From Candidatus Gastranaerophilales bacterium (lineage in GTDB: Bacteria > Cyanobacteriota > Vampirovibrionia > Gastranaerophilales > Gastranaerophilaceae): a DNA stretch of 64,000 nt. The translations under genes and the position numbers were made by a program. The DNA is taken from positions 1 through 64,000 of the forward strand of contig CALVBB010000009.1 in NCBI GenBank assembly GCA_944325705.1. The letters run 5' to 3'. A model generated the notes under the pieces. It had not been told where the DNA came from. It saw only the letters and a program-made list of their open reading frames with translations, and searched no databases. Each line of letters starts with the position of its first letter. Position 1 is the stretch's first letter. Positions 1-64,000 of this stretch are shown piece by piece.

Positions 1-110
1 AAAATGTTCAAAAATCAATCCAGCGGGCTGAGACCCTTATCAGGCCTCTCACTCGACAACACTTAGTTGTCTCGTTCAGCAAGTGCTCTAACCACCTGAG
101 CTAGCAGCAC
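1..110 (-). other. tRNA-like 5' half, possibly interrupted or decayed
   Basis: Read on the minus strand from 110, the sequence opens with a normal tRNA 5' half: a 7-nt acceptor strand (GTGCTGC), then TA and a D arm (GCTC, loop, GAGC). What follows does not fold as a tRNA. It forms nested hairpins, including GACAAC/GTTGTC and GAGGCC/GGTCTC, the latter closing a TGATAAG loop that resembles an Ile(GAU) anticodon loop. No T arm or matching acceptor 3' strand is visible before the window edge. It could be a tRNA with an insertion, a long-variable-arm tRNA cut by the edge, or a decayed tRNA. Confidence 0.3.
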
Positions 111-339
111 CCCCTACGTGTTACCGGAAAAACTCCCGAACAGGATTTCTTCCGCAAGTCTTAATCTATCATGAACATTTTTTAAAATCAAGAACTTTTT
201 TGGCATCAGGTAAAAATTTTGCAATACAAAATTCAAACCACTCTCTGAATTTAAAAATTATTGTTCCGCAGCCGGCATGCGAAACGCATGCTACATTAAA
301 GTTTTGGCGTTGCTTAGAAAAATTTGATTTATCAGGCTA

Positions 340-374
340 TTGACATATAAGCTGTATCAATCTAAATTGGATTT
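340..374 (+). promoter_or_regulatory. pncC promoter, candidate leaderless start
   Basis: TTGACA (340-345), a 17-nt spacer and TAAATT (363-368) lie directly before the pncC ATG at 375. The -10 box ends 6 nt before the ATG, so transcription would begin at or near the start codon. No Shine-Dalgarno sequence is present. Confidence 0.5.
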
Positions 375-854
375 ATGTGCGACAGAAATCTTAAAAAACT
401 TGCAAAAATTCTTAAAGAAAACAAACTGACAATTTCCACCGCGGAATCCTGTACCGGCGGGCTTTTAAGTTCAAGACTTACCGATGTTTCAGGCAGTTCG
501 GATTTTGTTAAACAGAATTTCGTAACTTATGCAAATGAAGCCAAAGAAGAAATTCTGGGTGTTCCATCAGAAGTCCTTGAAAATTACGGGGCTGTCAGCG
601 CACAATGTGCTGAGGCCATGGCTAAAGGTTTGAGAAAACGCACAGGATGCGATATTACCCTATGTACAACCGGAATTGCCGGCCCGACCGGCGGAAGCAA
701 AGATAAACCTGTTGGTCTTATGTTCGTTTCTGCTTTTTATAAAGATAGGATGCTTATTAAAGAAATCCGGCTTTTGCCAAAACTTCCGAGAAAGCTTATG
801 AAATATTTTTTCACGCAAAAAGCTATTGATGCTGCTCTGGAAGTTTTGAAATGA
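375..854 (+). CDS. pncC: Nicotinamide-nucleotide amidohydrolase (CinA C-terminal family)
   Basis: The 159-residue protein is the stand-alone CinA C-terminal domain. Family members deamidate nicotinamide mononucleotide to nicotinate mononucleotide in the cytoplasm, recycling the pyridine nucleotide released by NAD-dependent DNA ligase. The family motifs are clear: STAESCTGGLL near residues 21-31 with the catalytic Ser/Cys-rich turn, YANEAKEEILGV in the middle, and TTGIAGPTGGS near 98-108. The length is typical of the single-domain form; the N-terminal MoCF-like half of full CinA is absent. The gene converges on the next one, whose stop codon abuts this one. The start has no Shine-Dalgarno and fits a leaderless mRNA. 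Confidence 0.9.
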   Translation: MCDRNLKKLAKILKENKLTISTAESCTGGLLSSRLTDVSGSSDFVKQNFVTYANEAKEEILGVPSEVLENYGAVSAQCAEAMAKGLRKRTGCDITLCTTGIAGPTGGSKDKPVGLMFVSAFYKDRMLIKEIRLLPKLPRKLMKYFFTQKAIDAALEVLK

Positions 855-1760
855 TTATCTGGCAACAATCTGTGCAAGAATATCAGGGCAGCGATTTATC
901 AATAAGTATGCAAAATCTCTGGCATCTATTTGGGTAATAACAATTGAAAGCAGGTCATTCGGGAGTTCTTTAAGCATTTTGATTTTTTCGTCCGGTTCAA
1001 TTACATCCATTGCTTTAACAACTTCCGGCTGATGCTTATATTTGTTAATCATTTTTGTGTACGCATGTGCGTCAAATTGCTGGTAAAGGTCATTATCGTG
1101 TTTTGTAAGCCCTAGTGTAACCTCTTTTTTGGCAATTGACTGCATTGAAAGTACAGCATTTTTGAAATCTAGCGGATTTAAATCATCAAGCTGATCAATC
1201 ATTGCCATCTGATTAGTATCCTGAACCGGTTTCCCGGTAACATTTTCAAGCATCTGCATAATGTATGCCGGCTGGATACCTTTAAGCTGCTCAAGGATTT
1301 TATTCTTATCCACATCTGTACCGGTTAACAGCTTATTTAACTGTTCTTCAGGAAGATATTCAATTATTTCTTCTTCTGAAAACATTTCCATAACTGTATT
1401 AACAAGTTGTTCTGCAGGGATTGATTCCAGCATTTTTAAAAGTTTATCCTGCGTAAAGTATTTTAACCCTTCTGTGAGGTCGCTTTCTTCCATTTCAGGA
1501 AGGAACATTGCAAGTTGATCCGAGGTCATTTCACTGAGAATTTCCAGTTTGTTATTTGGGTCTGCAAGTTTAAAGATTTTTACGAGTTTTTCAACATTAG
1601 TAAACAGTTCTGTGGCAAATTCGACAGCCTGAGTGTTGCCGGCTTCGGCCTCGGCTTCCACAATATCTTCAACACTCATGGTGCCGTATTGAATCATCCG
1701 GCTTTCGGGAATGTTCAACCGCTCCATTAAGGTTATCATATCTGTGTCAATAATAATCAT
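855..1760 (-). CDS. Helical-repeat protein, MgtE-N/FliG-like, unknown function
   Basis: This 301-residue acidic, largely alpha-helical protein has no signal peptide or membrane segment. Short repeats such as LPEEQLNKLL, IPAEQLVNTVM and LPNDLLSIV recur about every 25-35 residues. They resemble the right-handed superhelix of the MgtE N domain and FliG, where they act as a scaffold or ion-sensing surface. Neither a CBS pair nor a membrane domain follows, so it is not an MgtE transporter. The start at 1760 is supported by GAGAGG upstream. It converges on pncC and is divergent from dnaB. I do not recognise a specific family. Confidence 0.6.
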   Translation of the reverse strand: MIIIDTDMITLMERLNIPESRMIQYGTMSVEDIVEAEAEAGNTQAVEFATELFTNVEKLVKIFKLADPNNKLEILSEMTSDQLAMFLPEMEESDLTEGLKYFTQDKLLKMLESIPAEQLVNTVMEMFSEEEIIEYLPEEQLNKLLTGTDVDKNKILEQLKGIQPAYIMQMLENVTGKPVQDTNQMAMIDQLDDLNPLDFKNAVLSMQSIAKKEVTLGLTKHDNDLYQQFDAHAYTKMINKYKHQPEVVKAMDVIEPDEKIKMLKELPNDLLSIVITQIDARDFAYLLINRCPDILAQIVAR

Positions 1761-1914
1761 GCGATTTTGCCTCTCTTTATATAATAACGGTTATTCTAAG
1801 AGAAAAATTCAATAATTTTAATATTTGTAACGTTTGTTAATAATTATTTTGTAACATGATATTTTTTTTCATTTCAAATTGTTCTATCATGAGTTTTAAG
1901 TTGAGGAGGAAGTC

Positions 1915-3297
1915 ATGCCGCAGGTTAAGGAAAAAAAGAATAATCAGGATATGAATTTAATGCCCCAGAATATAGATGCAGAAGAAGCGGTTCTCGGAGC
2001 AATTCTTGTAAACCCGCGCGTTATAACAAAGGTTGTTGAAACGCTCAGACCGGAAAGTTTTTACAAACCGGCTCACAGGTATATTTATGAGGCAATGCTT
2101 CAGCTTTTTAACCAGAATGAAAAAATTGATATAATTACTGTTTCAGAAGTCCTAAACTACAATTCAAAACTGGATTCGGTTGGCGGCAGAGCATTTATTA
2201 ATGACCTGAGTTACAACGCGATTACAACATCCAATATTGAATATTACGCTAAAATCATACAGGAGAAAGCCATTAAAAGAGCGCTGATTAATGCTGGTTC
2301 TGAAATAGTATCTTTCGGATACGATATGAATCCGATTGATACCTCTCTTGACAATGCAGAGAAACTTATTTTTGATATTGCTTCAAGAAAATCTACAACA
2401 GAACTTGTCCATGTCAAAGATCTAGTTTTAAACACTTACGAAAATATTGAATACCGTTACAATCATCAGGATGAACTGCTTGGAACGCCGACAGGATTTT
2501 TTGATCTGGACGCGTGTTTGAACGGGCTTCAGAAATCAGACTTGATAATTCTTGCTGCACGTCCTGCGATGGGAAAAACTGCTTTTGCACTGAATATTGC
2601 GCAGAACGTTGCCATAAGAGCAAAAACCCCGGTTGCGATATTCTCGCTTGAAATGTCAAAGCAGCAGCTTGTTCAGCGTATGCTTTGTTCAGAGGCGGAG
2701 ATTGATTCTCAAAGGATGAAAACCGGCAAAATGCAGAGCAAGGACTGGGAAAAACTTGCGGATGCCATGAATTCTTTTGCCCAGGCGCCTATTTATATTG
2801 ATGATACAAGCGGGTGTACTATTACGGACATAAGGGCAAAGTGCAGAAGATTAAAGATGGAAGAAAAAAATCTCGGACTTGTTTTGATTGACTATCTTCA
2901 GTTGATGGAAGGAACGGGTAGAGAGGACAGAATGCAGCAGATTTCTGCGATTTCCAGAGGCTTGAAGATACTTGCAAAAGAGCTGGATGTCCCGGTAATA
3001 GCATTGTCGCAGCTTTCGCGTGCGGTTGAGAGCAGAACGGATAAAAGGCCTATGCTTTCGGACTTGAGGGAATCCGGTTCAATCGAGCAGGACGCTGATA
3101 TTGTAATATTTATTTACCGCGACGAGTATTACAGAAAGGTTGAAGGCGAGGAAGATGAAGCTATCAAGGCTGCTAACAAGGGCGAGGCGGAAATTATTGT
3201 TGCCAAGCACAGAAACGGCGGGCTTGATAATATCAAACTGTTATTTCAGGGGAATATTACAAAATTCAAGAATCCGATTAAGACAGATGCGTTTTAG
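1915..3297 (+). CDS. dnaB: Replicative DNA helicase DnaB
   Basis: This 460-residue protein is the hexameric 5'-3' helicase that unwinds DNA at the replication fork and binds primase. The N-terminal helical domain (about 15-120, beginning PQNIDAEEAVLGAIL) is followed by a linker and a RecA-like ATPase. The Walker A motif ARPAMGKT lies at about 215-222, Walker B is within GLVLIDYLQLM, and SDLRESGSIEQDAD with the arginine-finger region follows. Length is normal and no intein interrupts it. A strong AGGAGG lies 6 nt before the ATG at 1915. It is monocistronic and flanked by a mosaic repeat. Confidence 0.97.
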   Translation: MPQVKEKKNNQDMNLMPQNIDAEEAVLGAILVNPRVITKVVETLRPESFYKPAHRYIYEAMLQLFNQNEKIDIITVSEVLNYNSKLDSVGGRAFINDLSYNAITTSNIEYYAKIIQEKAIKRALINAGSEIVSFGYDMNPIDTSLDNAEKLIFDIASRKSTTELVHVKDLVLNTYENIEYRYNHQDELLGTPTGFFDLDACLNGLQKSDLIILAARPAMGKTAFALNIAQNVAIRAKTPVAIFSLEMSKQQLVQRMLCSEAEIDSQRMKTGKMQSKDWEKLADAMNSFAQAPIYIDDTSGCTITDIRAKCRRLKMEEKNLGLVLIDYLQLMEGTGREDRMQQISAISRGLKILAKELDVPVIALSQLSRAVESRTDKRPMLSDLRESGSIEQDADIVIFIYRDEYYRKVEGEEDEAIKAANKGEAEIIVAKHRNGGLDNIKLLFQGNITKFKNPIKTDAF

Positions 3298-3443
3298 GGA
3301 AAGGCGATAAGACGTTAAGTGCGTCAATAAAGTGAAGGGTGAAGAGTTCAACTAATGCCCTTTCCCATCTCTTTGGTACCCTCACCCGCAGGGGGAGGGG
3401 TATTGTTACACCCCAGCGTCTTTTGCTTGCCCGCGTCACAGGG
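3298..3443. repeat. Intergenic mosaic repeat fragment A
   Basis: Right after dnaB lies GCGATAAGACGTTAAGTGCG followed by a run of GTGAAGGGTGAAG. Closely similar strings occur near 49728-49780 and, inverted, near 12150-12180. No gene is visible. It belongs to the same dispersed family as the larger copies near 11.8, 49.8 and 50.8 kb but lacks their 71-bp core. Confidence 0.5.
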
Positions 3444-3491
3444 CGTAAATCAAGAAAGCAGCCGGCATGCCGGCTGCTTTCTTGATTTACG
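3444..3491. terminator. Perfect 48-nt palindrome, probable hairpin terminator
   Basis: The 24-nt arms are exact complements with no loop, centred at 3467/3468 on GGCATGCC. No long T tract follows in either direction, so it is either a weak bidirectional terminator between dnaB and the minus-strand peptide gene or a cruciform-type element. A related GCCGGCATGC string with a small hairpin occurs near 270-292. Confidence 0.5.
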
Positions 3492-3512
3492 GATAACGAA
3501 ATACTAAGGCGA

Positions 3513-3599
3513 TTAAGTGGTACCGCCTCCACCTTCCTTTTGATTTCCGGTATCTGTACTGCCGCTACCAGTCGGTGCTGGATCTTTTTTAGTTGACAT
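3513..3599 (-). CDS. Small Gly/Thr-rich peptide (28 aa)
   Basis: A 28-codon frame opens with MSTKKDPAPTGSGSTDTG and ends in a run of glycines and threonines. GGAG lies about 10 nt before the ATG at 3599, a plausible ribosome binding site. It has no hydrophobic segment and no similarity I recognise. It lies divergent from the Xre regulator at 3871, with a perfect 16-bp inverted repeat between them. That is the layout expected of a peptide or small-protein gene controlled by its neighbour, but a signalling role is only a guess. Confidence 0.45.
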   Translation of the reverse strand: MSTKKDPAPTGSGSTDTGNQKEGGGGTT

Positions 3600-3697
3600 A
3601 ACCTTTTTCTCCTATTCTTAAAAGTATCAATCGACCTGATAAGTAATCTAAAATATTGTATTTTTTTGATTACCTACCTTTTAATGTTTGTGCTAGC

Positions 3698-3740
3698 ATA
3701 TTAAAGATAATATGTCAACCATTTATATTATCTTTAATAT
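3698..3740. promoter_or_regulatory. 16-bp perfect inverted repeat, candidate operator
   Basis: ATATTAAAGATAATAT (3698-3713) and its exact reverse complement (3725-3740) are separated by 11 nt. The repeat sits between the divergent small peptide gene and the Xre regulator. That placement suggests an autoregulatory operator, although AT-rich palindromes can also arise as hairpins in transcripts. Confidence 0.5.
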
Positions 3741-3870
3741 TGTTTTATTAATAACTTATACAATCTAAAATGTATGAAAACAGCAGAAATAAAAAACTGC
3801 TTTTTTATATAAAATGCCGGAAACTTAACGCCGGTACAGAATTGGAGCACCGCATCATAGGAGATAAGTT

Positions 3871-4188
3871 ATGGCAGATATTAAAATTTTGTTCGGAAAG
3901 AGAGTGAAAAAATTTAGACAAAGGGCTAAACTTTCTCAGGAAGAACTCGCCGAAAAAATCGGTATTGCCGTAACTAATATGGGTAAAATTGAACGCGGTG
4001 AAAGCTTTGTGACCGCAAACACGCTCGAAAAGCTTGCGTATGTTCTCGGTGTCGAGGTTAAGGAGCTTTTTGATTTTGAAGCTTACAAGTCCATTGACGA
4101 TATGCGCAGAGAATTGAGGCTCGATATGCAGAACGAAGCTAATATTTATTTGATTTACAAGCTTTACAAAACATTTGTCAATGAGTAA
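3871..4188 (+). CDS. Xre-family HTH transcriptional regulator
   Basis: A 105-residue protein with a Cro/C1-type helix-turn-helix at about residues 6-65: FGKRVKKFRQRAKLSQEELA, then IGIAVTNMGKIERGE and LEKLAYVLGVEVKELFDF. The 40-residue C-terminal helical tail (about 68-105) has no catalytic motif and could mediate dimerisation or ligand sensing. The start at 3871 is set by AGGAGATAAGTT. It is divergent from a 28-residue peptide gene across a perfect inverted repeat and is probably autoregulated. Unlike the two Xre paralogues at 16188 and 61730, it has a normal ribosome binding site. Confidence 0.85.
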   Translation: MADIKILFGKRVKKFRQRAKLSQEELAEKIGIAVTNMGKIERGESFVTANTLEKLAYVLGVEVKELFDFEAYKSIDDMRRELRLDMQNEANIYLIYKLYKTFVNE

Positions 4189-4273
4189 GCTTTTTTCATG
4201 GTAAAATTTTTTGTGAAAATAAGACCTGCTCCGTTCAAGCGGAAGCAGAACCGGATTAGACAGGGAGAGTAAT

Positions 4274-5968
4274 ATGACATTTGATAAAATTACGGACTTT
4301 GTGAAAAAGCATACGGAGCTTTTTACAATTCTCGGATTGTGTGTGCTTTTTTATTTTATATTTTTCTATAACATAGGAAATTACGCGCTGATGGATGTTG
4401 ATGAAACACGTTATGTTTCAATGGCGCGTGATATGTACAATACAAAGGACTTTATGACACTCTATCTGAATGGCGAATACTTTTTTGAAAAGCCGCCGCT
4501 CTATTTCTGGGTTGAGTGTTTTTCTTTTGCATTATTTAATAAGGTTAACGAATTTACGGCAAGGTTTCCGGTTGCTTTATGCGGAATGCTGACGGCTTTC
4601 CTTGTGTATTTTGCCGGCAGAAAGCAGGTGTCAAGAGAATACGGTGTTGTTGCATCTTTAATCCTTGCAACATGTTTTGAATATGTTATTCTGGCAAAGT
4701 TTGCAATACTTGACATTGTTGTAGCGGCCTGCGTTGGTTTTTCCATAATGTTAGGGTTCAAGACATTTTTCTGTGCGGAAGAAAACAAAAAATTCTTTTG
4801 GTGGCTGTTTTATATTTTCTCCGGTCTTGCTGTTATGGCAAAGGGGCTTCCTGGATTTATTGCACCTTTCGGAACGATGTTTATTGCATGCCTTCTCACC
4901 GGAAAGGTTAAAGAAGGATTTAAGCCGCAGTATTTCGGCATAGGAATAATTCTTTTTATGCTGATTGTGCTTCCGTGGCATATTGTTATGCTGAAGATTC
5001 ACGATCCTGTGTTTTATGAAGAATATATTATTAAACATCATCTTGAAAGGTTCTTAAGTTCTAACGAAATAGACAGGGCGCAGCCGTTCTGGTTTTATCC
5101 GGTTACACTTTTCTGGGGAATGATCCCGTGGATTTTTTCTGTGATTGCGCTTATTATCGCGAAGCTGAAAGACTTTGACTACAGAAAGCTTTTGAAGCTG
5201 AAAAATTTTAATGAGATTAACGTAAATGTTAACTTTGACAAATTCACAAACCCGCAGAAATTCCTGTTCCTCAACTGGGTGGCATTTATATTTATATTCC
5301 TGTTTTTCTCAGCGTCAAAGACAAAACTTATCACCTATATTCTGCCTGCGTACATTTTTGCGGCAGCTATTACAGGATTCTGCTGGTATAACTATATTAT
5401 AAAAGGCGAAAGAAAGAGAGCGATTAACCTTTCTGTATATTTCTGGGGCGGATTCTGCATACTTGCCGGTATTGCGGCAATGTTTACGCAATACTATCTT
5501 CCTGCGCAGCTTTATCAGGATATTCTTCCGGCAAAATGGGTCTGCATAGGAATTGTTTTGTTCTCGGGAATTTCAAGCATTTTATGCGCTCTCAAAGACA
5601 ACCGCCGCGGGGTATTTTTTACTTACGTAATTTTTACCCTCCTAGTGTCTGCATTTTGTACAAAACTGTTTTTTGAAATCGATTACAAATTCGGTCAGGA
5701 CGACCTGATGGAGTTTGCAAAATTCGCGCGGCAAAAAGGCACCGAGCTTGTTTCTTTCGGCGATACAAGAAGATATTCGCTGCTCTATTATTCAGGCTAT
5801 CATATTGACTACATTGAGCAGACTACAACCGATAACCTTGAAGAAGAACTTGAAAAAAGAGATTCCTATATCTCAATCAGAAAAAAATATCTTGACGAAT
5901 ACGCAAAAGGACTGGATTATGATATAGTAATCGACGGCCGCAAGTATGTTTTAATTAAGAGTAAGTAA
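4274..5968 (+). CDS. ArnT/PMT-like membrane glycosyltransferase (GT-C fold)
   Basis: This 564-residue polytopic membrane protein resembles the ArnT/PMT_2 family, which moves a sugar from an undecaprenyl- or dolichyl-phosphate carrier onto lipid A or protein at the outer face of the inner membrane. The first periplasmic loop carries the acidic catalytic signature DVDETRYVSMARDM (about 41-54), followed by EKPPLYFW, as in ArnT. About a dozen hydrophobic segments follow and a short soluble C-terminus ends the protein. GGGAGAGTAAT precedes the ATG. The stop overlaps the next start (TAATG), so the two genes are co-translated. The acceptor cannot be inferred. Confidence 0.85.
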   Translation: MTFDKITDFVKKHTELFTILGLCVLFYFIFFYNIGNYALMDVDETRYVSMARDMYNTKDFMTLYLNGEYFFEKPPLYFWVECFSFALFNKVNEFTARFPVALCGMLTAFLVYFAGRKQVSREYGVVASLILATCFEYVILAKFAILDIVVAACVGFSIMLGFKTFFCAEENKKFFWWLFYIFSGLAVMAKGLPGFIAPFGTMFIACLLTGKVKEGFKPQYFGIGIILFMLIVLPWHIVMLKIHDPVFYEEYIIKHHLERFLSSNEIDRAQPFWFYPVTLFWGMIPWIFSVIALIIAKLKDFDYRKLLKLKNFNEINVNVNFDKFTNPQKFLFLNWVAFIFIFLFFSASKTKLITYILPAYIFAAAITGFCWYNYIIKGERKRAINLSVYFWGGFCILAGIAAMFTQYYLPAQLYQDILPAKWVCIGIVLFSGISSILCALKDNRRGVFFTYVIFTLLVSAFCTKLFFEIDYKFGQDDLMEFAKFARQKGTELVSFGDTRRYSLLYYSGYHIDYIEQTTTDNLEEELEKRDSYISIRKKYLDEYAKGLDYDIVIDGRKYVLIKSK

Positions 5969-6576
5969 TGCTTAAACGATACGAAGAATTTCTGAAAGAA
6001 GTTGACAGGGAAATCTCAGAATATTTTAAAGCGCAGCAGCAATATATCAAATGCCGTAAAGGCTGCACAGACTGCTGCATGACAGGAGAATACCCTTTTT
6101 CCCGTCTTGAAGCAGAGTATCTTATGCAGGGTTTCCAGACTCTGTCAAAGGAAGAACGCGATGGGGTGCGGCAAAATATAAAACTGGTTAAACTCCAAAA
6201 AGCCGATTTTATTAAGCATAGCAACACTGCAAATAACTCGCCGGCAGCCGGACAGAAACTTAATATTCAAACAGAGAGCCGGTTTGAATACAGATGTCCG
6301 TTTTTAATAAATAACCTGTGTGTGCTTTATTCCCGCCGCGGGCTGGTATGCCGCATGTTCGGGCTTGCGTATCTTGATGAGAACAGGATTGTCCTTCCCG
6401 AGTGTGCAAATTCAGGGCTAAATTACAGCGGAGTTTTTGACAGTGCCTCAGGCATGGTTAACCTTGAAAATCCTATTCAAAAAAAGTTAACTATAGACAC
6501 ATGGCTACACAGCCCGCTTGCTGAAAAATATGCTCTCGAAGCAGGCGAAATAAGACCTTTGATTGACTGGTTTTAG
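5968..6576 (+). CDS. YkgJ-family cysteine-cluster protein
   Basis: A 202-residue cytoplasmic protein with the YkgJ/UPF0153 arrangement: a CRKGCTDCCM cluster (about 31-40) followed by CPFL, LCVLYSRRGLVCR and a later ECANSG cysteine. The family is thought to bind zinc or iron, but its biochemical role is unproven. The start overlaps the stop of the glycosyltransferase by 1 nt, which suggests coupling in one operon. The protein is longer than minimal family members because of an insert of about 40 residues between the first and second cysteine groups. Confidence 0.8.
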   Translation: MLKRYEEFLKEVDREISEYFKAQQQYIKCRKGCTDCCMTGEYPFSRLEAEYLMQGFQTLSKEERDGVRQNIKLVKLQKADFIKHSNTANNSPAAGQKLNIQTESRFEYRCPFLINNLCVLYSRRGLVCRMFGLAYLDENRIVLPECANSGLNYSGVFDSASGMVNLENPIQKKLTIDTWLHSPLAEKYALEAGEIRPLIDWF

Positions 6577-6709
6577 TGTATATCTTTTTAATATAAAAAT
6601 ATTCACTTTTTTATATGTTTGTTGTAAATTATACATGCAGACATTACCCCATAGACCATAAATTTTAATTTATGGGAAATTTTTACCCCGTTTAGGAGAG
6701 AGTTATAAT

Positions 6710-7591
6710 TTGAAAAAAAGAATTATATTACTGTTAATATCATTTATATATCTGTCATTACCTGTATTACCATCAGAAACTAACGAAAAGATAGCACAGC
6801 TTAATACCGGTACATCAGAAGTGTATTTCAGAAGCGGGCTTTCCAAGGCGCGTATTAAGGATTATGTCGGAGCTATCGCGGATTTTTCAAAATCCATTGA
6901 GCAGGATAACGGTCTGGTAAGCGCTTTCTGGGCGCGCGGGCTTGCAAAAACCCAGATAGGCGACTTTGCCGGTGCCATAGATGATTTCAGCAGTGTTCTT
7001 TCGGCAAGTCCTTCCGCTGAAAACGCTTATTATATGCGCGGGCTTGCAAGAAAAGAGTTAAAAGATTACGAAAATGCCATAGAGGATTTTAACAAAGAAC
7101 TTATGTACAACCCGCAGAACGAAAACGCTTACCTGAACCGCGGCATGTGCAAAAAAGACCTCGGATTTTACGAGGACGCCGTGAATGATTTTAATATAGT
7201 TCTTAAAATTAATCCGAATAATGTGGATGCTTACTACAACAGGGCCGGTGCAAGGTGGCCTCTGGAAGATTTGCAGGGGGCGGAGGACGATTACACCTCT
7301 GTGATTAATTTTAACAGGCGATATGCAAACGCTTACTACAACCGCGGATGTGTGAGGTATAATCTCAGCAACTATAAAGGTGCTGTTGAGGATTTCTCGG
7401 TTGCAATTGACCTGAATAACGAAGATATGGAATCCTATTTCCTGCGCGGGTTGTCAAGGCTTTTTACCGAAGAATTTGACAAATCCATTCAGGATCTGGA
7501 ATACGCAAGAAAGCTTTCGCTCGCAAGAGAAAATTACAAAATGTATGAAGGCATAATGGACTTTATTAAGATAGTTAAGGAAGCACAATGA
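6710..7591 (+). CDS. Secreted TPR-repeat protein
   Basis: This 293-residue protein begins with a signal peptide (two lysines, then a hydrophobic core ending near LPVLPS, about residue 22). Six or seven tetratricopeptide repeats fill the rest; each has the A-Y-x-x-R-G pattern at 34-residue spacing (for example AYYMRGLARKELKDYENAI and AYYNRGCVRYNLSNYKGAV). Such solenoids bind partner proteins, here presumably in the periplasm. Translation appears to start at a TTG (6710-6712), 8-9 nt after AGGAGAG. A strong terminator follows and the downstream gene is convergent. Confidence 0.8.
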   Translation: MKKRIILLLISFIYLSLPVLPSETNEKIAQLNTGTSEVYFRSGLSKARIKDYVGAIADFSKSIEQDNGLVSAFWARGLAKTQIGDFAGAIDDFSSVLSASPSAENAYYMRGLARKELKDYENAIEDFNKELMYNPQNENAYLNRGMCKKDLGFYEDAVNDFNIVLKINPNNVDAYYNRAGARWPLEDLQGAEDDYTSVINFNRRYANAYYNRGCVRYNLSNYKGAVEDFSVAIDLNNEDMESYFLRGLSRLFTEEFDKSIQDLEYARKLSLARENYKMYEGIMDFIKIVKEAQ

Positions 7592-7601
7592 AAAAGAGGA
7601 G

Positions 7602-7630
7602 AGCAGGAGTAACAGCTCCTGCTTTTTTTT
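7602..7630 (+). terminator. Rho-independent terminator of the TPR gene
   Basis: AGCAGGAG (7602-7609) pairs with CTCCTGCT (7616-7623) and a run of eight T follows. It sits between the TPR gene and the convergent transporter. Confidence 0.85.
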
Positions 7631-7640
7631 ACGCCCCTTC

Positions 7641-8972
7641 CTAATGCAAATATCTCACATAAAGATATACTGAACTCATTGCAAGTGAAATGAATGTGAC
7701 AAGCGCACCGTATTTCATAAACCGCATAAACGAAACAGGATGTCCGTGAACGGTTGAGGTTTCGCTAACGATTACGTTAGCGGCAGCCCCGATTATAGTA
7801 AGATTCCCTCCCAGACAGGCCCCGAGCGACAATGCCCACCACAAAGGATGATGTCCGCCGCCGGTGTAGGTTATTGTGTGCTGAACCTGTGCAATCAGCG
7901 GTGCCATCGTCGCGGTGTATGGAATATTGTCAACAATTCCGGACAAAATTCCGGAGCCCCAGAGTATCAGCATTGTTGCAGCATTAAGGCTTCCGCCGGT
8001 CAGGTCAATAAGTTTGTCTGCAAGAAAGCTTATACCCCCGTTCGCCTCAAAACCGCCTATAATTATAAACAGCCCCGTAAAAAAGAATATTGTAAGCCAC
8101 TCGACATCCCTGTAAATTCCTTTCGGATCCTCAAACAAAAGCAGGAAAGCAGCCCCCGCAACAGCAAAAACGTAAGCAGGTACCCCTGTTATATCATGGG
8201 TTACAAATCCGAGTATTACAAGGAAAAGAGTTATCATTGACCGTATCATCAGATTTTTGTCATTGATTGTCTTTGTGTTATCAAGGTTTGCTATCTGAGC
8301 CATTTTTTCCGGCGAAGCGTTCAAACTTTTCCTGAACATAAATATTAAAATTCCGACTGACACAAGAAATATTAACGCGACAATCCCGCTTAATTCAAAT
8401 ACAAAGTCCATAAAACTTAAGCCTGCTTTTGCTCCTATTATAATATTCGGCGGATCCCCGATAAGTGTAGCGGTGCCGCCTATGTTTGACGCAAGAACTT
8501 CAGTGATTAAAAACGGCACCGGATCAGTGTCAAATTCTTTTGCTATAACAAAAGTTACCGGCATGACCAGAACTATCGTTGTAACATTATCCAGAAATGC
8601 CGATGCAACCGCAGTAAACAGTGCCAGCATAAAAAGCACAAGTTTCGGTCTGCCTCCGGTAAGCTTTAGAAGCGCTGTTGCCATCCAGTTGAAAACTCCG
8701 CTTCTGCTTGCAATGTGTACTATTATCATCATGCCTATAAGCAAAAATAAAACGTCAAATTCTATATAGTCAAATACCGACCGTATGTATTCACCCCTTA
8801 CGCTGTCATAATGTCCGTGAAACGGAAGCAAGCCAAGTAAAAGCGTTACCGCAGCGCCGGCTAGTGCTACAACGGATTTTTGTATTTTTTCTGATGCAAT
8901 AAAAATATATGCAATAAGCAGGATTGCGCCGGATATTGCCATTCCATGCGTTGATACAAGATTTTCTAACAT
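7641..8972 (-). CDS. ArsB/NhaD-type ion transporter
   Basis: A 443-residue integral membrane protein with about 10-12 predicted helices. It matches the ArsB/NhaD permease superfamily (SLC13-like fold) by two inverted signature regions: SAFLDNVTTIVLVMPV followed by SNIGGTATLIGDPPN, and SGIVDNIPYTATMAP followed by GNLTIIGAAANVI. Members are Na+/H+ antiporters, arsenite or organic-acid transporters; the substrate cannot be read from sequence. AAGGAGAATAA precedes the ATG at 8972. It is alone on its strand, convergent with the TPR gene, and no ars genes are nearby, so sodium or anion transport is at least as likely as arsenite. Confidence 0.85.
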   Translation of the reverse strand: MLENLVSTHGMAISGAILLIAYIFIASEKIQKSVVALAGAAVTLLLGLLPFHGHYDSVRGEYIRSVFDYIEFDVLFLLIGMMIIVHIASRSGVFNWMATALLKLTGGRPKLVLFMLALFTAVASAFLDNVTTIVLVMPVTFVIAKEFDTDPVPFLITEVLASNIGGTATLIGDPPNIIIGAKAGLSFMDFVFELSGIVALIFLVSVGILIFMFRKSLNASPEKMAQIANLDNTKTINDKNLMIRSMITLFLVILGFVTHDITGVPAYVFAVAGAAFLLLFEDPKGIYRDVEWLTIFFFTGLFIIIGGFEANGGISFLADKLIDLTGGSLNAATMLILWGSGILSGIVDNIPYTATMAPLIAQVQHTITYTGGGHHPLWWALSLGACLGGNLTIIGAAANVIVSETSTVHGHPVSFMRFMKYGALVTFISLAMSSVYLYVRYLH

Positions 8973-9064
8973 TTATTCTCCTTAATTTTTTTACCCCTGT
9001 TTTGCTATATTACCATGAAAAATGAATAAGTGTATGACCTGAAGAAAGTGGATAAGTTAAAGAA

Positions 9065-9090
9065 CGGGCGGCAAATATATTTGCCGCCCG
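9065..9090. terminator. GC-rich palindrome downstream of the zinc-ribbon gene
   Basis: A perfect 26-nt palindrome (CGGGCGGCAAATA and its complement) lies between the divergent upstream region of the transporter and the 3' end of the zinc-ribbon gene. It probably terminates the latter; the trailing T tract is weak. Confidence 0.6.
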
Positions 9091-9125
9091 CTCTTTAAAA
9101 AACTTTACTATATTAAATTTATATA

Positions 9126-9410
9126 TTAAACTTCTGGCGCAGCCGTAACCTGACTGAAGCATTCTTTACAATAAACCTCTTTGCCCGGTATTGGTCTGAA
9201 CGGAACCTGTGTCTGAGCGCCGCATTTTGAGCATACAGCATCATACATTCTTCTCTGACGTCTGTTGTTCTGTCTGCGTTTTTTTCTGCATTCAGGACAT
9301 CTTTTAGGTTTATTAACGAGTCCCTTTTCTGCATAAAATTCCTGTTCGCCCACTGTGAAGACAAATTCTGCTCCGCAATCTTCACATACTAATTTTTCAT
9401 CCTGGTACAT
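9126..9410 (-). CDS. Small double zinc-ribbon protein
   Basis: This 94-residue basic protein has two treble-cysteine units: CEDCGAEF followed by RCPECRKK (residues about 9-42), and CSKCGAQ followed by YCKECF (about 60-86). The arrangement matches the probable zinc-binding ribbons often annotated as zinc-ribbon domain proteins. A run of arginines and lysines between the ribbons (KKRRQNNRRQRRM) suggests nucleic-acid contact. GGAG lies upstream of the ATG at 9410. It is monocistronic. The function is unknown; the zinc-binding assignment is confident, the nucleic-acid role is inference. Confidence 0.75.
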   Translation of the reverse strand: MYQDEKLVCEDCGAEFVFTVGEQEFYAEKGLVNKPKRCPECRKKRRQNNRRQRRMYDAVCSKCGAQTQVPFRPIPGKEVYCKECFSQVTAAPEV

Positions 9411-9520
9411 TTTGACTTCTCCTGTTTAGTACTGTCTAAGGAAAAATATTTCCTTATCTGCCTATTATAACGCATGTTTTGAAATTATGCAAGTGGGTAT
9501 TGCCGTAATGCGCTATATTT

Positions 9521-11497
9521 CTATATTATAGTCGAAAGCGACGGCGCAATTGCAATAAAATGACGGACTAAATCCCTATCCCAGAGTTTTCCGGCACCGT
9601 CTTTCAAAATTTCGCAGGCTTTGTCAATGCTCATTCCTTTTCTGTAAGGTCTGTCGCTTATAAGCGCATGGAAAGTATCCGCAACGGCAACAATCCTTGC
9701 TGCAAGAGGAATTTCATCCCCCTTAAGCTTTTCAGGATAACCTGAGCCGTCAATATGTTCGTGGTGGTATTTTACAATAGGGATTAAATCCCTCAGGGCT
9801 TCATTAGGTTTAAGAACTTTTTCAGCGCCGATTACAGGGTGTTGTTTCATAATTTCCCATTCTTCGCCTTCCAGTTTTCCGGGTTTTTTGAGAACATTTT
9901 CCGGAATGCCGATTTTCCCGACATCATGCAGAAGCGCCCCGAGCGTAATTCGCTGAACTTCATCCTCCGGAAGGTTAATCGCACGTGCAAGCGCTTCCGA
10001 GTATCTGGAAACCGAAGTTGAGTGGCCTTTAGTATAAGGGTCTTTTGCGTCGATAGCGCCGGCAAGAGAGTTCGCAAGTTCCATTAAGTGATTTTGCGAA
10101 ATGATTTCTTCGCTGTTGAATTTGTGAACAAGTTCTTCTTCAAAGTTTATTCCAAGCTGCGCGTGGCGTTTTGCGATAACTTCGGCAAACGAATTGAGCG
10201 CTGCGTCATCCCAGAAGTTAAAATCGGATGAACTTACAATTGCGGACATACCTTCTTTGTAGCCTCGGGCTTTTGAAATATAAACGGCCTGTTCTGTTAA
10301 TATAAGGAGTTTTTCCTGATCTGTAGTTGACTCAGGGTAGGTTGAAATTCCGACTGAAACCTTCACTGGCCCGACATCATCCACAAAACAGCAGGAGAGG
10401 CAGTATGTTATATATTCTGCCAGATATTTGGCATCTGCGGTGTTTGTATTCGGCAGAATAATAGCAATCTCGTCGCTGCCGTATCTGCCGGCTTTGTCTG
10501 TGGAGCGCATATTCTGCTTGACTTTTTCCGCAAGAAGCTTTATTACCTCATCACCTTTTGCGTGTCCGAGTTCTCTGTTAATTTTTGAAATATTATTTAT
10601 GTCAAACATAATAATAGACAGGTCGGTTCCGGTCTGCTCAGCTTTTTGAATTTCTCCTGCAAGCATTTCCTGAAATCCTCTGTGGTTATACAAACCTGTC
10701 AGGGTGTCGGTATTGGCATACATATTTGTTTTTTCAAGCAGGTCAAGGTTATGAATATACATTGCCGCATAATTTGCAATAAATGAGAGAAATCCCATAT
10801 TGCAGTCAGGATTTTCTTTACCCAGAATTATTACGCCGACAGTTTTGTTTATTGACACAAGAGGAAGTATTATTGTTGACGATGCCGGAGTGTACGGAAT
10901 ACTCAGAAACTTGTTATCCTTATGAAGCACTGCAGATGAATTGTTAAAACATTCAATCACAGGGTTTTCAGTGTCAGACAGAAAAATCTTTGAGGAATAA
11001 GTAGCCCCCATTTTGGTAAGCAGTTTAAGGTTTATACACTTTGATTTTTCATGAAAAACTCCGAATGCTGTAAACAGACAGTTAAGTTTTTCTACAAAAA
11101 CGCTGTGCAGGACGGTAAACAGGTCATGAGCCGTTTTTGCATTCTGCAAAGAAGTATTCAGATGCTGAATTAACTCGGAATAGTCCACAAACTTTGAGGC
11201 AGAGAGCGAATTGGTCAAATATCCGCCGTAAAGCTTGTTTGACGTTTTACTTACGCTGAAATTATTTATACGTGCAACGATTCCGGCATCCCTGACGGGT
11301 TGAGAAATAACAGGAGTAGTGACAGGCGCAGATTTCAAAGACGGCACGGTTTTCTTTGTTCTTTTAGGTGCTTTCTTCTTCTCAATCGGTTCCGGTGCGG
11401 CGTTTCTGGCAATAGGATTTGAAACCCTCACGTTCTGAGGATTTTTTGACACTTTGTCTGTTAAATCTTTATTTTCTTCTTTAAGATTTTTTTTCAA
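9521..11497 (-). CDS. GAF-GGDEF-HD-GYP signalling protein
   Basis: A 658-residue soluble cyclic-di-GMP protein. Residues 1-90 are Lys/Pro-rich and probably disordered. A GAF-like sensor spans about 110-260, a GGDEF domain follows (TLTGLYNHRGFQEML; active loop RYGSDEI, so GGDEF reads GSDEI), and a C-terminal HD-GYP phosphodiesterase (about 465-650) has LLHDVGKIGIP and HHEHIDGSGYP intact. The second G of GGDEF is Ser and the final F is Ile, so synthase activity is uncertain, while hydrolysis of c-di-GMP is likely. The start appears to be a TTG at 11497. It is alone in its transcription unit. No membrane segment is seen, so it senses a cytoplasmic cue. Confidence 0.9.
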   Translation of the reverse strand: MKKNLKEENKDLTDKVSKNPQNVRVSNPIARNAAPEPIEKKKAPKRTKKTVPSLKSAPVTTPVISQPVRDAGIVARINNFSVSKTSNKLYGGYLTNSLSASKFVDYSELIQHLNTSLQNAKTAHDLFTVLHSVFVEKLNCLFTAFGVFHEKSKCINLKLLTKMGATYSSKIFLSDTENPVIECFNNSSAVLHKDNKFLSIPYTPASSTIILPLVSINKTVGVIILGKENPDCNMGFLSFIANYAAMYIHNLDLLEKTNMYANTDTLTGLYNHRGFQEMLAGEIQKAEQTGTDLSIIMFDINNISKINRELGHAKGDEVIKLLAEKVKQNMRSTDKAGRYGSDEIAIILPNTNTADAKYLAEYITYCLSCCFVDDVGPVKVSVGISTYPESTTDQEKLLILTEQAVYISKARGYKEGMSAIVSSSDFNFWDDAALNSFAEVIAKRHAQLGINFEEELVHKFNSEEIISQNHLMELANSLAGAIDAKDPYTKGHSTSVSRYSEALARAINLPEDEVQRITLGALLHDVGKIGIPENVLKKPGKLEGEEWEIMKQHPVIGAEKVLKPNEALRDLIPIVKYHHEHIDGSGYPEKLKGDEIPLAARIVAVADTFHALISDRPYRKGMSIDKACEILKDGAGKLWDRDLVRHFIAIAPSLSTII

Positions 11498-11774
11498 TTT
11501 CTAACCTGCCTGCACCTGTTTTCTCTAAAACCGGTAAACCTTTTTTATTGATAAATATACTGTCAAATTTAACATTACTTAAGATAATTTTACTTTATCC
11601 ACTGGAAAATACAATACGCCATTTAGACGGCAAATACGCGCCACGGATTGAGGCATATCAGAGTAAATAATGCCTGATTTCTTAATGTAATCCTATCTAC
11701 CACAAAATATAAATACTATACTTGTAGTATAACATTTTTTTTACAGGATTTAAACCTATTGTTAAAATAGATTA

Positions 11775-12185
11775 AGAAAAGGCGATAGGGCAATAAGAGC
11801 GACAAAAAGTGAAGGGTGAAGGGAACGGCAGCGAAGTTGAAGGGGTGAATAGTTGAATGGTTTAAAGGTTTATCTTTAAATATGTCATTCTAAAACTTTA
11901 GAGGATACATGGAGAAACTTAACACATGAACAGTAGTATTTGTTTTCGAAACAATAGCGTGAGCAGCGCGGGAGCGTGTTGAGAAAATTAATACTACTGT
12001 TCATGATAAGAATCAAAGCTGTGTTTCTCAAAACAAAGAGATTCTGAACAGTGGCAACTACGAGCCTCAACGATTAATGTTTCAGAATGACATATCAAAA
12101 AATGAACCTTTCAACTATCAAACTTTTCACCCGTTCAACATTATCACCCCATCGCTTTGTGTCGCACTTATCGTCTTATCTTTTC
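11775..12185. repeat. Intergenic mosaic repeat B (palindromic, about 410 bp)
   Basis: The gap between the GGDEF gene and the response regulator holds nested inverted repeats. Outer ends are GGCGATAGGGCAATAAG-like on the left and an inverted match ending in CGTCTTATC on the right. Inside these lie ATATGTCATTCT/AGAATGACATAT, and in the centre a 71-bp core (11930-12000). Parts recur near 3.3, 49.8 and 50.8 kb. No gene is visible in 11498-12297. Confidence 0.65.
11930..12000 (-). repeat. 71-bp terminal-inverted-repeat element, copy 1
   Basis: The ends form an 18-bp inverted repeat with two mismatches (ACAGTAGTATT... and its complement). The same 71-nt element is present at 49968-50038 and 50901-50971. 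Relative to those two it is inverted here. Confidence 0.8.
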
Positions 12186-12297
12186 TTTATAACTTCTTGA
12201 AAAAATAAACCGGTTTTTATAAAATTAATTGAAAAGTAAACTGCGCCGGTTTTTTGTAAAAGTGAAGTTTTGCCGCTGCGCGGAAAGGAGTGTTCCT

Positions 12298-13014
12298 ATG
12301 AGTAATATCCAAAAACGTATTTTGATAGTTGACGATGACGATGAAATTAGGGAACTTCTGGAGTTTGATGTTTCGCAGAGCGGGTATTTTGTGGACACCG
12401 CGCGTGACGGGCTTGAGGGGTTGAACAAGGCCTTAAACAACTCGTATGATTTAATTCTTCTGGATGTTATGATGCCGAAGATGAACGGTTTTGACGTTGC
12501 AAAAAATATCCGTCAGGCAAAACTCGCAATACCTATTTTAATGCTCACTGCAAAAGGTACTATTGATGATAAGACAGAAGGCTTTGACTGCGGGGCGGAC
12601 GATTATCTTGTAAAACCGTTCGATATTCAGGAGGTTCTGCTCAGAATAAGGGTTCTCCTCAGAAGAAATAACGTTGAAGATGATACTAACTCTCTTTCCG
12701 ATGAAATTTTGCATGTCGGAGATATTCAGATTTTCCCTGAAACATTAGAGTGTGTTGTGGTTAATAAAAAAACTAAACTTACTCCGACTGAATTTGAAAT
12801 TCTCTACAGTCTTATGCAGCACTTTAACAACCCGGTTACGCTTGCAACACTTCTTGATGAAGTTTGGGGCTATGACAGCAGTGATGATGTCAGGATGTTG
12901 AGGGTTCATGTAGGCGGCTTGCGTAACAAGATTGAGCCGGACTCTAAAAAGCCGCGCTATCTCCATACAGTTACAAATGTCGGATATAAGCTTACACCGT
13001 TTGCGGAAGGTTAA
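12298..13014 (+). CDS. OmpR/PhoB-family response regulator
   Basis: The 238-residue protein has a receiver domain (about 8-118): acidic pocket VDDDDEIRE, phospho-acceptor Asp in ILLDVMMPKMNG, then LTAKG and LVKPFD. A winged-helix DNA-binding domain follows (about 140-235), with LTPTEFEILYSLM and RVHVGGLRNKIE. GGAAAGGAG before the ATG at 12298 sets the start; an upstream in-frame extension has no ribosome binding site. It lies 2 nt before the histidine kinase and forms a two-component system with it. The regulated genes and signal are unknown. Confidence 0.93.
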   Translation: MSNIQKRILIVDDDDEIRELLEFDVSQSGYFVDTARDGLEGLNKALNNSYDLILLDVMMPKMNGFDVAKNIRQAKLAIPILMLTAKGTIDDKTEGFDCGADDYLVKPFDIQEVLLRIRVLLRRNNVEDDTNSLSDEILHVGDIQIFPETLECVVVNKKTKLTPTEFEILYSLMQHFNNPVTLATLLDEVWGYDSSDDVRMLRVHVGGLRNKIEPDSKKPRYLHTVTNVGYKLTPFAEG

Positions 13015-13016
13015 GT

Positions 13017-14717
13017 ATGAGATTTTTTAAGTTTAAAAGATTAAAAATTGTTGAGCAGATAGGGATTGTATTTCTGTTTGCGGTGCTTATTCCGATGACT
13101 GTCAGCGGGTTTATTATAAACAATGTAAACCAGCAGTCAATGCGTTATCAGTTACGGGAATCAGCAGTATTAATTGCAAATATGGTATCTGATGAGATTG
13201 ATTTTTTTACTAACACTGTGAACGGAAACCTTGAACAGATTGCATTTTCTCTTAAATACATCCCGAGCATCCGTCAGAAGCAAAACTATTTAAAAAGTAT
13301 CTCCTCCACATTTGACCACTGTGAAAAAATAGAAATTGTAAATTCAAAAGAAAATCTTGAAAAAATACACACAGAAAATGCTAACCTTAATAAGGCTACC
13401 GTTTCGGTTCCGCTTGATGACAGAAGCTTTCTGGTTGCGACATATACGCTTGAAACGCTGCAGGACGAAATTTTCCAGTCGTTGAAAGATGACCGCCGCC
13501 AGATTTATGTAATGACTAATGATGGGAAGCTTATCGCTTCACACAACTATACCGATAGCGTGTTTAAAGAAACAATTGACCTTCTGCCTCAAAAGATGAG
13601 GGTTGATACACCGGTTATTTTCGGGGATGTGAAAAATCAGCCGATTGTTTATGTTCATAAAAAAGATCCGGCAATTACTATTATCGTAAATACAACCGCA
13701 AAAGTTACACAGACTGCTATTAATGAAAACAGGGCAAAGATTATTCTGTCTATTTTGTTTGCAATTCTTGTGATTATTTTTATCACAGCACTGTATATTT
13801 ATTACCTCTACATAAATATAAGACAGCTTTTCAAAGGGATTATCGCGATTTCCAAAGGAAACTATGAACGCCAGATACGACTTCTCACAACCGCATTCAC
13901 CCCGCATGAAATTGTTTTTCTGGCGTTTGAATTTAACCGGATGGCCGGCGAAATTCACAAATCTTATCTGCAATTAAAAGAAAATAATATTGAACTTGAA
14001 AAACTGAACGAGTTTCGCACAAACCTTATAGATACCGTAAGCCATGAACTTCGCACCCCGCTTACAAGTATTCAGGGCTACACCTCAAGGCTTCTCAGGC
14101 AGGATATAAAGATTGACGATGAAACAAGGCAGAAGTCTTTAAGAATAATTAAAGAGCAGTCGGAACGGCTTAAGCGTCTGATAGAGGACTTGCTTACAAT
14201 TCCGGACATAGAAGGCATGCGTTTGAGAACTAATGTTGAATCGGTCTGGCTTCCGGAGGTTCTTGAGACAGCGCGTATGCTTGTGAAAAACAAAGACAAC
14301 AAAGAAATTGTTATTAATATAAAAGAGGATTTTGCAAACGTTCAGGGGGACAAGAACAGGCTTGAGCAGGTGTTCGTGAACCTTATTGAAAACGCTGTCA
14401 AATATGCCTATGCGGATACAAAAATTATTGTGGACGGAGTTGTTGAAGAAGATTGCGCAAGAATTTTTGTTCAGAATGAATGCGATGTTATCCCTCCTGA
14501 CAAACTCGATAAGCTTTTTGAAAAGTTCATCAGGCTTGATGATAATACAACAAGAACTACCCGCGGGACAGGGTTAGGATTGTTTATAGTAAAGGGGCTT
14601 GTAGAGGCTATGCAGGGGCAGATAAAGCTCCACTCAGACGAGGAGTGCGGTTTTTGTGCGGAAATTATACTGAAGCTTGCAAAAGATGAGGCTGTAGTTG
14701 ATGCAAAGAGCAATTGA
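13017..14717 (+). CDS. Membrane sensor histidine kinase
   Basis: A 566-residue partner of the response regulator. A first membrane helix (about 14-36), a periplasmic sensor region of about 200 residues and a second helix (about 238-262) precede a HAMP-like linker. The HisKA box DTVSHELRTPLTSIQGYTSR carries the phospho-accepting His at about 345. The ATPase domain has NLIENAVKYA (N box), a degenerate D-x-G region and RGTGLGLFIVKG (G2 box). The signal is unknown. The 3' end overlaps tadA by 17 nt, so the kinase, tadA and the next gene are probably co-transcribed. Confidence 0.9.
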   Translation: MRFFKFKRLKIVEQIGIVFLFAVLIPMTVSGFIINNVNQQSMRYQLRESAVLIANMVSDEIDFFTNTVNGNLEQIAFSLKYIPSIRQKQNYLKSISSTFDHCEKIEIVNSKENLEKIHTENANLNKATVSVPLDDRSFLVATYTLETLQDEIFQSLKDDRRQIYVMTNDGKLIASHNYTDSVFKETIDLLPQKMRVDTPVIFGDVKNQPIVYVHKKDPAITIIVNTTAKVTQTAINENRAKIILSILFAILVIIFITALYIYYLYINIRQLFKGIIAISKGNYERQIRLLTTAFTPHEIVFLAFEFNRMAGEIHKSYLQLKENNIELEKLNEFRTNLIDTVSHELRTPLTSIQGYTSRLLRQDIKIDDETRQKSLRIIKEQSERLKRLIEDLLTIPDIEGMRLRTNVESVWLPEVLETARMLVKNKDNKEIVINIKEDFANVQGDKNRLEQVFVNLIENAVKYAYADTKIIVDGVVEEDCARIFVQNECDVIPPDKLDKLFEKFIRLDDNTTRTTRGTGLGLFIVKGLVEAMQGQIKLHSDEECGFCAEIILKLAKDEAVVDAKSN

Positions 14718-15117
14718 AGCAGCGAAGAAGGCAGAAGGAGAAATTTCAGTAGGCGCGGTTATTGTAAAGGACGGAGAGGTTATTGCCTCGGCCTGCAACC
14801 GGAAAGAGGCGCTTAATGATGTTAGCGCGCACGCCGAAATTCTTGCATTAAGAGAGGCCGCACAAAAGCTTGGCGGCTGGAGGCTTGAAGGCTGCGAGAT
14901 GTACGTGACGCTTGAACCCTGCCCGATGTGCGCATGGGCAATAGTTCAATCCCGCATAAAATCACTATATTTCGGCTCTTATGATAGAAATTACGGGGCT
15001 CTCGGTTCTGCCGTTGACCTGCGGCGGCTTGCAAATTCAAAGCTTAAAGTCTACGGCGGGATTATGGAAGAAGAATGTGATAAATTACTGGAAGAATGTT
15101 TTAAGGAGCTTAGATGA
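14701..15117 (+). CDS. tadA: tRNA adenosine(34) deaminase
   Basis: A 138-residue zinc-dependent deaminase that converts A34 to inosine in the anticodon of tRNA-Arg(ACG), allowing decoding of CGN codons. The zinc and catalytic motifs are present: SAHAEILAL (His ligand and catalytic Glu) and LEPCPMCAWAI (two Cys ligands). The N-terminus is about 8-10 residues shorter than in most TadA proteins, lacking part of the first helix. ATG at 14701 overlaps the kinase 3' end; a TTG one codon upstream is a less likely start. It overlaps the following gene by ATGA. Confidence 0.9.
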   Translation: MQRAIEAAKKAEGEISVGAVIVKDGEVIASACNRKEALNDVSAHAEILALREAAQKLGGWRLEGCEMYVTLEPCPMCAWAIVQSRIKSLYFGSYDRNYGALGSAVDLRRLANSKLKVYGGIMEEECDKLLEECFKELR

Positions 15118-15866
15118 TTACAAAAACAGAATTAGACAAACTGGTAAAAGAATACGAAACAGAAGATTTTATAAAAGATGACCCCGTAAGGTTTCCAAAC
15201 AGGTTTACCGAGAAAAAAGATATTGAAATTGCAGGGTTTATAGCTTCACTTGTTGCATACGGCAGGAGAGATGTTTTTATTAAAAAGCTTAATTCGTTGT
15301 TTGAAATCGCGCAGGATGAACCGCTGAATTTTATCCTGAATTTTGAACCTGATATGATAGGAGATTTCAATTACCGTTTCGGAAAGCCGGATGACTTTGC
15401 GCGGATTTTTTCCATAATGCGAACCCTCTATGAGAAAGACGGCGGACTGGAAGAGCTTTTTAAATACGGATGGCAAACAAAACCGCAGGGCAATATGTTT
15501 ATTCCGGTGACAGATTATTTTTATTCACGTGTTAAAGAAAAAGCCGGACAAGGGTTTTATTTTATGATACCTGACCCGAAAAAGGGCGGCGCAATGAAGC
15601 GAATGTGCATGTTTTTAAGATGGATGGTGAGAAAAGGCCCTGTGGATTTCGGTATCTGGAATTTTATGCCTGCATCTGAACTTTTGATTCCGCTGGATGT
15701 TCATGTTGCAAGGATTTCCCGCGAAATGGGACTTTTGACACGAAATGCGAATGATTTTAAGGCTGTCCTTGAATTAACTGAAAACCTGAAAAAGTTTGAC
15801 GCCCAAGATCCTGCAAAATATGATTTTGCAATGTTCGGCTACGGTGTCAATGAAGGTAAAGGTTAA
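15114..15866 (+). CDS. TIGR02757/DUF2400-like protein
   Basis: The 250-residue soluble protein resembles the TIGR02757 family of unknown function. Recognisable stretches are DPVRFPNRF, EIAGFIASLVAYGRRD, KRMCMFLRWMVRK and the C-terminal LDVHVARISREMGLL, which recalls the helix-hairpin-helix lid of base-excision glycosylases (inference). The ATG overlaps the tadA stop as ATGA, indicating translational coupling in the kinase-tadA unit. The length is typical. No enzymatic activity can be assigned from sequence. Confidence 0.75.
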   Translation: MITKTELDKLVKEYETEDFIKDDPVRFPNRFTEKKDIEIAGFIASLVAYGRRDVFIKKLNSLFEIAQDEPLNFILNFEPDMIGDFNYRFGKPDDFARIFSIMRTLYEKDGGLEELFKYGWQTKPQGNMFIPVTDYFYSRVKEKAGQGFYFMIPDPKKGGAMKRMCMFLRWMVRKGPVDFGIWNFMPASELLIPLDVHVARISREMGLLTRNANDFKAVLELTENLKKFDAQDPAKYDFAMFGYGVNEGKG

Positions 15867-15896
15867 ATTTTAGCACTTGAAAAATTTTTTTTAAGT

Positions 15897-16106
15897 TTAC
15901 GCATACTTTGCCCTGACAAGAATAGCTACAGCGTGGACACGGTTTTTTGCGTTTGTTTTTTTTATAATGAGGCTTATGTAACGTTTTACGGTATGAAAGC
16001 TCATGTGTACAAGAGGGGCAATCTCTTTGGCGCTTAATCCCTGAACCAGATAGGATATAATTTCTTTTTCAATGTCAGTCAATTCTTCGGTTAATACTTT
16101 TTTCAT
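15897..16106 (-). CDS. Stand-alone LuxR-type HTH protein
   Basis: Sixty-nine residues that consist almost only of a LuxR/GerE helix-turn-helix: LTDIEKEIISYLVQGLSAKE, then HMSFHTVKRYISLIIKKTNA. No receiver or autoinducer domain is attached. I place the start at 16106; a longer reading starts upstream but runs through the divergent promoter. No Shine-Dalgarno is evident and TATATA lies about 5 nt upstream. It is divergent from an Xre regulator, and the 81-nt gap contains the conserved AGTGCTT/AGTGGTGC element. It likely regulates transcription without its own sensor. Confidence 0.75.
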   Translation of the reverse strand: MKKVLTEELTDIEKEIISYLVQGLSAKEIAPLVHMSFHTVKRYISLIIKKTNAKNRVHAVAILVRAKYA

Positions 16107-16133
16107 ATTTATATATAAACTCCATTGTACACC

Positions 16134-16187
16134 GATAGTGCTTGTGTGGGAGTGGTGCTTACTAAGCATAACATATACGATAAAACC
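16134..16187 (+). promoter_or_regulatory. Conserved upstream element of Xre paralogue 1
   Basis: GATAGTGCTT, six bases, GG, one base, AGTGGTGC begins exactly 54 nt before the ATG. The same pattern at the same distance precedes the paralogous gene at 61730. AGTGGTGC occupies the -35 position, and TACGAT (16176-16181) ends 6 nt before the ATG. It is a candidate activator site plus leaderless promoter. Confidence 0.6.
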
Positions 16188-16424
16188 ATGTCAATAGATG
16201 ATTATTTTTACGGTAAGTACAAAAATTTAGGCAGAAATATTCAAAAATACAGACTTGAAAAAGGACTTTCGCAGGAAAAGCTTTCCGAACTTATTGATGC
16301 AAATTTAAAATTTATAGGACATATTGAAAGATTAGAAAGAAAGCCGAGTTTTGACAAATTCCTTCTTATAGCCTACGTTCTCGGTGTTGAACCGGGAGAT
16401 TTGCTTAAAAACCCTGATGATTAA
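16188..16424 (+). CDS. Xre-family HTH regulator, paralogue 1
   Basis: This 78-residue protein is a single Cro/C1-type HTH: YRLEKGLSQEKLSELIDANL then FIGHIERLERKPS and IAYVLGVEPGDLL. It is clearly paralogous to the regulator at 61730 (shared LSQEKL and KFIGH-ER-ER). The ATG at 16188 is preferred over an upstream in-frame codon because the upstream DNA, not the extension, is conserved between the paralogues. There is no Shine-Dalgarno, consistent with a leaderless mRNA. Lack of a sensory domain suggests control by protein level or autoregulation. Confidence 0.8.
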   Translation: MSIDDYFYGKYKNLGRNIQKYRLEKGLSQEKLSELIDANLKFIGHIERLERKPSFDKFLLIAYVLGVEPGDLLKNPDD

Positions 16425-16488
16425 TTGCAATAAAATATTTTTCCTAATATAATACCGTTGTGGGTGACTTAAAAAAAGGAGAGATATT

Positions 16489-17289
16489 ATGTCAAGAAAA
16501 CCAATTATTGCAGGAAACTGGAAAATGAATCTACTTCAATCAGAAGCAAAAGAGGTATTTGAAGGTGTTAAGAATTTTGTAAAAGATTACACAGCCGTTG
16601 AATTGCCAACAGTAGTTATTGCACCGGTATTTACATCACTTTGTGCTGTGGAAGCCGTAAGATGTAATTGCGGCTGCGGCGGAAACAAAATTTCCATTGC
16701 CGGGCAGAACTGCCACTGGGAAAATTCAGGCGCTTACACAGGAGAAATTTCTGTTGAAATGCTGAAAGATGCAGGCTGCGACTATGTTATTATCGGGCAC
16801 TCCGAAAGACGCCAGTATTTCTCTGAAACAGATGAAATGATTAACAAAAAAGCTAAAGCAATTCTTGCAGGCGGCTTAATCCCGATTATCTGCTGCGGTG
16901 AAACTCTTGAACAAAGAGAATCCGGCGTAACAGATTCTTGGATTGCCGGTCAGATTAAGGCTGCTTTAGACGGTATTTCATCAGAAGATGTTGCGAAATC
17001 AGTTATCGCCTACGAACCAATCTGGGCTATCGGCACAGGCAAAACCTGCGACGCTGATGAAGCAAACAGAGTTATTGCAATGATTAGAGGCGTTGTGAAA
17101 GAAGTTGCAGGTGCAGAAGCTGCTGATGCTATCAGAATTCTTTATGGCGGTTCTGTAAAACCTTCTACAATCGCTGAACAAATGTCTAAATCAGATATTG
17201 ACGGTGCTCTGGTAGGCGGTGCTTCTTTGAAAGCTGAAAGCTTCAACGAAATTATTGCAAATACAATGAAAGTTGCAGTTGCAAAATAA
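16489..17289 (+). CDS. tpiA: Triosephosphate isomerase
   Basis: The 266-residue TIM barrel interconverts dihydroxyacetone phosphate and glyceraldehyde 3-phosphate in glycolysis. Visible active-site elements are AGNWKMN near the start, IIGHSERR (catalytic His), [12 protein letters not shown] (catalytic Glu and flexible loop) and YGGSVKPS with GALVGGASL for phosphate binding. It is about 15 residues longer than usual owing to a CNCGCGGNK insert near residue 60. AAAGGAGAGATATT sets the start, and a strong terminator follows. pgk lies 4 kb downstream in a separate unit. Confidence 0.97.
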
Positions 17290-17307
17290 TTTTATTTAAA
17301 ACTATAG

Positions 17308-17342
17308 CTGACCGGCTATATTTTTAACCGGTCAGTTTTTTT
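17308..17342 (+). terminator. tpiA terminator
   Basis: CTGACCGG (17308-17315) pairs with CCGGTCAG (17328-17335) followed by seven T. Confidence 0.9.
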
Positions 17343-17383
17343 GTGGTATTATTAATTATAAGGTCGATACAAAAGAAAGAGGG

Positions 17384-18316
17384 ATGATGAAAAATATTTT
17401 AATTACAGGCGGTGCAGGTTTTATAGGCTCACACCTTTCGGAAAAACTTTTAAATGAAGGCAACCATGTTATCTGTCTTGATAACTTTTTTACCGGTTCC
17501 AGAAAAAATATTGAGCACTTAATGGACAACAAAGAGTTTGAACTGATAAGACACGATATTGTGGAGCCTATATTGATTGAGGTTGATGAAATTTATAACC
17601 TTGCCTGTCCTGCAAGTCCGGTGCATTATCAGTATAATGCGATAAAAACAATTAAGACAAGCGTTCTCGGGGTAACTAACATGCTCGGGCTTGCCAAACG
17701 TGCGAAAGCTAAAATTTTGCAAGCATCAACCTCGGAAGTTTACGGTGATCCGCTGGTACATCCGCAGCGTGAGGATTACTGGGGAAATGTTAATACCATT
17801 GGTATAAGAAGCTGTTACGATGAAGGCAAACGCGTTGCCGAAACTCTAATGATGGATTATCACAGACAGCATAATGTAGATATAAAGATAATCAGAATTT
17901 TTAACACCTACGGCCCGCGTATGGCGGAAAATGACGGTCGTGTTGTTTCAAACTTTATAGTGCAGGCGCTTAAGGGTCAGGATATTACAATTTACGGCGA
18001 CGGCTCGCAGACACGTTCATTCTGTTATGTTGATGATTTAGTCCGGGGTATGACAGCATTGATGAATAAAGAAGGCTTTATGGGCCCTGTAAACGTTGGA
18101 AACGATGGCGAATATACGATTAAAGAGCTTGCGGAAATGATTATTGAATTGACAAATTCAAATTCAAAGATTGTGTACAAACCGCTTCCATCGGATGATC
18201 CATGCAAACGCAGACCGGATTTAACCCTTGCGCGCAGAGAGCTTGGCTATGAACCGGAGGTTCACGTAAAAGACGGGTTGAAAAAGACTATAGAATATTT
18301 TGCAGGGGTAATATAA
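17384..18316 (+). CDS. UDP-glucuronate decarboxylase-like SDR epimerase
   Basis: This 310-residue NAD-dependent sugar-nucleotide enzyme fits UDP-xylose synthase: the Rossmann motif [11 protein letters not shown] (about 8-18), [26 protein letters not shown] and the catalytic SYDEGKR motif with Tyr and Lys (about 145-152). The SPVHYQ and NTYGPRM segments favour UDP-glucuronate decarboxylase over the 4,6-dehydratases, though I cannot exclude another epimerase. It would supply UDP-xylose or a related sugar for surface polysaccharide. The start is ATG at 17384 or 17387, after AGAGGG. A short hydrophobic-N-terminus frame follows after 11 nt. Confidence 0.85.
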
Positions 18317-18327
18317 CTGAGGAATTG

Positions 18328-18492
18328 ATGACGAAGTTTTATTATTATATTTTAGCTTTATTTATTAAAATACTTATGGGTATAATCCCGCTAAAATTTG
18401 TAAGGACAAAACTCAGAACTATAAAAAATAATCTTATAGCTAATACATATAATTTTATAAGCATTGATGACTATGCAAATAAAAAATGTTAA
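18328..18492 (+). CDS. Small protein (54 aa) with N-terminal hydrophobic helix
   Basis: The frame starts at an ATG 6 nt after GAGG, directly downstream of the epimerase. Residues 4-22 are hydrophobic and aromatic (YYYILALFIKILMGIIPL) and the rest is basic. It may be a genuine small membrane protein or the surviving N-terminus of a longer surface-polysaccharide gene; the following 250 bases contain no continuation. Confidence 0.4.
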   Translation: MTKFYYYILALFIKILMGIIPLKFVRTKLRTIKNNLIANTYNFISIDDYANKKC

Positions 18493-18788
18493 GTTTGAAC
18501 AATTGCCTCTCGGGAATAACAAAGTTAGTTTGATTAATGATTTTTATGTGAGTGTATTTTGAATACGTCTGGTGTAAACTGCGATATAAATCCCTTTGAA
18601 TCTCTCTTGCAAATCATGGGAAAAAAGACTATAATACCCATGTTCCGTAACGGTTTTGACCGGATACGGGTAGTTTAGAGTAAACTGTACAGCCGCAATA
18701 TGCCGAAAACAATTTATGACTGACGGTTGTCGTTGTGAAAGGTGAAATGCGCGTGCAGCCATACTGAATTAGAAAGGAGAGTTTTTCT
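18493..18788 (+). promoter_or_regulatory. Promoter and long structured leader of the Fe-alcohol dehydrogenase
   Basis: TTGCAA (18607-18612), 17 nt and a consensus TATAAT (18630-18635) predict a start near 18642. The leader is then about 147 nt long. It contains short hairpins, such as AGTTTA/TAAACT, before an AAAGGAG site. I do not recognise a known riboswitch in it. Bases 18493-18606 hold nothing I can name. Confidence 0.55.
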
Positions 18789-19997
18789 ATGTGGGAAAAG
18801 GATGTTAACATTAACGAAATTAAAGAAATCCGCACAAGAACCACAGTTTACTTTGGTGTTGGTGCAATCAAAAAGATTGACGATATTGCGAAAGTTTTGA
18901 AAGACAAAGGTATTGATAAAGTTATTGTAATGTCGGGCCGCAATGCTTACAAAGCAACCGGCGCATGGGATTACGTGGAAAAAGCTTTAAAAGACCATGG
19001 CATAGAATATATTAATTATGCTCAGGTTACACCGAACCCTACAACAGATCACGTTAACGAAGCCGCTAAAATAGCAAGAGATTTCGGAGCAAAAGGCGTT
19101 ATTGCAATAGGCGGCGGCTCTCCTACCGATGCCGGCAAATCTGTTGCAATTCTTCTGGAATATCCGGATAAAACCGCTGAAAATATTTACGATTTTGAAT
19201 TCGCTCCGGAAAAGGCCGCTCCGATTGTATCTATTAACTTAACTCACGGTACAGGCACAGAAACTAACAGATTTGCAGTTGTTACTAATCTGAAAAAGAA
19301 CTTTAAACCTGCTATTGCTTATGATTGTATTTATCCAATGTTTGCAATTGACGACCCGCAGCTTATGACAAAATTGTCGCCGAAACAGACAAGATATGTT
19401 TCAATTGATGCCGTAAATCACGTTGTAGAGGCTGCAACTTCAACTGTTGCTTCACCTTATTCAATTTCTCTTGCAAAACAGGTTATTGAACTTGTTGCAA
19501 AATATCTGCCGAAAGCTATTGCAAATCCTGAGGATCTGGAAGCAAGATATTTCCTTGCCTATGCTGCAATGATGGGTGGTGTAAGCTTTGATAACGGGCT
19601 TCTTCACTATACTCACGCACTTGAACACCCGCTCAGCGCTGTAAAACCTGAACTTGCACACGGGTTGGGGCTTGCAATCCTTTTGCCGGCAGTAATTAAA
19701 GAAATCTATAAAGAAAAACCGCATATTTTAGCGGATATTCTTGCACCGATTGTTCCTGGGCTAAAAGGAGAGCCTGATGAAGCTCTGAAAGCTGCAGAAG
19801 GTGTTCAGGCATGGCTTAAATCGGTTGATGTGCCTGAAAAATTAACTGATGAAGGCTTCTCTGATGCCGATGTTGATAAGCTTGTTGACTTAGTTTATAC
19901 AACACCTTCTCTTGAAGGTCTTTTGCAGATTTCACCTTGCGGTGACGGCAGAGATGTTGTTAAAGAGATTTATAAAAATTCAATTAAACCTTTATAA
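18789..19997 (+). CDS. Iron-containing alcohol dehydrogenase
   Basis: The 402-residue protein belongs to the Fe-ADH family, which interconverts alcohols and aldehydes or ketones with NAD(P)H. The nucleotide-binding GGGSPTDAGKS (about 110-120) and THGTGTETNRFAV are present. The metal-site region has DAVNHVVEA, HYTHALEHPLS and PELAHGLGLA, with the conserved Asp and three His residues. GAAAGGAGAG precedes the ATG. It is monocistronic, has a long leader, and is closed by a strong terminator. In a fermentative organism it would serve to reoxidise NADH, but the substrate cannot be fixed from sequence. Confidence 0.92.
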   Translation: MWEKDVNINEIKEIRTRTTVYFGVGAIKKIDDIAKVLKDKGIDKVIVMSGRNAYKATGAWDYVEKALKDHGIEYINYAQVTPNPTTDHVNEAAKIARDFGAKGVIAIGGGSPTDAGKSVAILLEYPDKTAENIYDFEFAPEKAAPIVSINLTHGTGTETNRFAVVTNLKKNFKPAIAYDCIYPMFAIDDPQLMTKLSPKQTRYVSIDAVNHVVEAATSTVASPYSISLAKQVIELVAKYLPKAIANPEDLEARYFLAYAAMMGGVSFDNGLLHYTHALEHPLSAVKPELAHGLGLAILLPAVIKEIYKEKPHILADILAPIVPGLKGEPDEALKAAEGVQAWLKSVDVPEKLTDEGFSDADVDKLVDLVYTTPSLEGLLQISPCGDGRDVVKEIYKNSIKPL

Positions 19998-20014
19998 CGG
20001 TTTTGTTAATATGC

Positions 20015-20045
20015 AAAAGCACCTCTTTGTAAAGGGGTGCTTTTT
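20015..20045 (+). terminator. Fe-ADH terminator
   Basis: AAAGCACCTCTTT and AAAGGGGTGCTTT pair, with one G-T pair, and five T follow. Confidence 0.85.
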
Positions 20046-20145
20046 GTTTTACATATGGAGAGAGCATACAATGTGTAGAAAATCGTAAATTGTAACGAAA
20101 TGTAAATGTGAGTTTTAAAATGGCTGAAATGCAGTTATACTCTGA

Positions 20146-20170
20146 GATAGGATAGGATAGGATAGGATGG
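20146..20170 (+). repeat. GATAG pentanucleotide tandem repeat in a promoter
   Basis: Four exact GATAG units and a fifth GATGG lie just downstream of a TATACT box (20136-20141), about 95 nt before the next ATG. A change in copy number would move the transcribed leader relative to the promoter. Confidence 0.7.
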
Positions 20171-20262
20171 GGTTGGCGTGTAGCAATCTTTTCGAGGATA
20201 AATACTTTTTAAAAGCATAAGCAATGTGTGCTTAAAAGAGTATAAACACGAAAGGAGATACT

Positions 20263-21210
20263 ATGGGTATTGAGTTTAACGGCGATATGAAACTGAACCT
20301 TAATACTTCACAATTGGGATTTCTTAAAAATCCAAAAGTTGGAGGAACAAATGATTCTGATATTGGAAAACTATTAAGTTCATTCGGTCAGAAGGGGATT
20401 AATCTTAAAGATGATCCGCTAGGGCAGCTTGTTGCCAATGCTGCAGACATAAATATTGAAGAATCACCTAAAATAAAAGCAGCAAAATCAGAATTAAGTG
20501 GGAAAGTATCTTCAACCGGCATATCTTATGCAGATGCAGAGAGTAAAATTAAAGAAATCAAAGATAAATACAATGGTGATGAATATAAGACTGAAGTTCC
20601 TGTAGACACCGGAGGACTTCTTGTACATAAAACAATGAAAAAATTTGATTCATCAAAACTTCCGGAACCGGCCCGAACAGAGTATCAGGAAGCAATGGAG
20701 GCGAAAAATGAAATAGAAAAAAACAATGCCGCACTGGTAAAAAAGGCAGGTATTACACCTCTGGATAAGGAAGATATAGTGTCAAGCGGAAAAGATGTCA
20801 AAATTTCAGGTGAACTTTTGAAAGCAATGGGTTTCGAGGGTGTAAATCTTGCTACAGAGAAACAAAAAGCAGCACGTGCAAAAATGGACGAAAAAGTGTC
20901 CTCAACAGGAGTAAAATATAAAGATGCAAAAGCAGTACTGGATGAACTGACTGATAAATACGGAAAGGATAAAGAGTATCAATCAGAATTTTACGCTTTA
21001 CCTACAGAACATGCAGTAATACGGACACACAAAGCATTTGATCCTTATAAACTTCCTGAACCTGACAAAAGTGCATATTTTGAGGCACTGCAGTCAGTAT
21101 TGGAAATAGAGGATGCAAATTCAGCACTTCAAGCTCAGACAGGGCTTCCGGCTGCAAAGATGCCTCCACAAAATTATAGTAATTCGTTTGCGCAGGAAGA
21201 ACTTTATTAA
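20263..21210 (+). CDS. Protein with a duplicated domain of about 90 residues, unknown function
   Basis: This 315-residue lysine- and glutamate-rich protein has no signal peptide or membrane helix. It contains two copies of one domain at about 72-159 and 202-290. Each opens with KVSSTG (81-86, 211-216), carries a mid-region His/Thr/Lys patch and closes with KLPEP (132-136, 263-267) before a helix ending in NSAL or NAAL. The N-terminal 70 residues are unrelated to the repeat. GAAAGGAG sets the start. It is expressed alone, between terminators, from a promoter carrying a pentanucleotide repeat. I recognise no family. Confidence 0.7.
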   Translation: MGIEFNGDMKLNLNTSQLGFLKNPKVGGTNDSDIGKLLSSFGQKGINLKDDPLGQLVANAADINIEESPKIKAAKSELSGKVSSTGISYADAESKIKEIKDKYNGDEYKTEVPVDTGGLLVHKTMKKFDSSKLPEPARTEYQEAMEAKNEIEKNNAALVKKAGITPLDKEDIVSSGKDVKISGELLKAMGFEGVNLATEKQKAARAKMDEKVSSTGVKYKDAKAVLDELTDKYGKDKEYQSEFYALPTEHAVIRTHKAFDPYKLPEPDKSAYFEALQSVLEIEDANSALQAQTGLPAAKMPPQNYSNSFAQEELY

Positions 21211-21237
21211 AATATTGTTCTCCTGAGTGAATAAGAT

Positions 21238-21273
21238 AGAAAAAAGCAAACTTAAAAAAGTTTGCTTTTTTCT
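21238..21273 (+). terminator. Terminator after the duplicated-domain gene
   Basis: AGAAAAAAGCAAACTT pairs with AAGTTTGCTTTTTTCT across a 4-nt A loop. Confidence 0.85.
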
Positions 21274-21420
21274 ATGGCAGCCCTTTCAGGCGGGCCGGTC
21301 TGTAAAGAAAGCAGTAATGCCGATTAGTTGCAAAGATATTATCTTTTTTGTAAGATTATCATGCAGTAATTATAAATTGAACTGCCGGTTGAGATGCCGG
21401 TATTCAAAAGGAGAGGCTAT

Positions 21421-22623
21421 ATGAAAAAATCAATTAAAGATTTAGGCGACATCAAAGGGAAAAGAGCGTTAGTAAGAGTTGACGTTAATGTTCCTTTGGA
21501 TGAAAACAAAAACGTAACTGATGACACAAGAATTCAGGCAATTGTTCCTACAGTTAGAGCATTGCAGGAAAAGGGTGCTAAAATTATTTTGATGGCTCAC
21601 CTCGGCAGACCGAAAGGTGAATGGAAACCTGAATTTTCACTTGAACCTGTTGCCAAATACATGTCAAAAGTTCTAGGAGAAGATGTTTTATTTGTAAAAG
21701 AACCTGTTGGTGAAGGTGCAGAAAAAGCTCTTGAAGGTTTGAAAGACGGTCAGGTCGCATTGCTTGAAAACATCCGTTTCTACAAAGCAGAAGAAGCAAA
21801 AGACGATGATATGACTTTTGCAAACGAACTTGCAAAACTCGGTGATTTCTATGTAAACGATGCTTTCGGCGCAGCACACAGAAACCACACTTCAACAGCT
21901 AAACTCGCAAAAGTTTTGAAACCTGCAGTATCAGGTTTGCTAATGGAAAAAGAACTGAGATGTCTTTCGCAGGCGCTTGACAATCCGACAAGACCGTTCA
22001 CTGCAGTTGTAGGCGGTGCTAAAGTTTCATCTAAAATCGGTGTTCTGGAAAACTTAATAGATAAAGTTGACAACCTTATTATCGGCGGCGGCATGGCTTA
22101 TACATTTGTAAAGGCTGACGGCGGCAAAATCGGCAACTCAATCTGTGAAGATGACCAGCTCGAAGTTGCTAAAGCTATTGAAAAGAAAGCTGCTGATAAA
22201 GGTGTAAAACTTATTATGGCAACTGATGTTCTTGCTGCAGACGACTTCTCAGGCAACGGCACAAACAAATTTGTCAAGATTAACGAAATTCCGGATGGAT
22301 TTGAAGGCGTAGATGCAGGGCCAGATTCAAGAAAAGCATTTGCTGATGTTATCAAAACTTCAAAAACAATCTTGATGAACGGTCCTGTAGGTGCATTTGA
22401 GAACCCTAAATTTGCAGACGGTACAAAAGCTGTACTGGAAGCAATTGTTGAAGCAACTAAAAACGGTGCTGTATCTGTAATCGGCGGAGGTGATTCCGTT
22501 TCTGCGGCTAAAAAATTCTGCAAAGCTGAAGATTTCACCCACGTATCAACAGGCGGCGGCGCTTCCTTAGAATTTATTGAAGGAAAAGTTCTTCCGGGTG
22601 TTGCAGCACTTGACGACAAGTAA
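21421..22623 (+). CDS. pgk: Phosphoglycerate kinase
   Basis: The 400-residue two-domain glycolytic enzyme transfers phosphate from 1,3-bisphosphoglycerate to ADP. Diagnostic motifs are VRVDVNVPLD near the N-terminus, LMAHLGRPKGE, NDAFGAAHRNH, a GGAKVSSKIGVL segment, and a C-terminal GGGDSVSAAKKF and STGGGASLEF nucleotide site. Length is normal. The start at 21421 follows AAAGGAGAGGCTAT; an upstream frame extension is not needed. It is a single-gene unit with its own terminator, not joined to gap or tpiA. Confidence 0.97.
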   Translation: MKKSIKDLGDIKGKRALVRVDVNVPLDENKNVTDDTRIQAIVPTVRALQEKGAKIILMAHLGRPKGEWKPEFSLEPVAKYMSKVLGEDVLFVKEPVGEGAEKALEGLKDGQVALLENIRFYKAEEAKDDDMTFANELAKLGDFYVNDAFGAAHRNHTSTAKLAKVLKPAVSGLLMEKELRCLSQALDNPTRPFTAVVGGAKVSSKIGVLENLIDKVDNLIIGGGMAYTFVKADGGKIGNSICEDDQLEVAKAIEKKAADKGVKLIMATDVLAADDFSGNGTNKFVKINEIPDGFEGVDAGPDSRKAFADVIKTSKTILMNGPVGAFENPKFADGTKAVLEAIVEATKNGAVSVIGGGDSVSAAKKFCKAEDFTHVSTGGGASLEFIEGKVLPGVAALDDK

Positions 22624-22645
22624 TCGGGTTTAAACACTGAATAAT

Positions 22646-22679
22646 AAAAGACCTTTCGAGCTTCGGGAGGTCTTTTTTA
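22646..22679 (+). terminator. pgk terminator
   Basis: AAAAGACCT pairs with AGGTCTTTT, and T-rich sequence follows. Confidence 0.85.
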
Positions 22680-22728
22680 TTTTAAAGGGATTAATGTATT
22701 GAGGTCGACATAAAGTTCAGACCGGTGC

Positions 22729-22757
22729 TTGACAAAATTTTTTGTTACTTTTATAGT
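22729..22757 (+). promoter_or_regulatory. Promoter of the attenuated transcript
   Basis: TTGACA (22729-22734), a 17-nt spacer and TATAGT (22752-22757). The predicted transcription start coincides with the A of the leader-peptide ATG at 22764. Confidence 0.75.
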
Positions 22758-22763
22758 AAACTT

Positions 22764-22811
22764 ATGAGAAATAATTTATCAAACTTGAATAGAAACTGGT
22801 GGCGCCTGTAG
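22764..22811 (+). CDS. Leader peptide with tandem Trp codons (15 aa)
   Basis: The short frame encodes MRNNLSNLNRNWWRL and stops with TAG. Adjacent TGG TGG codons (22797-22802) lie immediately before the first arm of a four-segment hairpin set. This is the layout of classical trp leader peptides, where a ribosome stalled for lack of charged tRNA-Trp covers segment 1. No Shine-Dalgarno is present; the promoter predicts a leaderless message. The regulated gene is a membrane protein of unknown function, not a trp biosynthetic gene. Confidence 0.7.
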   Translation: MRNNLSNLNRNWWRL

Positions 22812-22880
22812 AGAGTACAGGTGTATAACGCATAAAATTTTTATGAAAGACCTGTACTATAAATTGTGTACAGGTTTTTT
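22805..22880 (+). promoter_or_regulatory. Four-segment transcription attenuator
   Basis: Segment 1, CCTGTA (22805-22810), overlaps the end of the leader peptide. Segment 2, AGTACAGGT (22814-22822), pairs with either segment 1 (6 bp) or segment 3, ACCTGTACT (22850-22858, 9 bp). Segment 3 pairs with segment 4, GTACAGGT (22868-22875), to make a terminator followed by six T. Stalling at Trp-Trp would free segment 2 to form the 2:3 antiterminator. Confidence 0.8.
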
Positions 22881-22906
22881 AGTTTTTAGAAAGGTTTAAA
22901 AATTTT

Positions 22907-24094
22907 ATGCAGGTCAATTTAATAAATACATTATCCAATCCCCTCAAAATTGCGGCACGTTTTGTAAATTCGCAGGAACAGGCATCAGGTCTTTCGACTT
23001 CAAGGTTTATTCAGGATACAGGAACATGTCTTGTTCCGAAGGCAACTTTTGCAAGGAGCAAGGCTGATTTAGCGGAAAATGCTGTTCTTGAGCTTTCTGA
23101 GAGTGCTCTTGTTTATTTTGCTCCGGCTCTAATCGGTGAAAAGATTGCCAGAAAAGCGTTTTCTAAAAATCTTAACAGGGCTGAAAAAGAGATGGTTTCT
23201 ATGAGTGCAAAAGATTTGATGCAGATGAAAAATCCTGCTGCCAAGAAGGTTCTGCCGGTAAAAGCTGCAATTGCTCTCACTGCAATGCTTATCCCTTTAA
23301 CAGAATTTACCCTGAATTATTTTAAAAATCTTTTTACTCTGAAGGTCTTTAAAAAAGGTGATTTTAATACGATTGCCGCACTTGACAAATCGCCGGAAGA
23401 TAAAGCAAAACAGAAAAAAGTAGAAAAAAGCGCTTACAAAAACATAAAACGTGCGGGCGCGTTTTTTGCCGGCTGCCTCGGGCTGGGAGCTTTGATTGCA
23501 AAAAGAGGGCAGAATTCAAAATTTCTTCAAAATTTGTCGGAACTTATTCTTGCTCCGGGTTCAAAGCTTTTAGGAAAAAATGAAAAAGCCGAAAATTTCT
23601 TCAATAAGTACGCAAGCATTGACTTTGCGTCCCAGAATGGCAAACTCGTTTTAAGCAAAGGGCAGCTTACCTCCTGTGTTTTTGTCGGCGGGGCAGGTTA
23701 TTTCGGCGCCTCAAAAGACAGAGGAAAACAAAACTTTCTGGAAACACTTTTCAGATACCCGATTGTCGGTTTTTATATAATAACAGGCAGTGAACTTTTT
23801 GAAAAAGGGTTCAAAAAACTGCTTCAAAAAACAGGAAAATGCAAAGAAACTATTGACAAAAACCTCAACACTCCAACGTTTGACAGGCTGGAAGAAATTG
23901 CAAAAAATCTCGCGAAAAAGAACGGTACAAAGGTTGAAACAGAGTTTAAAAAGCTTGCAAAACAAAAAGTTTTGATTTCGGGTGTTCCGTATCTTTTCAG
24001 TATCGGAGTTATGGGATTTTTCGTTGCAGGGATTTCAAACCTGTTTACAAAGTACCGCTACCAACGGGATTCTCGGCCCAGTAAAGCCGTATAA
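22907..24094 (+). CDS. Tryptophan-free membrane protein under attenuator control
   Basis: A 395-residue basic protein with several hydrophobic segments (about 65-80, 120-140, 183-200, 248-262, 285-300 and 368-385) and Lys-rich loops. I count no tryptophan. The N-terminus MQVNLINTLSNP fits the M-x-V-N start shared by other unknowns in the window. It is the first gene after a Trp-Trp leader peptide and terminator/antiterminator, so it should be made when charged tRNA-Trp is scarce; its lack of Trp fits that. The weak AGAAAGG is 12 nt from the ATG. The 3' end overlaps the convergent next gene by 50 nt. It shares general character with the membrane protein at 29314, but homology is unproven. Confidence 0.7.
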   Translation: MQVNLINTLSNPLKIAARFVNSQEQASGLSTSRFIQDTGTCLVPKATFARSKADLAENAVLELSESALVYFAPALIGEKIARKAFSKNLNRAEKEMVSMSAKDLMQMKNPAAKKVLPVKAAIALTAMLIPLTEFTLNYFKNLFTLKVFKKGDFNTIAALDKSPEDKAKQKKVEKSAYKNIKRAGAFFAGCLGLGALIAKRGQNSKFLQNLSELILAPGSKLLGKNEKAENFFNKYASIDFASQNGKLVLSKGQLTSCVFVGGAGYFGASKDRGKQNFLETLFRYPIVGFYIITGSELFEKGFKKLLQKTGKCKETIDKNLNTPTFDRLEEIAKNLAKKNGTKVETEFKKLAKQKVLISGVPYLFSIGVMGFFVAGISNLFTKYRYQRDSRPSKAV

Positions 24095-25988
24095 AGAAAC
24101 AGTCAACGTGCTGCACTGAATCCACTCTTACCCACTGGCGGGTTGCCTTGAATCTGATGCCGTGTGCGGATTTTTCAGGGTTTCTGTGCGAGAATCCGGA
24201 TTTCTCGTCGTTGAAAAGCTGAAACTGGCTTTTGGCAGCTTTTTTTGCGGTGTCGAGAATTTGTGCGGCAAGTTCTGTTTCGCCCTGTTTTTTAGCAAGG
24301 TAATATGCCGCAATTAAACCTTCCGAACGTGCGCCGTCAGGGTAGAAGTGGTCGCCGTAGTTGTAGTAATAGCCGCCTTCATAGTCTATATAAGGGTTGT
24401 CGTTTTTCTGGTAACACCGTTCCATCATGGCTTTTGCGTCGGTGTAGACAAAGTTCAGCCAGTCCTGTTTGCGGAATTCTTCATCCTCCGCCCACTCCTC
24501 GATTGCCTGCATAAGCCATGCGTCTGACGGAAGGGCTGTAAATAGTTCCTTATAGAATTTAGGGCGTTCGTTCACAATCCAGTCGAGTGCTATTTTTGCC
24601 ATTGCGCGGACTTCATCTACAAGCTGTTTATCTTCTTCATCCGGTTCTTCCTGTTTTTTGCGGGATTTTTTTGAAGTTTTGAAAGGTTTGAGGAAATGGT
24701 TCGCAAAAAGTGCAAGCCCGAGGAGCGCTTCTCCAGGATAATAGAATGAGAAGGTTTCGCGGCGTTCCTGATCGGTTAATCTTATAAGCGGCTTGCCGTC
24801 ATTGTACATCGGGTGAATGTAATAGCCCATAAGTTCGCCTTCTTTTGTCATACGGCTCATAATGTGGCGTGCGTAACCTTTTATGTATTTGTCGTAAGAC
24901 CTGTCGCCCGAGGCAATCCGGTATTGCATCATCATAATCAGCGCAAGCCCTGTCCCGCCTAGTTTCCCTTTATTGTTATAGTGAACATACATGGCTTTTT
25001 TCTTATGATAGGTATGCTCTTTTGATATTGAGGTTGTAAAATCGATTGCGCGTTTTGCGGCGTCGAGATATTTTCTGTCGCCGGTCTGCGTGTAGGCTCT
25101 AATCAGGGTAATTGCGCCGCCGCAGTGCCTTAAGTCATTGTAATAAAGGTTATCCGGTTTTCTGTTCGGGTGCTCGTGGTCTTTGTTATTGTCCTGTGAG
25201 CAGTCGTAGTAGTACATAAACCTTCCGTCCTCCAGCATATTTTCAATAAGCCAGTCAGAAGATTTTAAAAACTGGTAAAGGACGGTGTCGTAGCTGAAAT
25301 CGTCATAGAGAATATTTCCACGGTAGAGCGGAACGCATTCATCTTTGTAGGTTACAAAAGCCCTGCTTCTGAGTTTAAAAATTTCATATTCCCCGCAGGT
25401 TCTGAAGATTTGCATGCGTACAGGAATTTTATCGGAAAGCAGTCTTATAGGTGTACGGTTAACCGCAAGCCTCAGCGCTGCCTGCAACCCCATGTGGCTG
25501 TTGATTGTGGCATCTGTCGGCATATAGTAGTATGAAATTTTGTCTTTTTTGTGTTTCAACTCGAGGCCGTTTATGCCTATTTCAAATCTGTATTTGTCAA
25601 ACCTTTCCTGCTGCAGCTGTTCCAGAAGCACCGGCTGGCGCTCAATTACATATTCAAGAAGAATTCTGCATTTATCCGGATTCGCAACATCAAATTTGTC
25701 AAAAAATTTATTTTTCCTCAGCATTTCAATGTTTCTGTTAATGGTCATCATGAGATTTTTTTTGCGGTTGCCGAAGCGTATCGGTGCAATTCCGCTCTGG
25801 AAAAGACTTATATATGTCATGGAAAGATACTGGTCGTAATCCCAGATGCCTTCAAAATCGAGGTCGCTGATGTCAATCTGTTCGCCTGTTACAAGCCCGT
25901 GTCTGATGCGTTTCAGCAGTTCATTCACAGGGGTGAAATCCTGTTTGTAAAAGTTTCTCTCTATTCCGTTTGCCAGCTTAAAATCCAT
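24045..25988 (-). CDS. Large toroid-like protein, probable glycan-active enzyme, unknown specificity
   Basis: This 647-residue soluble protein has no signal peptide. The C-terminal two thirds (about 225-630) show an alternating helix pattern with aromatic and acidic pairs (YYYDCSQDNN, HCGGAITLIRAY, GGTGLALIMMMQY, FSFYYPGEALLGLALFA, GGYYYNYGDHFYPDGARSEGLIAAYYLAK). These resemble (alpha/alpha) toroids in glucuronyl epimerases and unsaturated glucuronyl hydrolases. The N-terminal part is mixed alpha/beta and unfamiliar. GGGGAAACACC precedes the ATG. A Lys/Glu-rich linker near 430-450 may be a domain boundary. The enzymatic assignment is inference from fold-like pattern only. It overlaps the previous gene's 3' end by 50 nt, convergent. 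Confidence 0.6.
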   Translation of the reverse strand: MDFKLANGIERNFYKQDFTPVNELLKRIRHGLVTGEQIDISDLDFEGIWDYDQYLSMTYISLFQSGIAPIRFGNRKKNLMMTINRNIEMLRKNKFFDKFDVANPDKCRILLEYVIERQPVLLEQLQQERFDKYRFEIGINGLELKHKKDKISYYYMPTDATINSHMGLQAALRLAVNRTPIRLLSDKIPVRMQIFRTCGEYEIFKLRSRAFVTYKDECVPLYRGNILYDDFSYDTVLYQFLKSSDWLIENMLEDGRFMYYYDCSQDNNKDHEHPNRKPDNLYYNDLRHCGGAITLIRAYTQTGDRKYLDAAKRAIDFTTSISKEHTYHKKKAMYVHYNNKGKLGGTGLALIMMMQYRIASGDRSYDKYIKGYARHIMSRMTKEGELMGYYIHPMYNDGKPLIRLTDQERRETFSFYYPGEALLGLALFANHFLKPFKTSKKSRKKQEEPDEEDKQLVDEVRAMAKIALDWIVNERPKFYKELFTALPSDAWLMQAIEEWAEDEEFRKQDWLNFVYTDAKAMMERCYQKNDNPYIDYEGGYYYNYGDHFYPDGARSEGLIAAYYLAKKQGETELAAQILDTAKKAAKSQFQLFNDEKSGFSHRNPEKSAHGIRFKATRQWVRVDSVQHVDCFFIRLYWAENPVGSGTL

Positions 25989-26084
25989 GGTGTTTCCCCG
26001 TGCTATCTTTCCCCCGTAACTGCTGCGGCGCCTGAATTGCCGGCATGTTCGGGCAAAGTAATCTATTTATAGTATGATTTGTAT

Positions 26085-26609
26085 ATGGAACTATTTTACA
26101 TTAATTCTCAGGAATTTCTACATACGTTTGGTTTAGATTTTTTGAAGCCTTACGCTGAGGGGCGTAATTTTAACTCTGAAAAGCGCTTTGTTGAATTCTC
26201 ACTCGGGCGGTATCTTGTTAAAAATGCAGGTGAAAAATTTTACGGGATTAAAGATACAGAAATAGTGATAAATAATTCAAAACCTGAATTTAAATCCGGC
26301 GGGATACATTTCAGTATTTCGCATTCTGCGGGAATTGTCATTGCTGCATTTGACAAAAATCCATGCGGGCTTGATATTGAAATTATGAAGCCGCGTGACT
26401 TTAAGTCGCTCTCGGAACGTTACGGGAAAGTTCTGACTGAGGCTGAAGATTTTTACGCCTTCTGGACGGAACTTGAGGCTCGCATAAAGCTTCAAATGCC
26501 TGTCAAAGGTAAATTTACGCAGAAATTTCAAGACAGGTTTATGCTTACGGTTGTGTCATCGGAAGCTATTTCTTCACAGCCATCCTGTACAAATCTTCCC
26601 GTTTTTTAA
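26085..26609 (+). CDS. 4'-phosphopantetheinyl transferase (Sfp type)
   Basis: The 174-residue enzyme transfers 4'-phosphopantetheine from CoA to a serine on a carrier protein. Family motifs are HFSISHSAGIVIAAF, the Mg-binding GLDIEIM, and FYAFWTELEARIKL (W-x-x-x-E-x-x-x-K). It is shorter than the two-domain Sfp of about 225 residues and its C-terminus tails off quickly after the third motif. ATG at 26085 has no Shine-Dalgarno; TATGAT ends 6 nt upstream, so a leaderless start is likely. A TTG two codons upstream is less likely. Its 3' end overlaps the convergent ABC-F gene by 44 nt. No polyketide or peptide synthetase is in the window; the target may be the fatty-acid carrier protein. Confidence 0.85.
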   Translation: MELFYINSQEFLHTFGLDFLKPYAEGRNFNSEKRFVEFSLGRYLVKNAGEKFYGIKDTEIVINNSKPEFKSGGIHFSISHSAGIVIAAFDKNPCGLDIEIMKPRDFKSLSERYGKVLTEAEDFYAFWTELEARIKLQMPVKGKFTQKFQDRFMLTVVSSEAISSQPSCTNLPVF

Positions 26610-28194
26610 TCATCGCCGGATTTTCAAGATAATCGGTGTATCTGCTTCTTACATTTATAAATCCCTGAGGTGCAATTTCTATAATCCTGTCTGCGACAGT
26701 ATCTATAAACTGGTAATCCTGTGATGTAAACAGTACGGTTCCTGTGTAATCTATGATTGCGTTATTCAGTGCTGTAATGGCTTCCAGATCAAGGTGGTTT
26801 GTAGGTTCATCCATTATCAGAACGTTGGCTTCTTCAATCATCATTTTGGCTAAGAGGCATCTGACTTTTTCGCCGCCTGAGAGTACGTTAACCTTTTTAT
26901 CCGCATCTTCGCCCGAGAAAAGCATTCTGCCGAGATACCCGCGTAGGAAATTGACATGCTGATCAGGTGAATACTGCGCCAGCCACTGCATTATTGTCAG
27001 GTTCGATTCAAAATAAAAGTTGTTATCTTTTGGGAAATAAGAATGTGTTGCGGTGATGCCCCATTCAACACGGCCGGCATCGGGAGCGGTTTTTCCTTCA
27101 ATTATATCAAACAGGGTTGAAACAGTGAGCGGGTTTCTTGAAATAAATGCAACTTTTTCCCCCTGATTTATTTCAAAGCTCATATTCTTAAATAGAAGTT
27201 CGCCGTCAATTGATTTTGTCAGGCCTTTTACCTGAACAACATCTTTGCCCGGAATGCGCTGGTAATTAAATCTAATGCGCGGATACTGGCGGGAGGAAGG
27301 TTTTATTTCTTCAAGCGATAACTTGTCCAGCATATTTTTTCGTGAAGTTGCCTGTTTTGCTTTTGAAGCGTTTGCGCTGAACCTTGCAATAAAGGCTTTC
27401 AATTCTTCCATTTTTTCTTCTGTTTTCTTGTTCTGTTCTTCTTTTTGTTTTTTAATCAGCTGGCTTGCCTGCGACCAGAAGGTGTAGTTGCCGGTATAGA
27501 GCTGAATATTTTTGTAATCAATATCTGCAATATGCGTGCATACTTTGTCAAGGAATTTTCTGTCGTGAGAAACAACAATAACAAGGTTTGGAAAATCAAT
27601 TAAAAATTCCTCAAGCCACGAAATTGTATTCAAATCCAGATGGTTTGTAGGTTCATCCAGCAGGAGAATATCCGGATTCCCGAAAAGAGCCTGCGCAAGA
27701 AGCACACGCACTTTTTCGCTTCCGGCCAAATCTTTCATCTGTGAATAGTGAAGTTCGTCAGGGATGCCGAGTTCTGACAGAAGGCTTGCCGCCATAGCTT
27801 CCGCCTGCCAGCCGTCAAGTTCGGCAAATTCTTCTTCCAGATGTGCAGCCTTGATGCCGTCCTCATCATTAAAGTCAGGTTTTGCATAAAGAGCATCACG
27901 TTCTTTCATAAGGTCATAAAGTTTTTTGTGGCCGTAAATTACGGTATCTATAACGCTGAAGTCATCAAATTCAAAGTGATTCTGTTTCAAAACTGCTATA
28001 CGCTGGCCTTTTGTAATATTAACTTCGCCGGAGGTAGGCTCAATTTTGCCTGAAATTACTCTCAAGAGGGTACTTTTACCGGCGCCGTTTGCTCCTATAA
28101 CTCCGTAGCAGCATCCGGGTACAAATTTTATGCTCACATTTTCAAATAATGTTTGCGAACCAAATCTTACTGTCAGTTTATTCGTTGTTATCAT
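26566..28194 (-). CDS. ABC-F family ATPase
   Basis: A 542-residue soluble protein with two ABC domains joined by a Lys/Glu-rich linker (about 235-290), the design of ribosome-associated ABC-F factors. The first domain has Walker A GANGAGKST and Walker B ILLLDEPTNHLD; its signature is degenerate (LAGSEKVR). The second has LSGGEKVR and VLIMDEPTNHLD, but its Walker A region reads ISRNPLTVST instead of a GxxGxGK loop, so only the first site is likely to hydrolyse ATP normally. The overall match is to the YbiT-like branch. AAGGAAAAACAG precedes the ATG. Such proteins modulate translation; a specific antibiotic-resistance role is not indicated. Confidence 0.88.
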   Translation of the reverse strand: MITTNKLTVRFGSQTLFENVSIKFVPGCCYGVIGANGAGKSTLLRVISGKIEPTSGEVNITKGQRIAVLKQNHFEFDDFSVIDTVIYGHKKLYDLMKERDALYAKPDFNDEDGIKAAHLEEEFAELDGWQAEAMAASLLSELGIPDELHYSQMKDLAGSEKVRVLLAQALFGNPDILLLDEPTNHLDLNTISWLEEFLIDFPNLVIVVSHDRKFLDKVCTHIADIDYKNIQLYTGNYTFWSQASQLIKKQKEEQNKKTEEKMEELKAFIARFSANASKAKQATSRKNMLDKLSLEEIKPSSRQYPRIRFNYQRIPGKDVVQVKGLTKSIDGELLFKNMSFEINQGEKVAFISRNPLTVSTLFDIIEGKTAPDAGRVEWGITATHSYFPKDNNFYFESNLTIMQWLAQYSPDQHVNFLRGYLGRMLFSGEDADKKVNVLSGGEKVRCLLAKMMIEEANVLIMDEPTNHLDLEAITALNNAIIDYTGTVLFTSQDYQFIDTVADRIIEIAPQGFINVRSRYTDYLENPAMIKKREDLYRMAVKK

Positions 28195-28320
28195 TCTGTT
28201 TTTCCTTATATTCCGGCTGTGTCTTATATCATTCTAGCATAAAAATTTTCTTTTTGTTTAAACATCAAAAAGGAGGAGGGCGGCACTGGATTAGACGAGG
28301 GTTGTTTTCTGGTATCATGA

Positions 28321-28498
28321 AGTCCGTCAGAGAATAGTCAAATATAACCTAAACGAAAAGAGCAGCCGTTGTTCGGCGAAACAAATGCAAAAGCAAGTGC
28401 TGTCCGAGCGCAGCGAGTTCACTTGCTCCGGGTTGAGGCGATTACAAACGGCTAGCGAATGTAGTTACAGGTTATATTTGACTATTCTCTGACGGACT
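28321..28498. repeat. 178-bp element with perfect 30-bp terminal inverted repeats
   Basis: The arms at 28321-28350 and 28469-28498 are exact reverse complements, beginning AGTCCGTCAGAGAATAGTC. The interior holds further nested inverted matches (AGCAAGTG/CACTTGCT and an AGCCGTT/AACGGCT pair). There is no open frame. It sits between the ABC-F gene's upstream region and a metal-regulated promoter. It could be a non-autonomous mobile element or a cruciform/hairpin sequence; no target duplication is obvious. Confidence 0.8.
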
Positions 28499-28532
28499 AT
28501 AACATTAATAAAAATTTTTTAATATTACCCTC

Positions 28533-28583
28533 TTGACAAAAAGTTAGGCATGCCTTACAATAAAAATGTTAGGCAAGGCTAAC
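28533..28583 (+). promoter_or_regulatory. Promoter with DtxR-like operators
   Basis: TTGACA (28533-28538), 17 nt and TACAAT (28556-28561). The spacer contains TTAGGCATGCCTTA (28544-28557), and a second box, GTTAGGCAAGGCTAAC, follows at 28568-28583. Both resemble the TTAGG-N-CCTAA pattern of DtxR-family operators. An almost identical promoter faces dtxR at 30812-30840. Confidence 0.8.
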
Positions 28584-28595
28584 AGGATGGGTTAA

Positions 28596-29063
28596 ATGAG
28601 AGTTAATGGAATTTCTTATATGGCAGTCACGCATTATAATACAGGAGCAAAAAACTTTTGCAGGACTGTTCCGCAGACTTTTACTTCTGCCTGTCCGTCA
28701 CGTGAAAATTTAAAAGAACAGATTTCGGATTTACGGGTATTTAATCATCATATTTACGAGTATGAAAAAGGCTTGAGGAATCTTGTTCTGACAACAGAGA
28801 AAGGAAAGTACAGAGATTATATAGAAAATAAATTGCAGAATCGTAAGATAGCTTATGCTATTAACGATGTTGGCAACGGAAAAATTAATGTCTTTTTTGG
28901 TGAAAAGAACTGCGTTGATGTCGTTAAAACGTTCAGTCCAAAGTTAAATGAACTTACGCCCGAACAGGACTTTATACTTGGGATTATGCTCGGTTATGAC
29001 AGGGTCAAACAGTGCGACAGGTATTTAAAGCTTAAAAACAAAGTTGTTATGCTAAGGAATTAA
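28596..29063 (+). CDS. DUF2023-like protein, metal-regulated
   Basis: This 155-residue protein matches my memory of the DUF2023 family: FNHHIYEYEKGLRNLVL, INVFFGEKNCVDVV, LTPEQDFILGIMLGYDR and KQCDRYLKL. The family is unassigned; in some anaerobes it lies near flavodoxin or iron genes (recollection). About 45 residues at the N-terminus (MRVNGISYMAV through ACPSRE) lie outside that domain and follow the M-x-V-N style seen elsewhere here. The promoter carries two DtxR-like operators, so expression should fall when iron or manganese is plentiful. GGATGGG lies 5 nt before the ATG. Confidence 0.75.
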   Translation: MRVNGISYMAVTHYNTGAKNFCRTVPQTFTSACPSRENLKEQISDLRVFNHHIYEYEKGLRNLVLTTEKGKYRDYIENKLQNRKIAYAINDVGNGKINVFFGEKNCVDVVKTFSPKLNELTPEQDFILGIMLGYDRVKQCDRYLKLKNKVVMLRN

Positions 29064-29313
29064 TCGAACCCTTTTTTGTTTATCATATTATTTATACTTA
29101 ATTACTACTTGTTTATTGAAAGATAAGCAAGTTTTTTATTTTTGTCCGGAATTTCTCGTGATAAGGAACGCGAGCGCGTATCTTTCTAGCGGTATATCAG
29201 ACGGTATTTTTGCCGAAAAATAACTAATGGCGGTTTTGTGAGGGTAAAAAGTATGGTTCAACGGAGCATTGGAAAACTTGTCTGTCAGGGCTGTGCGGGG
29301 GCGGGCAGAAACT

Positions 29314-30339
29314 TTAATGCTTTTGTCCGTTCCGGTAGCCGATACCTGCTCTGTAGCCGGAGATTGCATACAATATAGGGAGTGCAGGCTCTATCCATTT
29401 AAGACCTGACATAACGGCCACTGTGGCTATATCATCTGTATGAAGCCCTATATCCAGAGGCTCCGGTCTGCGTTCATCAAAAAGGTGTTCTTTTTTATGT
29501 TTTTTGTGATGCTTGTGTCCGTTGTGTTTTTCAAAACATGGGTTGATAACTTTGTTTCCTATGTAATTGGCTATTGCGCTTCCGCCTATCACACCGGTTG
29601 CCAGTATGCCGGCTATCATACCCGTTGCGCGGCCGGCTTTGGATTTAACTTTGTACTTTTCCATTATCGCAAGCGCTCCGCCTGCTCCTATGTTGCATAG
29701 AAATATGTTTGCAAGATACTGATAAGAACCTTCTTTAATTTTGTCAGGAATTTTTGACTTCCAGCGTTTGTCTGTAAGTCTGTCGCCGGTTATTCCGCCT
29801 GCAATTCCTCCGAGTACCGGAATTAGACCGAATACTGAAAGCCGCCCTATTTCCGAGAAAATTTCTTTTGAACTTATGTTTTCAGGATCCGGTATTAGTT
29901 TGTTTAATAGTTTCTTGCCGGTATAATCGTTTTTGAAGTTTGTGAATAACTGTTTTACTTCTTTGTATTTAAGGACTTTTTCTTTTGCTTTTTCAAGTAA
30001 TTTTTTGGATTTGTCATCAACTGTGTTAAACTCTAAAAATTCATTAATAATCTCTTTGTTATTGTTTTTTATGTCCTTTAGAGTTTTTGGAATTTCATCC
30101 GCATGTTTAAAAATTTTGTCTGTAATCTTCGGGGCGGCAAGTGCGGACGCAACGGTAAATGTCATAATTGCGGCTGTTCTTATTGCGGCTTTTTTCTTTT
30201 TGTGTTCGGGAGCGCAGTGTACTTCTTTTATCCCGTATGCTGCAGCCCCTGCCGTTAATATTGCCGGTACAGCGCGTTTAAATTTTGCAACTAAAATCGG
30301 CTGGTCAAGAAACTTGCCTGCTACTTTTAGAGTATTCAT
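29314..30339 (-). CDS. Histidine-rich membrane protein in the dtxR operon
   Basis: The 341-residue protein begins 17 nt after the dtxR stop, in the same unit. It has about five to six hydrophobic segments (about 22-38, 53-70, 168-186, 207-225, 238-262 and 303-330), several rich in Gly and Ala. Between the fifth and sixth lies HNGHKHHKKHKKEH (272-285), a typical metal-binding run. A second small cluster, HCAPEHKKKK, is at 41-50. There is no TonB box, ABC motif or known transporter signature. Its operon and His-rich loop point to metal handling, but transport is unproven. The 250 bases beyond its 3' end (29064-29313) hold nothing I can support. Confidence 0.65.
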   Translation of the reverse strand: MNTLKVAGKFLDQPILVAKFKRAVPAILTAGAAAYGIKEVHCAPEHKKKKAAIRTAAIMTFTVASALAAPKITDKIFKHADEIPKTLKDIKNNNKEIINEFLEFNTVDDKSKKLLEKAKEKVLKYKEVKQLFTNFKNDYTGKKLLNKLIPDPENISSKEIFSEIGRLSVFGLIPVLGGIAGGITGDRLTDKRWKSKIPDKIKEGSYQYLANIFLCNIGAGGALAIMEKYKVKSKAGRATGMIAGILATGVIGGSAIANYIGNKVINPCFEKHNGHKHHKKHKKEHLFDERRPEPLDIGLHTDDIATVAVMSGLKWIEPALPILYAISGYRAGIGYRNGQKH

Positions 30340-30355
30340 AATATCTTTACCTTAC

Positions 30356-30781
30356 CTATTTTTCTGTATAAGTATTTTTAAAGGCTTCTATCTCCTGAGA
30401 GTGTTGAAGCTGGTATTGAGTAAATGCTGCAATCCTGTCAAGTGCATTTTCAGAGATTACGTGTTCAATTCTGCATGCGTTTTCCGAGGCTTCATCTGCC
30501 GGCAGGCCGAGAATACTTTCAAAAAAATGATGCAGAGCTTTGTGTTTGGTAATTACGCTCACTGCCTGTTTTTTACCTTCTTCTGTCATTGATATTACAT
30601 CATATCTGCCGTAGTTTATCAAATTTTTTGATGCAAGCTTTTTTAACGCTTCGGTCACTGAGGCTCTGCTTACATTCAATGCGTGTGAGATGTCTATGGC
30701 GCGTATGCTTTTATTTTCTTCAATGAAGTTATAGATTGTTTCAAGATAATCTTCCAGACTGGATGATAATTTTTCCTGCAC
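30356..30781 (-). CDS. DtxR/MntR-family metal-dependent repressor
   Basis: A 141-residue protein of MntR length without the SH3 domain of full DtxR. The N-terminal winged HTH (about 5-70) contains IRAIDISHALNVSRASVTEAL; the dimerisation and metal domain follows. By alignment with known members the metal site uses D11, E14, H80, C103, E106 and H107. D11 resembles Mn-type MntR (Asp8), while C103 in NACRIEHVIS resembles Fe-type DtxR (Cys102). The start is GTG at 30781 with ACGGAG upstream. Its own promoter carries the operator, so autoregulation is expected. It is followed by the His-rich membrane protein. Confidence 0.9.
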   Translation of the reverse strand: MQEKLSSSLEDYLETIYNFIEENKSIRAIDISHALNVSRASVTEALKKLASKNLINYGRYDVISMTEEGKKQAVSVITKHKALHHFFESILGLPADEASENACRIEHVISENALDRIAAFTQYQLQHSQEIEAFKNTYTEK

Positions 30782-30811
30782 AATTTTTACTCCGTATTAA
30801 CCTGTAAAATA

Positions 30812-30840
30812 ATTGTAAGGTAAGCCTAACATTTTGTCAA
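30812..30840 (-). promoter_or_regulatory. dtxR promoter with embedded operator
   Basis: On the minus strand: TTGACA (30840-30835), 17 nt, TACAAT (30817-30812). GTTAGGCTTACCTTA fills the spacer. The -35 box overlaps the stop codon of the upstream amidohydrolase gene. Confidence 0.8.
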
Positions 30841-32000
30841 GCCATAATTTTTAAAGACTGCTGGGTGACAAGTTCCGGGTTAGCTTTGAGTGCCTGAACT
30901 CCGGCATTTATGCCTGTTCCGAGTGCAAGAGCCCCTCCGATAATCAGTGCACCGGCCTTGCTTGCTGCAAACTTTTTGATAGCTCCTGTTATGCCGCCGC
31001 CTTTTGGTTTTCTTGCCCAGTTCTTTGTGAAGAAAAGCTCCTGTGCGTTTTCGTAGAATAATTTGTTTATCAATGTTTCTGCGTTTTTAAATCTGCATCT
31101 TATCGCTTTTTTGATTTGTTCAATATTTGAGGCGTAATAGTTCGGATCTTTCATTCCGTCAGCGCCGAATTTGCCGAGCGGTGCGTCTGTACCGAAAAGA
31201 AGTCTGCCTGTCATATCACCCTTTGATGTGTGTTGTAGTTTTTCTAATGTATCGAGAATAACTTTTTTCTCCGGTTTGCCGTCATCAACCCATGAAATAT
31301 CCGCATAAATCAGCGCATCGCCTTTTTCAATAGATTCCAGCATAACTTTTAAGGCTCTGGAGTGACTTTCTTCACCGGCGCCCATGTGTGCAAGGATTAC
31401 GGGAACTTTCGGGTGGCGTTTTGCAAGTTCATAGACCTGTTCCGGTGAGGAATACGGACACCTTACGGCGTCTGTGTGGAAAAGACACGGGAAATTGTTC
31501 TCTTCCGCAACACGCATATAATCGTCGTATTTCGGGCTGCTTGCTGCAAGTTTCATGTGAAGCGGGTGGAATTTCAGCCCGTAAAATTTTCCTTCTCTTA
31601 TAACCTGCCGTATCTGATTTGCGTTTTGTGTTTCATTAGGCTGGCATACGGCGAGCGGTTTTAAAATTGGGAACTGTTCGGAGATTTTTAACATTTCACG
31701 GTTTCCGTCAAGTTCATTCAGGTATTTTGGCTGCAGGCCTTTTTGCCTTGCTTTTTCTCTCAGTGCAGGAATTGTGTTATCTATGCAATCCAGATTTGAT
31801 ACGATAATTTTTTCTACGGTATCTTCACCTCCGCTTATAGGATGTGAGAGAATATCTTTGAAGTGACGGATTTCAAACCTGTCGCATGTTCCGAAAAGAC
31901 CATCGGTAAATGTTCCTACATGTGTGTGGGCATCTATTATTCTGCCGTTAAATGACGGGGATACCCGTTGATTGTGAAGTTGTACATTTTGAACTTTCAT
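30837..32000 (-). CDS. Amidohydrolase-2-like TIM-barrel protein with N-terminal tag and C-terminal hydrophobic helix
   Basis: A 387-residue protein. The metal-dependent hydrolase core (about 20-320) has IIDAHTHVG (HxH), FHPLHMKL, FHTDAV, ILAHMGAG and LLFGTDAPLG, fitting the amidohydrolase-related family that includes decarboxylases and hydrolases. Before the core is a short tail, MKVQNVQLHNQRVSPSFNG, ending in the F-x-G patch seen on other proteins here. After it lies a glycine/alanine-rich hydrophobic segment (about 345-370) that could insert in a membrane. The 5' gap 32001-32239 is AT-rich with no gene I can see. The substrate is unknown. Confidence 0.75.
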   Translation of the reverse strand: MKVQNVQLHNQRVSPSFNGRIIDAHTHVGTFTDGLFGTCDRFEIRHFKDILSHPISGGEDTVEKIIVSNLDCIDNTIPALREKARQKGLQPKYLNELDGNREMLKISEQFPILKPLAVCQPNETQNANQIRQVIREGKFYGLKFHPLHMKLAASSPKYDDYMRVAEENNFPCLFHTDAVRCPYSSPEQVYELAKRHPKVPVILAHMGAGEESHSRALKVMLESIEKGDALIYADISWVDDGKPEKKVILDTLEKLQHTSKGDMTGRLLFGTDAPLGKFGADGMKDPNYYASNIEQIKKAIRCRFKNAETLINKLFYENAQELFFTKNWARKPKGGGITGAIKKFAASKAGALIIGGALALGTGINAGVQALKANPELVTQQSLKIMA

Positions 32001-32239
32001 GGAAAACCTCTTGTGCTTTTTTACGCCATGAGACCTGTGGCGGATTTTAGATTATCTTTTTTTGATTTTTTAGTGCTAGTTGTTTATTTCTTATTTTATA
32101 ATGCGGGGTTTGCAATTCCCGTTATTTCATAATTCCAGCGGCTTTGATTTTATTCTTAAATTTTTAAATCTATTATATAATTTTTATATTTGTTTGTCGT
32201 AAAGTTTACAAAACTTATATTTTTATTTTTTGCAGCATG

Positions 32240-33628
32240 TTATTTACTCCTGTTTACTTTTTCTATATCTTCTTTTATGGCATTAAACAGAGAAAAGCAA
32301 CAGCCCCACATAGACACAACACTGGGTTTAGCCGTTTGTTCGTAGTTACACTTGTTAAACAAAACAGTGCCGTCGTCCCTTGTGGTGAAAAATAATTTTC
32401 TTTCTGCGTCGGTGTATTCGCCCTGAAGATAAATCCTCTGATTTTTGATTTCCTCGGGTGAAAATACTTCTTCTACAGGGAAAAGTTTATTTTTAAAATC
32501 GTCAGGTGTAAATCTGTCATCTCCATTCAGGAAGGCTTTGATGTTTTTTACTTCTTCAGGACTTGCTTCTACTTCATTGATATTTTTACCCACAAAGACA
32601 AGGAGATTTTCAATATTTTTTATCATCTTATATTTGTCAACCGGATACTGGACAGTTGTTTCGTCAGTAAAGCTGAAGCCTTTAAGTTCGCCGTTTTCTC
32701 TTACGGGAGTAAAATTGTAAACCCCTCTTGCACCGCGTGTTATGCAGGCATCGTAGGAGGAAAACAGGTGATCCTGATTGTTTTTGTCTTTCAGGGCAAC
32801 TTTATCTGCATTTGAAAGCCCGAGGAGGTTGAAGTCATACCAGTTGTGGTCTTTGACAAATTTTTTCATTCCGGCGACGGTTCCGTTAATATCCTGACCG
32901 TGAGATATGTAGTAGTAAAATTCAGGTTTTAGTTTCCTGTCGCGTGCAAGCCATTTTATTGAATTTTCCGTAGGGTGTCCTGATGGAAGGTAAACTTTTA
33001 TTCCGCTTGCCACAGCTTTGTTAATCTCCTGTATAATCGGATAGGTAAATTCAATTCCCTGCCCGAGAGGGTCAAGCGCCCTTATGTAATGGCGGTTATC
33101 GTCAGGGTAATCTGATAAAATTTTCAGCATTTTTAAAATCAATTTGCCGTCGTGCTGCATGTCTGTTTTTTCCGGTGTAAGCCTTATATCTTTTTCAAAA
33201 ATTTTGCTCATCTGATTTGAAAGGTTCTGGAGCGCAACATGAATGCCCATCGGAATGGCAATATAATCCGGACGTTTTTCTTCCGGAAGGCTGTTTATTT
33301 TTTCTAGGCTTTCCTTAAGACTTTTAAGCTGTTTAATCCTTTTGTCTTTCGGGTTCAGTTCAAGCGGCATGATTTGAAGGTCAAAATCACTGTCTATTGC
33401 TTTTGCAAAATAATACAAATCCTCCGCATGCTGTCCGCCGTCCAGCATATAAACCCGATCTCCGCAGAATGGTACTGAAAACACTGCAGCATTAAAATGG
33501 CGGCTTTTATTATGCGCCGGAATCTCAGGTGGAGCAGCATTACCGGCGCAATTCCTGTTTTGTGATTTTAAAATTGCGCTTTTACTGTAGTATGAATGCA
33601 GTTTTGGTGTATTTATACTTAGTTGCAT
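32240..33628 (-). CDS. Protein of unknown function, N-terminally tagged
   Basis: This 462-residue protein matches no family I know. The first 50 residues are low in structure (MQLSINTPKLHSYYSKSA, then Asn/Ala/Pro-rich) and lead into FSVPFCGDRVYMLDGGQHAEDLYYFA. The folded part is mixed alpha/beta with conserved-looking runs such as YIAIPMGIHVALQNL, VYLPSGHPTENSIKWLARD and YYISHGQDINGTVAGM. These read like an enzyme with a Ser/His/Asp-rich pocket, but no catalytic signature can be named. It has no signal peptide or membrane helix. It is on the same strand as, and upstream of, the amidohydrolase. Confidence 0.6.
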   Translation of the reverse strand: MQLSINTPKLHSYYSKSAILKSQNRNCAGNAAPPEIPAHNKSRHFNAAVFSVPFCGDRVYMLDGGQHAEDLYYFAKAIDSDFDLQIMPLELNPKDKRIKQLKSLKESLEKINSLPEEKRPDYIAIPMGIHVALQNLSNQMSKIFEKDIRLTPEKTDMQHDGKLILKMLKILSDYPDDNRHYIRALDPLGQGIEFTYPIIQEINKAVASGIKVYLPSGHPTENSIKWLARDRKLKPEFYYYISHGQDINGTVAGMKKFVKDHNWYDFNLLGLSNADKVALKDKNNQDHLFSSYDACITRGARGVYNFTPVRENGELKGFSFTDETTVQYPVDKYKMIKNIENLLVFVGKNINEVEASPEEVKNIKAFLNGDDRFTPDDFKNKLFPVEEVFSPEEIKNQRIYLQGEYTDAERKLFFTTRDDGTVLFNKCNYEQTAKPSVVSMWGCCFSLFNAIKEDIEKVNRSK

Positions 33629-33687
33629 CTTCTGATAGTGTGTTTTATTGTTGTTTTAAACCCCGTAAATTAAAATTTTTGCGTCAT

Positions 33688-34185
33688 TTATAGATAATAT
33701 TCCATTATGTAATCATCCATAACAAATCCTGACCCTATATCTGTGACGACGGCATCTGTAATTTCCAGCCCCCAGTGTTTATAGGTATTAATTGTGTCAG
33801 TATTATATTTGTTTACAGTAAGTCTGATTGTGGAAAGATTTTCTGCTTTTGTTAACTCCTTTACTTTTTCAAATGCGGATTTACCGAGGCCTTTATGCCT
33901 GTAATCTTTTGAAATATAAAGTTTTGACAGAAACATATAGTTCTCTTTGTTTGCAATTCCGAAGTAGCCGGCATTCAGATTATTTTCTCGTATAAAATAA
34001 TAGCTGTAATTTTCTTCATCAATCTGTTTTTCTATAGCGTTAACCGATTGGAAGTTTTCAATCATATACTCAATCTGGTCGGGTGTGAGAATATCTTGCC
34101 AGTATTCGTGCCAGATTTCCGAAGCAAGTTTTGCAAGCTGCGGGATTTCACCTTCTTCTACTTTTACAAACCCTTTTTCTATCAT
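33688..34185 (-). CDS. GNAT acetyltransferase
   Basis: A 165-residue single-domain GNAT. The acetyl-CoA loop is KDYRHKGLGKSAFEKV (R/Q-x-x-G-x-G/A) after the strand YMFLSKLYIS. The C-terminal LTVNKYNTDTINTYKHWGLE strand-helix is typical. I prefer the ATG at 34185 over a GTG two codons upstream on ribosome-site spacing. The acceptor is unknown. It lies 60 nt upstream of the unknown gene at 33628, on the same strand. Confidence 0.85.
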   Translation of the reverse strand: MIEKGFVKVEEGEIPQLAKLASEIWHEYWQDILTPDQIEYMIENFQSVNAIEKQIDEENYSYYFIRENNLNAGYFGIANKENYMFLSKLYISKDYRHKGLGKSAFEKVKELTKAENLSTIRLTVNKYNTDTINTYKHWGLEITDAVVTDIGSGFVMDDYIMEYYL

Positions 34186-34222
34186 AAACACTACCCTTTT
34201 ATTTTATTATACCACGGATAGT

Positions 34223-34250
34223 AAAAAAAAGCAGACTGTTAAGTCTGCTT
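34223..34250 (-). terminator. Terminator of the methyltransferase gene
   Basis: On the minus strand AAGCAGACT pairs with AGTCTGCTT and a run of eight T follows. Confidence 0.85.
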
Positions 34251-34383
34251 AAATATCTGTTCATATACCAGTATTATTAATTCCATAGCCTTTTTATGAC
34301 TATTTTATTGATTTATAAATTATATTATAAAATAATAATAGCCATTTGTCCAGTATTTAGAAAAATTTTCAAGCCGGAAAAGA

Positions 34384-35148
34384 TTAACAATTTTTAAGAT
34401 ATTCCATATCGTCAGTAATTTTGCTGCGGCGTTTTTGCGTTTGCGTAAGATATATATACTGTGAGTTTTTTATTACTGTTTCAAAATCTTCCTGCGCAAC
34501 AGTTTTATCCGACATCAGGTGAATATCGTTAAATGAAATATAATTTTTGCGGAATTTTTGTGCAATGTATTCAAGGGTTTTTCTGCCGTAAAAACTTATG
34601 TGCTGGCCTGTTTCCGGAGCGTAATACCACCAGTTCCCTATCTGCGGTACGGGGTCGGGAATATAAGGCTGTGAAAAAAGAACGTTCGATGATAGTTTAA
34701 ACATTTCATCAAAGGTTTGTATTGGGTCGCTCAGATGCTCAATAACTTCAAAAGCTGTGATAAGTTCCGTTTCGCTCCCTTGCAGATAGTCAAATCCCCG
34801 CGCAAAGAGGTTTTCTGAGTATTTGTCCATCAGATAAAAATCATATCCGTCATCGCGCATAAGCCGTGTAAGAATTCCCCATCCTCCGCCGTAGTCAAGA
34901 AATTGTGCGCCGGCATTAAAAAATCCTTCTATAACAGCCGATGCGATAATTCTGTTGTCGTAATTTCGTTTCAATATCCCTGTATCTTCTGCTGCAATCG
35001 GGGTTGAATATGCTTCCTCCAGCCAGTAGGGTTTTTCGGTCTGCATATGATTGCAGACAGGGCAAAGATAATATTTAACATTATATTTGCCAAGAATTTT
35101 TCCCTCGAAAACTAAGCTGCTTTTATTGGAACAGACATTACATTTCAT
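34384..35148 (-). CDS. SAM-dependent methyltransferase with N-terminal zinc knuckle
   Basis: The 254-residue protein starts with CNVCSNKS and CPVCNHMQ (two CxxC pairs, about residues 3-36), as in sugar C-methyltransferases and related class I enzymes. The SAM-binding motif FLDYGGGWGILTRLM (about 81-95) and LITAFEVIEHLSDP follow. It ends with a small helical tail. It resembles the Methyltransf_23 group; the substrate may be a nucleotide sugar or small molecule (inference). It forms a single-gene unit with its own terminator. Confidence 0.8.
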   Translation of the reverse strand: MKCNVCSNKSSLVFEGKILGKYNVKYYLCPVCNHMQTEKPYWLEEAYSTPIAAEDTGILKRNYDNRIIASAVIEGFFNAGAQFLDYGGGWGILTRLMRDDGYDFYLMDKYSENLFARGFDYLQGSETELITAFEVIEHLSDPIQTFDEMFKLSSNVLFSQPYIPDPVPQIGNWWYYAPETGQHISFYGRKTLEYIAQKFRKNYISFNDIHLMSDKTVAQEDFETVIKNSQYIYLTQTQKRRSKITDDMEYLKNC

Positions 35149-35305
35149 ATAATGATGATAATCTTATTTCTAGATTTTGACAAGAGAGGTCTGAGCTGGA
35201 TTAAATACATCAAACAGAGGATTAAATCTGACTTTATTATGTTTATAATAAAAATGGGTAGTGAACAACCCTTGCACCGGAAACGTAAGGGAGCGGGAGG
35301 TTAGC

Positions 35306-35539
35306 ATGGAAAGGTCTTTTTTAAAAGAGGGGGAAGAGTTTTATCCGGATACAAACGGCGAAATTTCTCCCTCCATAACACAGAGCTGGACAGAACAGGC
35401 GCTGGAATGCTATTCTATTGGCTGTGACTGTCACAGATGTTCGCTTTCCAGAGGCGGCTATTCTTTCGTGTGCCAGATGCCCAGAGTCATTGATGCACTG
35501 ATTAATATTATCGGCAAACCCCGAATTGATATGGCATAG
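35306..35539 (+). CDS. Small cysteine-cluster protein (77 aa)
   Basis: GGGAGGTTAGC sets the ATG at 35306. The middle of this 77-residue protein carries CYSIGCDCHRCSLSRGG and a later VCQM, giving five closely spaced cysteines plus a histidine. This suggests a zinc or iron-sulfur site. The N-terminal third is acidic and Ser/Thr-rich. There is no signal peptide. I know no family with this exact pattern. It is monocistronic with a strong terminator. Confidence 0.65.
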   Translation: MERSFLKEGEEFYPDTNGEISPSITQSWTEQALECYSIGCDCHRCSLSRGGYSFVCQMPRVIDALINIIGKPRIDMA

Positions 35540-35557
35540 AAACTCCTTTTTTCATTT

Positions 35558-35588
35558 AAAGCAGATAAAGAAATTTATCTGCTTTTTA
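35558..35588 (+). terminator. Terminator after the cysteine-cluster gene
   Basis: AAAGCAGATAAA pairs with TTTATCTGCTTT, and T-rich sequence follows. Confidence 0.85.
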
Positions 35589-35630
35589 TTTTATTGTTGT
35601 TTCGGCCTGTCATCTTAACAGGGAGGAGTT

Positions 35631-35852
35631 CTACCCTTCGGGGATACCTTCTCTGTGAAATTTCATCAGCTTTGCAAGGTACCACTGTTTTGCTTTAATA
35701 TCTTCAATATGATTTTTTATATCCTCAAGCTCTGCTAGCAGGGTGTTCAGGTCTTTGCGCTGCGGAAGCGGTGTGTATTCCCGAACATCTTCTTCCTCCG
35801 ACGACCAGCTCATCGGAAAACAGTTGTTTTCAAATAATTCTTTCATATCCAT
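35631..35852 (-). CDS. Small coiled-coil protein (73 aa), unknown
   Basis: A 73-residue acidic protein. A central heptad-like helix (LNTLLAELEDIKNHIEDIKAK) predicts a coiled coil, preceded by a loop rich in Ser, Glu and Pro. I place the start at the ATG at 35852, about 8 nt after AAGGGG; a GTG two codons earlier overlaps that site. It follows the next small gene on the same strand by 71 nt and may be co-transcribed. Function unknown. Confidence 0.5.
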   Translation of the reverse strand: MDMKELFENNCFPMSWSSEEEDVREYTPLPQRKDLNTLLAELEDIKNHIEDIKAKQWYLAKLMKFHREGIPEG

Positions 35853-35923
35853 AAGCACATCCCCTTATTTTTACGGCTGCACAAGCTATGTTCTTAAGTG
35901 GAGCCGGAGTTAAAATTTTTCTG

Positions 35924-36133
35924 TTAATCTTTTTGTGAGATAAATGAATGTAACAAATCAACTAGGTCAAATTTGCCATATTTAAACGGGATAGGCTGGT
36001 TGTCATATTCGCTGCCTGTAATTTTCTGCAAGTCCTGCATCTGTCTGTAGTCAAGCGAATCAAAATTGAAGCTTGTCATTTCTGCAAAATCGACCATCAA
36101 ATCTTCCATATCAAGAACTTTTTTGTCTTTCAT
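35924..36133 (-). CDS. Small acidic protein (69 aa), unknown
   Basis: A 69-residue protein beginning MKDKKVLDMEDLMVDFAEM, with AAGGAGTGTGTA before the ATG at 36133. It is acidic, probably two or three helices, with no cysteine or membrane segment. A longer reading upstream lacks a ribosome site. It is divergent from crcB, from which it is separated by about 150 nt. Function unknown. Confidence 0.55.
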   Translation of the reverse strand: MKDKKVLDMEDLMVDFAEMTSFNFDSLDYRQMQDLQKITGSEYDNQPIPFKYGKFDLVDLLHSFISQKD

Positions 36134-36285
36134 TACACACTCCTTTTCAATGTGACTAAAATATTTCAACATTTTTTATATCGGAGCATCTGCGGTAAAA
36201 CTTTAGAATTTTGCATAGTACTGTTACAAAAATTTACCTTTTTGAAATTTTACAGGGTATAATTAAATAAAAAGGAGAAAATCGG

Positions 36286-36663
36286 ATGTTGAATGTTCTT
36301 GCAGTATTTTTTGGAGGCGGAATCGGTGCTGTCACGAGATATTTGACAGGGCTGATGATTATGCTGAAGTTTCACTGTAATCTCCCTGTTGCAACTTTTC
36401 TGGTGAATGTTACCGGAAGCTTTATTATAGGCTTTTTGTATATTTTATTTATTGACAGACCGGAGATTAATCCGGCATTGAAATTTTTGCTAACAGTCGG
36501 GTTTTGCGGCGGGCTTACAACATTCAGCACTTTTTCTCTTGAAATGTTTGAAATGCTTAAAAATGCAGAGTTTTTACAGGCATTTTCTTACGGTTTTTTA
36601 AGTGTTATAATATGTGTCATATCAGTATGGATTGGAGTTAATTGTGCAAAACTTTGTATTTGA
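36286..36663 (+). CDS. crcB: Fluoride ion channel (CrcB/Fluc)
   Basis: A 125-residue four-helix membrane protein that exports fluoride as a dual-topology dimer. Family motifs are GGIGAVTRY (residues about 11-19), FLVNVTGSFIIGF (pore Asn) and GFCGGLTTFSTFSLE with the phenylalanine box. AAAAAGGAGAAAATCGG precedes the ATG. I looked for the fluoride riboswitch in the 150-nt leader and did not find its conserved stems. The 3' end overlaps the next gene by about 20 nt. Confidence 0.95.
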   Translation: MLNVLAVFFGGGIGAVTRYLTGLMIMLKFHCNLPVATFLVNVTGSFIIGFLYILFIDRPEINPALKFLLTVGFCGGLTTFSTFSLEMFEMLKNAEFLQAFSYGFLSVIICVISVWIGVNCAKLCI

Positions 36664-37489
36664 TAAATTGAAGTTCCTGACAGCCGGCATGCCGCTAAGA
36701 ACAGGCAAAGGCAGCTACCCGAAGGCGTTTGAAATTCTTGAAGATATGAACCTTGACGGCATGGAGTTGGAATTTGTCCACGGCGTCAGGATGAGCGATG
36801 AAAACAGTGAGTTCACGGCACGTATGCACTGTGATAAGAATTTTGTCATAACCGCGCATGCACCTTTTTATATTAACCTGAATTCTATTGAACCGGAAAA
36901 GGTTGATGCAAGCGTGCAGAGGATTATTGAAACCGGAATCACGGCAGCAGCGGCAGGCGCTTTCAGCATAACATTTCACGCTGCATACTACCATGGTCAG
37001 GATAAAGAAAAAGTCTTTAATCAGGTGAAATCAAAAGTAGAAAAGATAGTGGAAATTCTGAAGCAGGAGAAAGTTAATGTATGGGTTCGTCCGGAAACGA
37101 CCGGCAAAGGTACACAGTGGGGCGATCTGGATGAGATAATCAAGCTTTCAAAAGAGGTGGAGAATGTCCTGCCGTGTATTGATTTTTCACATCTTCATGC
37201 GCGTTTTGCAGGGATATACAATACTTACGATGAGTTTTGTGAAATATTTGAAAAGCTTGGCAAAGAACTCGGGCAGTATGCTATTAATAATTTTCACGGA
37301 CACCTTGCAGGCATAGATTATGGCGCTAAAGGCGAGAAGAAGCATCTTATTCTGGAAGAATCCGATATGAATTACAAAGACCTGCTCAAAGTTATGAAAG
37401 AATTTAATGTGAAAGGCGCACTTGTCTGCGAAAGCCCGAATATAGAAGATGATGCAAAGCTTTTAAAGGATTATTACTGTTCTTTGTAA
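36644..37489 (+). CDS. Endonuclease IV/xylose isomerase-like TIM-barrel protein
   Basis: The 281-residue protein (start GTG at 36644, 8 nt after GGAG) has metal-ligand segments in the order expected of endonuclease IV: ITAHAPFYIN, TFHAAYYHG, RPETTGKG, IDFSHLHAR, NNFHGHLAGIDYG and CESPN. Endonuclease IV cleaves abasic sites using three zinc ions. Similarity is good at these sites, but the family also holds isomerases, so nuclease activity is likely, not certain. A longer in-frame reading lies within crcB and lacks a ribosome site. It overlaps crcB by 20 nt, so it is probably coupled. Confidence 0.8.
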   Translation: MQNFVFDKLKFLTAGMPLRTGKGSYPKAFEILEDMNLDGMELEFVHGVRMSDENSEFTARMHCDKNFVITAHAPFYINLNSIEPEKVDASVQRIIETGITAAAAGAFSITFHAAYYHGQDKEKVFNQVKSKVEKIVEILKQEKVNVWVRPETTGKGTQWGDLDEIIKLSKEVENVLPCIDFSHLHARFAGIYNTYDEFCEIFEKLGKELGQYAINNFHGHLAGIDYGAKGEKKHLILEESDMNYKDLLKVMKEFNVKGALVCESPNIEDDAKLLKDYYCSL

Positions 37490-37513
37490 TAATACAATAG
37501 AATATTTTTGTTT

Positions 37514-37549
37514 GGAGGCGCCGGCAGTACTGCCGGCGCCTCCTTAATT
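37514..37549 (+). terminator. Terminator of the crcB unit
   Basis: GGAGGCGCCGGCAG pairs with CTGCCGGCGCCTCC across two bases, and TTAATTTTT follows. Confidence 0.85.
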
Positions 37550-37625
37550 TTTCTTAACAACTTTAAAGTTTTCAAACTTCATGTCCGTTAACCATAGTGT
37601 AAAAGTTTTAGAAAGGACGGACTTT

Positions 37626-38009
37626 ATGGAAATTACAAGTGCAACAAGCGCAAAAGCGACTTATGTGAAAGGCCTTGACGATGAAGAAGAAGAGAACGAA
37701 GAACAAGAAGTTCAGGAAGAACAGGAACCTGCCGTAACATCTAAAGAAGAAGGCGATCAGGTTTCTTTTGCTTCGGAGGATTTGGATGAATCAACTGTTA
37801 ATGATAAGGTTACAGGATTTGTTCAGAATTTGATTGCAGCTTCCAACATTACTGATGCTTCAAGAGAGCAGCTCCAGAGGTATTTAGACACATTTGATGT
37901 TGCAAAATTTATTAAAGATTACGGCCCGTTTGAATCGGTTCGTGATATTTCAGCAGCAATGTATGCAGTGACATCAGGGTTGATTAAGTACAAAGAACAA
38001 GAAGAATAG
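37626..38009 (+). CDS. Acidic protein (127 aa), unknown
   Basis: A 127-residue protein with a strongly acidic N-terminal third (EEENEEQEVQEEQE) that should be disordered. A helical C-terminal domain follows (about 60-125: KVTGFVQNLIAASN, LQRYLDTFDVAKFIKDYG). The ATG at 37626 follows AGAAAGGAC; an upstream frame extension lacks a ribosome site. It has no signal peptide. A strong terminator follows, and the gene converges with the prepilin gene. I recognise no family. Confidence 0.6.
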   Translation: MEITSATSAKATYVKGLDDEEEENEEQEVQEEQEPAVTSKEEGDQVSFASEDLDESTVNDKVTGFVQNLIAASNITDASREQLQRYLDTFDVAKFIKDYGPFESVRDISAAMYAVTSGLIKYKEQEE

Positions 38010-38029
38010 TTTTAAGAATTTACAATGTC

Positions 38030-38066
38030 AGGCGGGAATTTGAAAAATTCCCGCCTGTATTTTTTT
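38030..38066 (+). terminator. Terminator after the acidic protein gene
   Basis: AGGCGGGAATT (38030-38040) pairs with AATTCCCGCCT (38046-38056), and seven T follow. It also separates the convergent prepilin gene, whose stop is at 38065-38067. Confidence 0.85.
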
Positions 38067-38986
38067 ATTTGGTCCATTCTTCTTCCGTAATGGGGCGGTG
38101 CAGATAGTCCATGTTGCCGTTATTAATCAACCATATTGCACAGCCTCCTCCGTTTTGCCAGTAGCTTGTACTGTCAGAATCAATAGAGCAGCTGTTTTTA
38201 CCTACCCACCATTTCGGATAGCCTGTTATTACCGGCGAATTGTTTTTTGTATTCAGATAGAGCATAAAAAAATCTTTTCCAAACTGGTTCGGCCCTTTTG
38301 CACCGTTTGTATCAAGATAAATTTCGATAAGGTATCTGTCTCTAACCCCGTCTTTACCTAGAAGCCCTGTTCCTGAAACGCCGGCTGTTGCACCGTTTGC
38401 CAGTGCAAATACATAATGTGCAGCTTCCCAGCCATTCCAGTTATTAACTATTTTCCTGCCGTTTAGTCCGAGATAATTTACTGGCAGCTGGTGAGAACTT
38501 AGTGTATCATTTTGTCCAAAATCTTTTGCCAGCTTGAGATAAGGAAGCAGATATGATGCAGCTTGTTTGCAGCTTTCCTCCTGATTGTCGTCAGGAAGTC
38601 CCCATTCTTCCGGTATTCCATATTTTTGATAGGCTCTTAAATAAGCCTGAGAGAGTATGGAGTAGCTTGTCTTAAACTGGGTGAGCCAGACTTTTTCCTG
38701 ATATTTGTTTATAAGAGTTGGCAGCGTCATGGCCGCAACTATTCCAATAATACCGAGAGTGATTAAAACCTCTGCAAGAGTAAAAGCTTTTTCACAAAAT
38801 CTTCCTGTAAGGCCGGAAAAGATCGCGGTTTGAGTAAAAGCGTCCGTAAAGGAAAAAGCCATTAAAAAAGCTTTGCGCTTGCTATTTTGTAGAATGCTCC
38901 ATCTAAAACCTTTGTCCGGAGTGGCATTCAGACTGTCAGCACCCCCCCCCCCATCTGAGTTTTGAAGCTATAACTGTGTTTTGCAT
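38065..38986 (-). pseudogene. Type IV prepilin-like gene, frame broken by a G11 tract (candidate phase-variable)
   Basis: The frame from 38862 encodes a prepilin with the cleavage and helix motif KAFTLAEVLITLG (Ala replaces the usual Gly before the Phe), then a globular domain with several Cys/Trp residues. It lacks a ribosome site. AAAGGAG lies at 38999-38993, and an ATG at 38986 starts a frame that hits a stop just after 11 G (38952-38942). With 10 or 13 G it would run without a stop for 41 codons into the prepilin, giving about 306 residues. So the drawn sequence is an off state, a phase-variable gene, or a homopolymer error. It begins 13 nt after der. Confidence 0.7.
38942..38952 (-). repeat. 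Homopolymer G11 (C11 on the + strand)
   Basis: The 11-base run lies in codons 12-15 of the extended prepilin frame. Tracts of this length are prone to slipped-strand change. Confidence 0.9.
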
Positions 38987-38999
38987 AATGTTTCTCCTT

Positions 39000-40337
39000 T
39001 TATTTTTTATCTTTTTCACTGCGTTCACGTACGGAAATCTTTATCGGTGTTCCGAAAAACCCAAAGGCTTCCCGGAGTTTGTTTTCAATATATCGTTTGT
39101 AGTGGTCTTTCAGCAGGTCTGAATTGTTCGCAAACAGCACAAACATCGGAGGCTGTATTCCTATCTGTGTTGCATACAAAAGTTTAAGACGTTTGCCCTT
39201 TACTGTTGCAGGCGGATTAAGTGCATAAAGTTCTTTTATGACTTTGTTCAAAAGCCCTGTAGAAACGCGTTTTGTGCACTGTTCGTAAACTTCTGCAGCT
39301 TTATCGAATATTTGATTCAGACGCTGTTTTGTTTTGGCGCTTATATAGATTTTCGGCGCAAATTCCAGAAACGGAATATCATTTGCAAGTTTTTTATCGT
39401 ATTGATTAATTGTGTTTGATTTTTTATCCTCAATCAAATCCCATTTGTTAATTGCAATGATAAGCCCTTTGCCGGCTTCTGTTATTATTGAGGAAATCTT
39501 CTTGTCCTGATCGGAAATCCCTTCTGCCGCATCAATGACCAGAAGTGCCACATCGCAATCTCTAATTGAACGGATTGCCCTGTCTACCGCAAATTTTTCA
39601 ACACCGTAATCGACTTTTGACTTTTTTCTTATACCTGCGGTGTCGACAATTACAAATTCTCTGTCTTTGTATGTAATAAAACTGTCGATACTGTCGCGCG
39701 TTGTGCCGGAGATGTCGGAAACAATCACCCTGTCCTCGTTCAAAAGCGCATTAACAATAGAGGATTTGCCGGCATTCGGACGTCCGACTATTGCAATTTT
39801 TATGATAGTTGTATCTTCTACGTTCCCGTCTGCTTCTTCAAAATCTTCTGTTATCAAATCAAGCAAATCCCCGACTCCGCCGCTTCCATGAAGCGCTGAA
39901 ATTCCGAGAGGTTCGCCCAGAGCAAGAGAATAAAAATCATTCACCATCATATAAGATTCAGGATTGTCAAGTTTGTTTACGGCAAGAAAAACCGGTTTGC
40001 CGGATTGTCTTAGGATATTTGCAATATCGTAATCAACAGGGTTTACGCCATTTTTGCCATCAACGAGAAAGATTATTTTGTCGGCTTCGTCACAGGCAAT
40101 CCTTGCCTGATCAAATATTGAAACCATAATTTCATCCTCATCACCCGGAACAATTCCGCCTGTATCAATTACGGTGAAAGCCTTATTCATCCACTCAACA
40201 TCAAAATATATTCTGTCGCGTGTAACACCGGGCTGGTCATCCACGATGGAATTCCTTGAACCGGCAAGACGGTTTACGAATGTTGACTTGCCAACATTCG
40301 GGCGCCCTACTATTGCAACTACCGGTTTCCTTTTCAT
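39000..40337 (-). CDS. der: Ribosome-biogenesis GTPase Der (EngA)
   Basis: The 445-residue protein has two tandem GTPase domains and a KH-like C-terminal domain, as in all Der proteins, which act in 50S subunit assembly. Domain 1 (about 5-165) has GRPNVGKST, DTGG and NKLD; domain 2 (about 180-350) has GRPNAGKSS, DTAG and NKWD. The KH domain contains LYATQIGIQPPMFVLFAN. Length is normal. TATACT ends 6 nt before the ATG and no Shine-Dalgarno is present, so the message may be leaderless. The prepilin gene begins 13 nt downstream. Confidence 0.96.
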   Translation of the reverse strand: MKRKPVVAIVGRPNVGKSTFVNRLAGSRNSIVDDQPGVTRDRIYFDVEWMNKAFTVIDTGGIVPGDEDEIMVSIFDQARIACDEADKIIFLVDGKNGVNPVDYDIANILRQSGKPVFLAVNKLDNPESYMMVNDFYSLALGEPLGISALHGSGGVGDLLDLITEDFEEADGNVEDTTIIKIAIVGRPNAGKSSIVNALLNEDRVIVSDISGTTRDSIDSFITYKDREFVIVDTAGIRKKSKVDYGVEKFAVDRAIRSIRDCDVALLVIDAAEGISDQDKKISSIITEAGKGLIIAINKWDLIEDKKSNTINQYDKKLANDIPFLEFAPKIYISAKTKQRLNQIFDKAAEVYEQCTKRVSTGLLNKVIKELYALNPPATVKGKRLKLLYATQIGIQPPMFVLFANNSDLLKDHYKRYIENKLREAFGFFGTPIKISVRERSEKDKK

Positions 40338-40450
40338 ACGACAAGTATAACATGAAAATTCTTACTCTGCACAAAAAAGCGGAAATATGTAGTAAGGAAT
40401 ACTTTTACTTGAGAGCGGCAAATTTGGTTTCCGCTGTTTTTGACTGAAAA

Positions 40451-40484
40451 CAAAAAGGAACCGCCCTGATGCGATTCCTTTTTG
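40451..40484 (-). terminator. rpsR operon terminator
   Basis: On the minus strand AAAAAGGAA pairs with TTCCTTTTT, and T-rich sequence follows. Confidence 0.8.
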
Positions 40485-40510
40485 CAAATTTACTGCTTTT
40501 TGATTTTATA

Positions 40511-40744
40511 TTAATCAAAAGTGTAGCTGATGATAGCAGCTTCTCTTGCGCGTTTGATTGCTTTTGCAATCATTCTCTGATGTTCTGCGCAGTTACCTGT
40601 AATTCTACGAGGAATAATTTTTCCTGCTTCAGTCAGGTATCTTTTCAGTTTCGCTGCATCTTTGTAATCGATTTCAGTTACTTTGTCTGCGCAAAGACTG
40701 CAGTTTTTGCGCTTTTTCTTGTCCTGAATGTCCTGTCTTGCCAT
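40511..40744 (-). CDS. rpsR: 30S ribosomal protein S18
   Basis: Seventy-seven residues. S18 binds S6 on the platform of the small subunit. Family signatures are [32 protein letters not shown] and AIKRAREAA. An N-terminal CSLC pair and the later Cys and His (GNCAEH) give the zinc-binding (C+) form of the protein. It is the third gene of the rpsF-ssb-rpsR group, but it lies 328 nt after ssb, an unusually long gap for that operon. Confidence 0.95.
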
Positions 40745-41072
40745 GTTTTTATTGTTACCTTTCTATTGTGCCGGTTTACCGGCTCGACCTTGTTGTTATA
40801 CTAATTTATACCTTTACGCCGGCAAGTTTCTCAGCCGGCATATTTTGTTTAGCGGGTTTCCGGCAGCCGGTTTCATAAAACTCGATTTATTCTGCCCTGC
40901 GCCCTCAGCCCGCTCACGCTGTCTTGGATTTGCTGACGCTTTCAGAGTTAAGTTTTGCCTTTGAGCTTTCGTTTTGCCGGCTCAATCTGTTCGCTTTCCG
41001 GATTTCGTTTCACTCCATCACCTCTCACAAAACAATTCACCGGATTGTTTTGTTCGGCAGAGTGCAAATCCG
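40745..41072 (-). other. Gene-free spacer between ssb and rpsR
   Basis: No open frame with a ribosome site is present. The spacer is rich in GCCGGC-type motifs that form short hairpins (40770-40783 and 40818-40839 among others). Its purpose is unknown; it could attenuate or process the operon mRNA between ssb and rpsR. Confidence 0.5.
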
Positions 41073-41486
41073 CTAAAACGGGATTTCGTCCTCACCGATT
41101 AGTTCGTTTGAAAAGTCATCCGATTCAAACTTAACTATTTCTTCGGTGCCGAATTTTGCATTCCCGCCTGATGCGGCACCGGAACTGCTTTCGCCGCCGA
41201 GTTTTTCTACTGTGTTAGCATCAATCTCGTATATGCGTTTTTCGGTTCCGTCGTCCATTTTGACAGAGGCTGTTTGAAGTCTGCCTTCCACCAGCACCCT
41301 GTCGCCTTTTGAAAGCGATGAAACAATTTCGTCAAGTGCAGTTCTTTTTGAAAGCACCCTTAAAAGGGTTTCTTCTCTTTCGCCTATGTTCAGTACAAAT
41401 GCAGATACAGCCACGTTATTCTGTGTAAAACGTTTCTCAGGCTGTCTGTATACTGTACCTGTAACTACTGCTTTTGCTAATGACAT
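41073..41486 (-). CDS. ssb: Single-stranded DNA-binding protein
   Basis: The 137-residue protein has one OB fold (about 1-100), with an N-terminal VVTGTVYRQPEKRFTQNNV strand and LVEGRLQT in the barrel. A Gly/Ser linker leads to the acidic tip GEDEIPF, which recruits replication and repair partners. It is somewhat divergent and shorter than E. coli SSB but has the standard tail. It lies between rpsF and rpsR on one strand, the common bacterial order. Confidence 0.92.
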   Translation of the reverse strand: MSLAKAVVTGTVYRQPEKRFTQNNVAVSAFVLNIGEREETLLRVLSKRTALDEIVSSLSKGDRVLVEGRLQTASVKMDDGTEKRIYEIDANTVEKLGGESSSGAASGGNAKFGTEEIVKFESDDFSNELIGEDEIPF

Positions 41487-41567
41487 TTTATATCCTTTCA
41501 GTCTACTAATTTAAGTTTTGCTTCCTTCCATCTCTGCTGGAAGCAGCATCGCCTTATTAGAGGCGGT

Positions 41568-41867
41568 TTACGCGTTTGCTTTAGCAGCAGTTTCCATAAA
41601 CATTGTTCTGATGATGTTGTCGCTTAATCTCAGCTGCCTTTTGAACTCTGCAACTTTGTCAGCCGGAAGCGCAAGCACCATTGCTGCAAAAAAGCCATCT
41701 CTGAAATTCTGGATTTCATAAGCCAATTTTTTTCTGCCCATTTTGTCAGTAGAGTCAACTTTTCCGCCAAATTCAACGATTGTGTCGCTCATTTTTGCGA
41801 TTAATTTATCTACTTCTTCTGCATCTAAATTTGGTTTAAATACAGTTAATAATTCATAAGTTTTCAT
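41568..41867 (-). CDS. rpsF: 30S ribosomal protein S6
   Basis: This 99-residue protein, the S18 partner on the 30S platform, starts with the MKTYELLTVFKPNLD strand and contains GRKKLAYEIQNFRDGFF, the usual mid-protein motif. GGAGAAAAAG lies before the ATG at 41867. It heads the rpsF-ssb-rpsR group. In many bacteria an S6:S18 complex represses this operon through a leader motif; the short leader here was not resolved. Confidence 0.95.
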   Translation of the reverse strand: MKTYELLTVFKPNLDAEEVDKLIAKMSDTIVEFGGKVDSTDKMGRKKLAYEIQNFRDGFFAAMVLALPADKVAEFKRQLRLSDNIIRTMFMETAAKANA

Positions 41868-41924
41868 CTTTTTCTCCTTTTGTATTTAGTGTCTGTTGCT
41901 ATGATAACATGAAAAGAGAATTTA

Positions 41925-42758
41925 TTACAACATGTATTCCGCACGAAAACTGTAATTTGCAGGGCCTGTCAGAAAAATATTTTTCTGAGGATTATCCTTA
42001 TTCCCTTGCCATTCAACAAATACAGCCCCGCCAGGAAGGTTAACTTTCACATTCTGTTCTGTTAAGTTATTTAAAACACACGCAACAACCGACGCGCATG
42101 CACCTGTTCCGCAGGCTAAAGTTATGCCGCATCCGCGCTCATAAACACACATTTCTATTTCTGATTTTGAGATTATTTTTACAAATTCAGTGTTGGTTTT
42201 TTCCGGGAAGTATTCGTGCCTTTCTATAACCGGCCCGTATTTTAATGCCATATCCATCGGAGTATCCTCTACTGTTATTACGCAGTGCGGGTTGCCCATA
42301 GAAACCGGCGTAATATCAAATTCTCTATCAAGCACTTTTAATTTTCGTTCTCCCTTGAAAGGAATTTTGGCATCTTCAAGAACCGGTATTCCCATATTAA
42401 CTTTTACGTTTCCGTCCTCTAAAAACTGCGGACTTATTATGCCGGCGCCGGTTGCTACTGAAAACTCTTTTTTCTTAACAAGCCCTTTATCATAAACATA
42501 CCGTGCAAAGCATCTCATTCCGTTTCCGCACATCTGGGCTATAGAACCGTCAGAGTTGTAAAAGTACCATCCAATGTCTGTGTTTGCGGTATCTGTTTTC
42601 GGAATAATCATCCCGTCAGCCCCCACGCCGAAGTGGCGGTCGCAGACTTTTTTTGCAAGTTCATCCATAGCCATTCCGGTTTTTTCGTATTCCGCGTAAT
42701 CTATTATTACAAAATCGTTGCCGCAGCCCTGCATTTTGGTAAGCTCTATAGTTGACAT
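41925..42758 (-). CDS. dapF: Diaminopimelate epimerase
   Basis: The 277-residue PLP-independent racemase converts LL- to meso-diaminopimelate for lysine and peptidoglycan synthesis. The two catalytic cysteines lie in GNGMRCFARY and LACGTGACASV. The N-terminal MQGCGNDFVIIDY is typical, as is the twofold pseudo-symmetric layout. AGAGGTTAATAT precedes the ATG. The presence of meso-DAP synthesis agrees with a Gram-negative envelope. It is a single-gene unit. Confidence 0.96.
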   Translation of the reverse strand: MSTIELTKMQGCGNDFVIIDYAEYEKTGMAMDELAKKVCDRHFGVGADGMIIPKTDTANTDIGWYFYNSDGSIAQMCGNGMRCFARYVYDKGLVKKKEFSVATGAGIISPQFLEDGNVKVNMGIPVLEDAKIPFKGERKLKVLDREFDITPVSMGNPHCVITVEDTPMDMALKYGPVIERHEYFPEKTNTEFVKIISKSEIEMCVYERGCGITLACGTGACASVVACVLNNLTEQNVKVNLPGGAVFVEWQGNKDNPQKNIFLTGPANYSFRAEYML

Positions 42759-42932
42759 ATATTAACCTCTTTTCCGGAAATCATTATAACACAAATATTC
42801 AGGGCAGCATGTTTTATAGAAAGCAGATTTTAAAAAAATTCCCCGCAAAAAATTTTTTGTCCGGATTTATATAAATATTACTTGAGCGTTTTTTACGGCC
42901 GCACAGCTAAAGATTACAAAGGAGAATACAGA

Positions 42933-43586
42933 ATGCAGATACAGCAGCAAAACTTTAATAGCCCTGCTTTTCAGGCGATAAAATTGAACACAATTACAAA
43001 AGGAGCTCGGCGCATTGATATTTATTCACTCGGCGAACAGGACAGATTTTTCGCTGAAAAAATGTTAAACGCCGCAAAAGGGCAGGTTTTCCCTGCTGAC
43101 AGCAAAATTCTCGGCGGAGAAACCGTCAGGGAAGTTTTTGATTCTGCATTTAAAACTGCCGGCAGACTTGGAAAATATGCTCATGACAGAGTTTTGCTTG
43201 CTGTTGAAAACGGAAAAAAGATTACTGGTGTTATTGAGGTAAAAAACGGTGGCGATATGTATGTAAAAGGGCTTGCAGTATGGAATAATGATGCTTTAAC
43301 CCGCGACAGTCTTGTTGTGTCCGCTCTAAAGGATACACATGACAGATGGAGCAATTTTTGTGCGTTCATCATTCCTACGGCAGAGCAACCTTCAAGTGTA
43401 AAAACTTATTTTAGGAGGCTTGGTTTCAGAACTCCGCGGGAATTCGGCAACAAGAATCTTATGGTAGACGCTGACAGATTAGACGATACAATTCCGGCTG
43501 CTGAAAAAGCTCTTCAGGCAGACATCAAAGAAAATACCGTCCACAGGTTTGTCAATCTTTCAAAAAAATTTGATGTTGAAGTTTAA
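42933..43586 (+). CDS. GNAT-like protein with N-terminal tag
   Basis: The 217-residue protein starts MQIQQQNFNSPAFQAIKL, the short F-x-(G/A) N-terminus also present on other genes in the window. The rest fits a GNAT fold: VLLAVENGKKITGVIEV and DMYVKGLAVWNND form the central strands, and SVKTYFRRLGFR matches the usual final helix-strand. The acetyl-CoA loop is not the canonical R-x-x-G-x-G, so activity is uncertain. AAAGGAGAATACAG sets the ATG at 42933; the longer upstream frame lacks such a site. Confidence 0.65.
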   Translation: MQIQQQNFNSPAFQAIKLNTITKGARRIDIYSLGEQDRFFAEKMLNAAKGQVFPADSKILGGETVREVFDSAFKTAGRLGKYAHDRVLLAVENGKKITGVIEVKNGGDMYVKGLAVWNNDALTRDSLVVSALKDTHDRWSNFCAFIIPTAEQPSSVKTYFRRLGFRTPREFGNKNLMVDADRLDDTIPAAEKALQADIKENTVHRFVNLSKKFDVEV

Positions 43587-43587
43587 G

Positions 43588-44076
43588 TTATTTTTTTAAG
43601 CTTTCTTCATATTTTTTAAGATTATCTGCATTTCTTTGGCGAATGCTGTCAAAAAGAATTTTTACACCGTTATACTGCGGGCAGTATGCGTACGGTTTCA
43701 TATATTTTTCAGCATCTTCAAGCTCTTTTTTCAGGGTTTTGTAATCCTGATACTGGGAAGCCAGGTTAATCAAAAAGCCGGAAGCACTTGCCGCTGATGC
43801 AAACATATCGCAATTTTCCATTTTTTTATAAATTTTTGTTTCATTTTTGTGCGCTTTTAAGAGAATTTTACACTGGTCTGTTCGTTTTTGTGCAAAAGCT
43901 TTCAGCGCAAGAATATCGTTTTTATCTTTTGTGTAATGTTCATTTGCAAGCTCGGTATCCATACAGATGTTATTAACACTTACTGCTGAAAACGGGGCTT
44001 CTATAATTATATATATGATAGCTAAAACTATGGTTGTTACAGTCAAAAAGAAAAGTCTAGGATTTTTTATCTTCAT
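43588..44076 (-). CDS. Membrane-anchored alpha-helical protein, unknown
   Basis: A 162-residue protein with one N-terminal membrane segment (about 7-30, TVTTIVLAIIYIIIEA) and a helical, Lys/Glu-rich domain after it. Four cysteines (about 39, 67, 88 and 132) might pair if the domain is periplasmic. GGAG lies a few bases before the ATG at 44076. It converges on the GNAT-like gene with only 1 nt between stops. I recognise no family. Confidence 0.6.
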   Translation of the reverse strand: MKIKNPRLFFLTVTTIVLAIIYIIIEAPFSAVSVNNICMDTELANEHYTKDKNDILALKAFAQKRTDQCKILLKAHKNETKIYKKMENCDMFASAASASGFLINLASQYQDYKTLKKELEDAEKYMKPYAYCPQYNGVKILFDSIRQRNADNLKKYEESLKK

Positions 44077-44109
44077 AATCACTCCAAAATTCCGTACCCT
44101 ATTATTATT

Positions 44110-46479
44110 TTAACTAATATTACACAAATTGTCAATTTCTGAAATATCATCTTCCAGAATACTTTTCTGGAAAAGTTCGCATTCTTCTGCCATATTAAGG
44201 ATTTCCGCGTATTTTGGATTATGTAAAATTTTCGCAAGATTTTCAACACCGATAAATTCTATTACAAAAAATGACGGAGTTTTTTCCTTTATTTTTATAA
44301 AACCGCATTCCTCAAACAAATCCAGAAGTTCTGCTATTAGCGGGATAGATTTTCCTAGGTGGCTTGCGCAGCGTCTTAAATCCACTTTGCCTGCATTGTT
44401 GTGGGCGGCATAACGTAGCATTCCCGTGAAAGTTTTCAGAAACTCTTTTTCGTCAAAGTATTTTATTGTGTAATTCATAAGGTGAATGCTTTGAGGTGAA
44501 GTTTCTCTGATGATATTTTCAAAGGTTTCTCTGTCTGCAGGGTAGTCAAAAAACATTACAGCGTCGCACTGCGGGGCATCTTCGCGTGTAAAGATTTTTT
44601 CGGTAATATTTTTGAAAGGTTTGAGCATTTCAATTATCTGCCTGCTTTCGGCAAATACCATAATATTTTGTTTTGTATTTTTTATATAATCGTTAACCTG
44701 CGGAAGAATTCCGGTTTTCTTTCTGTGGTCATAAATCTTCATTCTGTTTGCGGTTTCTGGTTCTTCTTCTTTGAGGTATTCCGAGTGAATATCATCAATA
44801 ATAAGCTGAACGCTTGTGTTTCCCCTGAATTCGTTAATCTGCGGGTGGAAGGCAACATCCAGGGTATCACCGTTTACAAGCGAAATATCACCTTTTTGCC
44901 ACCAGATACAGTTAAATTCGGAACCGTCTTTCTGAACGGTCAGTCTCAGGTGATTTTTATTTTCACCCATAAGTTTTTTTTCTTTAAGCTTAAGATTTTT
45001 CATAGCAAAGACAGGACTAGGGTTTGAGGCGCCGAAAGGCTCAAGATGCGAGATTTCTTCCACTAAATCTGTGCTTATATCATCCGGCATAAGTTCAAGG
45101 TCTATTTTCAGAAAAGGTTTCAGGTCTTTTCCGGTTGTCATTTCTTTTACAGCTTTTATCAGAAGTTCTTTTACATTTTTGAAAGGGGTTTTATCAGGTG
45201 TAAATGACAGCCCTGCGGCAAGCGAGTGACCGCCGAAGCCGTCAAGAACTTCTGAAATTGAATTTATTACCTCATAAAGGTGGACGCCTTCAATACTTCT
45301 TGCAGAACATTTTATCTGTTTTGTTTCTTCTGAATACGTCATTAAAAATGCCGGTTTGTAGTATTTTTCTACAAGTTTTGAAGCAACAATTCCAATTATG
45401 CCGACATGCCATTTTGAATTAAACAGAACAATTGCGGGATTGCGGTTGCCTTCTTTCTTTACCATCTCATCGGCTTCAACGAATGTGTCCTGACAGAGTG
45501 TCTGGCGGATTTTGTTAAATTCTTCAAGATTCTGTATGGCCATCTCTATTTCTTGAGGGTTGTCGGAGATCATAACCTTAATTGCCTGTTCTACGGTGTC
45601 CAGTCTACCTGAGGCGTTAATTCTTGGTGCAACGCCGAAAGCTATGGTTTCTGCAGTAAGTCCTTTTTCAACACTGTAGCCAGCATTTTCAATAAGTCTT
45701 TTAAGACCGTAATGCTTGCCTTCAGAGATTAATTCAAGACCTTTTGCCACAATATACCGGTTTTCACCGACAAGCGGCACAACGTCGGCAACGGTTCCGA
45801 CTGCGGCGTAAGGCAATATTGATGAGATAAATTCAGTTTTTCCGTAGTGCTGTAAGAGGGCTGTAGCAACTTTAAACGCAACCCCTACACCCGCAAGCGA
45901 GGTAAGAGAGGTAATTTCTTTTGCGGAAAGATTCTCATCCAGTGCATTTTGTGCTTTCGGATTAATAATTCCGAATGCGTGAGGAAGTTCTTCCGGCGCT
46001 TCGTGGTGGTCTGTTATGATGACATCAATTTTGAAACTGTTTATAAAATTTACTGCATCTACATCAGAAATCCCGCAGTCAACAGAAATTATCAGTTTCG
46101 GTTTAAGGGCGGTCATAAGTTTCACGAGCGCTTTTGTGTCAAAGCCGTGGCCTTCTTTTTCTCTGTCCGGTATAAAATAGCTTACGTCAGCCCCGAGGTA
46201 TGAAAAAGTTCTGTACAGAAGCGAAGTTGAGGTTACTCCGTCTGCGTCAAAGTCGCCGTAGATAACGATTTTTTCTTTATTATCAATAGCTTTAGCGAGC
46301 CTTTCCACACATTTAGGCATATCCGTGAACACATCCGGAGAGGAAGGGGTTACAGAAAGCGGGTTTAAAAACTCCTCAACCTCTTTTTCCCCGTTAATTC
46401 CGCGTGACGCTAGAAGCCTTTTTATCAAAGACTTTTCACCGGTGTTATCCGTATTATAAATCCAGTCCTTAAAAGTCAT
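44110..46479 (-). CDS. recJ: Single-stranded-DNA exonuclease RecJ
   Basis: This 789-residue nuclease degrades single-stranded DNA 5' to 3' in recombination and mismatch repair. The DHH-family metal site is in IVIYGDFDADGVTSTSLLYR, then IISVDCGISD, IITDHHE and, in the DHHA1 part, GGHSLAAGLSF. It is longer than E. coli RecJ (577) because of a C-terminal region of about 210 residues, as in Firmicutes and cyanobacterial RecJ. The ribosome site is weak (AGGA). It is divergent from the FtsH-like gene. Confidence 0.93.
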   Translation of the reverse strand: MTFKDWIYNTDNTGEKSLIKRLLASRGINGEKEVEEFLNPLSVTPSSPDVFTDMPKCVERLAKAIDNKEKIVIYGDFDADGVTSTSLLYRTFSYLGADVSYFIPDREKEGHGFDTKALVKLMTALKPKLIISVDCGISDVDAVNFINSFKIDVIITDHHEAPEELPHAFGIINPKAQNALDENLSAKEITSLTSLAGVGVAFKVATALLQHYGKTEFISSILPYAAVGTVADVVPLVGENRYIVAKGLELISEGKHYGLKRLIENAGYSVEKGLTAETIAFGVAPRINASGRLDTVEQAIKVMISDNPQEIEMAIQNLEEFNKIRQTLCQDTFVEADEMVKKEGNRNPAIVLFNSKWHVGIIGIVASKLVEKYYKPAFLMTYSEETKQIKCSARSIEGVHLYEVINSISEVLDGFGGHSLAAGLSFTPDKTPFKNVKELLIKAVKEMTTGKDLKPFLKIDLELMPDDISTDLVEEISHLEPFGASNPSPVFAMKNLKLKEKKLMGENKNHLRLTVQKDGSEFNCIWWQKGDISLVNGDTLDVAFHPQINEFRGNTSVQLIIDDIHSEYLKEEEPETANRMKIYDHRKKTGILPQVNDYIKNTKQNIMVFAESRQIIEMLKPFKNITEKIFTREDAPQCDAVMFFDYPADRETFENIIRETSPQSIHLMNYTIKYFDEKEFLKTFTGMLRYAAHNNAGKVDLRRCASHLGKSIPLIAELLDLFEECGFIKIKEKTPSFFVIEFIGVENLAKILHNPKYAEILNMAEECELFQKSILEDDISEIDNLCNIS

Positions 46480-46560
46480 TATCCTGCCCCAGTCTTTTCT
46501 TTATCCTACCACAAAAAATAAAAAAGGCGATGGGGCAATAACAAAAGTTTTTTTCTTGTA

Positions 46561-46637
46561 AATTTTTATTACGCAGGTAGCAAAATGTGTAATTTTTGTG
46601 CTTTCCTAATAAAAAGTATTTTTTCAGGAGAAGTATA
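46561..46637 (+). promoter_or_regulatory. Upstream region with shared TTACGCAGGTAGCA element, copy 1
   Basis: AATTTTTATTACGCAGGTAG followed by CAAAAT lies 67 nt before the FtsH-like ATG (counted from ACGCAGG). Nearly the same 24-nt string occurs 64 nt before the gene at 62413. A plausible -10 (TAAT-rich, 46605-46612) lies 34-36 nt after ACGCAGG. Confidence 0.55.
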
Positions 46638-49600
46638 ATGATTGTTAATAAAACAGGTATTGATTTGGGCACAACATATAAAAACTACGGTAACAGAAAG
46701 CCGTCTAATAACAGACAGGCCGGAACCGGCGGTAATAATTCTAAAATGCTCTCTAATCAAGCTTTTCAGGGGAGGGGACTGGCTTATCAAGGCTTTTATA
46801 TTCCGTTTACAGGCGGTATAAATGATAAAAAAGCTAATGCACACAAGATGTCTAAGCTTGAAAATATTATGTACTATGCAGATACCCCTACAAAAAATAT
46901 GATTAATACTCTGAAAAAAGAAGCAAAAGCATCAGGTTTTGATAAGATTACAACACTGCATGTAATGCGATATGGTCTTGCAGAACTGGACAGGTACATA
47001 GAGGATCTTGACAGCGGCAAGAAAGATTATAACGCAGAAACCGCTCCGCCGCTCGGCTTTTTCTTCGGGTATGAAACTTCCGATAAAATGATTGTAGATT
47101 CTTCCCAGCGTGCACTTGTCAAACCGGTTATTAAGCAGCAAATAGAGCTTGTGGATAATATGCTTTATAGTTTAAAGCCCGGTTTTTTAAACATTACCGA
47201 GGATGAAATAACACTTTCGGATGATTTAATCGATTCTATCTGGAGTATGCGTAAGGAAAATGAACCTGTTGACGACTACACATTTATCCATGGCGCTCTC
47301 TCAAGCCCTGATGAAATTACCAGCCAGATAGTAAATGATTTTACTATTGAACTGGATAAAGTTTTGATGCAGAATAACAAATCTCTTGAAGAAAGAGCAC
47401 CTTTCAGCGAATATGAGAAAAAAGCTGAAAATGTTTTGAAAAATCTTTCTCTGGGGACAAACATTTTTCTGACATTTGACAGGTCAAAAGAATCACCTGA
47501 AAATTTTCTGGATACTGTTTATAAAGTTAATCAGAAAAACAGCGACAAAGTAACATATACAGAATTGAACACACTTGCTAAGTCTGACTATTTTAATCAT
47601 GTTGTTAAAACTCTTGCAAAAGATAAAACCAAACAGCATATAGTAGCAGCAAGTCCTTTGATGATATTAATGAGAGACAGCACACCGGAACAGATTAACA
47701 ACGGGGTTTATAATCTTTCTCAGAAATTTGCTGACATAATGCTAAATCCGCCGTCTAACGTAAAATTCCTTTTTTATGATACAAAAAATAACTATTATAC
47801 AATAATGGCATCAAATTTTGCACCTTTTTACGCAGACTTTGAAGAATCCTCCATCCCTTCTTTGAGTACAAAACAGATGATAAAATCATTTAAGGAAAAT
47901 CCTGTTCTTATGAAGGACATACAAAAACCGTTTTCCAGAAATGCCGTTGAAAAAACAGTTGAGGCTTCTGCACGGCTCGACGGTGCATTTCCGGAAAAGA
48001 CACAGAATTTGATGAAAAAAATTGTCACATATTATATTGATAAAAAAGATATTAATGACAAAGATGTACTTAACTATCTAAAAGAAGCCACCAGCCTGTT
48101 TAAAAAGAACAATGACGACAGTTCTGTTGAGGTAATCTTTGACACCGGCAAGAAGCTTAATGACATCATAGGTAAAACTTCCACCAAAAAAGAAGCAGCC
48201 GCAATTGTAAAACAGATAAAATCAAACAAAATGGGGACAAAAGGCGTTGTAATTTATTCTCAGGACGGCTCACCGGGAAGCGGACGCAGATATACTGCAA
48301 AGGCTATAGCAGGAGCAGCGCGGGTTCCGTATATTGAGATGAATACAATGGACTTCGGCACCAAAGAAGTAGACCTCTTCGGCGGAGGCGCACTCTCGCC
48401 GGAAGCCTCTATGAAAAAATTATTTTCTATTGTTACCACTCAGGCTGAGGCTAATGCTAATAAGTCGGCTGTTCTGTTTATTGACAATTTTGAATATTTT
48501 TCAATAGGCGAGATGATTTCAATGTACCATCAGAAGGCTATGGCACAGCTTTTAAGGGAAATGGAAAAAGCTGATGAAGCAGGCTTAAATATCCTAGTAA
48601 TAGGTTCTGTCGCAAATCCTAATTTTATAGGGCAGGCAACAATGAAATCTTTCAAGTTTGTTGACAGTATCGAGGTTGCATCTCCTGCATTTAATGTGGA
48701 AGAACGCGCAAGAATTATTGAAAGAGCACTTAAGGATGAAAAATATAAGCTTGCCGGAACTGCGCAAGAGCAGAAGTCTGCCATAGATTCTGCCGCGCAT
48801 ATAACAATCGGCTTCCCGTTTATTTATTTGAAAAATCTGGTTAAAAAGGCGCAGGCAGTCGCTATGGAAAGAGGTCACAGAGCAATTGAAAAGTCCGATT
48901 TTACGGAAGCCTATCTTCAGATTACTACGGGCAGACCTGCTATATCAAAAATTAACGAACACGAAAAATTAATTACAACTTCTCACGAGTGCGGTCATGC
49001 AACAAATCTTGAGGTTATGAATAATCTTGCCAAAACAATGGGCAGACCGTGGCATGTTCCGGATAAAGTAAATTTTGTAACGCTTGATCCGCGCGGCTTC
49101 TACGGCGGGGCTGTTTACCACGGCAAAGATACCAACAAAGAAATTTCTTTTGAAAAAATATTCTCAACTATTGTAACCTCATTCGGCGGAAACTCTGCTG
49201 AAAGCCTGTTTTACGGGATGGAAGGCTCTTACGGCATAAGCTGTGATATGGAAAATGTCAGAGATTGCGCGGAAACCATGGTTAAGGTCATGGGCTTGGG
49301 GGCAAAAACCGGTAAAATGGCTATAGCGGATGATGAAAACCTGTCTGACAAAATGAAGTCTATAATAGAAGATGATGAACGGATAATTATCAACAATGCA
49401 AAAATCGCTTCTGATTTAATTACAGAAGTTTATGCAGACTTTAACAGGGAATTCACTAAAAAGTACGCTCCGCTTGTCGGCACAGGCGACTGCCTGATTG
49501 ATGGCGACGAGTTCAGGCAGGCTCTGAAAAATTGGAAAGCACGTCAGAGCGCAGAAAAACAGGAAGAGTTACACCTCTGTGATGAAATGCTGCTGAGGAT

Positions 49601-49643
49601 TATGGACTGCACTAAAAAAGGGATTTCGGTAAGTAAAAAATAA
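46638..49643 (+). CDS. Soluble FtsH-like protein: decayed AAA ATPase, intact M41 protease site
   Basis: A 1,001-residue protein starting at 46638 after CAGGAGAAG. No membrane helix is seen, unlike FtsH. Residues 1-70 are Asn/Gly-rich with AFQG and PFTGG patches, and about 470 residues of unfamiliar helical sequence follow. A region like the FtsH AAA module is at about 535-720, but Walker A reads GSPGSGRR (544-551, Lys lost) and Walker B FIDN (Glu lost at 617), and the RPGRFD arginine-finger box is replaced by SFKFVDS. The peptidase keeps H783, E784 and H787 (SHECGH) and D870 as third zinc ligand. It is probably an ATP-independent zinc protease, or works with a partner ATPase. Confidence 0.8.
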   Translation: MIVNKTGIDLGTTYKNYGNRKPSNNRQAGTGGNNSKMLSNQAFQGRGLAYQGFYIPFTGGINDKKANAHKMSKLENIMYYADTPTKNMINTLKKEAKASGFDKITTLHVMRYGLAELDRYIEDLDSGKKDYNAETAPPLGFFFGYETSDKMIVDSSQRALVKPVIKQQIELVDNMLYSLKPGFLNITEDEITLSDDLIDSIWSMRKENEPVDDYTFIHGALSSPDEITSQIVNDFTIELDKVLMQNNKSLEERAPFSEYEKKAENVLKNLSLGTNIFLTFDRSKESPENFLDTVYKVNQKNSDKVTYTELNTLAKSDYFNHVVKTLAKDKTKQHIVAASPLMILMRDSTPEQINNGVYNLSQKFADIMLNPPSNVKFLFYDTKNNYYTIMASNFAPFYADFEESSIPSLSTKQMIKSFKENPVLMKDIQKPFSRNAVEKTVEASARLDGAFPEKTQNLMKKIVTYYIDKKDINDKDVLNYLKEATSLFKKNNDDSSVEVIFDTGKKLNDIIGKTSTKKEAAAIVKQIKSNKMGTKGVVIYSQDGSPGSGRRYTAKAIAGAARVPYIEMNTMDFGTKEVDLFGGGALSPEASMKKLFSIVTTQAEANANKSAVLFIDNFEYFSIGEMISMYHQKAMAQLLREMEKADEAGLNILVIGSVANPNFIGQATMKSFKFVDSIEVASPAFNVEERARIIERALKDEKYKLAGTAQEQKSAIDSAAHITIGFPFIYLKNLVKKAQAVAMERGHRAIEKSDFTEAYLQITTGRPAISKINEHEKLITTSHECGHATNLEVMNNLAKTMGRPWHVPDKVNFVTLDPRGFYGGAVYHGKDTNKEISFEKIFSTIVTSFGGNSAESLFYGMEGSYGISCDMENVRDCAETMVKVMGLGAKTGKMAIADDENLSDKMKSIIEDDERIIINNAKIASDLITEVYADFNREFTKKYAPLVGTGDCLIDGDEFRQALKNWKARQSAEKQEELHLCDEMLLRIMDCTKKGISVSKK

Positions 49644-49668
49644 GATTTATCTTTTTAAGATAAATCTT
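49642..49668 (+). terminator. Hairpin terminator after the FtsH-like gene
   Basis: AAGATTTATC pairs with GATAAATCTT; the T tract after it is broken. Confidence 0.6.
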
Positions 49669-49722
49669 ACTAAATTTTCCCTTTTTCTCAGCACATAGTG
49701 TGCTGTATCAGAATATGTCACT

Positions 49723-50080
49723 AAATGTTATAAGACGTTAAGTGCAACAAAAAAGTGAAGTGTGAAGGGTGAGGGGTGAAGTGTTCTTTATTTTCCGCCC
49801 CTACGGGCAAGGAACCTCTGAGCCCTGTGCATATGACCCTGTATGCCTTGGACTGAGGGCAGAATTTGTTAATGAACGAAAGTGAATTTACAAATCCTGG
49901 AGAGGGTACCGGAAAAGCGGTGTAGGTCGGATTTACTATCCGACGAAAGATTGCTTTTAAATCGGGGACAGTAGTATTAATTTTCTCAACACACTCCAGC
50001 CCTACTCCCGCTATTGTTTCAAAAACAAATACTACTGGAGGTCAGCTGGCAAGTATGCCTGACAAGCTTATAGTCCACCT
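49723..50080. repeat. Intergenic mosaic repeat C
   Basis: ATAAGACGTTAAGTGC and GTGAAGGGTGAGG open the region, echoing 3307-3345. GTAGGTCGG with its inverted partner and a 71-bp core (49968-50038) follow. No gene is present in 49644-50093. Confidence 0.6.
49968..50038 (+). repeat. 71-bp terminal-inverted-repeat element, copy 2
   Basis: Same length and ends as copies 1 and 3, with several substitutions in the middle (CACACTCCAGCCCTACTCC). The last base is G instead of T. Confidence 0.8.
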
Positions 50081-50093
50081 TTAAATTCTCTCT

Positions 50094-50654
50094 TTATGAA
50101 GAACTGTTGTTCTTGCTGTATTTGTAGCTCAGGATGCTGTAGCTGTCATCGGAACTTGATTCGCTTCCGTAGAATACAGACATATCAGTTGCACGCTTGT
50201 TAGCGTATTCATCCATTTTTTCCTGTTTTGCGGAATCAACGTTATATGCGGTTATTTCTTCGCTGGTAATCCTTCCGTCTTTGTTTGCGTCGATTTCGTC
50301 AAAATGTTCAAGGATGTTGCTCATAGTGTCTGTAGAAATTCCGCTGGCACCCGAGGCGTACATCTGCGTAAGCTCCTGTCTTGTGAGCCCCTGACTTGAC
50401 ATACGGTTGGTAAGATTTGTCATCTCATCAGCAGAAATTATGCCGTCATTGTCTTTATCAATACTGTTAAAGTTTGTCTGCAGGTAAGATGCAAAAGTTT
50501 GGTTCAGGTACGGAGTTTTTGTTGTATCTGTTCTTGCCTCGGTTATGTTATCCAGAGTTAATCCGTCAGGATACTGGGCTGCAAGGTATGAATAAGTGTT
50601 TGTCAGACCCGCATAAATGCCTGTGAGTAATGAGTTTCCGTTTAAGTTTGCCAT
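50094..50654 (-). CDS. EF-hand calcium-binding protein
   Basis: The 186-residue acidic protein has two canonical EF loops, DKDNDGIISADE (about 71-82) and DANKDGRITSEE (about 122-133). Both keep the Asp, Asn/Asp, Gly and Glu positions needed for Ca2+. The remaining sequence is helical and Ser/Thr-rich with a low-complexity Ser tail. No signal peptide is visible (MANLNGNSLLTGIYAGL). Bacterial EF-hand proteins act as Ca2+ buffers or sensors; a partner is not evident. It lies between two mosaic-repeat regions and is a single-gene unit. GAGGAGAGC precedes the ATG. Confidence 0.85.
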   Translation of the reverse strand: MANLNGNSLLTGIYAGLTNTYSYLAAQYPDGLTLDNITEARTDTTKTPYLNQTFASYLQTNFNSIDKDNDGIISADEMTNLTNRMSSQGLTRQELTQMYASGASGISTDTMSNILEHFDEIDANKDGRITSEEITAYNVDSAKQEKMDEYANKRATDMSVFYGSESSSDDSYSILSYKYSKNNSSS

Positions 50655-50734
50655 AAGCTCTCCTCATATTTTAAGTCATGACTATTTTAATGATTTTTCG
50701 GAAAATGTCAACCATATTACACTCCCCTGCAGGG

Positions 50735-51185
50735 TGAGGGTGCCGCAGGCGGGAGAAGGGGCGATAAAGTTGAACAGGTGAAAAGTTGAAAGGTTGAATT
50801 GTTGAAGTGTCTATCATTAGATATGTTCTTATAGCCTTATCGCCGGATAGTAACGTAGGTCGGTTTTAATAATCCGACAAAGCTTTGATTCTTATCAGAA
50901 ACAATAGTATTAATTTTCTCAACACGCTCCCGCGCTGCTTCCGCTATCGTTTCGAAAACAAATACTACTGTTCCTGAATAGCCAAAGTAATTGTGTTGGA
51001 TTAGTAAATCCAATCTACTTTTCTCAATACAAAGAGCTTCCGGACAGCGACAACCCATGCAAGCGGCAGCAATTAATGTTTCAGATTGACATATCTAATG
51101 TTAAACTGTTCACCCATTCAACCTTTAAACTTTGTCGAGCACTTCACTCCTCACCATTCACTTTCTGTTACTCTTCTCGCCGCTC
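50735..51185. repeat. Intergenic mosaic repeat D
   Basis: GCGATAAAGTTGAACAGG and GAAAGGTTGAA begin the region. GTAGGTCGG and its inverted partner follow, then AAAGCTTTGATTCTTATC before the 71-bp core (50901-50971), then ATTAATGTTTCAG and GACATATC as in mosaic B. No gene is seen in 50655-51189. Confidence 0.65.
50901..50971 (+). repeat. 71-bp terminal-inverted-repeat element, copy 3
   Basis: It differs from copy 1 (reverse-complemented) at only a few positions. The upstream flank (TTTGATTCTTATC) is also shared with copy 1. Confidence 0.8.
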
Positions 51186-51189
51186 TGTC

Positions 51190-52479
51190 TTACAGCAAAA
51201 TCTGGGTGCCAAGAATAATCCTGTGGCTGTCCTGTTCTCGTTCGTTCTGGCAGAATACGTAATTCAGAATTAATCTGAGCGCCTGCCCTTTGATAAAATA
51301 ATTTATGCCTGCAGTGTATTCCCGCCTCAGGTCGCCTCCTGTGTCCATATTTGGATCAAACTGATCGTAGCGAGCAAGAATATGAAGTTTCTGCGTAATC
51401 CTGTAGCTTATTGTGCTGTAAAAGCCGTCAGCCCTGTTCGGACTTAAGGCTCTGCCGTTATAGCCGTCTGCGTAGGAGTATTCAAAATTTGCCATGAATT
51501 TTTTGTAGTGATACGCGGCGTAAAAACCGGTCGTTGTATAGGTAAAATCGTTGTGTCCGGCATTTAATCCTCCGCCGAGAATTAAAGTTCCGTAGCGTCC
51601 GTCGGTTTTGCCGAGAGGTTTGAAGTTCATCCAGCCGGTAAATTCAGCACCCGGAAAGAACTGCCTCCAGAATCTTCCGGAACTGTTCAGCGCAAGACTG
51701 TAGTCTACAAGGTCGTAATTCCCTACGACACGGACACCGAGCGCCCTTGTATTTGCAAAATTCCTTGCAATCTGCGAGCGGAATGCAAATGGCAGTGTGT
51801 AAGAGCTTGCACCGCCGTCTACGCCTACCTGATTGCGTGAATTACCTACGATAATTTTGTGGTGCGGAACCCTTGAATTAACAATATAAGCGTCTGTAAT
51901 TAAATTCTGCATAAAGCTGCGGTCGCTTGCGGGCTTAAAGTTAAACTGCAGTTTGAAATCCGTATTCTGATCTTTAAAATCTCCGACAACACCCGCTTCC
52001 AGAATATTTAAATCGTATTCGGTATCATAGTCGCTTCCTTCAAAAAAGCTGTTGAAATTCCCCTGAAACGCTCCGTAAAATCTTATTTTATCTACAGGCC
52101 CTCTTTCAAATTTATGTGTCAGTTCATCTTCAAGAAGATAAGACGGGATTGAAGTTCTTTCTAATTTCTTTTTGTAAATCCTGCCAAAAAGGGATTCTTC
52201 CTCAATTTTAAAAGGATGTTCTTCTTCTTTGTTTGTATCTATAAGACTGTCAAATATTGAAAATTCAACATTTGTGTTATCAAGAACTTCGTCATCATTT
52301 CTCGGAGTGAATGAGTTTTTGGGCAGTGCATGAATGTCGTCTTTAGAAACGTCAAGCAAAATAACATCGGACTTCTTGTTTTTTTCTTCATCCGGTCTTT
52401 GAAGTTCCTCTGCCGCAAATGCTGTCGGGGCAAGCATTACAGCAAAAAATATCAATGCTATTCTTAAAAGACTGTTCAC
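51190..52479 (-). CDS. Outer-membrane porin, OprO/OprP-like
   Basis: The 429-residue precursor starts at GTG (52479) with a signal peptide ending APTAFAAEE (about residue 24). A linker of about 90 residues is followed by a beta-barrel with alternating aromatic strands (FYGAFQGNFNSFFEG, ARYDQFDPNMDTGGDLRREY). The pattern fits phosphate-selective porins O/P. The final residues are LGTQILL, not ending in Phe. A TATAAT lies about 8 nt before the GTG. It diverges from the decarboxylase gene. It implies an outer membrane. Confidence 0.8.
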   Translation of the reverse strand: MNSLLRIALIFFAVMLAPTAFAAEELQRPDEEKNKKSDVILLDVSKDDIHALPKNSFTPRNDDEVLDNTNVEFSIFDSLIDTNKEEEHPFKIEEESLFGRIYKKKLERTSIPSYLLEDELTHKFERGPVDKIRFYGAFQGNFNSFFEGSDYDTEYDLNILEAGVVGDFKDQNTDFKLQFNFKPASDRSFMQNLITDAYIVNSRVPHHKIIVGNSRNQVGVDGGASSYTLPFAFRSQIARNFANTRALGVRVVGNYDLVDYSLALNSSGRFWRQFFPGAEFTGWMNFKPLGKTDGRYGTLILGGGLNAGHNDFTYTTTGFYAAYHYKKFMANFEYSYADGYNGRALSPNRADGFYSTISYRITQKLHILARYDQFDPNMDTGGDLRREYTAGINYFIKGQALRLILNYVFCQNEREQDSHRIILGTQILL

Positions 52480-52504
52480 AAATATTAATTATACCATAAA
52501 ACAC

Positions 52505-52540
52505 TTGCAAATCATTATTTTTTTATTGTATATTTTTATT
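52505..52540 (+). promoter_or_regulatory. Decarboxylase promoter, candidate leaderless
   Basis: TTGCAA (52505-52510), 18 nt, TATATT (52529-52534), then 6 nt to the ATG at 52541. No Shine-Dalgarno. Confidence 0.5.
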
Positions 52541-53971
52541 ATGACAAATGTAATAAAAAATAAAAAAGCTGTTAAGCTTAAAGTAAAAACCCCGATAGTA
52601 GATGCCTTGAAACAAGCCTGTGAAAATCCGACATACCAGTTTCATATTCCGGGACACACAAAGGGCTGCGGTGCTTTGCCGGAGTTTAAAAAACTCATAG
52701 GTAAAAAGGCACTTTCAATAGATACAACCGATGAATTTGACAATCTCGGAACGCTTCATCCTGCCACAGGCCCGATAAAAGAGGCGCAGGAACTTGCTGC
52801 AAAAGCGTTCGGGGCTAAAAAGACATTTTTCCTTCTGAACGGTTCAACTGCCGGAAACCTTGCGCTTGCAATGGGGTTGACTAAAAAAGGTCAAAAAATT
52901 ATTACAAACAGAAACTGTCACCGCTCAATATTAACAGGCATGATAATTTCCGGTGCGGAGCCTTTATGGCTTATTCCTGAAAAATTTAAGGAATGGGGTA
53001 TCTGGGGAAATGTTACTCCTGAAAGTGTTGAGCTGATGCTTAAAGAAAATAAAGATGCTGCGATGGTATGGATTACAAACCCGACTTACGAGGGTGTTGT
53101 ATCTGATATAAAATCTATTTCCGCAGTTTGTAAACGCTACGGTGTGCCGTTAATTGTTGATGAAGCGCATGCGTGTCTGTGGAATTTCAGCAAACATTTG
53201 CCGACTCCGGCGCTTCAGTTGGGGGCTGATGCGGTTGTCCATTCGCTTCACAAAACAGGCGGAAGTATGAGTCAGAGTTCAATGCTTCATATAGCGGAAA
53301 ACTCTATGATTGATGTTGACGCAGTTGAAAAAGCTCTGAAACTGCTTCACACTACCAGCCCTTCATTAATGCTTCTTGCAAGTCTTGATGCGGCAAGGGC
53401 AAATCTTGATAGTCCGCGCGGGAAAAAACAGCTTGAGCGTGCAATTTCCAATGCAAAATATCTCCGCCGCGAGATTGAAAAACTCGAGCATATTCACGAT
53501 TTAAAGCCTGATTTCGGGTATATGACCGATGTTACAAAGGTGTTTATCAGGGCGGACGGACTTTCCGGTAAAAGGCTGGAATCAATTTTAGAGATTGATT
53601 TTAACATAGAGGTGGAAAGTGCTTCTGATGCAGGGCTGCTTTTGCTTTCAAACATCGGAAACACAAGACGCGATATGGAATATCTGGTCAAATGCCTTCA
53701 AAAGATTGATAAGACAAAGTATTCAGACATTTGTTACCTTGAGAATAAAAAGCATATGCCGATGCTTACCCCTGTAATAAAGATGAGTTTGCGTGATGCG
53801 TACTATTCGGAGAAGGAAACAGTACCTAAGGAGCTTGCTGTAGGCAGGATTTCAGGGGAAGTTATAGCTGAATGTCCTCCGGGGATAGCGGTGCTTCTTC
53901 CGGGAGAATTGATTACTGAAGCGCATCTGCCGTATCTTGCGGATTACGACTTTGTGGAAGTTATAAGGTAG
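52541..53971 (+). CDS. Orn/Lys/Arg decarboxylase family PLP enzyme
   Basis: This 476-residue protein follows the short (Bacillus-type) arginine/lysine decarboxylase pattern: FHIPGHTKG near the N-terminus, FFLLNGSTAGN, VDEAHACLW and the PLP-lysine motif SLHKTGGSMSQSS. A C-terminal domain contains ECPPGIAVLLPGE. Members make cadaverine, agmatine or putrescine. Substrate cannot be told apart by sequence alone. The ATG at 52541 is chosen because TATATT ends 6 nt upstream and no ribosome site supports the longer reading. It is divergent from the porin. Confidence 0.9.
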   Translation: MTNVIKNKKAVKLKVKTPIVDALKQACENPTYQFHIPGHTKGCGALPEFKKLIGKKALSIDTTDEFDNLGTLHPATGPIKEAQELAAKAFGAKKTFFLLNGSTAGNLALAMGLTKKGQKIITNRNCHRSILTGMIISGAEPLWLIPEKFKEWGIWGNVTPESVELMLKENKDAAMVWITNPTYEGVVSDIKSISAVCKRYGVPLIVDEAHACLWNFSKHLPTPALQLGADAVVHSLHKTGGSMSQSSMLHIAENSMIDVDAVEKALKLLHTTSPSLMLLASLDAARANLDSPRGKKQLERAISNAKYLRREIEKLEHIHDLKPDFGYMTDVTKVFIRADGLSGKRLESILEIDFNIEVESASDAGLLLLSNIGNTRRDMEYLVKCLQKIDKTKYSDICYLENKKHMPMLTPVIKMSLRDAYYSEKETVPKELAVGRISGEVIAECPPGIAVLLPGELITEAHLPYLADYDFVEVIR

Positions 53972-53978
53972 TTACAGA

Positions 53979-54236
53979 TTATGCTGGAGGAGGTATCTGT
54001 CGTACTCCCAGTGTTAATCCTTTGATTTTGCCGTCAAGAATTTCCAGAATGCAGGCGATGTGATACTGGTAAATATCCTCCTGTTCGCACCATTTGTAGG
54101 TGTGGTTTAGTATTGTGAAAGTTGTTTTTACAGAGTGCAGCATCTCTAAAAGTACAAGACACTGAAACAATTTCAGGGTGACAGCTCTGCCTTTTTTATA
54201 AATCACAATTTTCCCAGCCGGACGTTGACCGTTCAT
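53979..54236 (-). CDS. Doubtful small protein (85 aa)
   Basis: An 85-residue frame with no ribosome site, no recognisable domain and mixed codon use, including two Pro-rich ends. It lies 42 nt after the flavoprotein gene on the same strand, so it might be a real downstream gene, or chance. I list it only because no other feature explains the gap. Confidence 0.25.
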   Translation of the reverse strand: MNGQRPAGKIVIYKKGRAVTLKLFQCLVLLEMLHSVKTTFTILNHTYKWCEQEDIYQYHIACILEILDGKIKGLTLGVRQIPPPA

Positions 54237-54278
54237 TGCGTAGGTTTCAATAACTCCAATAGCAACGGCTATTAGTTA

Positions 54279-54902
54279 TTATCTGATAAAATTAGTCCAG
54301 ACCTTATCTTCTGTGTGAGGAACAATTCCTGCATTTTTGCCGGCTTCAATACATTTAAGTATCCACGCCATATTATGCCCAAGAACCCGCATTATTTGAC
54401 AGCCTTCCTCATCTTTCAGGACATCTTCGGGCCTGTTGCCGTGCACCATGTTCCAGTAATTTGAGGATACTACCGGCATTTCGTTTATCGTAAAATGTTT
54501 TGTGATAGCCTCCAGAGATGCGGTAGTTCCGGCGCGTCTTGCTGAAACAACGGCAGCGGCCGGCTTATATCTGAATGCAGAACTCCCGGCATAAAAAAGT
54601 CTGTCCATTGCAGAAAGCAGTCGCCCGCTCGGATGTGCATAATATACCGGTGAGCCGAATATAAATCCGGCTGCTGTTCCGGCTTTTTCTATTATTTCAT
54701 TAATGATGTCATCTTTGAATACGCAGCCACCGCCGTTCTTTTTGCAGACTCCGCAGCCTGTGCAGTCACAGATTGGCTCTGCACCGAGCTGGATTATCTC
54801 TGTTTCTATACCTTCGCTGTTTAATTCTTTTGCCGCAATTGTCAGAGCAGTAAAGGTACAGCCCTCTTTGTGTGCACTGCCGTTAAATAACAATACTTTC
54901 AT
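54279..54902 (-). CDS. Iron-sulfur flavoprotein / FMN reductase family
   Basis: A 207-residue flavodoxin-fold protein. The FMN phosphate loop is LFNGSAHKEGCTFTAL at the N-terminus, and GSPVYYAHPSG binds the isoalloxazine. Between them, CDCTGCGVCKKNGGGC gives the compact cysteine motif of Isf-type proteins, likely for a 4Fe-4S cluster. Such proteins shuttle electrons in anaerobes. It ends 3 nt before the ATG-side of the TPR gene region and shares its strand, so they may be one unit. Confidence 0.85.
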   Translation of the reverse strand: MKVLLFNGSAHKEGCTFTALTIAAKELNSEGIETEIIQLGAEPICDCTGCGVCKKNGGGCVFKDDIINEIIEKAGTAAGFIFGSPVYYAHPSGRLLSAMDRLFYAGSSAFRYKPAAAVVSARRAGTTASLEAITKHFTINEMPVVSSNYWNMVHGNRPEDVLKDEEGCQIMRVLGHNMAWILKCIEAGKNAGIVPHTEDKVWTNFIR

Positions 54903-54905
54903 AAT

Positions 54906-55625
54906 TTACATCTTTTCCGCTAACATTGAATCTTTAAAATCCTGTTCGGCTTTTTCGATTTTTTTATCGAGTTCACGCGCCTTTTTCAAGTCCTCATCCG
55001 CACCCTTGAAATCTTTTAAAGCACGTTTCAGTTTGGCTCTTTCGTAATAAGGCCACGCTTCATCAGGAATGTAGCTTACAAGTTTGTTCAAATCCATCAA
55101 GGCATCATAGTATCTGCCCATTTGCATCTGAATTTTTGCCCTTGTAAGGTATTTTGAATACTGTTTATTTGTATCATCATCTACTGCAGTATTTGAAAAC
55201 CGCAGAGCCACATCAAGTTCGTTCATTCCGAGATAAACTTTTGCAATCTCATTCGGTCTGCCGGACTTCTGGGCATATTCAAGCGCTACTGTCCAGTTCT
55301 TTTTAGACATATAGCAATTAGCAAGTAATGCGTAATCATCAGCCGATGCAAGCTTCATCCGGTCAATTCTCAACAGGTCTTTTATGCAGTTTTCATGCTG
55401 CCCGTTAACATAAAACCACATTGCCCTGTCGCGTATCATTTCAGCCTTTGTTGCAGGAAGGATAGACGTTCCTATTGCTGAATTTCTGTAGGCAAATTCC
55501 ATACTAGGATTTGCGTAAGAGAGGTATGCTTTATACTGATAATAATATGGTAACGACAGAACACATATTCCAAGTATTATAAACACTATCGGAGTGTATA
55601 TATATTTTTTTACATTCTTATTCAT
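54906..55625 (-). CDS. Membrane-anchored TPR-like protein
   Basis: A 239-residue protein with an N-terminal membrane helix (about 11-27, PIVFIILGICVLSLPYY) and three to five degenerate TPR motifs. The clearest is near the C-terminus: DEAWPYYERAKLKRALKDFKGADEDL. It probably faces the periplasm or outer side and assembles a protein complex. It lies upstream of and very near the flavoprotein gene on the same strand. There is no catalytic motif. Confidence 0.75.
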   Translation of the reverse strand: MNKNVKKYIYTPIVFIILGICVLSLPYYYQYKAYLSYANPSMEFAYRNSAIGTSILPATKAEMIRDRAMWFYVNGQHENCIKDLLRIDRMKLASADDYALLANCYMSKKNWTVALEYAQKSGRPNEIAKVYLGMNELDVALRFSNTAVDDDTNKQYSKYLTRAKIQMQMGRYYDALMDLNKLVSYIPDEAWPYYERAKLKRALKDFKGADEDLKKARELDKKIEKAEQDFKDSMLAEKM

Positions 55626-55679
55626 ACTCGTATACTACATTTTTTTTTGAATATTGTCAAGCGTTATAACAAAATGCGG

Positions 55680-56270
55680 TCAGGGCTGCCATTCAATTAT
55701 ACTTTCTGAATTGTAATCTGTATTATGCAGCCGGATAAGTTCGGGTAATGTTGTGATTTTATCTTTTATAACGGCCTTATAGTATTCAATCCCCGGTATT
55801 TTTATATCATCAGGAGTTTCATATTTTAGCCGGAGGATTGTTTCTTTAATTTCCGGTGTCAAAACTTTTTTTATCCGTTCTGCAATTTTTTCAAAGTATC
55901 CGTCATACTTTGAGCCTTCTTCTATGTATATCATATCAATTTGCCAGTTATTATTGGCAGTGTCAGTATAGATTGCATGACATTCAATACAGGCTTCTTC
56001 CGTGTCTGTTAAGTCTTTTGTTGTAATACTTAGAATACGGGGATTTTCAGAAAGCCTGTCAAGAACTTTTCTGGCTTTTGCCATTGAAATATTTTTCGTA
56101 TAAATGTGAAAGTCTATATCTCGGTGTTTCATCATCAGGCCCATTTTTAGAGAACCAACAAGATTAATCCTTGCGCCGGAAGATTTCCACAGATTTATGA
56201 TGTCTAAATCGTGGATAATTTGCCAGGCAAGTTTTTGATTCCGCTCAGAAATTTCAAAAAGATTTTCCAT
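55680..56270 (-). CDS. Nucleotidyltransferase-fold protein
   Basis: The 196-residue protein contains NLVGSLKMGLMMKHRDIDFHIY (residues about 36-57), matching the G-S...D-x-D signature of the polymerase beta-like nucleotidyltransferases. A third acidic strand, WQIDMIYI, is near 118. The substrate is unknown; similar proteins modify small molecules or tRNA or act in toxin-antitoxin pairs, but no antitoxin-like partner is adjacent. It is a single-gene unit between small intergenic gaps. Confidence 0.65.
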   Translation of the reverse strand: MENLFEISERNQKLAWQIIHDLDIINLWKSSGARINLVGSLKMGLMMKHRDIDFHIYTKNISMAKARKVLDRLSENPRILSITTKDLTDTEEACIECHAIYTDTANNNWQIDMIYIEEGSKYDGYFEKIAERIKKVLTPEIKETILRLKYETPDDIKIPGIEYYKAVIKDKITTLPELIRLHNTDYNSESIIEWQP

Positions 56271-56338
56271 AAGCTTAATTTTAGCACAACAGAAGTTATG
56301 ACAAAAAGTTTTACCGCGCCGCAGGTTAATACAAAATT

Positions 56339-56656
56339 TTATGAGGCAGCCAGACGCAGGCCTGCTGTGCCCAGAATTATTAATAAAATAGATACGACTT
56401 TTAGAAAGCTTACGGCTTCATGGAAGAACACTATACCTATCACGCTCACCAGCAAAATTCCGAAAGCGCCCCATATTGCATAGGCAACACTTATATCTAT
56501 TGTTTTTAGTGCATAGGATAAAAACAGAAAACAAAGAATATAACCCGCAATCGTTCCGGCGGACGGTAGCAATACAGAAAATCCGTTCGACATTTTCAAA
56601 AACGTTGTAGCAATTGTTTCAAAAATTATCGCAAGTATTAAATATATCCAGTTCAT
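56339..56656 (-). CDS. Small multidrug resistance (SMR) transporter
   Basis: This 105-residue protein has four membrane helices. The proton/drug-binding Glu is E13 in LAIIFETIATT, and AYAIWGAFG carries the conserved Trp. GLRLAAS ends helix 4. SMR dimers export cationic compounds or guanidinium by proton antiport. The IFETIATTFLK start resembles the EmrE/QacC branch, but Gdx types are not excluded. GAAAGGAGCG precedes the ATG. Confidence 0.9.
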   Translation of the reverse strand: MNWIYLILAIIFETIATTFLKMSNGFSVLLPSAGTIAGYILCFLFLSYALKTIDISVAYAIWGAFGILLVSVIGIVFFHEAVSFLKVVSILLIILGTAGLRLAAS

Positions 56657-56853
56657 AAATCGCTCCTTTCTCTACCAATATAACGTTTTCTAAGACATAT
56701 AAAACCGTTAAAAAACTGTTGTAAAATAGAAAGTATTGTGGGCAAATTATTTTACGGATGTTTTTTGAATAAAAACTGAGAGGTTTTCAGTTCAATAATA
56801 TTCTGCAATTCGGATTTTATTGGCCAAAACAGACTTGGAAAATTTAGGATTTG

Positions 56854-57021
56854 TTATTCATCTTTTTTCTTTAAGCCGAATTTTATGAGTTTTTTTATGT
56901 AAGTGTGGAATGAAATATTTAATTCTTCGCAGATTTCTTTTGCGGATTTCCCTGAAACCAGAAGCTCTTCCAGTTGTTCTTTAGTTATTATATTTTGAGA
57001 ATTTAAATATTGTTCTCCTAA
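56854..57021 (-). pseudogene. HTH-like frame without a start codon, in frame after the aldo/keto reductase stop
   Basis: Immediately after the reductase TAA, the same frame continues for 55 codons and encodes a helix-turn-helix-like stretch (KEQLEELLVSGKSAKEICEE, then LNISFHTYIKKLIK). AGGAG precedes it, but the in-frame codon at the right distance is TTA. It may be a gene that lost its start, or be reached by readthrough or an unusual start. Confidence 0.4.
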
Positions 57022-58966
<1,945 letters not shown>

Positions 58967-58970
<4 letters not shown>

Positions 58971-59842
58971 TTAGTCTCCTTTAAACTTGTTAAAACCGGA
59001 TTGTTTAAGTAATTATAAAGCCTGTCGACTTCACTCGGAACTAAAGTATCAAGCATTTGAGGCTTTTTTAAATCCAGCACTGAAATTTTATCCATCTCAT
59101 TTTGTGTAAGTTCAAAATCAAAAATATCAAAATTCTCAATCATTCTTTCTTTGTGTACTGATTTTGGAATAACAGCAACCCCTCTTTGGATATTCCATCT
59201 TAAAACTACCTGTGCAACAGTTTTATTATGATTTTGGGCAATTTCGGTTAATAATTCGTTTTTGAACATTCCATTCATTCCCTCAGCAAACGGAGCCCAG
59301 GCTTGAGGCTGAATATCAAATTTTCTTAAAAGTTCAAGCTCGTTTTCTCTTTGATAAAACGGATGTAATTCTATCTGGTTTACAGCCGGTTTAATTTCAA
59401 AGTTGTAGCACAAATCCATAATCCTATCAGGCAAAAAGTTACAAACTCCGATTGCCCTTATTCTGCCTTTTTTATACAATTCTTCCATAGCTCTGTATGA
59501 ACCGTAATAATCTCCAAAAGGCATATGGATTAAATATAAATCAAGATAATCCAGACCTAAATTCTTAAGAGATTCTTCAAACGCGGTTTTAGTTTCTTCA
59601 TAGCCCATTTGTTGAATAAAGGCTTTCGTTGTAATAAATAATTCTTCTCTCTTTATGCAGGAATTTTTAATTGCACAGCCGACAGCTTTTTCATTCTTAT
59701 AGCTGCTTGCTGTATCAATTAGTCTGTAGCCTGTGCTAAAAGCATCTTCAACAACTCTCTGGCATTCATTTTCACTAATTTGGAAAACACCAAAGCCAAG
59801 AGCAGGCATTTCTATTCCGTTATTTAATTGCAGATTTATCAT
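58967..59842 (-). CDS. Aldo/keto reductase (diketogluconate-reductase type)
   Basis: The 291-residue cytoplasmic barrel starts with INLQLNNGIEMPALGFGVFQ. It has LIDTASSYKNEKAVG (Asp, Tyr), FITTKAFIQQ (Lys), LYLIHMPFGD (His) and the NADP-binding VIPKSVHKERMIEN. It fits the AKR5-like 2,5-diketo-D-gluconate reductase group. It abuts the acetyltransferase (stop and start adjacent) and overlaps the CMD gene by 4 nt, so the genes are translated as a unit. Confidence 0.92.
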
Positions 59843-60421
59843 CTATTCAATCTCCGTATTTATATATCTGAGAATTTTGGCAGGGTTTCCTGCAACTATA
59901 CAGTTTGCGGGTACGTCTTTTGTTACAACAGAACCTGCACCGATAATTGAACCGTCATTAATTGTAACCCCGGGTAAAATTATTGCATTCGAGCCAATCC
60001 ATACATTGTTTCCGACTTTTATCGGTGCAGGATGAATGGTTTGTCTGTTATGAGGGGATTCATCATGATTTAAAGTTGCAAATGTTACATTATGCCCTAT
60101 TAAAACTCCATTCCCAATGACAATGCCGCCCTGATCCTGAAAACGGCAGCAGGAATTTATGAATACATTTTTACCTACAGAGATATTTTTACCGCAGTCT
60201 GTATAAAATGGAGGAAACAGCCTGAATGATTTATCAATTTCTTTACCTGTAAGTCTTGAAAAAATTTCTACAATCTCTTCAGGAGTATGGTAACTGTTAT
60301 TTAATTCCATAGTTATTTTTATTGCTTCCTGGCTCAATATATGGAACAGCTCCATCATCTGCGAATCTGGTGCAACAGCTTTTTGTTTTCCAAGATGATT
60401 ATAAAATTCGTCTAAATTCAT
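59843..60421 (-). CDS. Hexapeptide-repeat sugar O-acetyltransferase
   Basis: A 192-residue left-handed beta-helix protein of the maltose/galactoside acetyltransferase type. Hexapeptide turns include [20 protein letters not shown], the catalytic His is in TLNHDES, and [19 protein letters not shown] and [20 protein letters not shown] are the usual C-terminal coils. It heads the four-gene unit divergent from lysR. AATAAT ends 6 nt before the ATG with TTGCTA 17 nt further up and no Shine-Dalgarno, so the start may be leaderless. Confidence 0.92.
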
Positions 60422-60483
60422 ACTTTCATTATTAACGAATTTTCAATCAATAGCAAATACTTATATGTTATATCCAGATATTC

Positions 60484-60519
60484 TTGACAGGAATATCTGA
60501 ATACTTGTATTATTGGTTT
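60484..60519 (+). promoter_or_regulatory. lysR promoter, candidate leaderless
   Basis: TTGACA (60484-60489), 18 nt, TATTAT (60508-60513), then 6 nt to the ATG at 60520. The facing acetyltransferase promoter has the same 6-nt geometry. Confidence 0.6.
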
Positions 60520-61413
60520 ATGGATATAAGAGTTTTAAAGTATTTTTTAGCAGTAGCAAGAGAAGGCAGTATCACAAATGCCGCAAATGTGCTGCATCTG
60601 ACACAGCCGACTTTATCAAAACAATTAAAAGAACTTGAAATTGAACTTGGTCAGAAGTTGTTTATTCGCGGACAGCATAATGTTTCTTTAACGCAAGAGG
60701 GTATAATTTTAAGAAAAAGAGCCGAAGAAATAGTTGATATGCTTGAAAAAACGCAGCGCGAACTTTCTTATCGGAAAGATACCATTTCAGGTGATATTTA
60801 TATCGGGTGCGGAGAAACAGATTCGATGCGCTATATTGCAAAGATTTTTAAAGAAATTCATAGAGATTATCCGGAAATAAAATTTCATGTGAATAGCGGC
60901 AATGCACCTGATATTACTGAAAGACTTGATAAAGGTCTTTTGGACTTTGGACTTTTTATTGCCCCTGTTGATCTTACTAAATATGAATATATAAAATTAC
61001 CAGCTTATGATACGTGGGGGATAATTATGCGTAAAGATGACGATCTTGCATCAAAAGAATATTTTACGATTGAAGATATTTTAAAAATACCGATACTTGG
61101 CTCAAGACAATTTGTGAAATATAAAACAGCATCAGAAGATTTTTTAAATTGGTTTGGCGGGCACCTTGATAAACTTAATATTTTAGGCACATATAACCTG
61201 ATTTATAATGCCGGAATTATGGTAGAAGAAGGTCTGGGATATGCAATCGGAATGAATAAGTTAATAAACACAACTTCTAATAGTAAATTATGCTTTAGGC
61301 CGTTACAACCGGAATTAAAATCGGAATTATATATTGTTTGGAAAAAAGAACAAATATTTTCACCTGCAGCAAAGTTATTTTTGAAAAAATTAAAAGAAAA
61401 ATTTAACTCATAA
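60520..61413 (+). CDS. LysR-family transcriptional regulator
   Basis: A 297-residue regulator with an N-terminal winged HTH (MDIRVLKYFLAVAREGSITN, then AANVLHLTQPTLSKQLKELE) and an effector-binding domain of the periplasmic-binding fold (about 90-290). It faces the acetyltransferase-AKR-CMD-AKR unit and most likely controls it in response to an unknown small molecule. The ATG at 60520 follows a TATTAT box by 6 nt; a longer upstream reading runs over the promoter. Confidence 0.92.
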   Translation: MDIRVLKYFLAVAREGSITNAANVLHLTQPTLSKQLKELEIELGQKLFIRGQHNVSLTQEGIILRKRAEEIVDMLEKTQRELSYRKDTISGDIYIGCGETDSMRYIAKIFKEIHRDYPEIKFHVNSGNAPDITERLDKGLLDFGLFIAPVDLTKYEYIKLPAYDTWGIIMRKDDDLASKEYFTIEDILKIPILGSRQFVKYKTASEDFLNWFGGHLDKLNILGTYNLIYNAGIMVEEGLGYAIGMNKLINTTSNSKLCFRPLQPELKSELYIVWKKEQIFSPAAKLFLKKLKEKFNS

Positions 61414-61433
61414 CAAAGCTGAAACGCACTAAA

Positions 61434-61455
61434 AAAGAGCCTTTTCAGGCTCTTT
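61434..61455. terminator. Bidirectional terminator, lysR / tRNA-Ser
   Basis: AAAGAGCCT pairs with AGGCTCTTT. On the minus strand it is followed by six T, serving the tRNA. Confidence 0.75.
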
Positions 61456-61460
61456 CAAAA

Positions 61461-61550
61461 TGGAGGAGGAGGTGGGATTCGAACCCACGGTACGCTCGCA
61501 CGTACGACGGTTTTCAAGACCGCTCCAATCAACCGCTCTGGCACTCCTCC
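61461..61550 (-). tRNA. tRNA-Ser (UGA)
   Basis: On the minus strand GGAGGAG starts the acceptor and CTCCTCC closes it, followed by an encoded CCA. The anticodon loop is CTTGAAA (TGA). A long variable arm (about 18 nt) and a perfect GTGGG/CCCAC T stem confirm the serine class. All helices close. Confidence 0.97.
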
Positions 61551-61675
61551 AGACAATTTATCGGATTTAATTCAATTTTATCCGCTCAATCTCCTTTGTC
61601 AATAGTTTTTATAAATAACAAGTTGTTTTCTTGTTTAAACTGTTATTATATTATAATTTTATACCATATTTTTTA

Positions 61676-61729
61676 GATAGTGCTTCACAGGCAGTGGTGC
61701 CTGAATGCTATATGCAATAATCTATTAAT
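61676..61729 (+). promoter_or_regulatory. Conserved upstream element of Xre paralogue 2
   Basis: GATAGTGCTT, then GG, one base, and AGTGGTGC, starting exactly 54 nt before the ATG, as at 16134. TAATCT (61718-61723) ends 6 nt before the ATG. Confidence 0.6.
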
Positions 61730-61960
61730 ATGGATTTTGAACTTGAAACTTATGTCAAGATTGGTAAAAATATTAAAAAGTTCCGCCTTGAAAGAAATTT
61801 ATCTCAGGAAAAACTCGCTGAGCTTTTAGGTGTCAATTCGAAATTCATCGGACATGTTGAACGCGTTGAAAGATATATTAGTCTTAGAAAGCTTATACAT
61901 CTTTCTTTTGTTCTTAAAATTCCATTATGCAAACTCTGTGATTTTGATGATTTAGAGTAA
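61730..61960 (+). CDS. Xre-family HTH regulator, paralogue 2
   Basis: A 76-residue single-domain HTH protein with FRLERNLSQEKLAELLGVNS and KFIGHVERVERYIS, paralogous to the gene at 16188. The C-terminus departs (KIPLCKLCDFDDLE) and adds two cysteines. There is no Shine-Dalgarno. The upstream 54 bases match the other paralogue in pattern and spacing, suggesting a common regulator or auto- and cross-regulation. Confidence 0.8.
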   Translation: MDFELETYVKIGKNIKKFRLERNLSQEKLAELLGVNSKFIGHVERVERYISLRKLIHLSFVLKIPLCKLCDFDDLE

Positions 61961-62340
61961 TTTTTATTGTTTCACTCGGACAAGCCACTCATTATGTGTT
62001 GCTGCTATTCGCTTTTGTCCTCATTACTTCGAGTTTCGGACTTCTTCCTCACTCTATACAAATTAGTACTTATCCGTTCGCGTTAAACGGCACCGTTCCA
62101 CCTCCAACACCACCGCCTTCGCGCTTCGCGGTAGCTGTTTCGGTGTCGCCTCTCACTTCGTTAGAGCCTCTGCTCACGGATAAAAAAAAGCTATGTACTT
62201 TGAGGTGCATAGCTGTTGATTAGGGATATGTGTATCTTAGTCTCTAAGGAGTATGGTTTTATATTAGCAAACCATATTTAAATTGAAATCATACGTTTTT
62301 ACGATTTAACTCTTCCGGCAATATGTAAAATAATGTAAAA
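61961..62340. other. Gene-free interval with minus-oriented hairpin
   Basis: No supportable gene. A hairpin with a T run on the minus strand (62187-62212, AGCTATG.../...CATAGCT) looks like a terminator, yet no minus-strand gene lies upstream of it; it may end antisense transcription. The rest, including a GCTTCGCG-rich stretch near 62110-62165, is unexplained. Confidence 0.4.
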
Positions 62341-62412
62341 TTTTTGTTACGCAGGTAGCATAATTTTTTATTCAGCAGTTTATAATTTATGTCAAAAAAG
62401 GAAGTTTAATCT
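62341..62412 (+). promoter_or_regulatory. Promoter with shared TTACGCAGGTAGCA element, copy 2
   Basis: TTTTTGTTACGCAGGTAGCA is followed by TATAAT (62381-62386) and a GGAAG ribosome site. The element starts 64 nt before the ATG, as in copy 1 at 46561. Confidence 0.6.
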
Positions 62413-62901
62413 ATGAAAGTTAATGCTATAAACTCATACAATGCAGGTCTTATTTATACAAACAACAATAAAAAAAATAACAATAACAATAATAAATCCG
62501 TAAGTTTCGGTTACGGCGGAGATGAGATTTCTCCTGTTCCTGACAGCGAATTTAAGGATCTTACCGGTGCCAACAAGGGCAGCACTAAAGAAACTATTAA
62601 GCTGATATTTCAAATTCCTTACCAGATAATTAAGGAATCCCTCGGCATTAAACCTCGGAAAAATCCTAATGAAGAAGATCCGGAAGATTTTTTTAAAACC
62701 GTTTACCCTACTGTGGTTGAAGATGATACAATCTATGATGATGAAATAGATGAGGACGCCGCTTCTGAAACTGATGAAACTCCTCAAACCTCACAAACAG
62801 ATACTGCAGATGACGCCGGACAAAAAGATAACGGGCCTCAGAGTAATGAGCATGCTGATGATGAGGAAGATGATGCCGGAGTTTTAATGCTTGTCGGTTA
62901 A
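62413..62901 (+). CDS. N-terminally tagged acidic protein, unknown
   Basis: A 162-residue protein beginning MKVNAINSYNAGLIY. An Asn/Lys run (residues 17-28, mostly Asn) and VSFGYGG follow, giving another M-x-V-N start with an F-x-x-G patch. A central amphipathic stretch (LIFQIPYQIIKESLGI) is the only likely folded part. The C-terminal half is very acidic and Asp/Thr-rich, probably disordered. Upstream DNA shares the TTACGCAGG element with the FtsH-like gene, so the two may be co-regulated. I recognise no family. Confidence 0.65.
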   Translation: MKVNAINSYNAGLIYTNNNKKNNNNNNKSVSFGYGGDEISPVPDSEFKDLTGANKGSTKETIKLIFQIPYQIIKESLGIKPRKNPNEEDPEDFFKTVYPTVVEDDTIYDDEIDEDAASETDETPQTSQTDTADDAGQKDNGPQSNEHADDEEDDAGVLMLVG

Positions 62902-62952
62902 GTTCTTGTATTTGACTGTAATTTTTGCTACAATTATTTTATAAGGTGAAGG

Positions 62953-64000
62953 ATGTTTGATAATCTTAGTGAAAAATTACAGGATATTATAAGCCGTACA
63001 AAGGGTAAAGAGCTTACTCAGGACAACATGCAGGAGGCTTTGCGCGAAATACGGCGTGCGCTTCTGGAGGCTGATGTAAATCTCCGGGTTGTAAAAGCTT
63101 TTATTTCGGCTATAAAAGATAAAGCTGAGGGTGAAAATGTAATTCAAGGGGTTGACCCGTCGCAGCAGCTGATTAAGATTGTCCATGACGAGCTTGTTGA
63201 CCTTCTCGGGAAAGAACTTAAACCACTTGATTTGTCTAAGAAGCCTTCGCTTATAATGATGCTAGGACTGCAAGGATCAGGTAAAACAACATCTTCTGCC
63301 AAGCTTGCTGTCAAATTAAAAAAAGAAGGCAAAAATCCTTTGCTTGTAGCTTGTGACGTATACCGTCCGGCTGCTGTTAATCAGCTGCAGACTTTGGGCA
63401 GTGAAATCGGGGTTGAGGTTTTCACAATTCCTGAATGTACTGATGTGCAGCATATTGTTCGGAGCGCAATTAATTATGCGGATGAAAAAGGGTTTAATGT
63501 ACTTATTTTAGATACGGCCGGTCGTTTGCAGATTGATGTTGATATGATGGCCGAACTTCTTTTGATAGACAGAATTTTTAACCCGCAGGAGAAACTGCTT
63601 GTAATAGATGCCATGACCGGTCAGGAAGCTGTTAATGTTGCGGAAAACTTTGATGCGCAGCTTGGTTTGACCGGACTTGTTTTGACAAAGCTTGACGGGG
63701 ATTCAAGAGGCGGTTCTGCGCTGAGTGTCGTCTATTGCACAGGAAAGCCGATAAAACTTACCGGTACCGGTGAAAAACTAAATGCACTCGAGGACTTTTA
63801 TCCTGAGCGTATGGCAACAAGAATTCTTGGGATGGGAGATATTGTATCGCTTGTTGAACGTGCACAGGAAGTTTTTGATGAAAAGCAGGCGCAGGAACTT
63901 GAAGAAAAAATGCGCAAAAATGAGTTTTCCTATAACGACTTTTTGAAAATGCAAAAACAGATGAAGATGTTTGGCTCAGTTGATCAGCTGCTCGGAATGC
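62953..64000 (+). CDS. ffh: Signal recognition particle protein Ffh (partial, runs off the window)
   Basis: The first 349 residues of the SRP54 GTPase, which guides membrane and secreted proteins to the translocon with the 4.5S RNA. The N domain (MFDNLSEKLQDIISRTKGK) is followed by the G domain with GLQGSGKTTSSAKL, DVYRPAAVNQL, LDTAGRLQ, TKLDGDSRGG and GTGEKLNALEDFYPER. The M domain begins near the right edge. AAGGTGAAGG precedes the ATG at 62953. The C-terminus lies outside the window. Confidence 0.97.
   Translation, partial: MFDNLSEKLQDIISRTKGKELTQDNMQEALREIRRALLEADVNLRVVKAFISAIKDKAEGENVIQGVDPSQQLIKIVHDELVDLLGKELKPLDLSKKPSLIMMLGLQGSGKTTSSAKLAVKLKKEGKNPLLVACDVYRPAAVNQLQTLGSEIGVEVFTIPECTDVQHIVRSAINYADEKGFNVLILDTAGRLQIDVDMMAELLLIDRIFNPQEKLLVIDAMTGQEAVNVAENFDAQLGLTGLVLTKLDGDSRGGSALSVVYCTGKPIKLTGTGEKLNALEDFYPERMATRILGMGDIVSLVERAQEVFDEKQAQELEEKMRKNEFSYNDFLKMQKQMKMFGSVDQLLGM

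Follow-up and report, generated by a model that had tools for sequence, protein, structure and literature searches.

The 64,000-nucleotide stretch of DNA analysed here (the window), from a Candidatus Gastranaerophilales genome, contains what is very probably a transcription attenuator of the ribosome-mediated kind, which responds to charged tRNA-Trp and governs one stand-alone gene with a Trp-free product. The best reading of the sequences, and a well-supported one, is that this gene belongs to a set of paralogues, probably membrane-embedded, each of which would be induced when ribosomes stall for want of one amino acid and contains little or none of that amino acid. The main new point is that one protein family appears to combine attenuators and compositions that are matched by amino acid. 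The evidence read directly from the genomes consists of the anatomy of the leader, its conservation, the compensatory changes in its helices, its linkage to the gene and the reciprocal depletion of two amino acids in two clades of the family. The features of the locus are listed below.

22646 to 22676, forward strand: terminator of the upstream pgk gene, separating the attenuator unit from pgk
22729 to 22757, forward strand: strong sigma-70-type promoter, TTGACA-17-TATAGT, with 11 of 12 consensus matches
22764 to 22811, forward strand: leader peptide ORF, MRNNLSNLNRNWWRL followed by a stop codon, without a Shine-Dalgarno sequence; WW leaders occur in 81 family members
22797 to 22802, forward strand: two adjacent Trp codons (TGG TGG), proposed to act as the sensor, from the sequence and from relatives
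22803 to 22810, forward strand: segment 1, CGCCUGUA, pairs with segment 2 (-10.3 kcal/mol, covariation)
22815 to 22823, forward strand: segment 2, GUACAGGUG, pairs with segment 1 or segment 3 (covariation of 2:3)
22849 to 22857, forward strand: segment 3, GACCUGUAC, pairs with segment 2 (antiterminator) or segment 4 (terminator), from pairing and covariation
22868 to 22880, forward strand: segment 4, GUACAGGU, and six-U run, forming an intrinsic terminator with segment 3 (covariation); segment 4 is 22868 to 22875 and the six T are 22875 to 22880
22889 to 22894, forward strand: likely Shine-Dalgarno sequence GAAAGG of the structural gene, from the sequence
22907 to 24094, forward strand: 395-aa Trp-free protein with hydrophobic stretches, a member of the Trp-regulated clade of an order-confined family

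The next gene downstream of the 22907 to 24094 ORF is convergent, so the attenuator would control one gene only. The earlier note on this DNA had described a 15-residue leader peptide with Trp-Trp overlapping segment 1, the three pairings 1:2, 2:3 and 3:4 with six T after the last, and a 395-residue product free of Trp. All of these were located: the leader reads as given above, the stem energies are -10.3 (1:2), -11.9 (2:3) and -11.9 kcal/mol (3:4), and the product was counted to have 0 Trp. Folding of the leader, which had been proposed as a check, gave a structure that beats 200 of 200 dinucleotide shuffles (z = -4.65). The locus has the general traits of an attenuator, namely a leader ORF with a codon run, mutually exclusive pairings that are compensated in relatives, and an intrinsic terminator before the gene.

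The two TGG codons end immediately 5' of segment 1, and the stop codon of the leader lies at the end of segment 1. In the classical arrangement, the footprint of a ribosome stalled on the TGG codons covers segment 1 and that of a ribosome at the stop codon covers segment 2. When Trp is plentiful, the ribosome would pass both TGG codons, reach the stop at the end of segment 1 and cover segment 2; the 3:4 terminator would then form and transcription would end short of the gene. Under Trp scarcity the ribosome would stall at the TGG codons and cover segment 1, segments 2 and 3 would pair, the terminator would be blocked and the gene would be transcribed. A Trp-free product could therefore be made during the very shortage that induces its gene. 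The direction of this response, stalling as its signal and the benefit under starvation are what we infer. After removal of segment 1 the thermodynamic optimum remains 3:4, and antitermination would for that reason have to be kinetic. In the window, 6 nt separate the -10 hexamer from the leader ATG, and the identical spacing is found in 23 of the 28 leaders without a Shine-Dalgarno sequence in the short-leader Trp subclade (window included). This spacing, together with the lack of a Shine-Dalgarno sequence, implies that the RNA should begin at or beside the leader ATG; the leader ORF of the window therefore probably has a leaderless start, conserved in its subclade.

Orthologues of the 395-aa protein are found in 32 of 59 relatives. 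At orthologues in three families of the order Gastranaerophilales, the WW leader is found again, as are the two alternative pairings and a product free of Trp. The WW leader is present in 27 of the 29 correctly oriented upstream regions, which were collected by protein homology; the other two are a single W (G020) and a member of the Met clade described below (G041). The Trp codons stay constant while the flanking peptide varies (RNWWRL, QSWWHL, NNWWSL, NWWWSL), and among 173 genes of ten genomes only this gene has a small ORF with WW within 400 bases upstream. Covariation of the helices was measured on an alignment of 18 sequences from relatives. Helices 1:2 and 3:4 are paired in 93.7%, and 7 of their 15 pairs show double-sided changes. 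Their covariation score is 0.319; the shuffles score 0.206, with none of the 500 reaching the real value, and slid versions score no more than 0.137. The antiterminator 2:3 is paired in 89.6%; 5 of its 8 pairs show double-sided changes, and its covariation score lies above all 500 shuffles and every slid version. Loss of the WW codons or of the alternative pairings in close relatives had been named in the earlier note as what would speak against an attenuator; both are conserved.

A covariance model of the element (R1; strong match, E <= 1e-4) gave one strong match per genome in 25 of the 59 relatives, all just upstream of this gene, and in 63 of 286 genomes of the order, again one per genome. 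The matches adjoin a family member in 61 of 61 checkable cases (G217 and G287 fall outside that check); some of the matched sequences had trained R1, and unrelated Trp attenuators elsewhere could escape such a model. Matches at E 0.002-0.003 (L101, L102, L103) were rejected on inspection of their sequences, which have no W-leaders, and a second WW-CTGT match in the window's own genome (L066) is coding sequence. The protein family itself is found in 76 of 292 genomes of a sample of the phylum, all of them within the order.

Paralogues at 39-51% identity have Met-rich leaders in place of WW, e.g. MRKNNTMMMQMMMCGLNKGGHCCANRMC followed by a stop codon (MMMQMMM... type). The tree of the 139 distinct members collected splits in two. 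The Trp clade (83 members) has 81 WW and 2 single-W leaders; the Met clade (56) has 54 Met-run leaders, one degenerate leader (L217) and one that is rich in Ile and Leu (L125). Met-run leaders stand upstream of the paralogues at L119-L127, L139, L149, L150 and others. Under a loose rule, a small ORF with a Met run occurs by chance before 8 of the 173 background genes, vs 54 of 56 in the Met clade. In 27 Met-type sequences, 3:4 is paired in 98.4% with 32 double-sided cells and 2:3 in 82.9% with 18, and both covariation scores exceed every shuffle. The Met-run leaders would follow an equivalent logic of 2:3 versus 3:4, before products poor in Met. At L149 (G095:C33) two Met leaders stand in tandem before one gene, each with a terminator-like hairpin. 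Of 54 Met-type leaders, 47 keep the motif CGAATGT in the interval from segment 2 to segment 3, and 0 of 81 Trp-type leaders have it; the motif persists in L125 in a different reading frame and may therefore act as RNA and not as peptide. Two distant homologues of ~350 aa (L128, G041:C4; L129, G030:C40) have no codon-run leader and form a third branch of the family. No described example of Met-codon attenuation was found in the open-access literature searched, which is not proof of absence; a survey of Actinobacteria likewise reported none among RNA elements for Met operons, where it detected no such element at all (PMC1262725).

The compositions of the two clades were compared with a baseline of 158 proteins from ten genomes. 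Trp makes up 0.60% of the baseline, 0.02% of the Trp clade and 0.65% of the Met clade; 77 of the 83 Trp-clade members have no Trp and the remaining six have one. Met (start residue excluded) makes up 2.34%, 1.37% and 0.70%, respectively. The leader type follows one split of the tree, and the depletion of each amino acid therefore counts as one evolutionary event, so that significance values which treat clade members as independent, the Mann-Whitney value of this comparison included, are too strong. The reciprocal depletion of Met in the Met clade supports, from an independent direction, the logic of a product made without the scarce amino acid. Cys in the Met clade is also low (0.44% vs 1.22% in the baseline), which would be consistent with economy in the two sulfur amino acids.

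It is unlikely that the attenuator is real and the absence of Trp incidental, an ancestral or structural feature of the clade instead of the outcome of selection under starvation. For a single protein of such length, having no Trp is not unusual (P about 0.09; among the 53 baseline proteins with 350-550 aa, 8, or about 15%, have none), and the absence of Trp is significant only across the family and not in one protein. The Trp clade is moreover one side of a single split, and its composition is unusual beyond Trp, with both Met and His below the baseline. Against this, the Met clade keeps Trp at three sites that are replaced in the Trp clade: at sites ~42, ~281 and ~380, Trp is found in 54, 38 and 51 of 54 Met-clade members, and most members of the Trp clade have Leu, Leu and Phe there, respectively. 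Five early-branching members of the Trp clade retain Trp at site ~42, and its loss at this site was therefore probably a later event. An incidental origin would also need a second coincidence for the reciprocal depletion of Met. L125 (G023:C33) points the same way: it has the Ile/Leu-rich leader MITSLNIAIISLIIISLLDSKRLLYCECEI (followed by a stop codon), and its product is not depleted of Met, with 17 Met in 528 residues vs 2-7 in Met-led members. It is as if L125 had lost the Met depletion along with the Met leader; L125 is the only such case and sits on a long branch.

Control that is translational or exerted by Rho, at least in part of the clade, in place of intrinsic termination is quite improbable. 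It is favoured by one lineage (G017, L116 and L117; upstream regions L036, L116 and L117) in which WW and segments 1-3 are kept and the U-run after 3:4 is poor, and the mode of control may differ in that subclade. However, a clean stem followed by a U-run is found in the window and in most relatives, and segment 4 of the window does not cover the Shine-Dalgarno sequence of the structural gene.

Arrest leaders of the TnaC type have a single Trp and then, at a distance, a Pro codon beside the stop; the leader of the window ends in NWWRL before its stop, with tandem Trp and no Pro. Short leaders of stress genes often sense drugs (PMC10314930, MsrD) and TnaC detects Trp as a free ligand (PMC8429421), but sensing of a ribosome-binding drug or of free Trp by nascent-chain arrest (erm, msrD or TnaC style) is very unlikely here, as the Trp codons are kept while the surrounding peptide changes, the sister clade has Met runs where WW stands, and the codon run is that of the amino acid missing from the product.

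Transcription attenuation by charged tRNA-Trp would, in this organism, have a target other than Trp biosynthesis. The earlier note had already placed the attenuator before a gene that is not a trp gene, and this agrees with the analysis: the downstream gene has no known family, trpB (at the curated cut-off) is absent from the genome of the window and from all 13 genus members examined, and the trp loci of nine relatives have no such leader. Since the genus of the window is without trpB, the attenuator would not be a biosynthetic one. In the 16- to 18-kb regions around trpB of nine relatives, which include an apparent full trp operon in G046, no WW leader was found. A tie between the Trp copy of the family and Trp auxotrophy was rejected: trpB is present in 24 of the 59 relatives, and the copy occurs both with and without it, with no simple rule. 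In four relatives (L107-L110, in G045, G040, G020 and G017) trpB lacks an adjacent trpA and is followed by an ORF of ~412 aa (e.g. MEINKKVKFEYIQQAEILARGTDIIPGGVM...); this recurrent trpB without trpA is perhaps a sign of indole salvage.

Compared with known systems, the closest in form is the attenuator of the trp operon, trpL (Escherichia coli; Corynebacterium and Streptomyces, PMC1262725), which likewise combines a short leader ORF containing tandem UGG with pairings 1:2, 2:3 and 3:4 that exclude one another and with an intrinsic terminator bearing a U-run. Unlike trpL, the leader of the window stands before a protein without known family, and not before trp genes or trpS, in a genus without trpB. 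It also scores below the Rfam threshold for Trp_leader (RF00513; 15 bits vs a gathering threshold of 41), the best-scoring other Rfam family being RF04312 trpB (22 vs 59), and in its short form it apparently starts without a Shine-Dalgarno sequence. The poly-cysteine leaders of mycobacteria are likewise short leaderless ORFs in which codons for a single amino acid form a run, and the speed of their translation sets downstream expression (Canestrari et al. 2020, cited in PMC9031893). Unlike those, the present leaders are in another phylum and concern other amino acids, have an intrinsic terminator with alternative pairing, and have as target one stand-alone gene whose product lacks the sensed amino acid. 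In Chlamydia trachomatis, a host-associated bacterium, Trp codons are likewise reported to act as a starvation sensor, with YtgR (PMC7755916) as a regulator protein acting on trpRBA, whereas here a cis-acting leader with alternative hairpins is predicted. As for composition, biosynthetic enzymes avoid their own amino acid (cognate bias), Trp being among the strongest cases (PMC4209129; Alves and Savageau 2005), and the same survey found no such bias for Met enzymes (median 0.1, P = 0.2; PMC4209129). The likeness lies in a protein needed in starvation that avoids the scarce amino acid; unlike those enzymes, this family has no known biosynthetic role, and its paralogues avoid different amino acids, matched to their leaders.

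The 395-aa product falls in no Pfam, NCBIfam or PHROGs family, and sequence searches for function in Pfam, NCBIfam, PHROGs, PADLOC and PDB gave chance-level matches only. An AlphaFold2 model from five close sequences has a mean pLDDT of 48, too poor for a fold search. Conserved gene neighbours were not found either: at 31 loci, the 61 neighbouring genes belong to 51 families. As there is no library match and the neighbours are not conserved, we assert regulation and not a biochemical function. The product had been called a membrane protein in the earlier note; by hydropathy, on which the assignment is based, four hydrophobic stretches are suggested, and a membrane protein is therefore likely. 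The proposed response to Trp starvation fared similarly, its regulatory logic being upheld by the conserved WW codons and pairings and the 77 of 83 Trp-free members, while a role in uptake over some other stress role was not.

To our knowledge, nearly all amino-acid attenuators belong to genes of biosynthesis, transport or tRNA synthetases. In the present case the device would drive proteins without an evident tie to biosynthesis, and often does so in lineages without trpB. We lean towards a related set of membrane proteins, each induced by starvation for its own amino acid (Trp or Met, perhaps Ile/Leu) and purged of the same, with a Met-codon attenuator among them. The two clades together amount to a natural experiment, one family with a different sensed amino acid and a matching depletion, and selection against a scarce amino acid in starvation proteins would therefore be directly testable outside biosynthesis. 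For this large unnamed family, confined to one order of mostly gut bacteria, the predicted induction signal would be the first functional handle.
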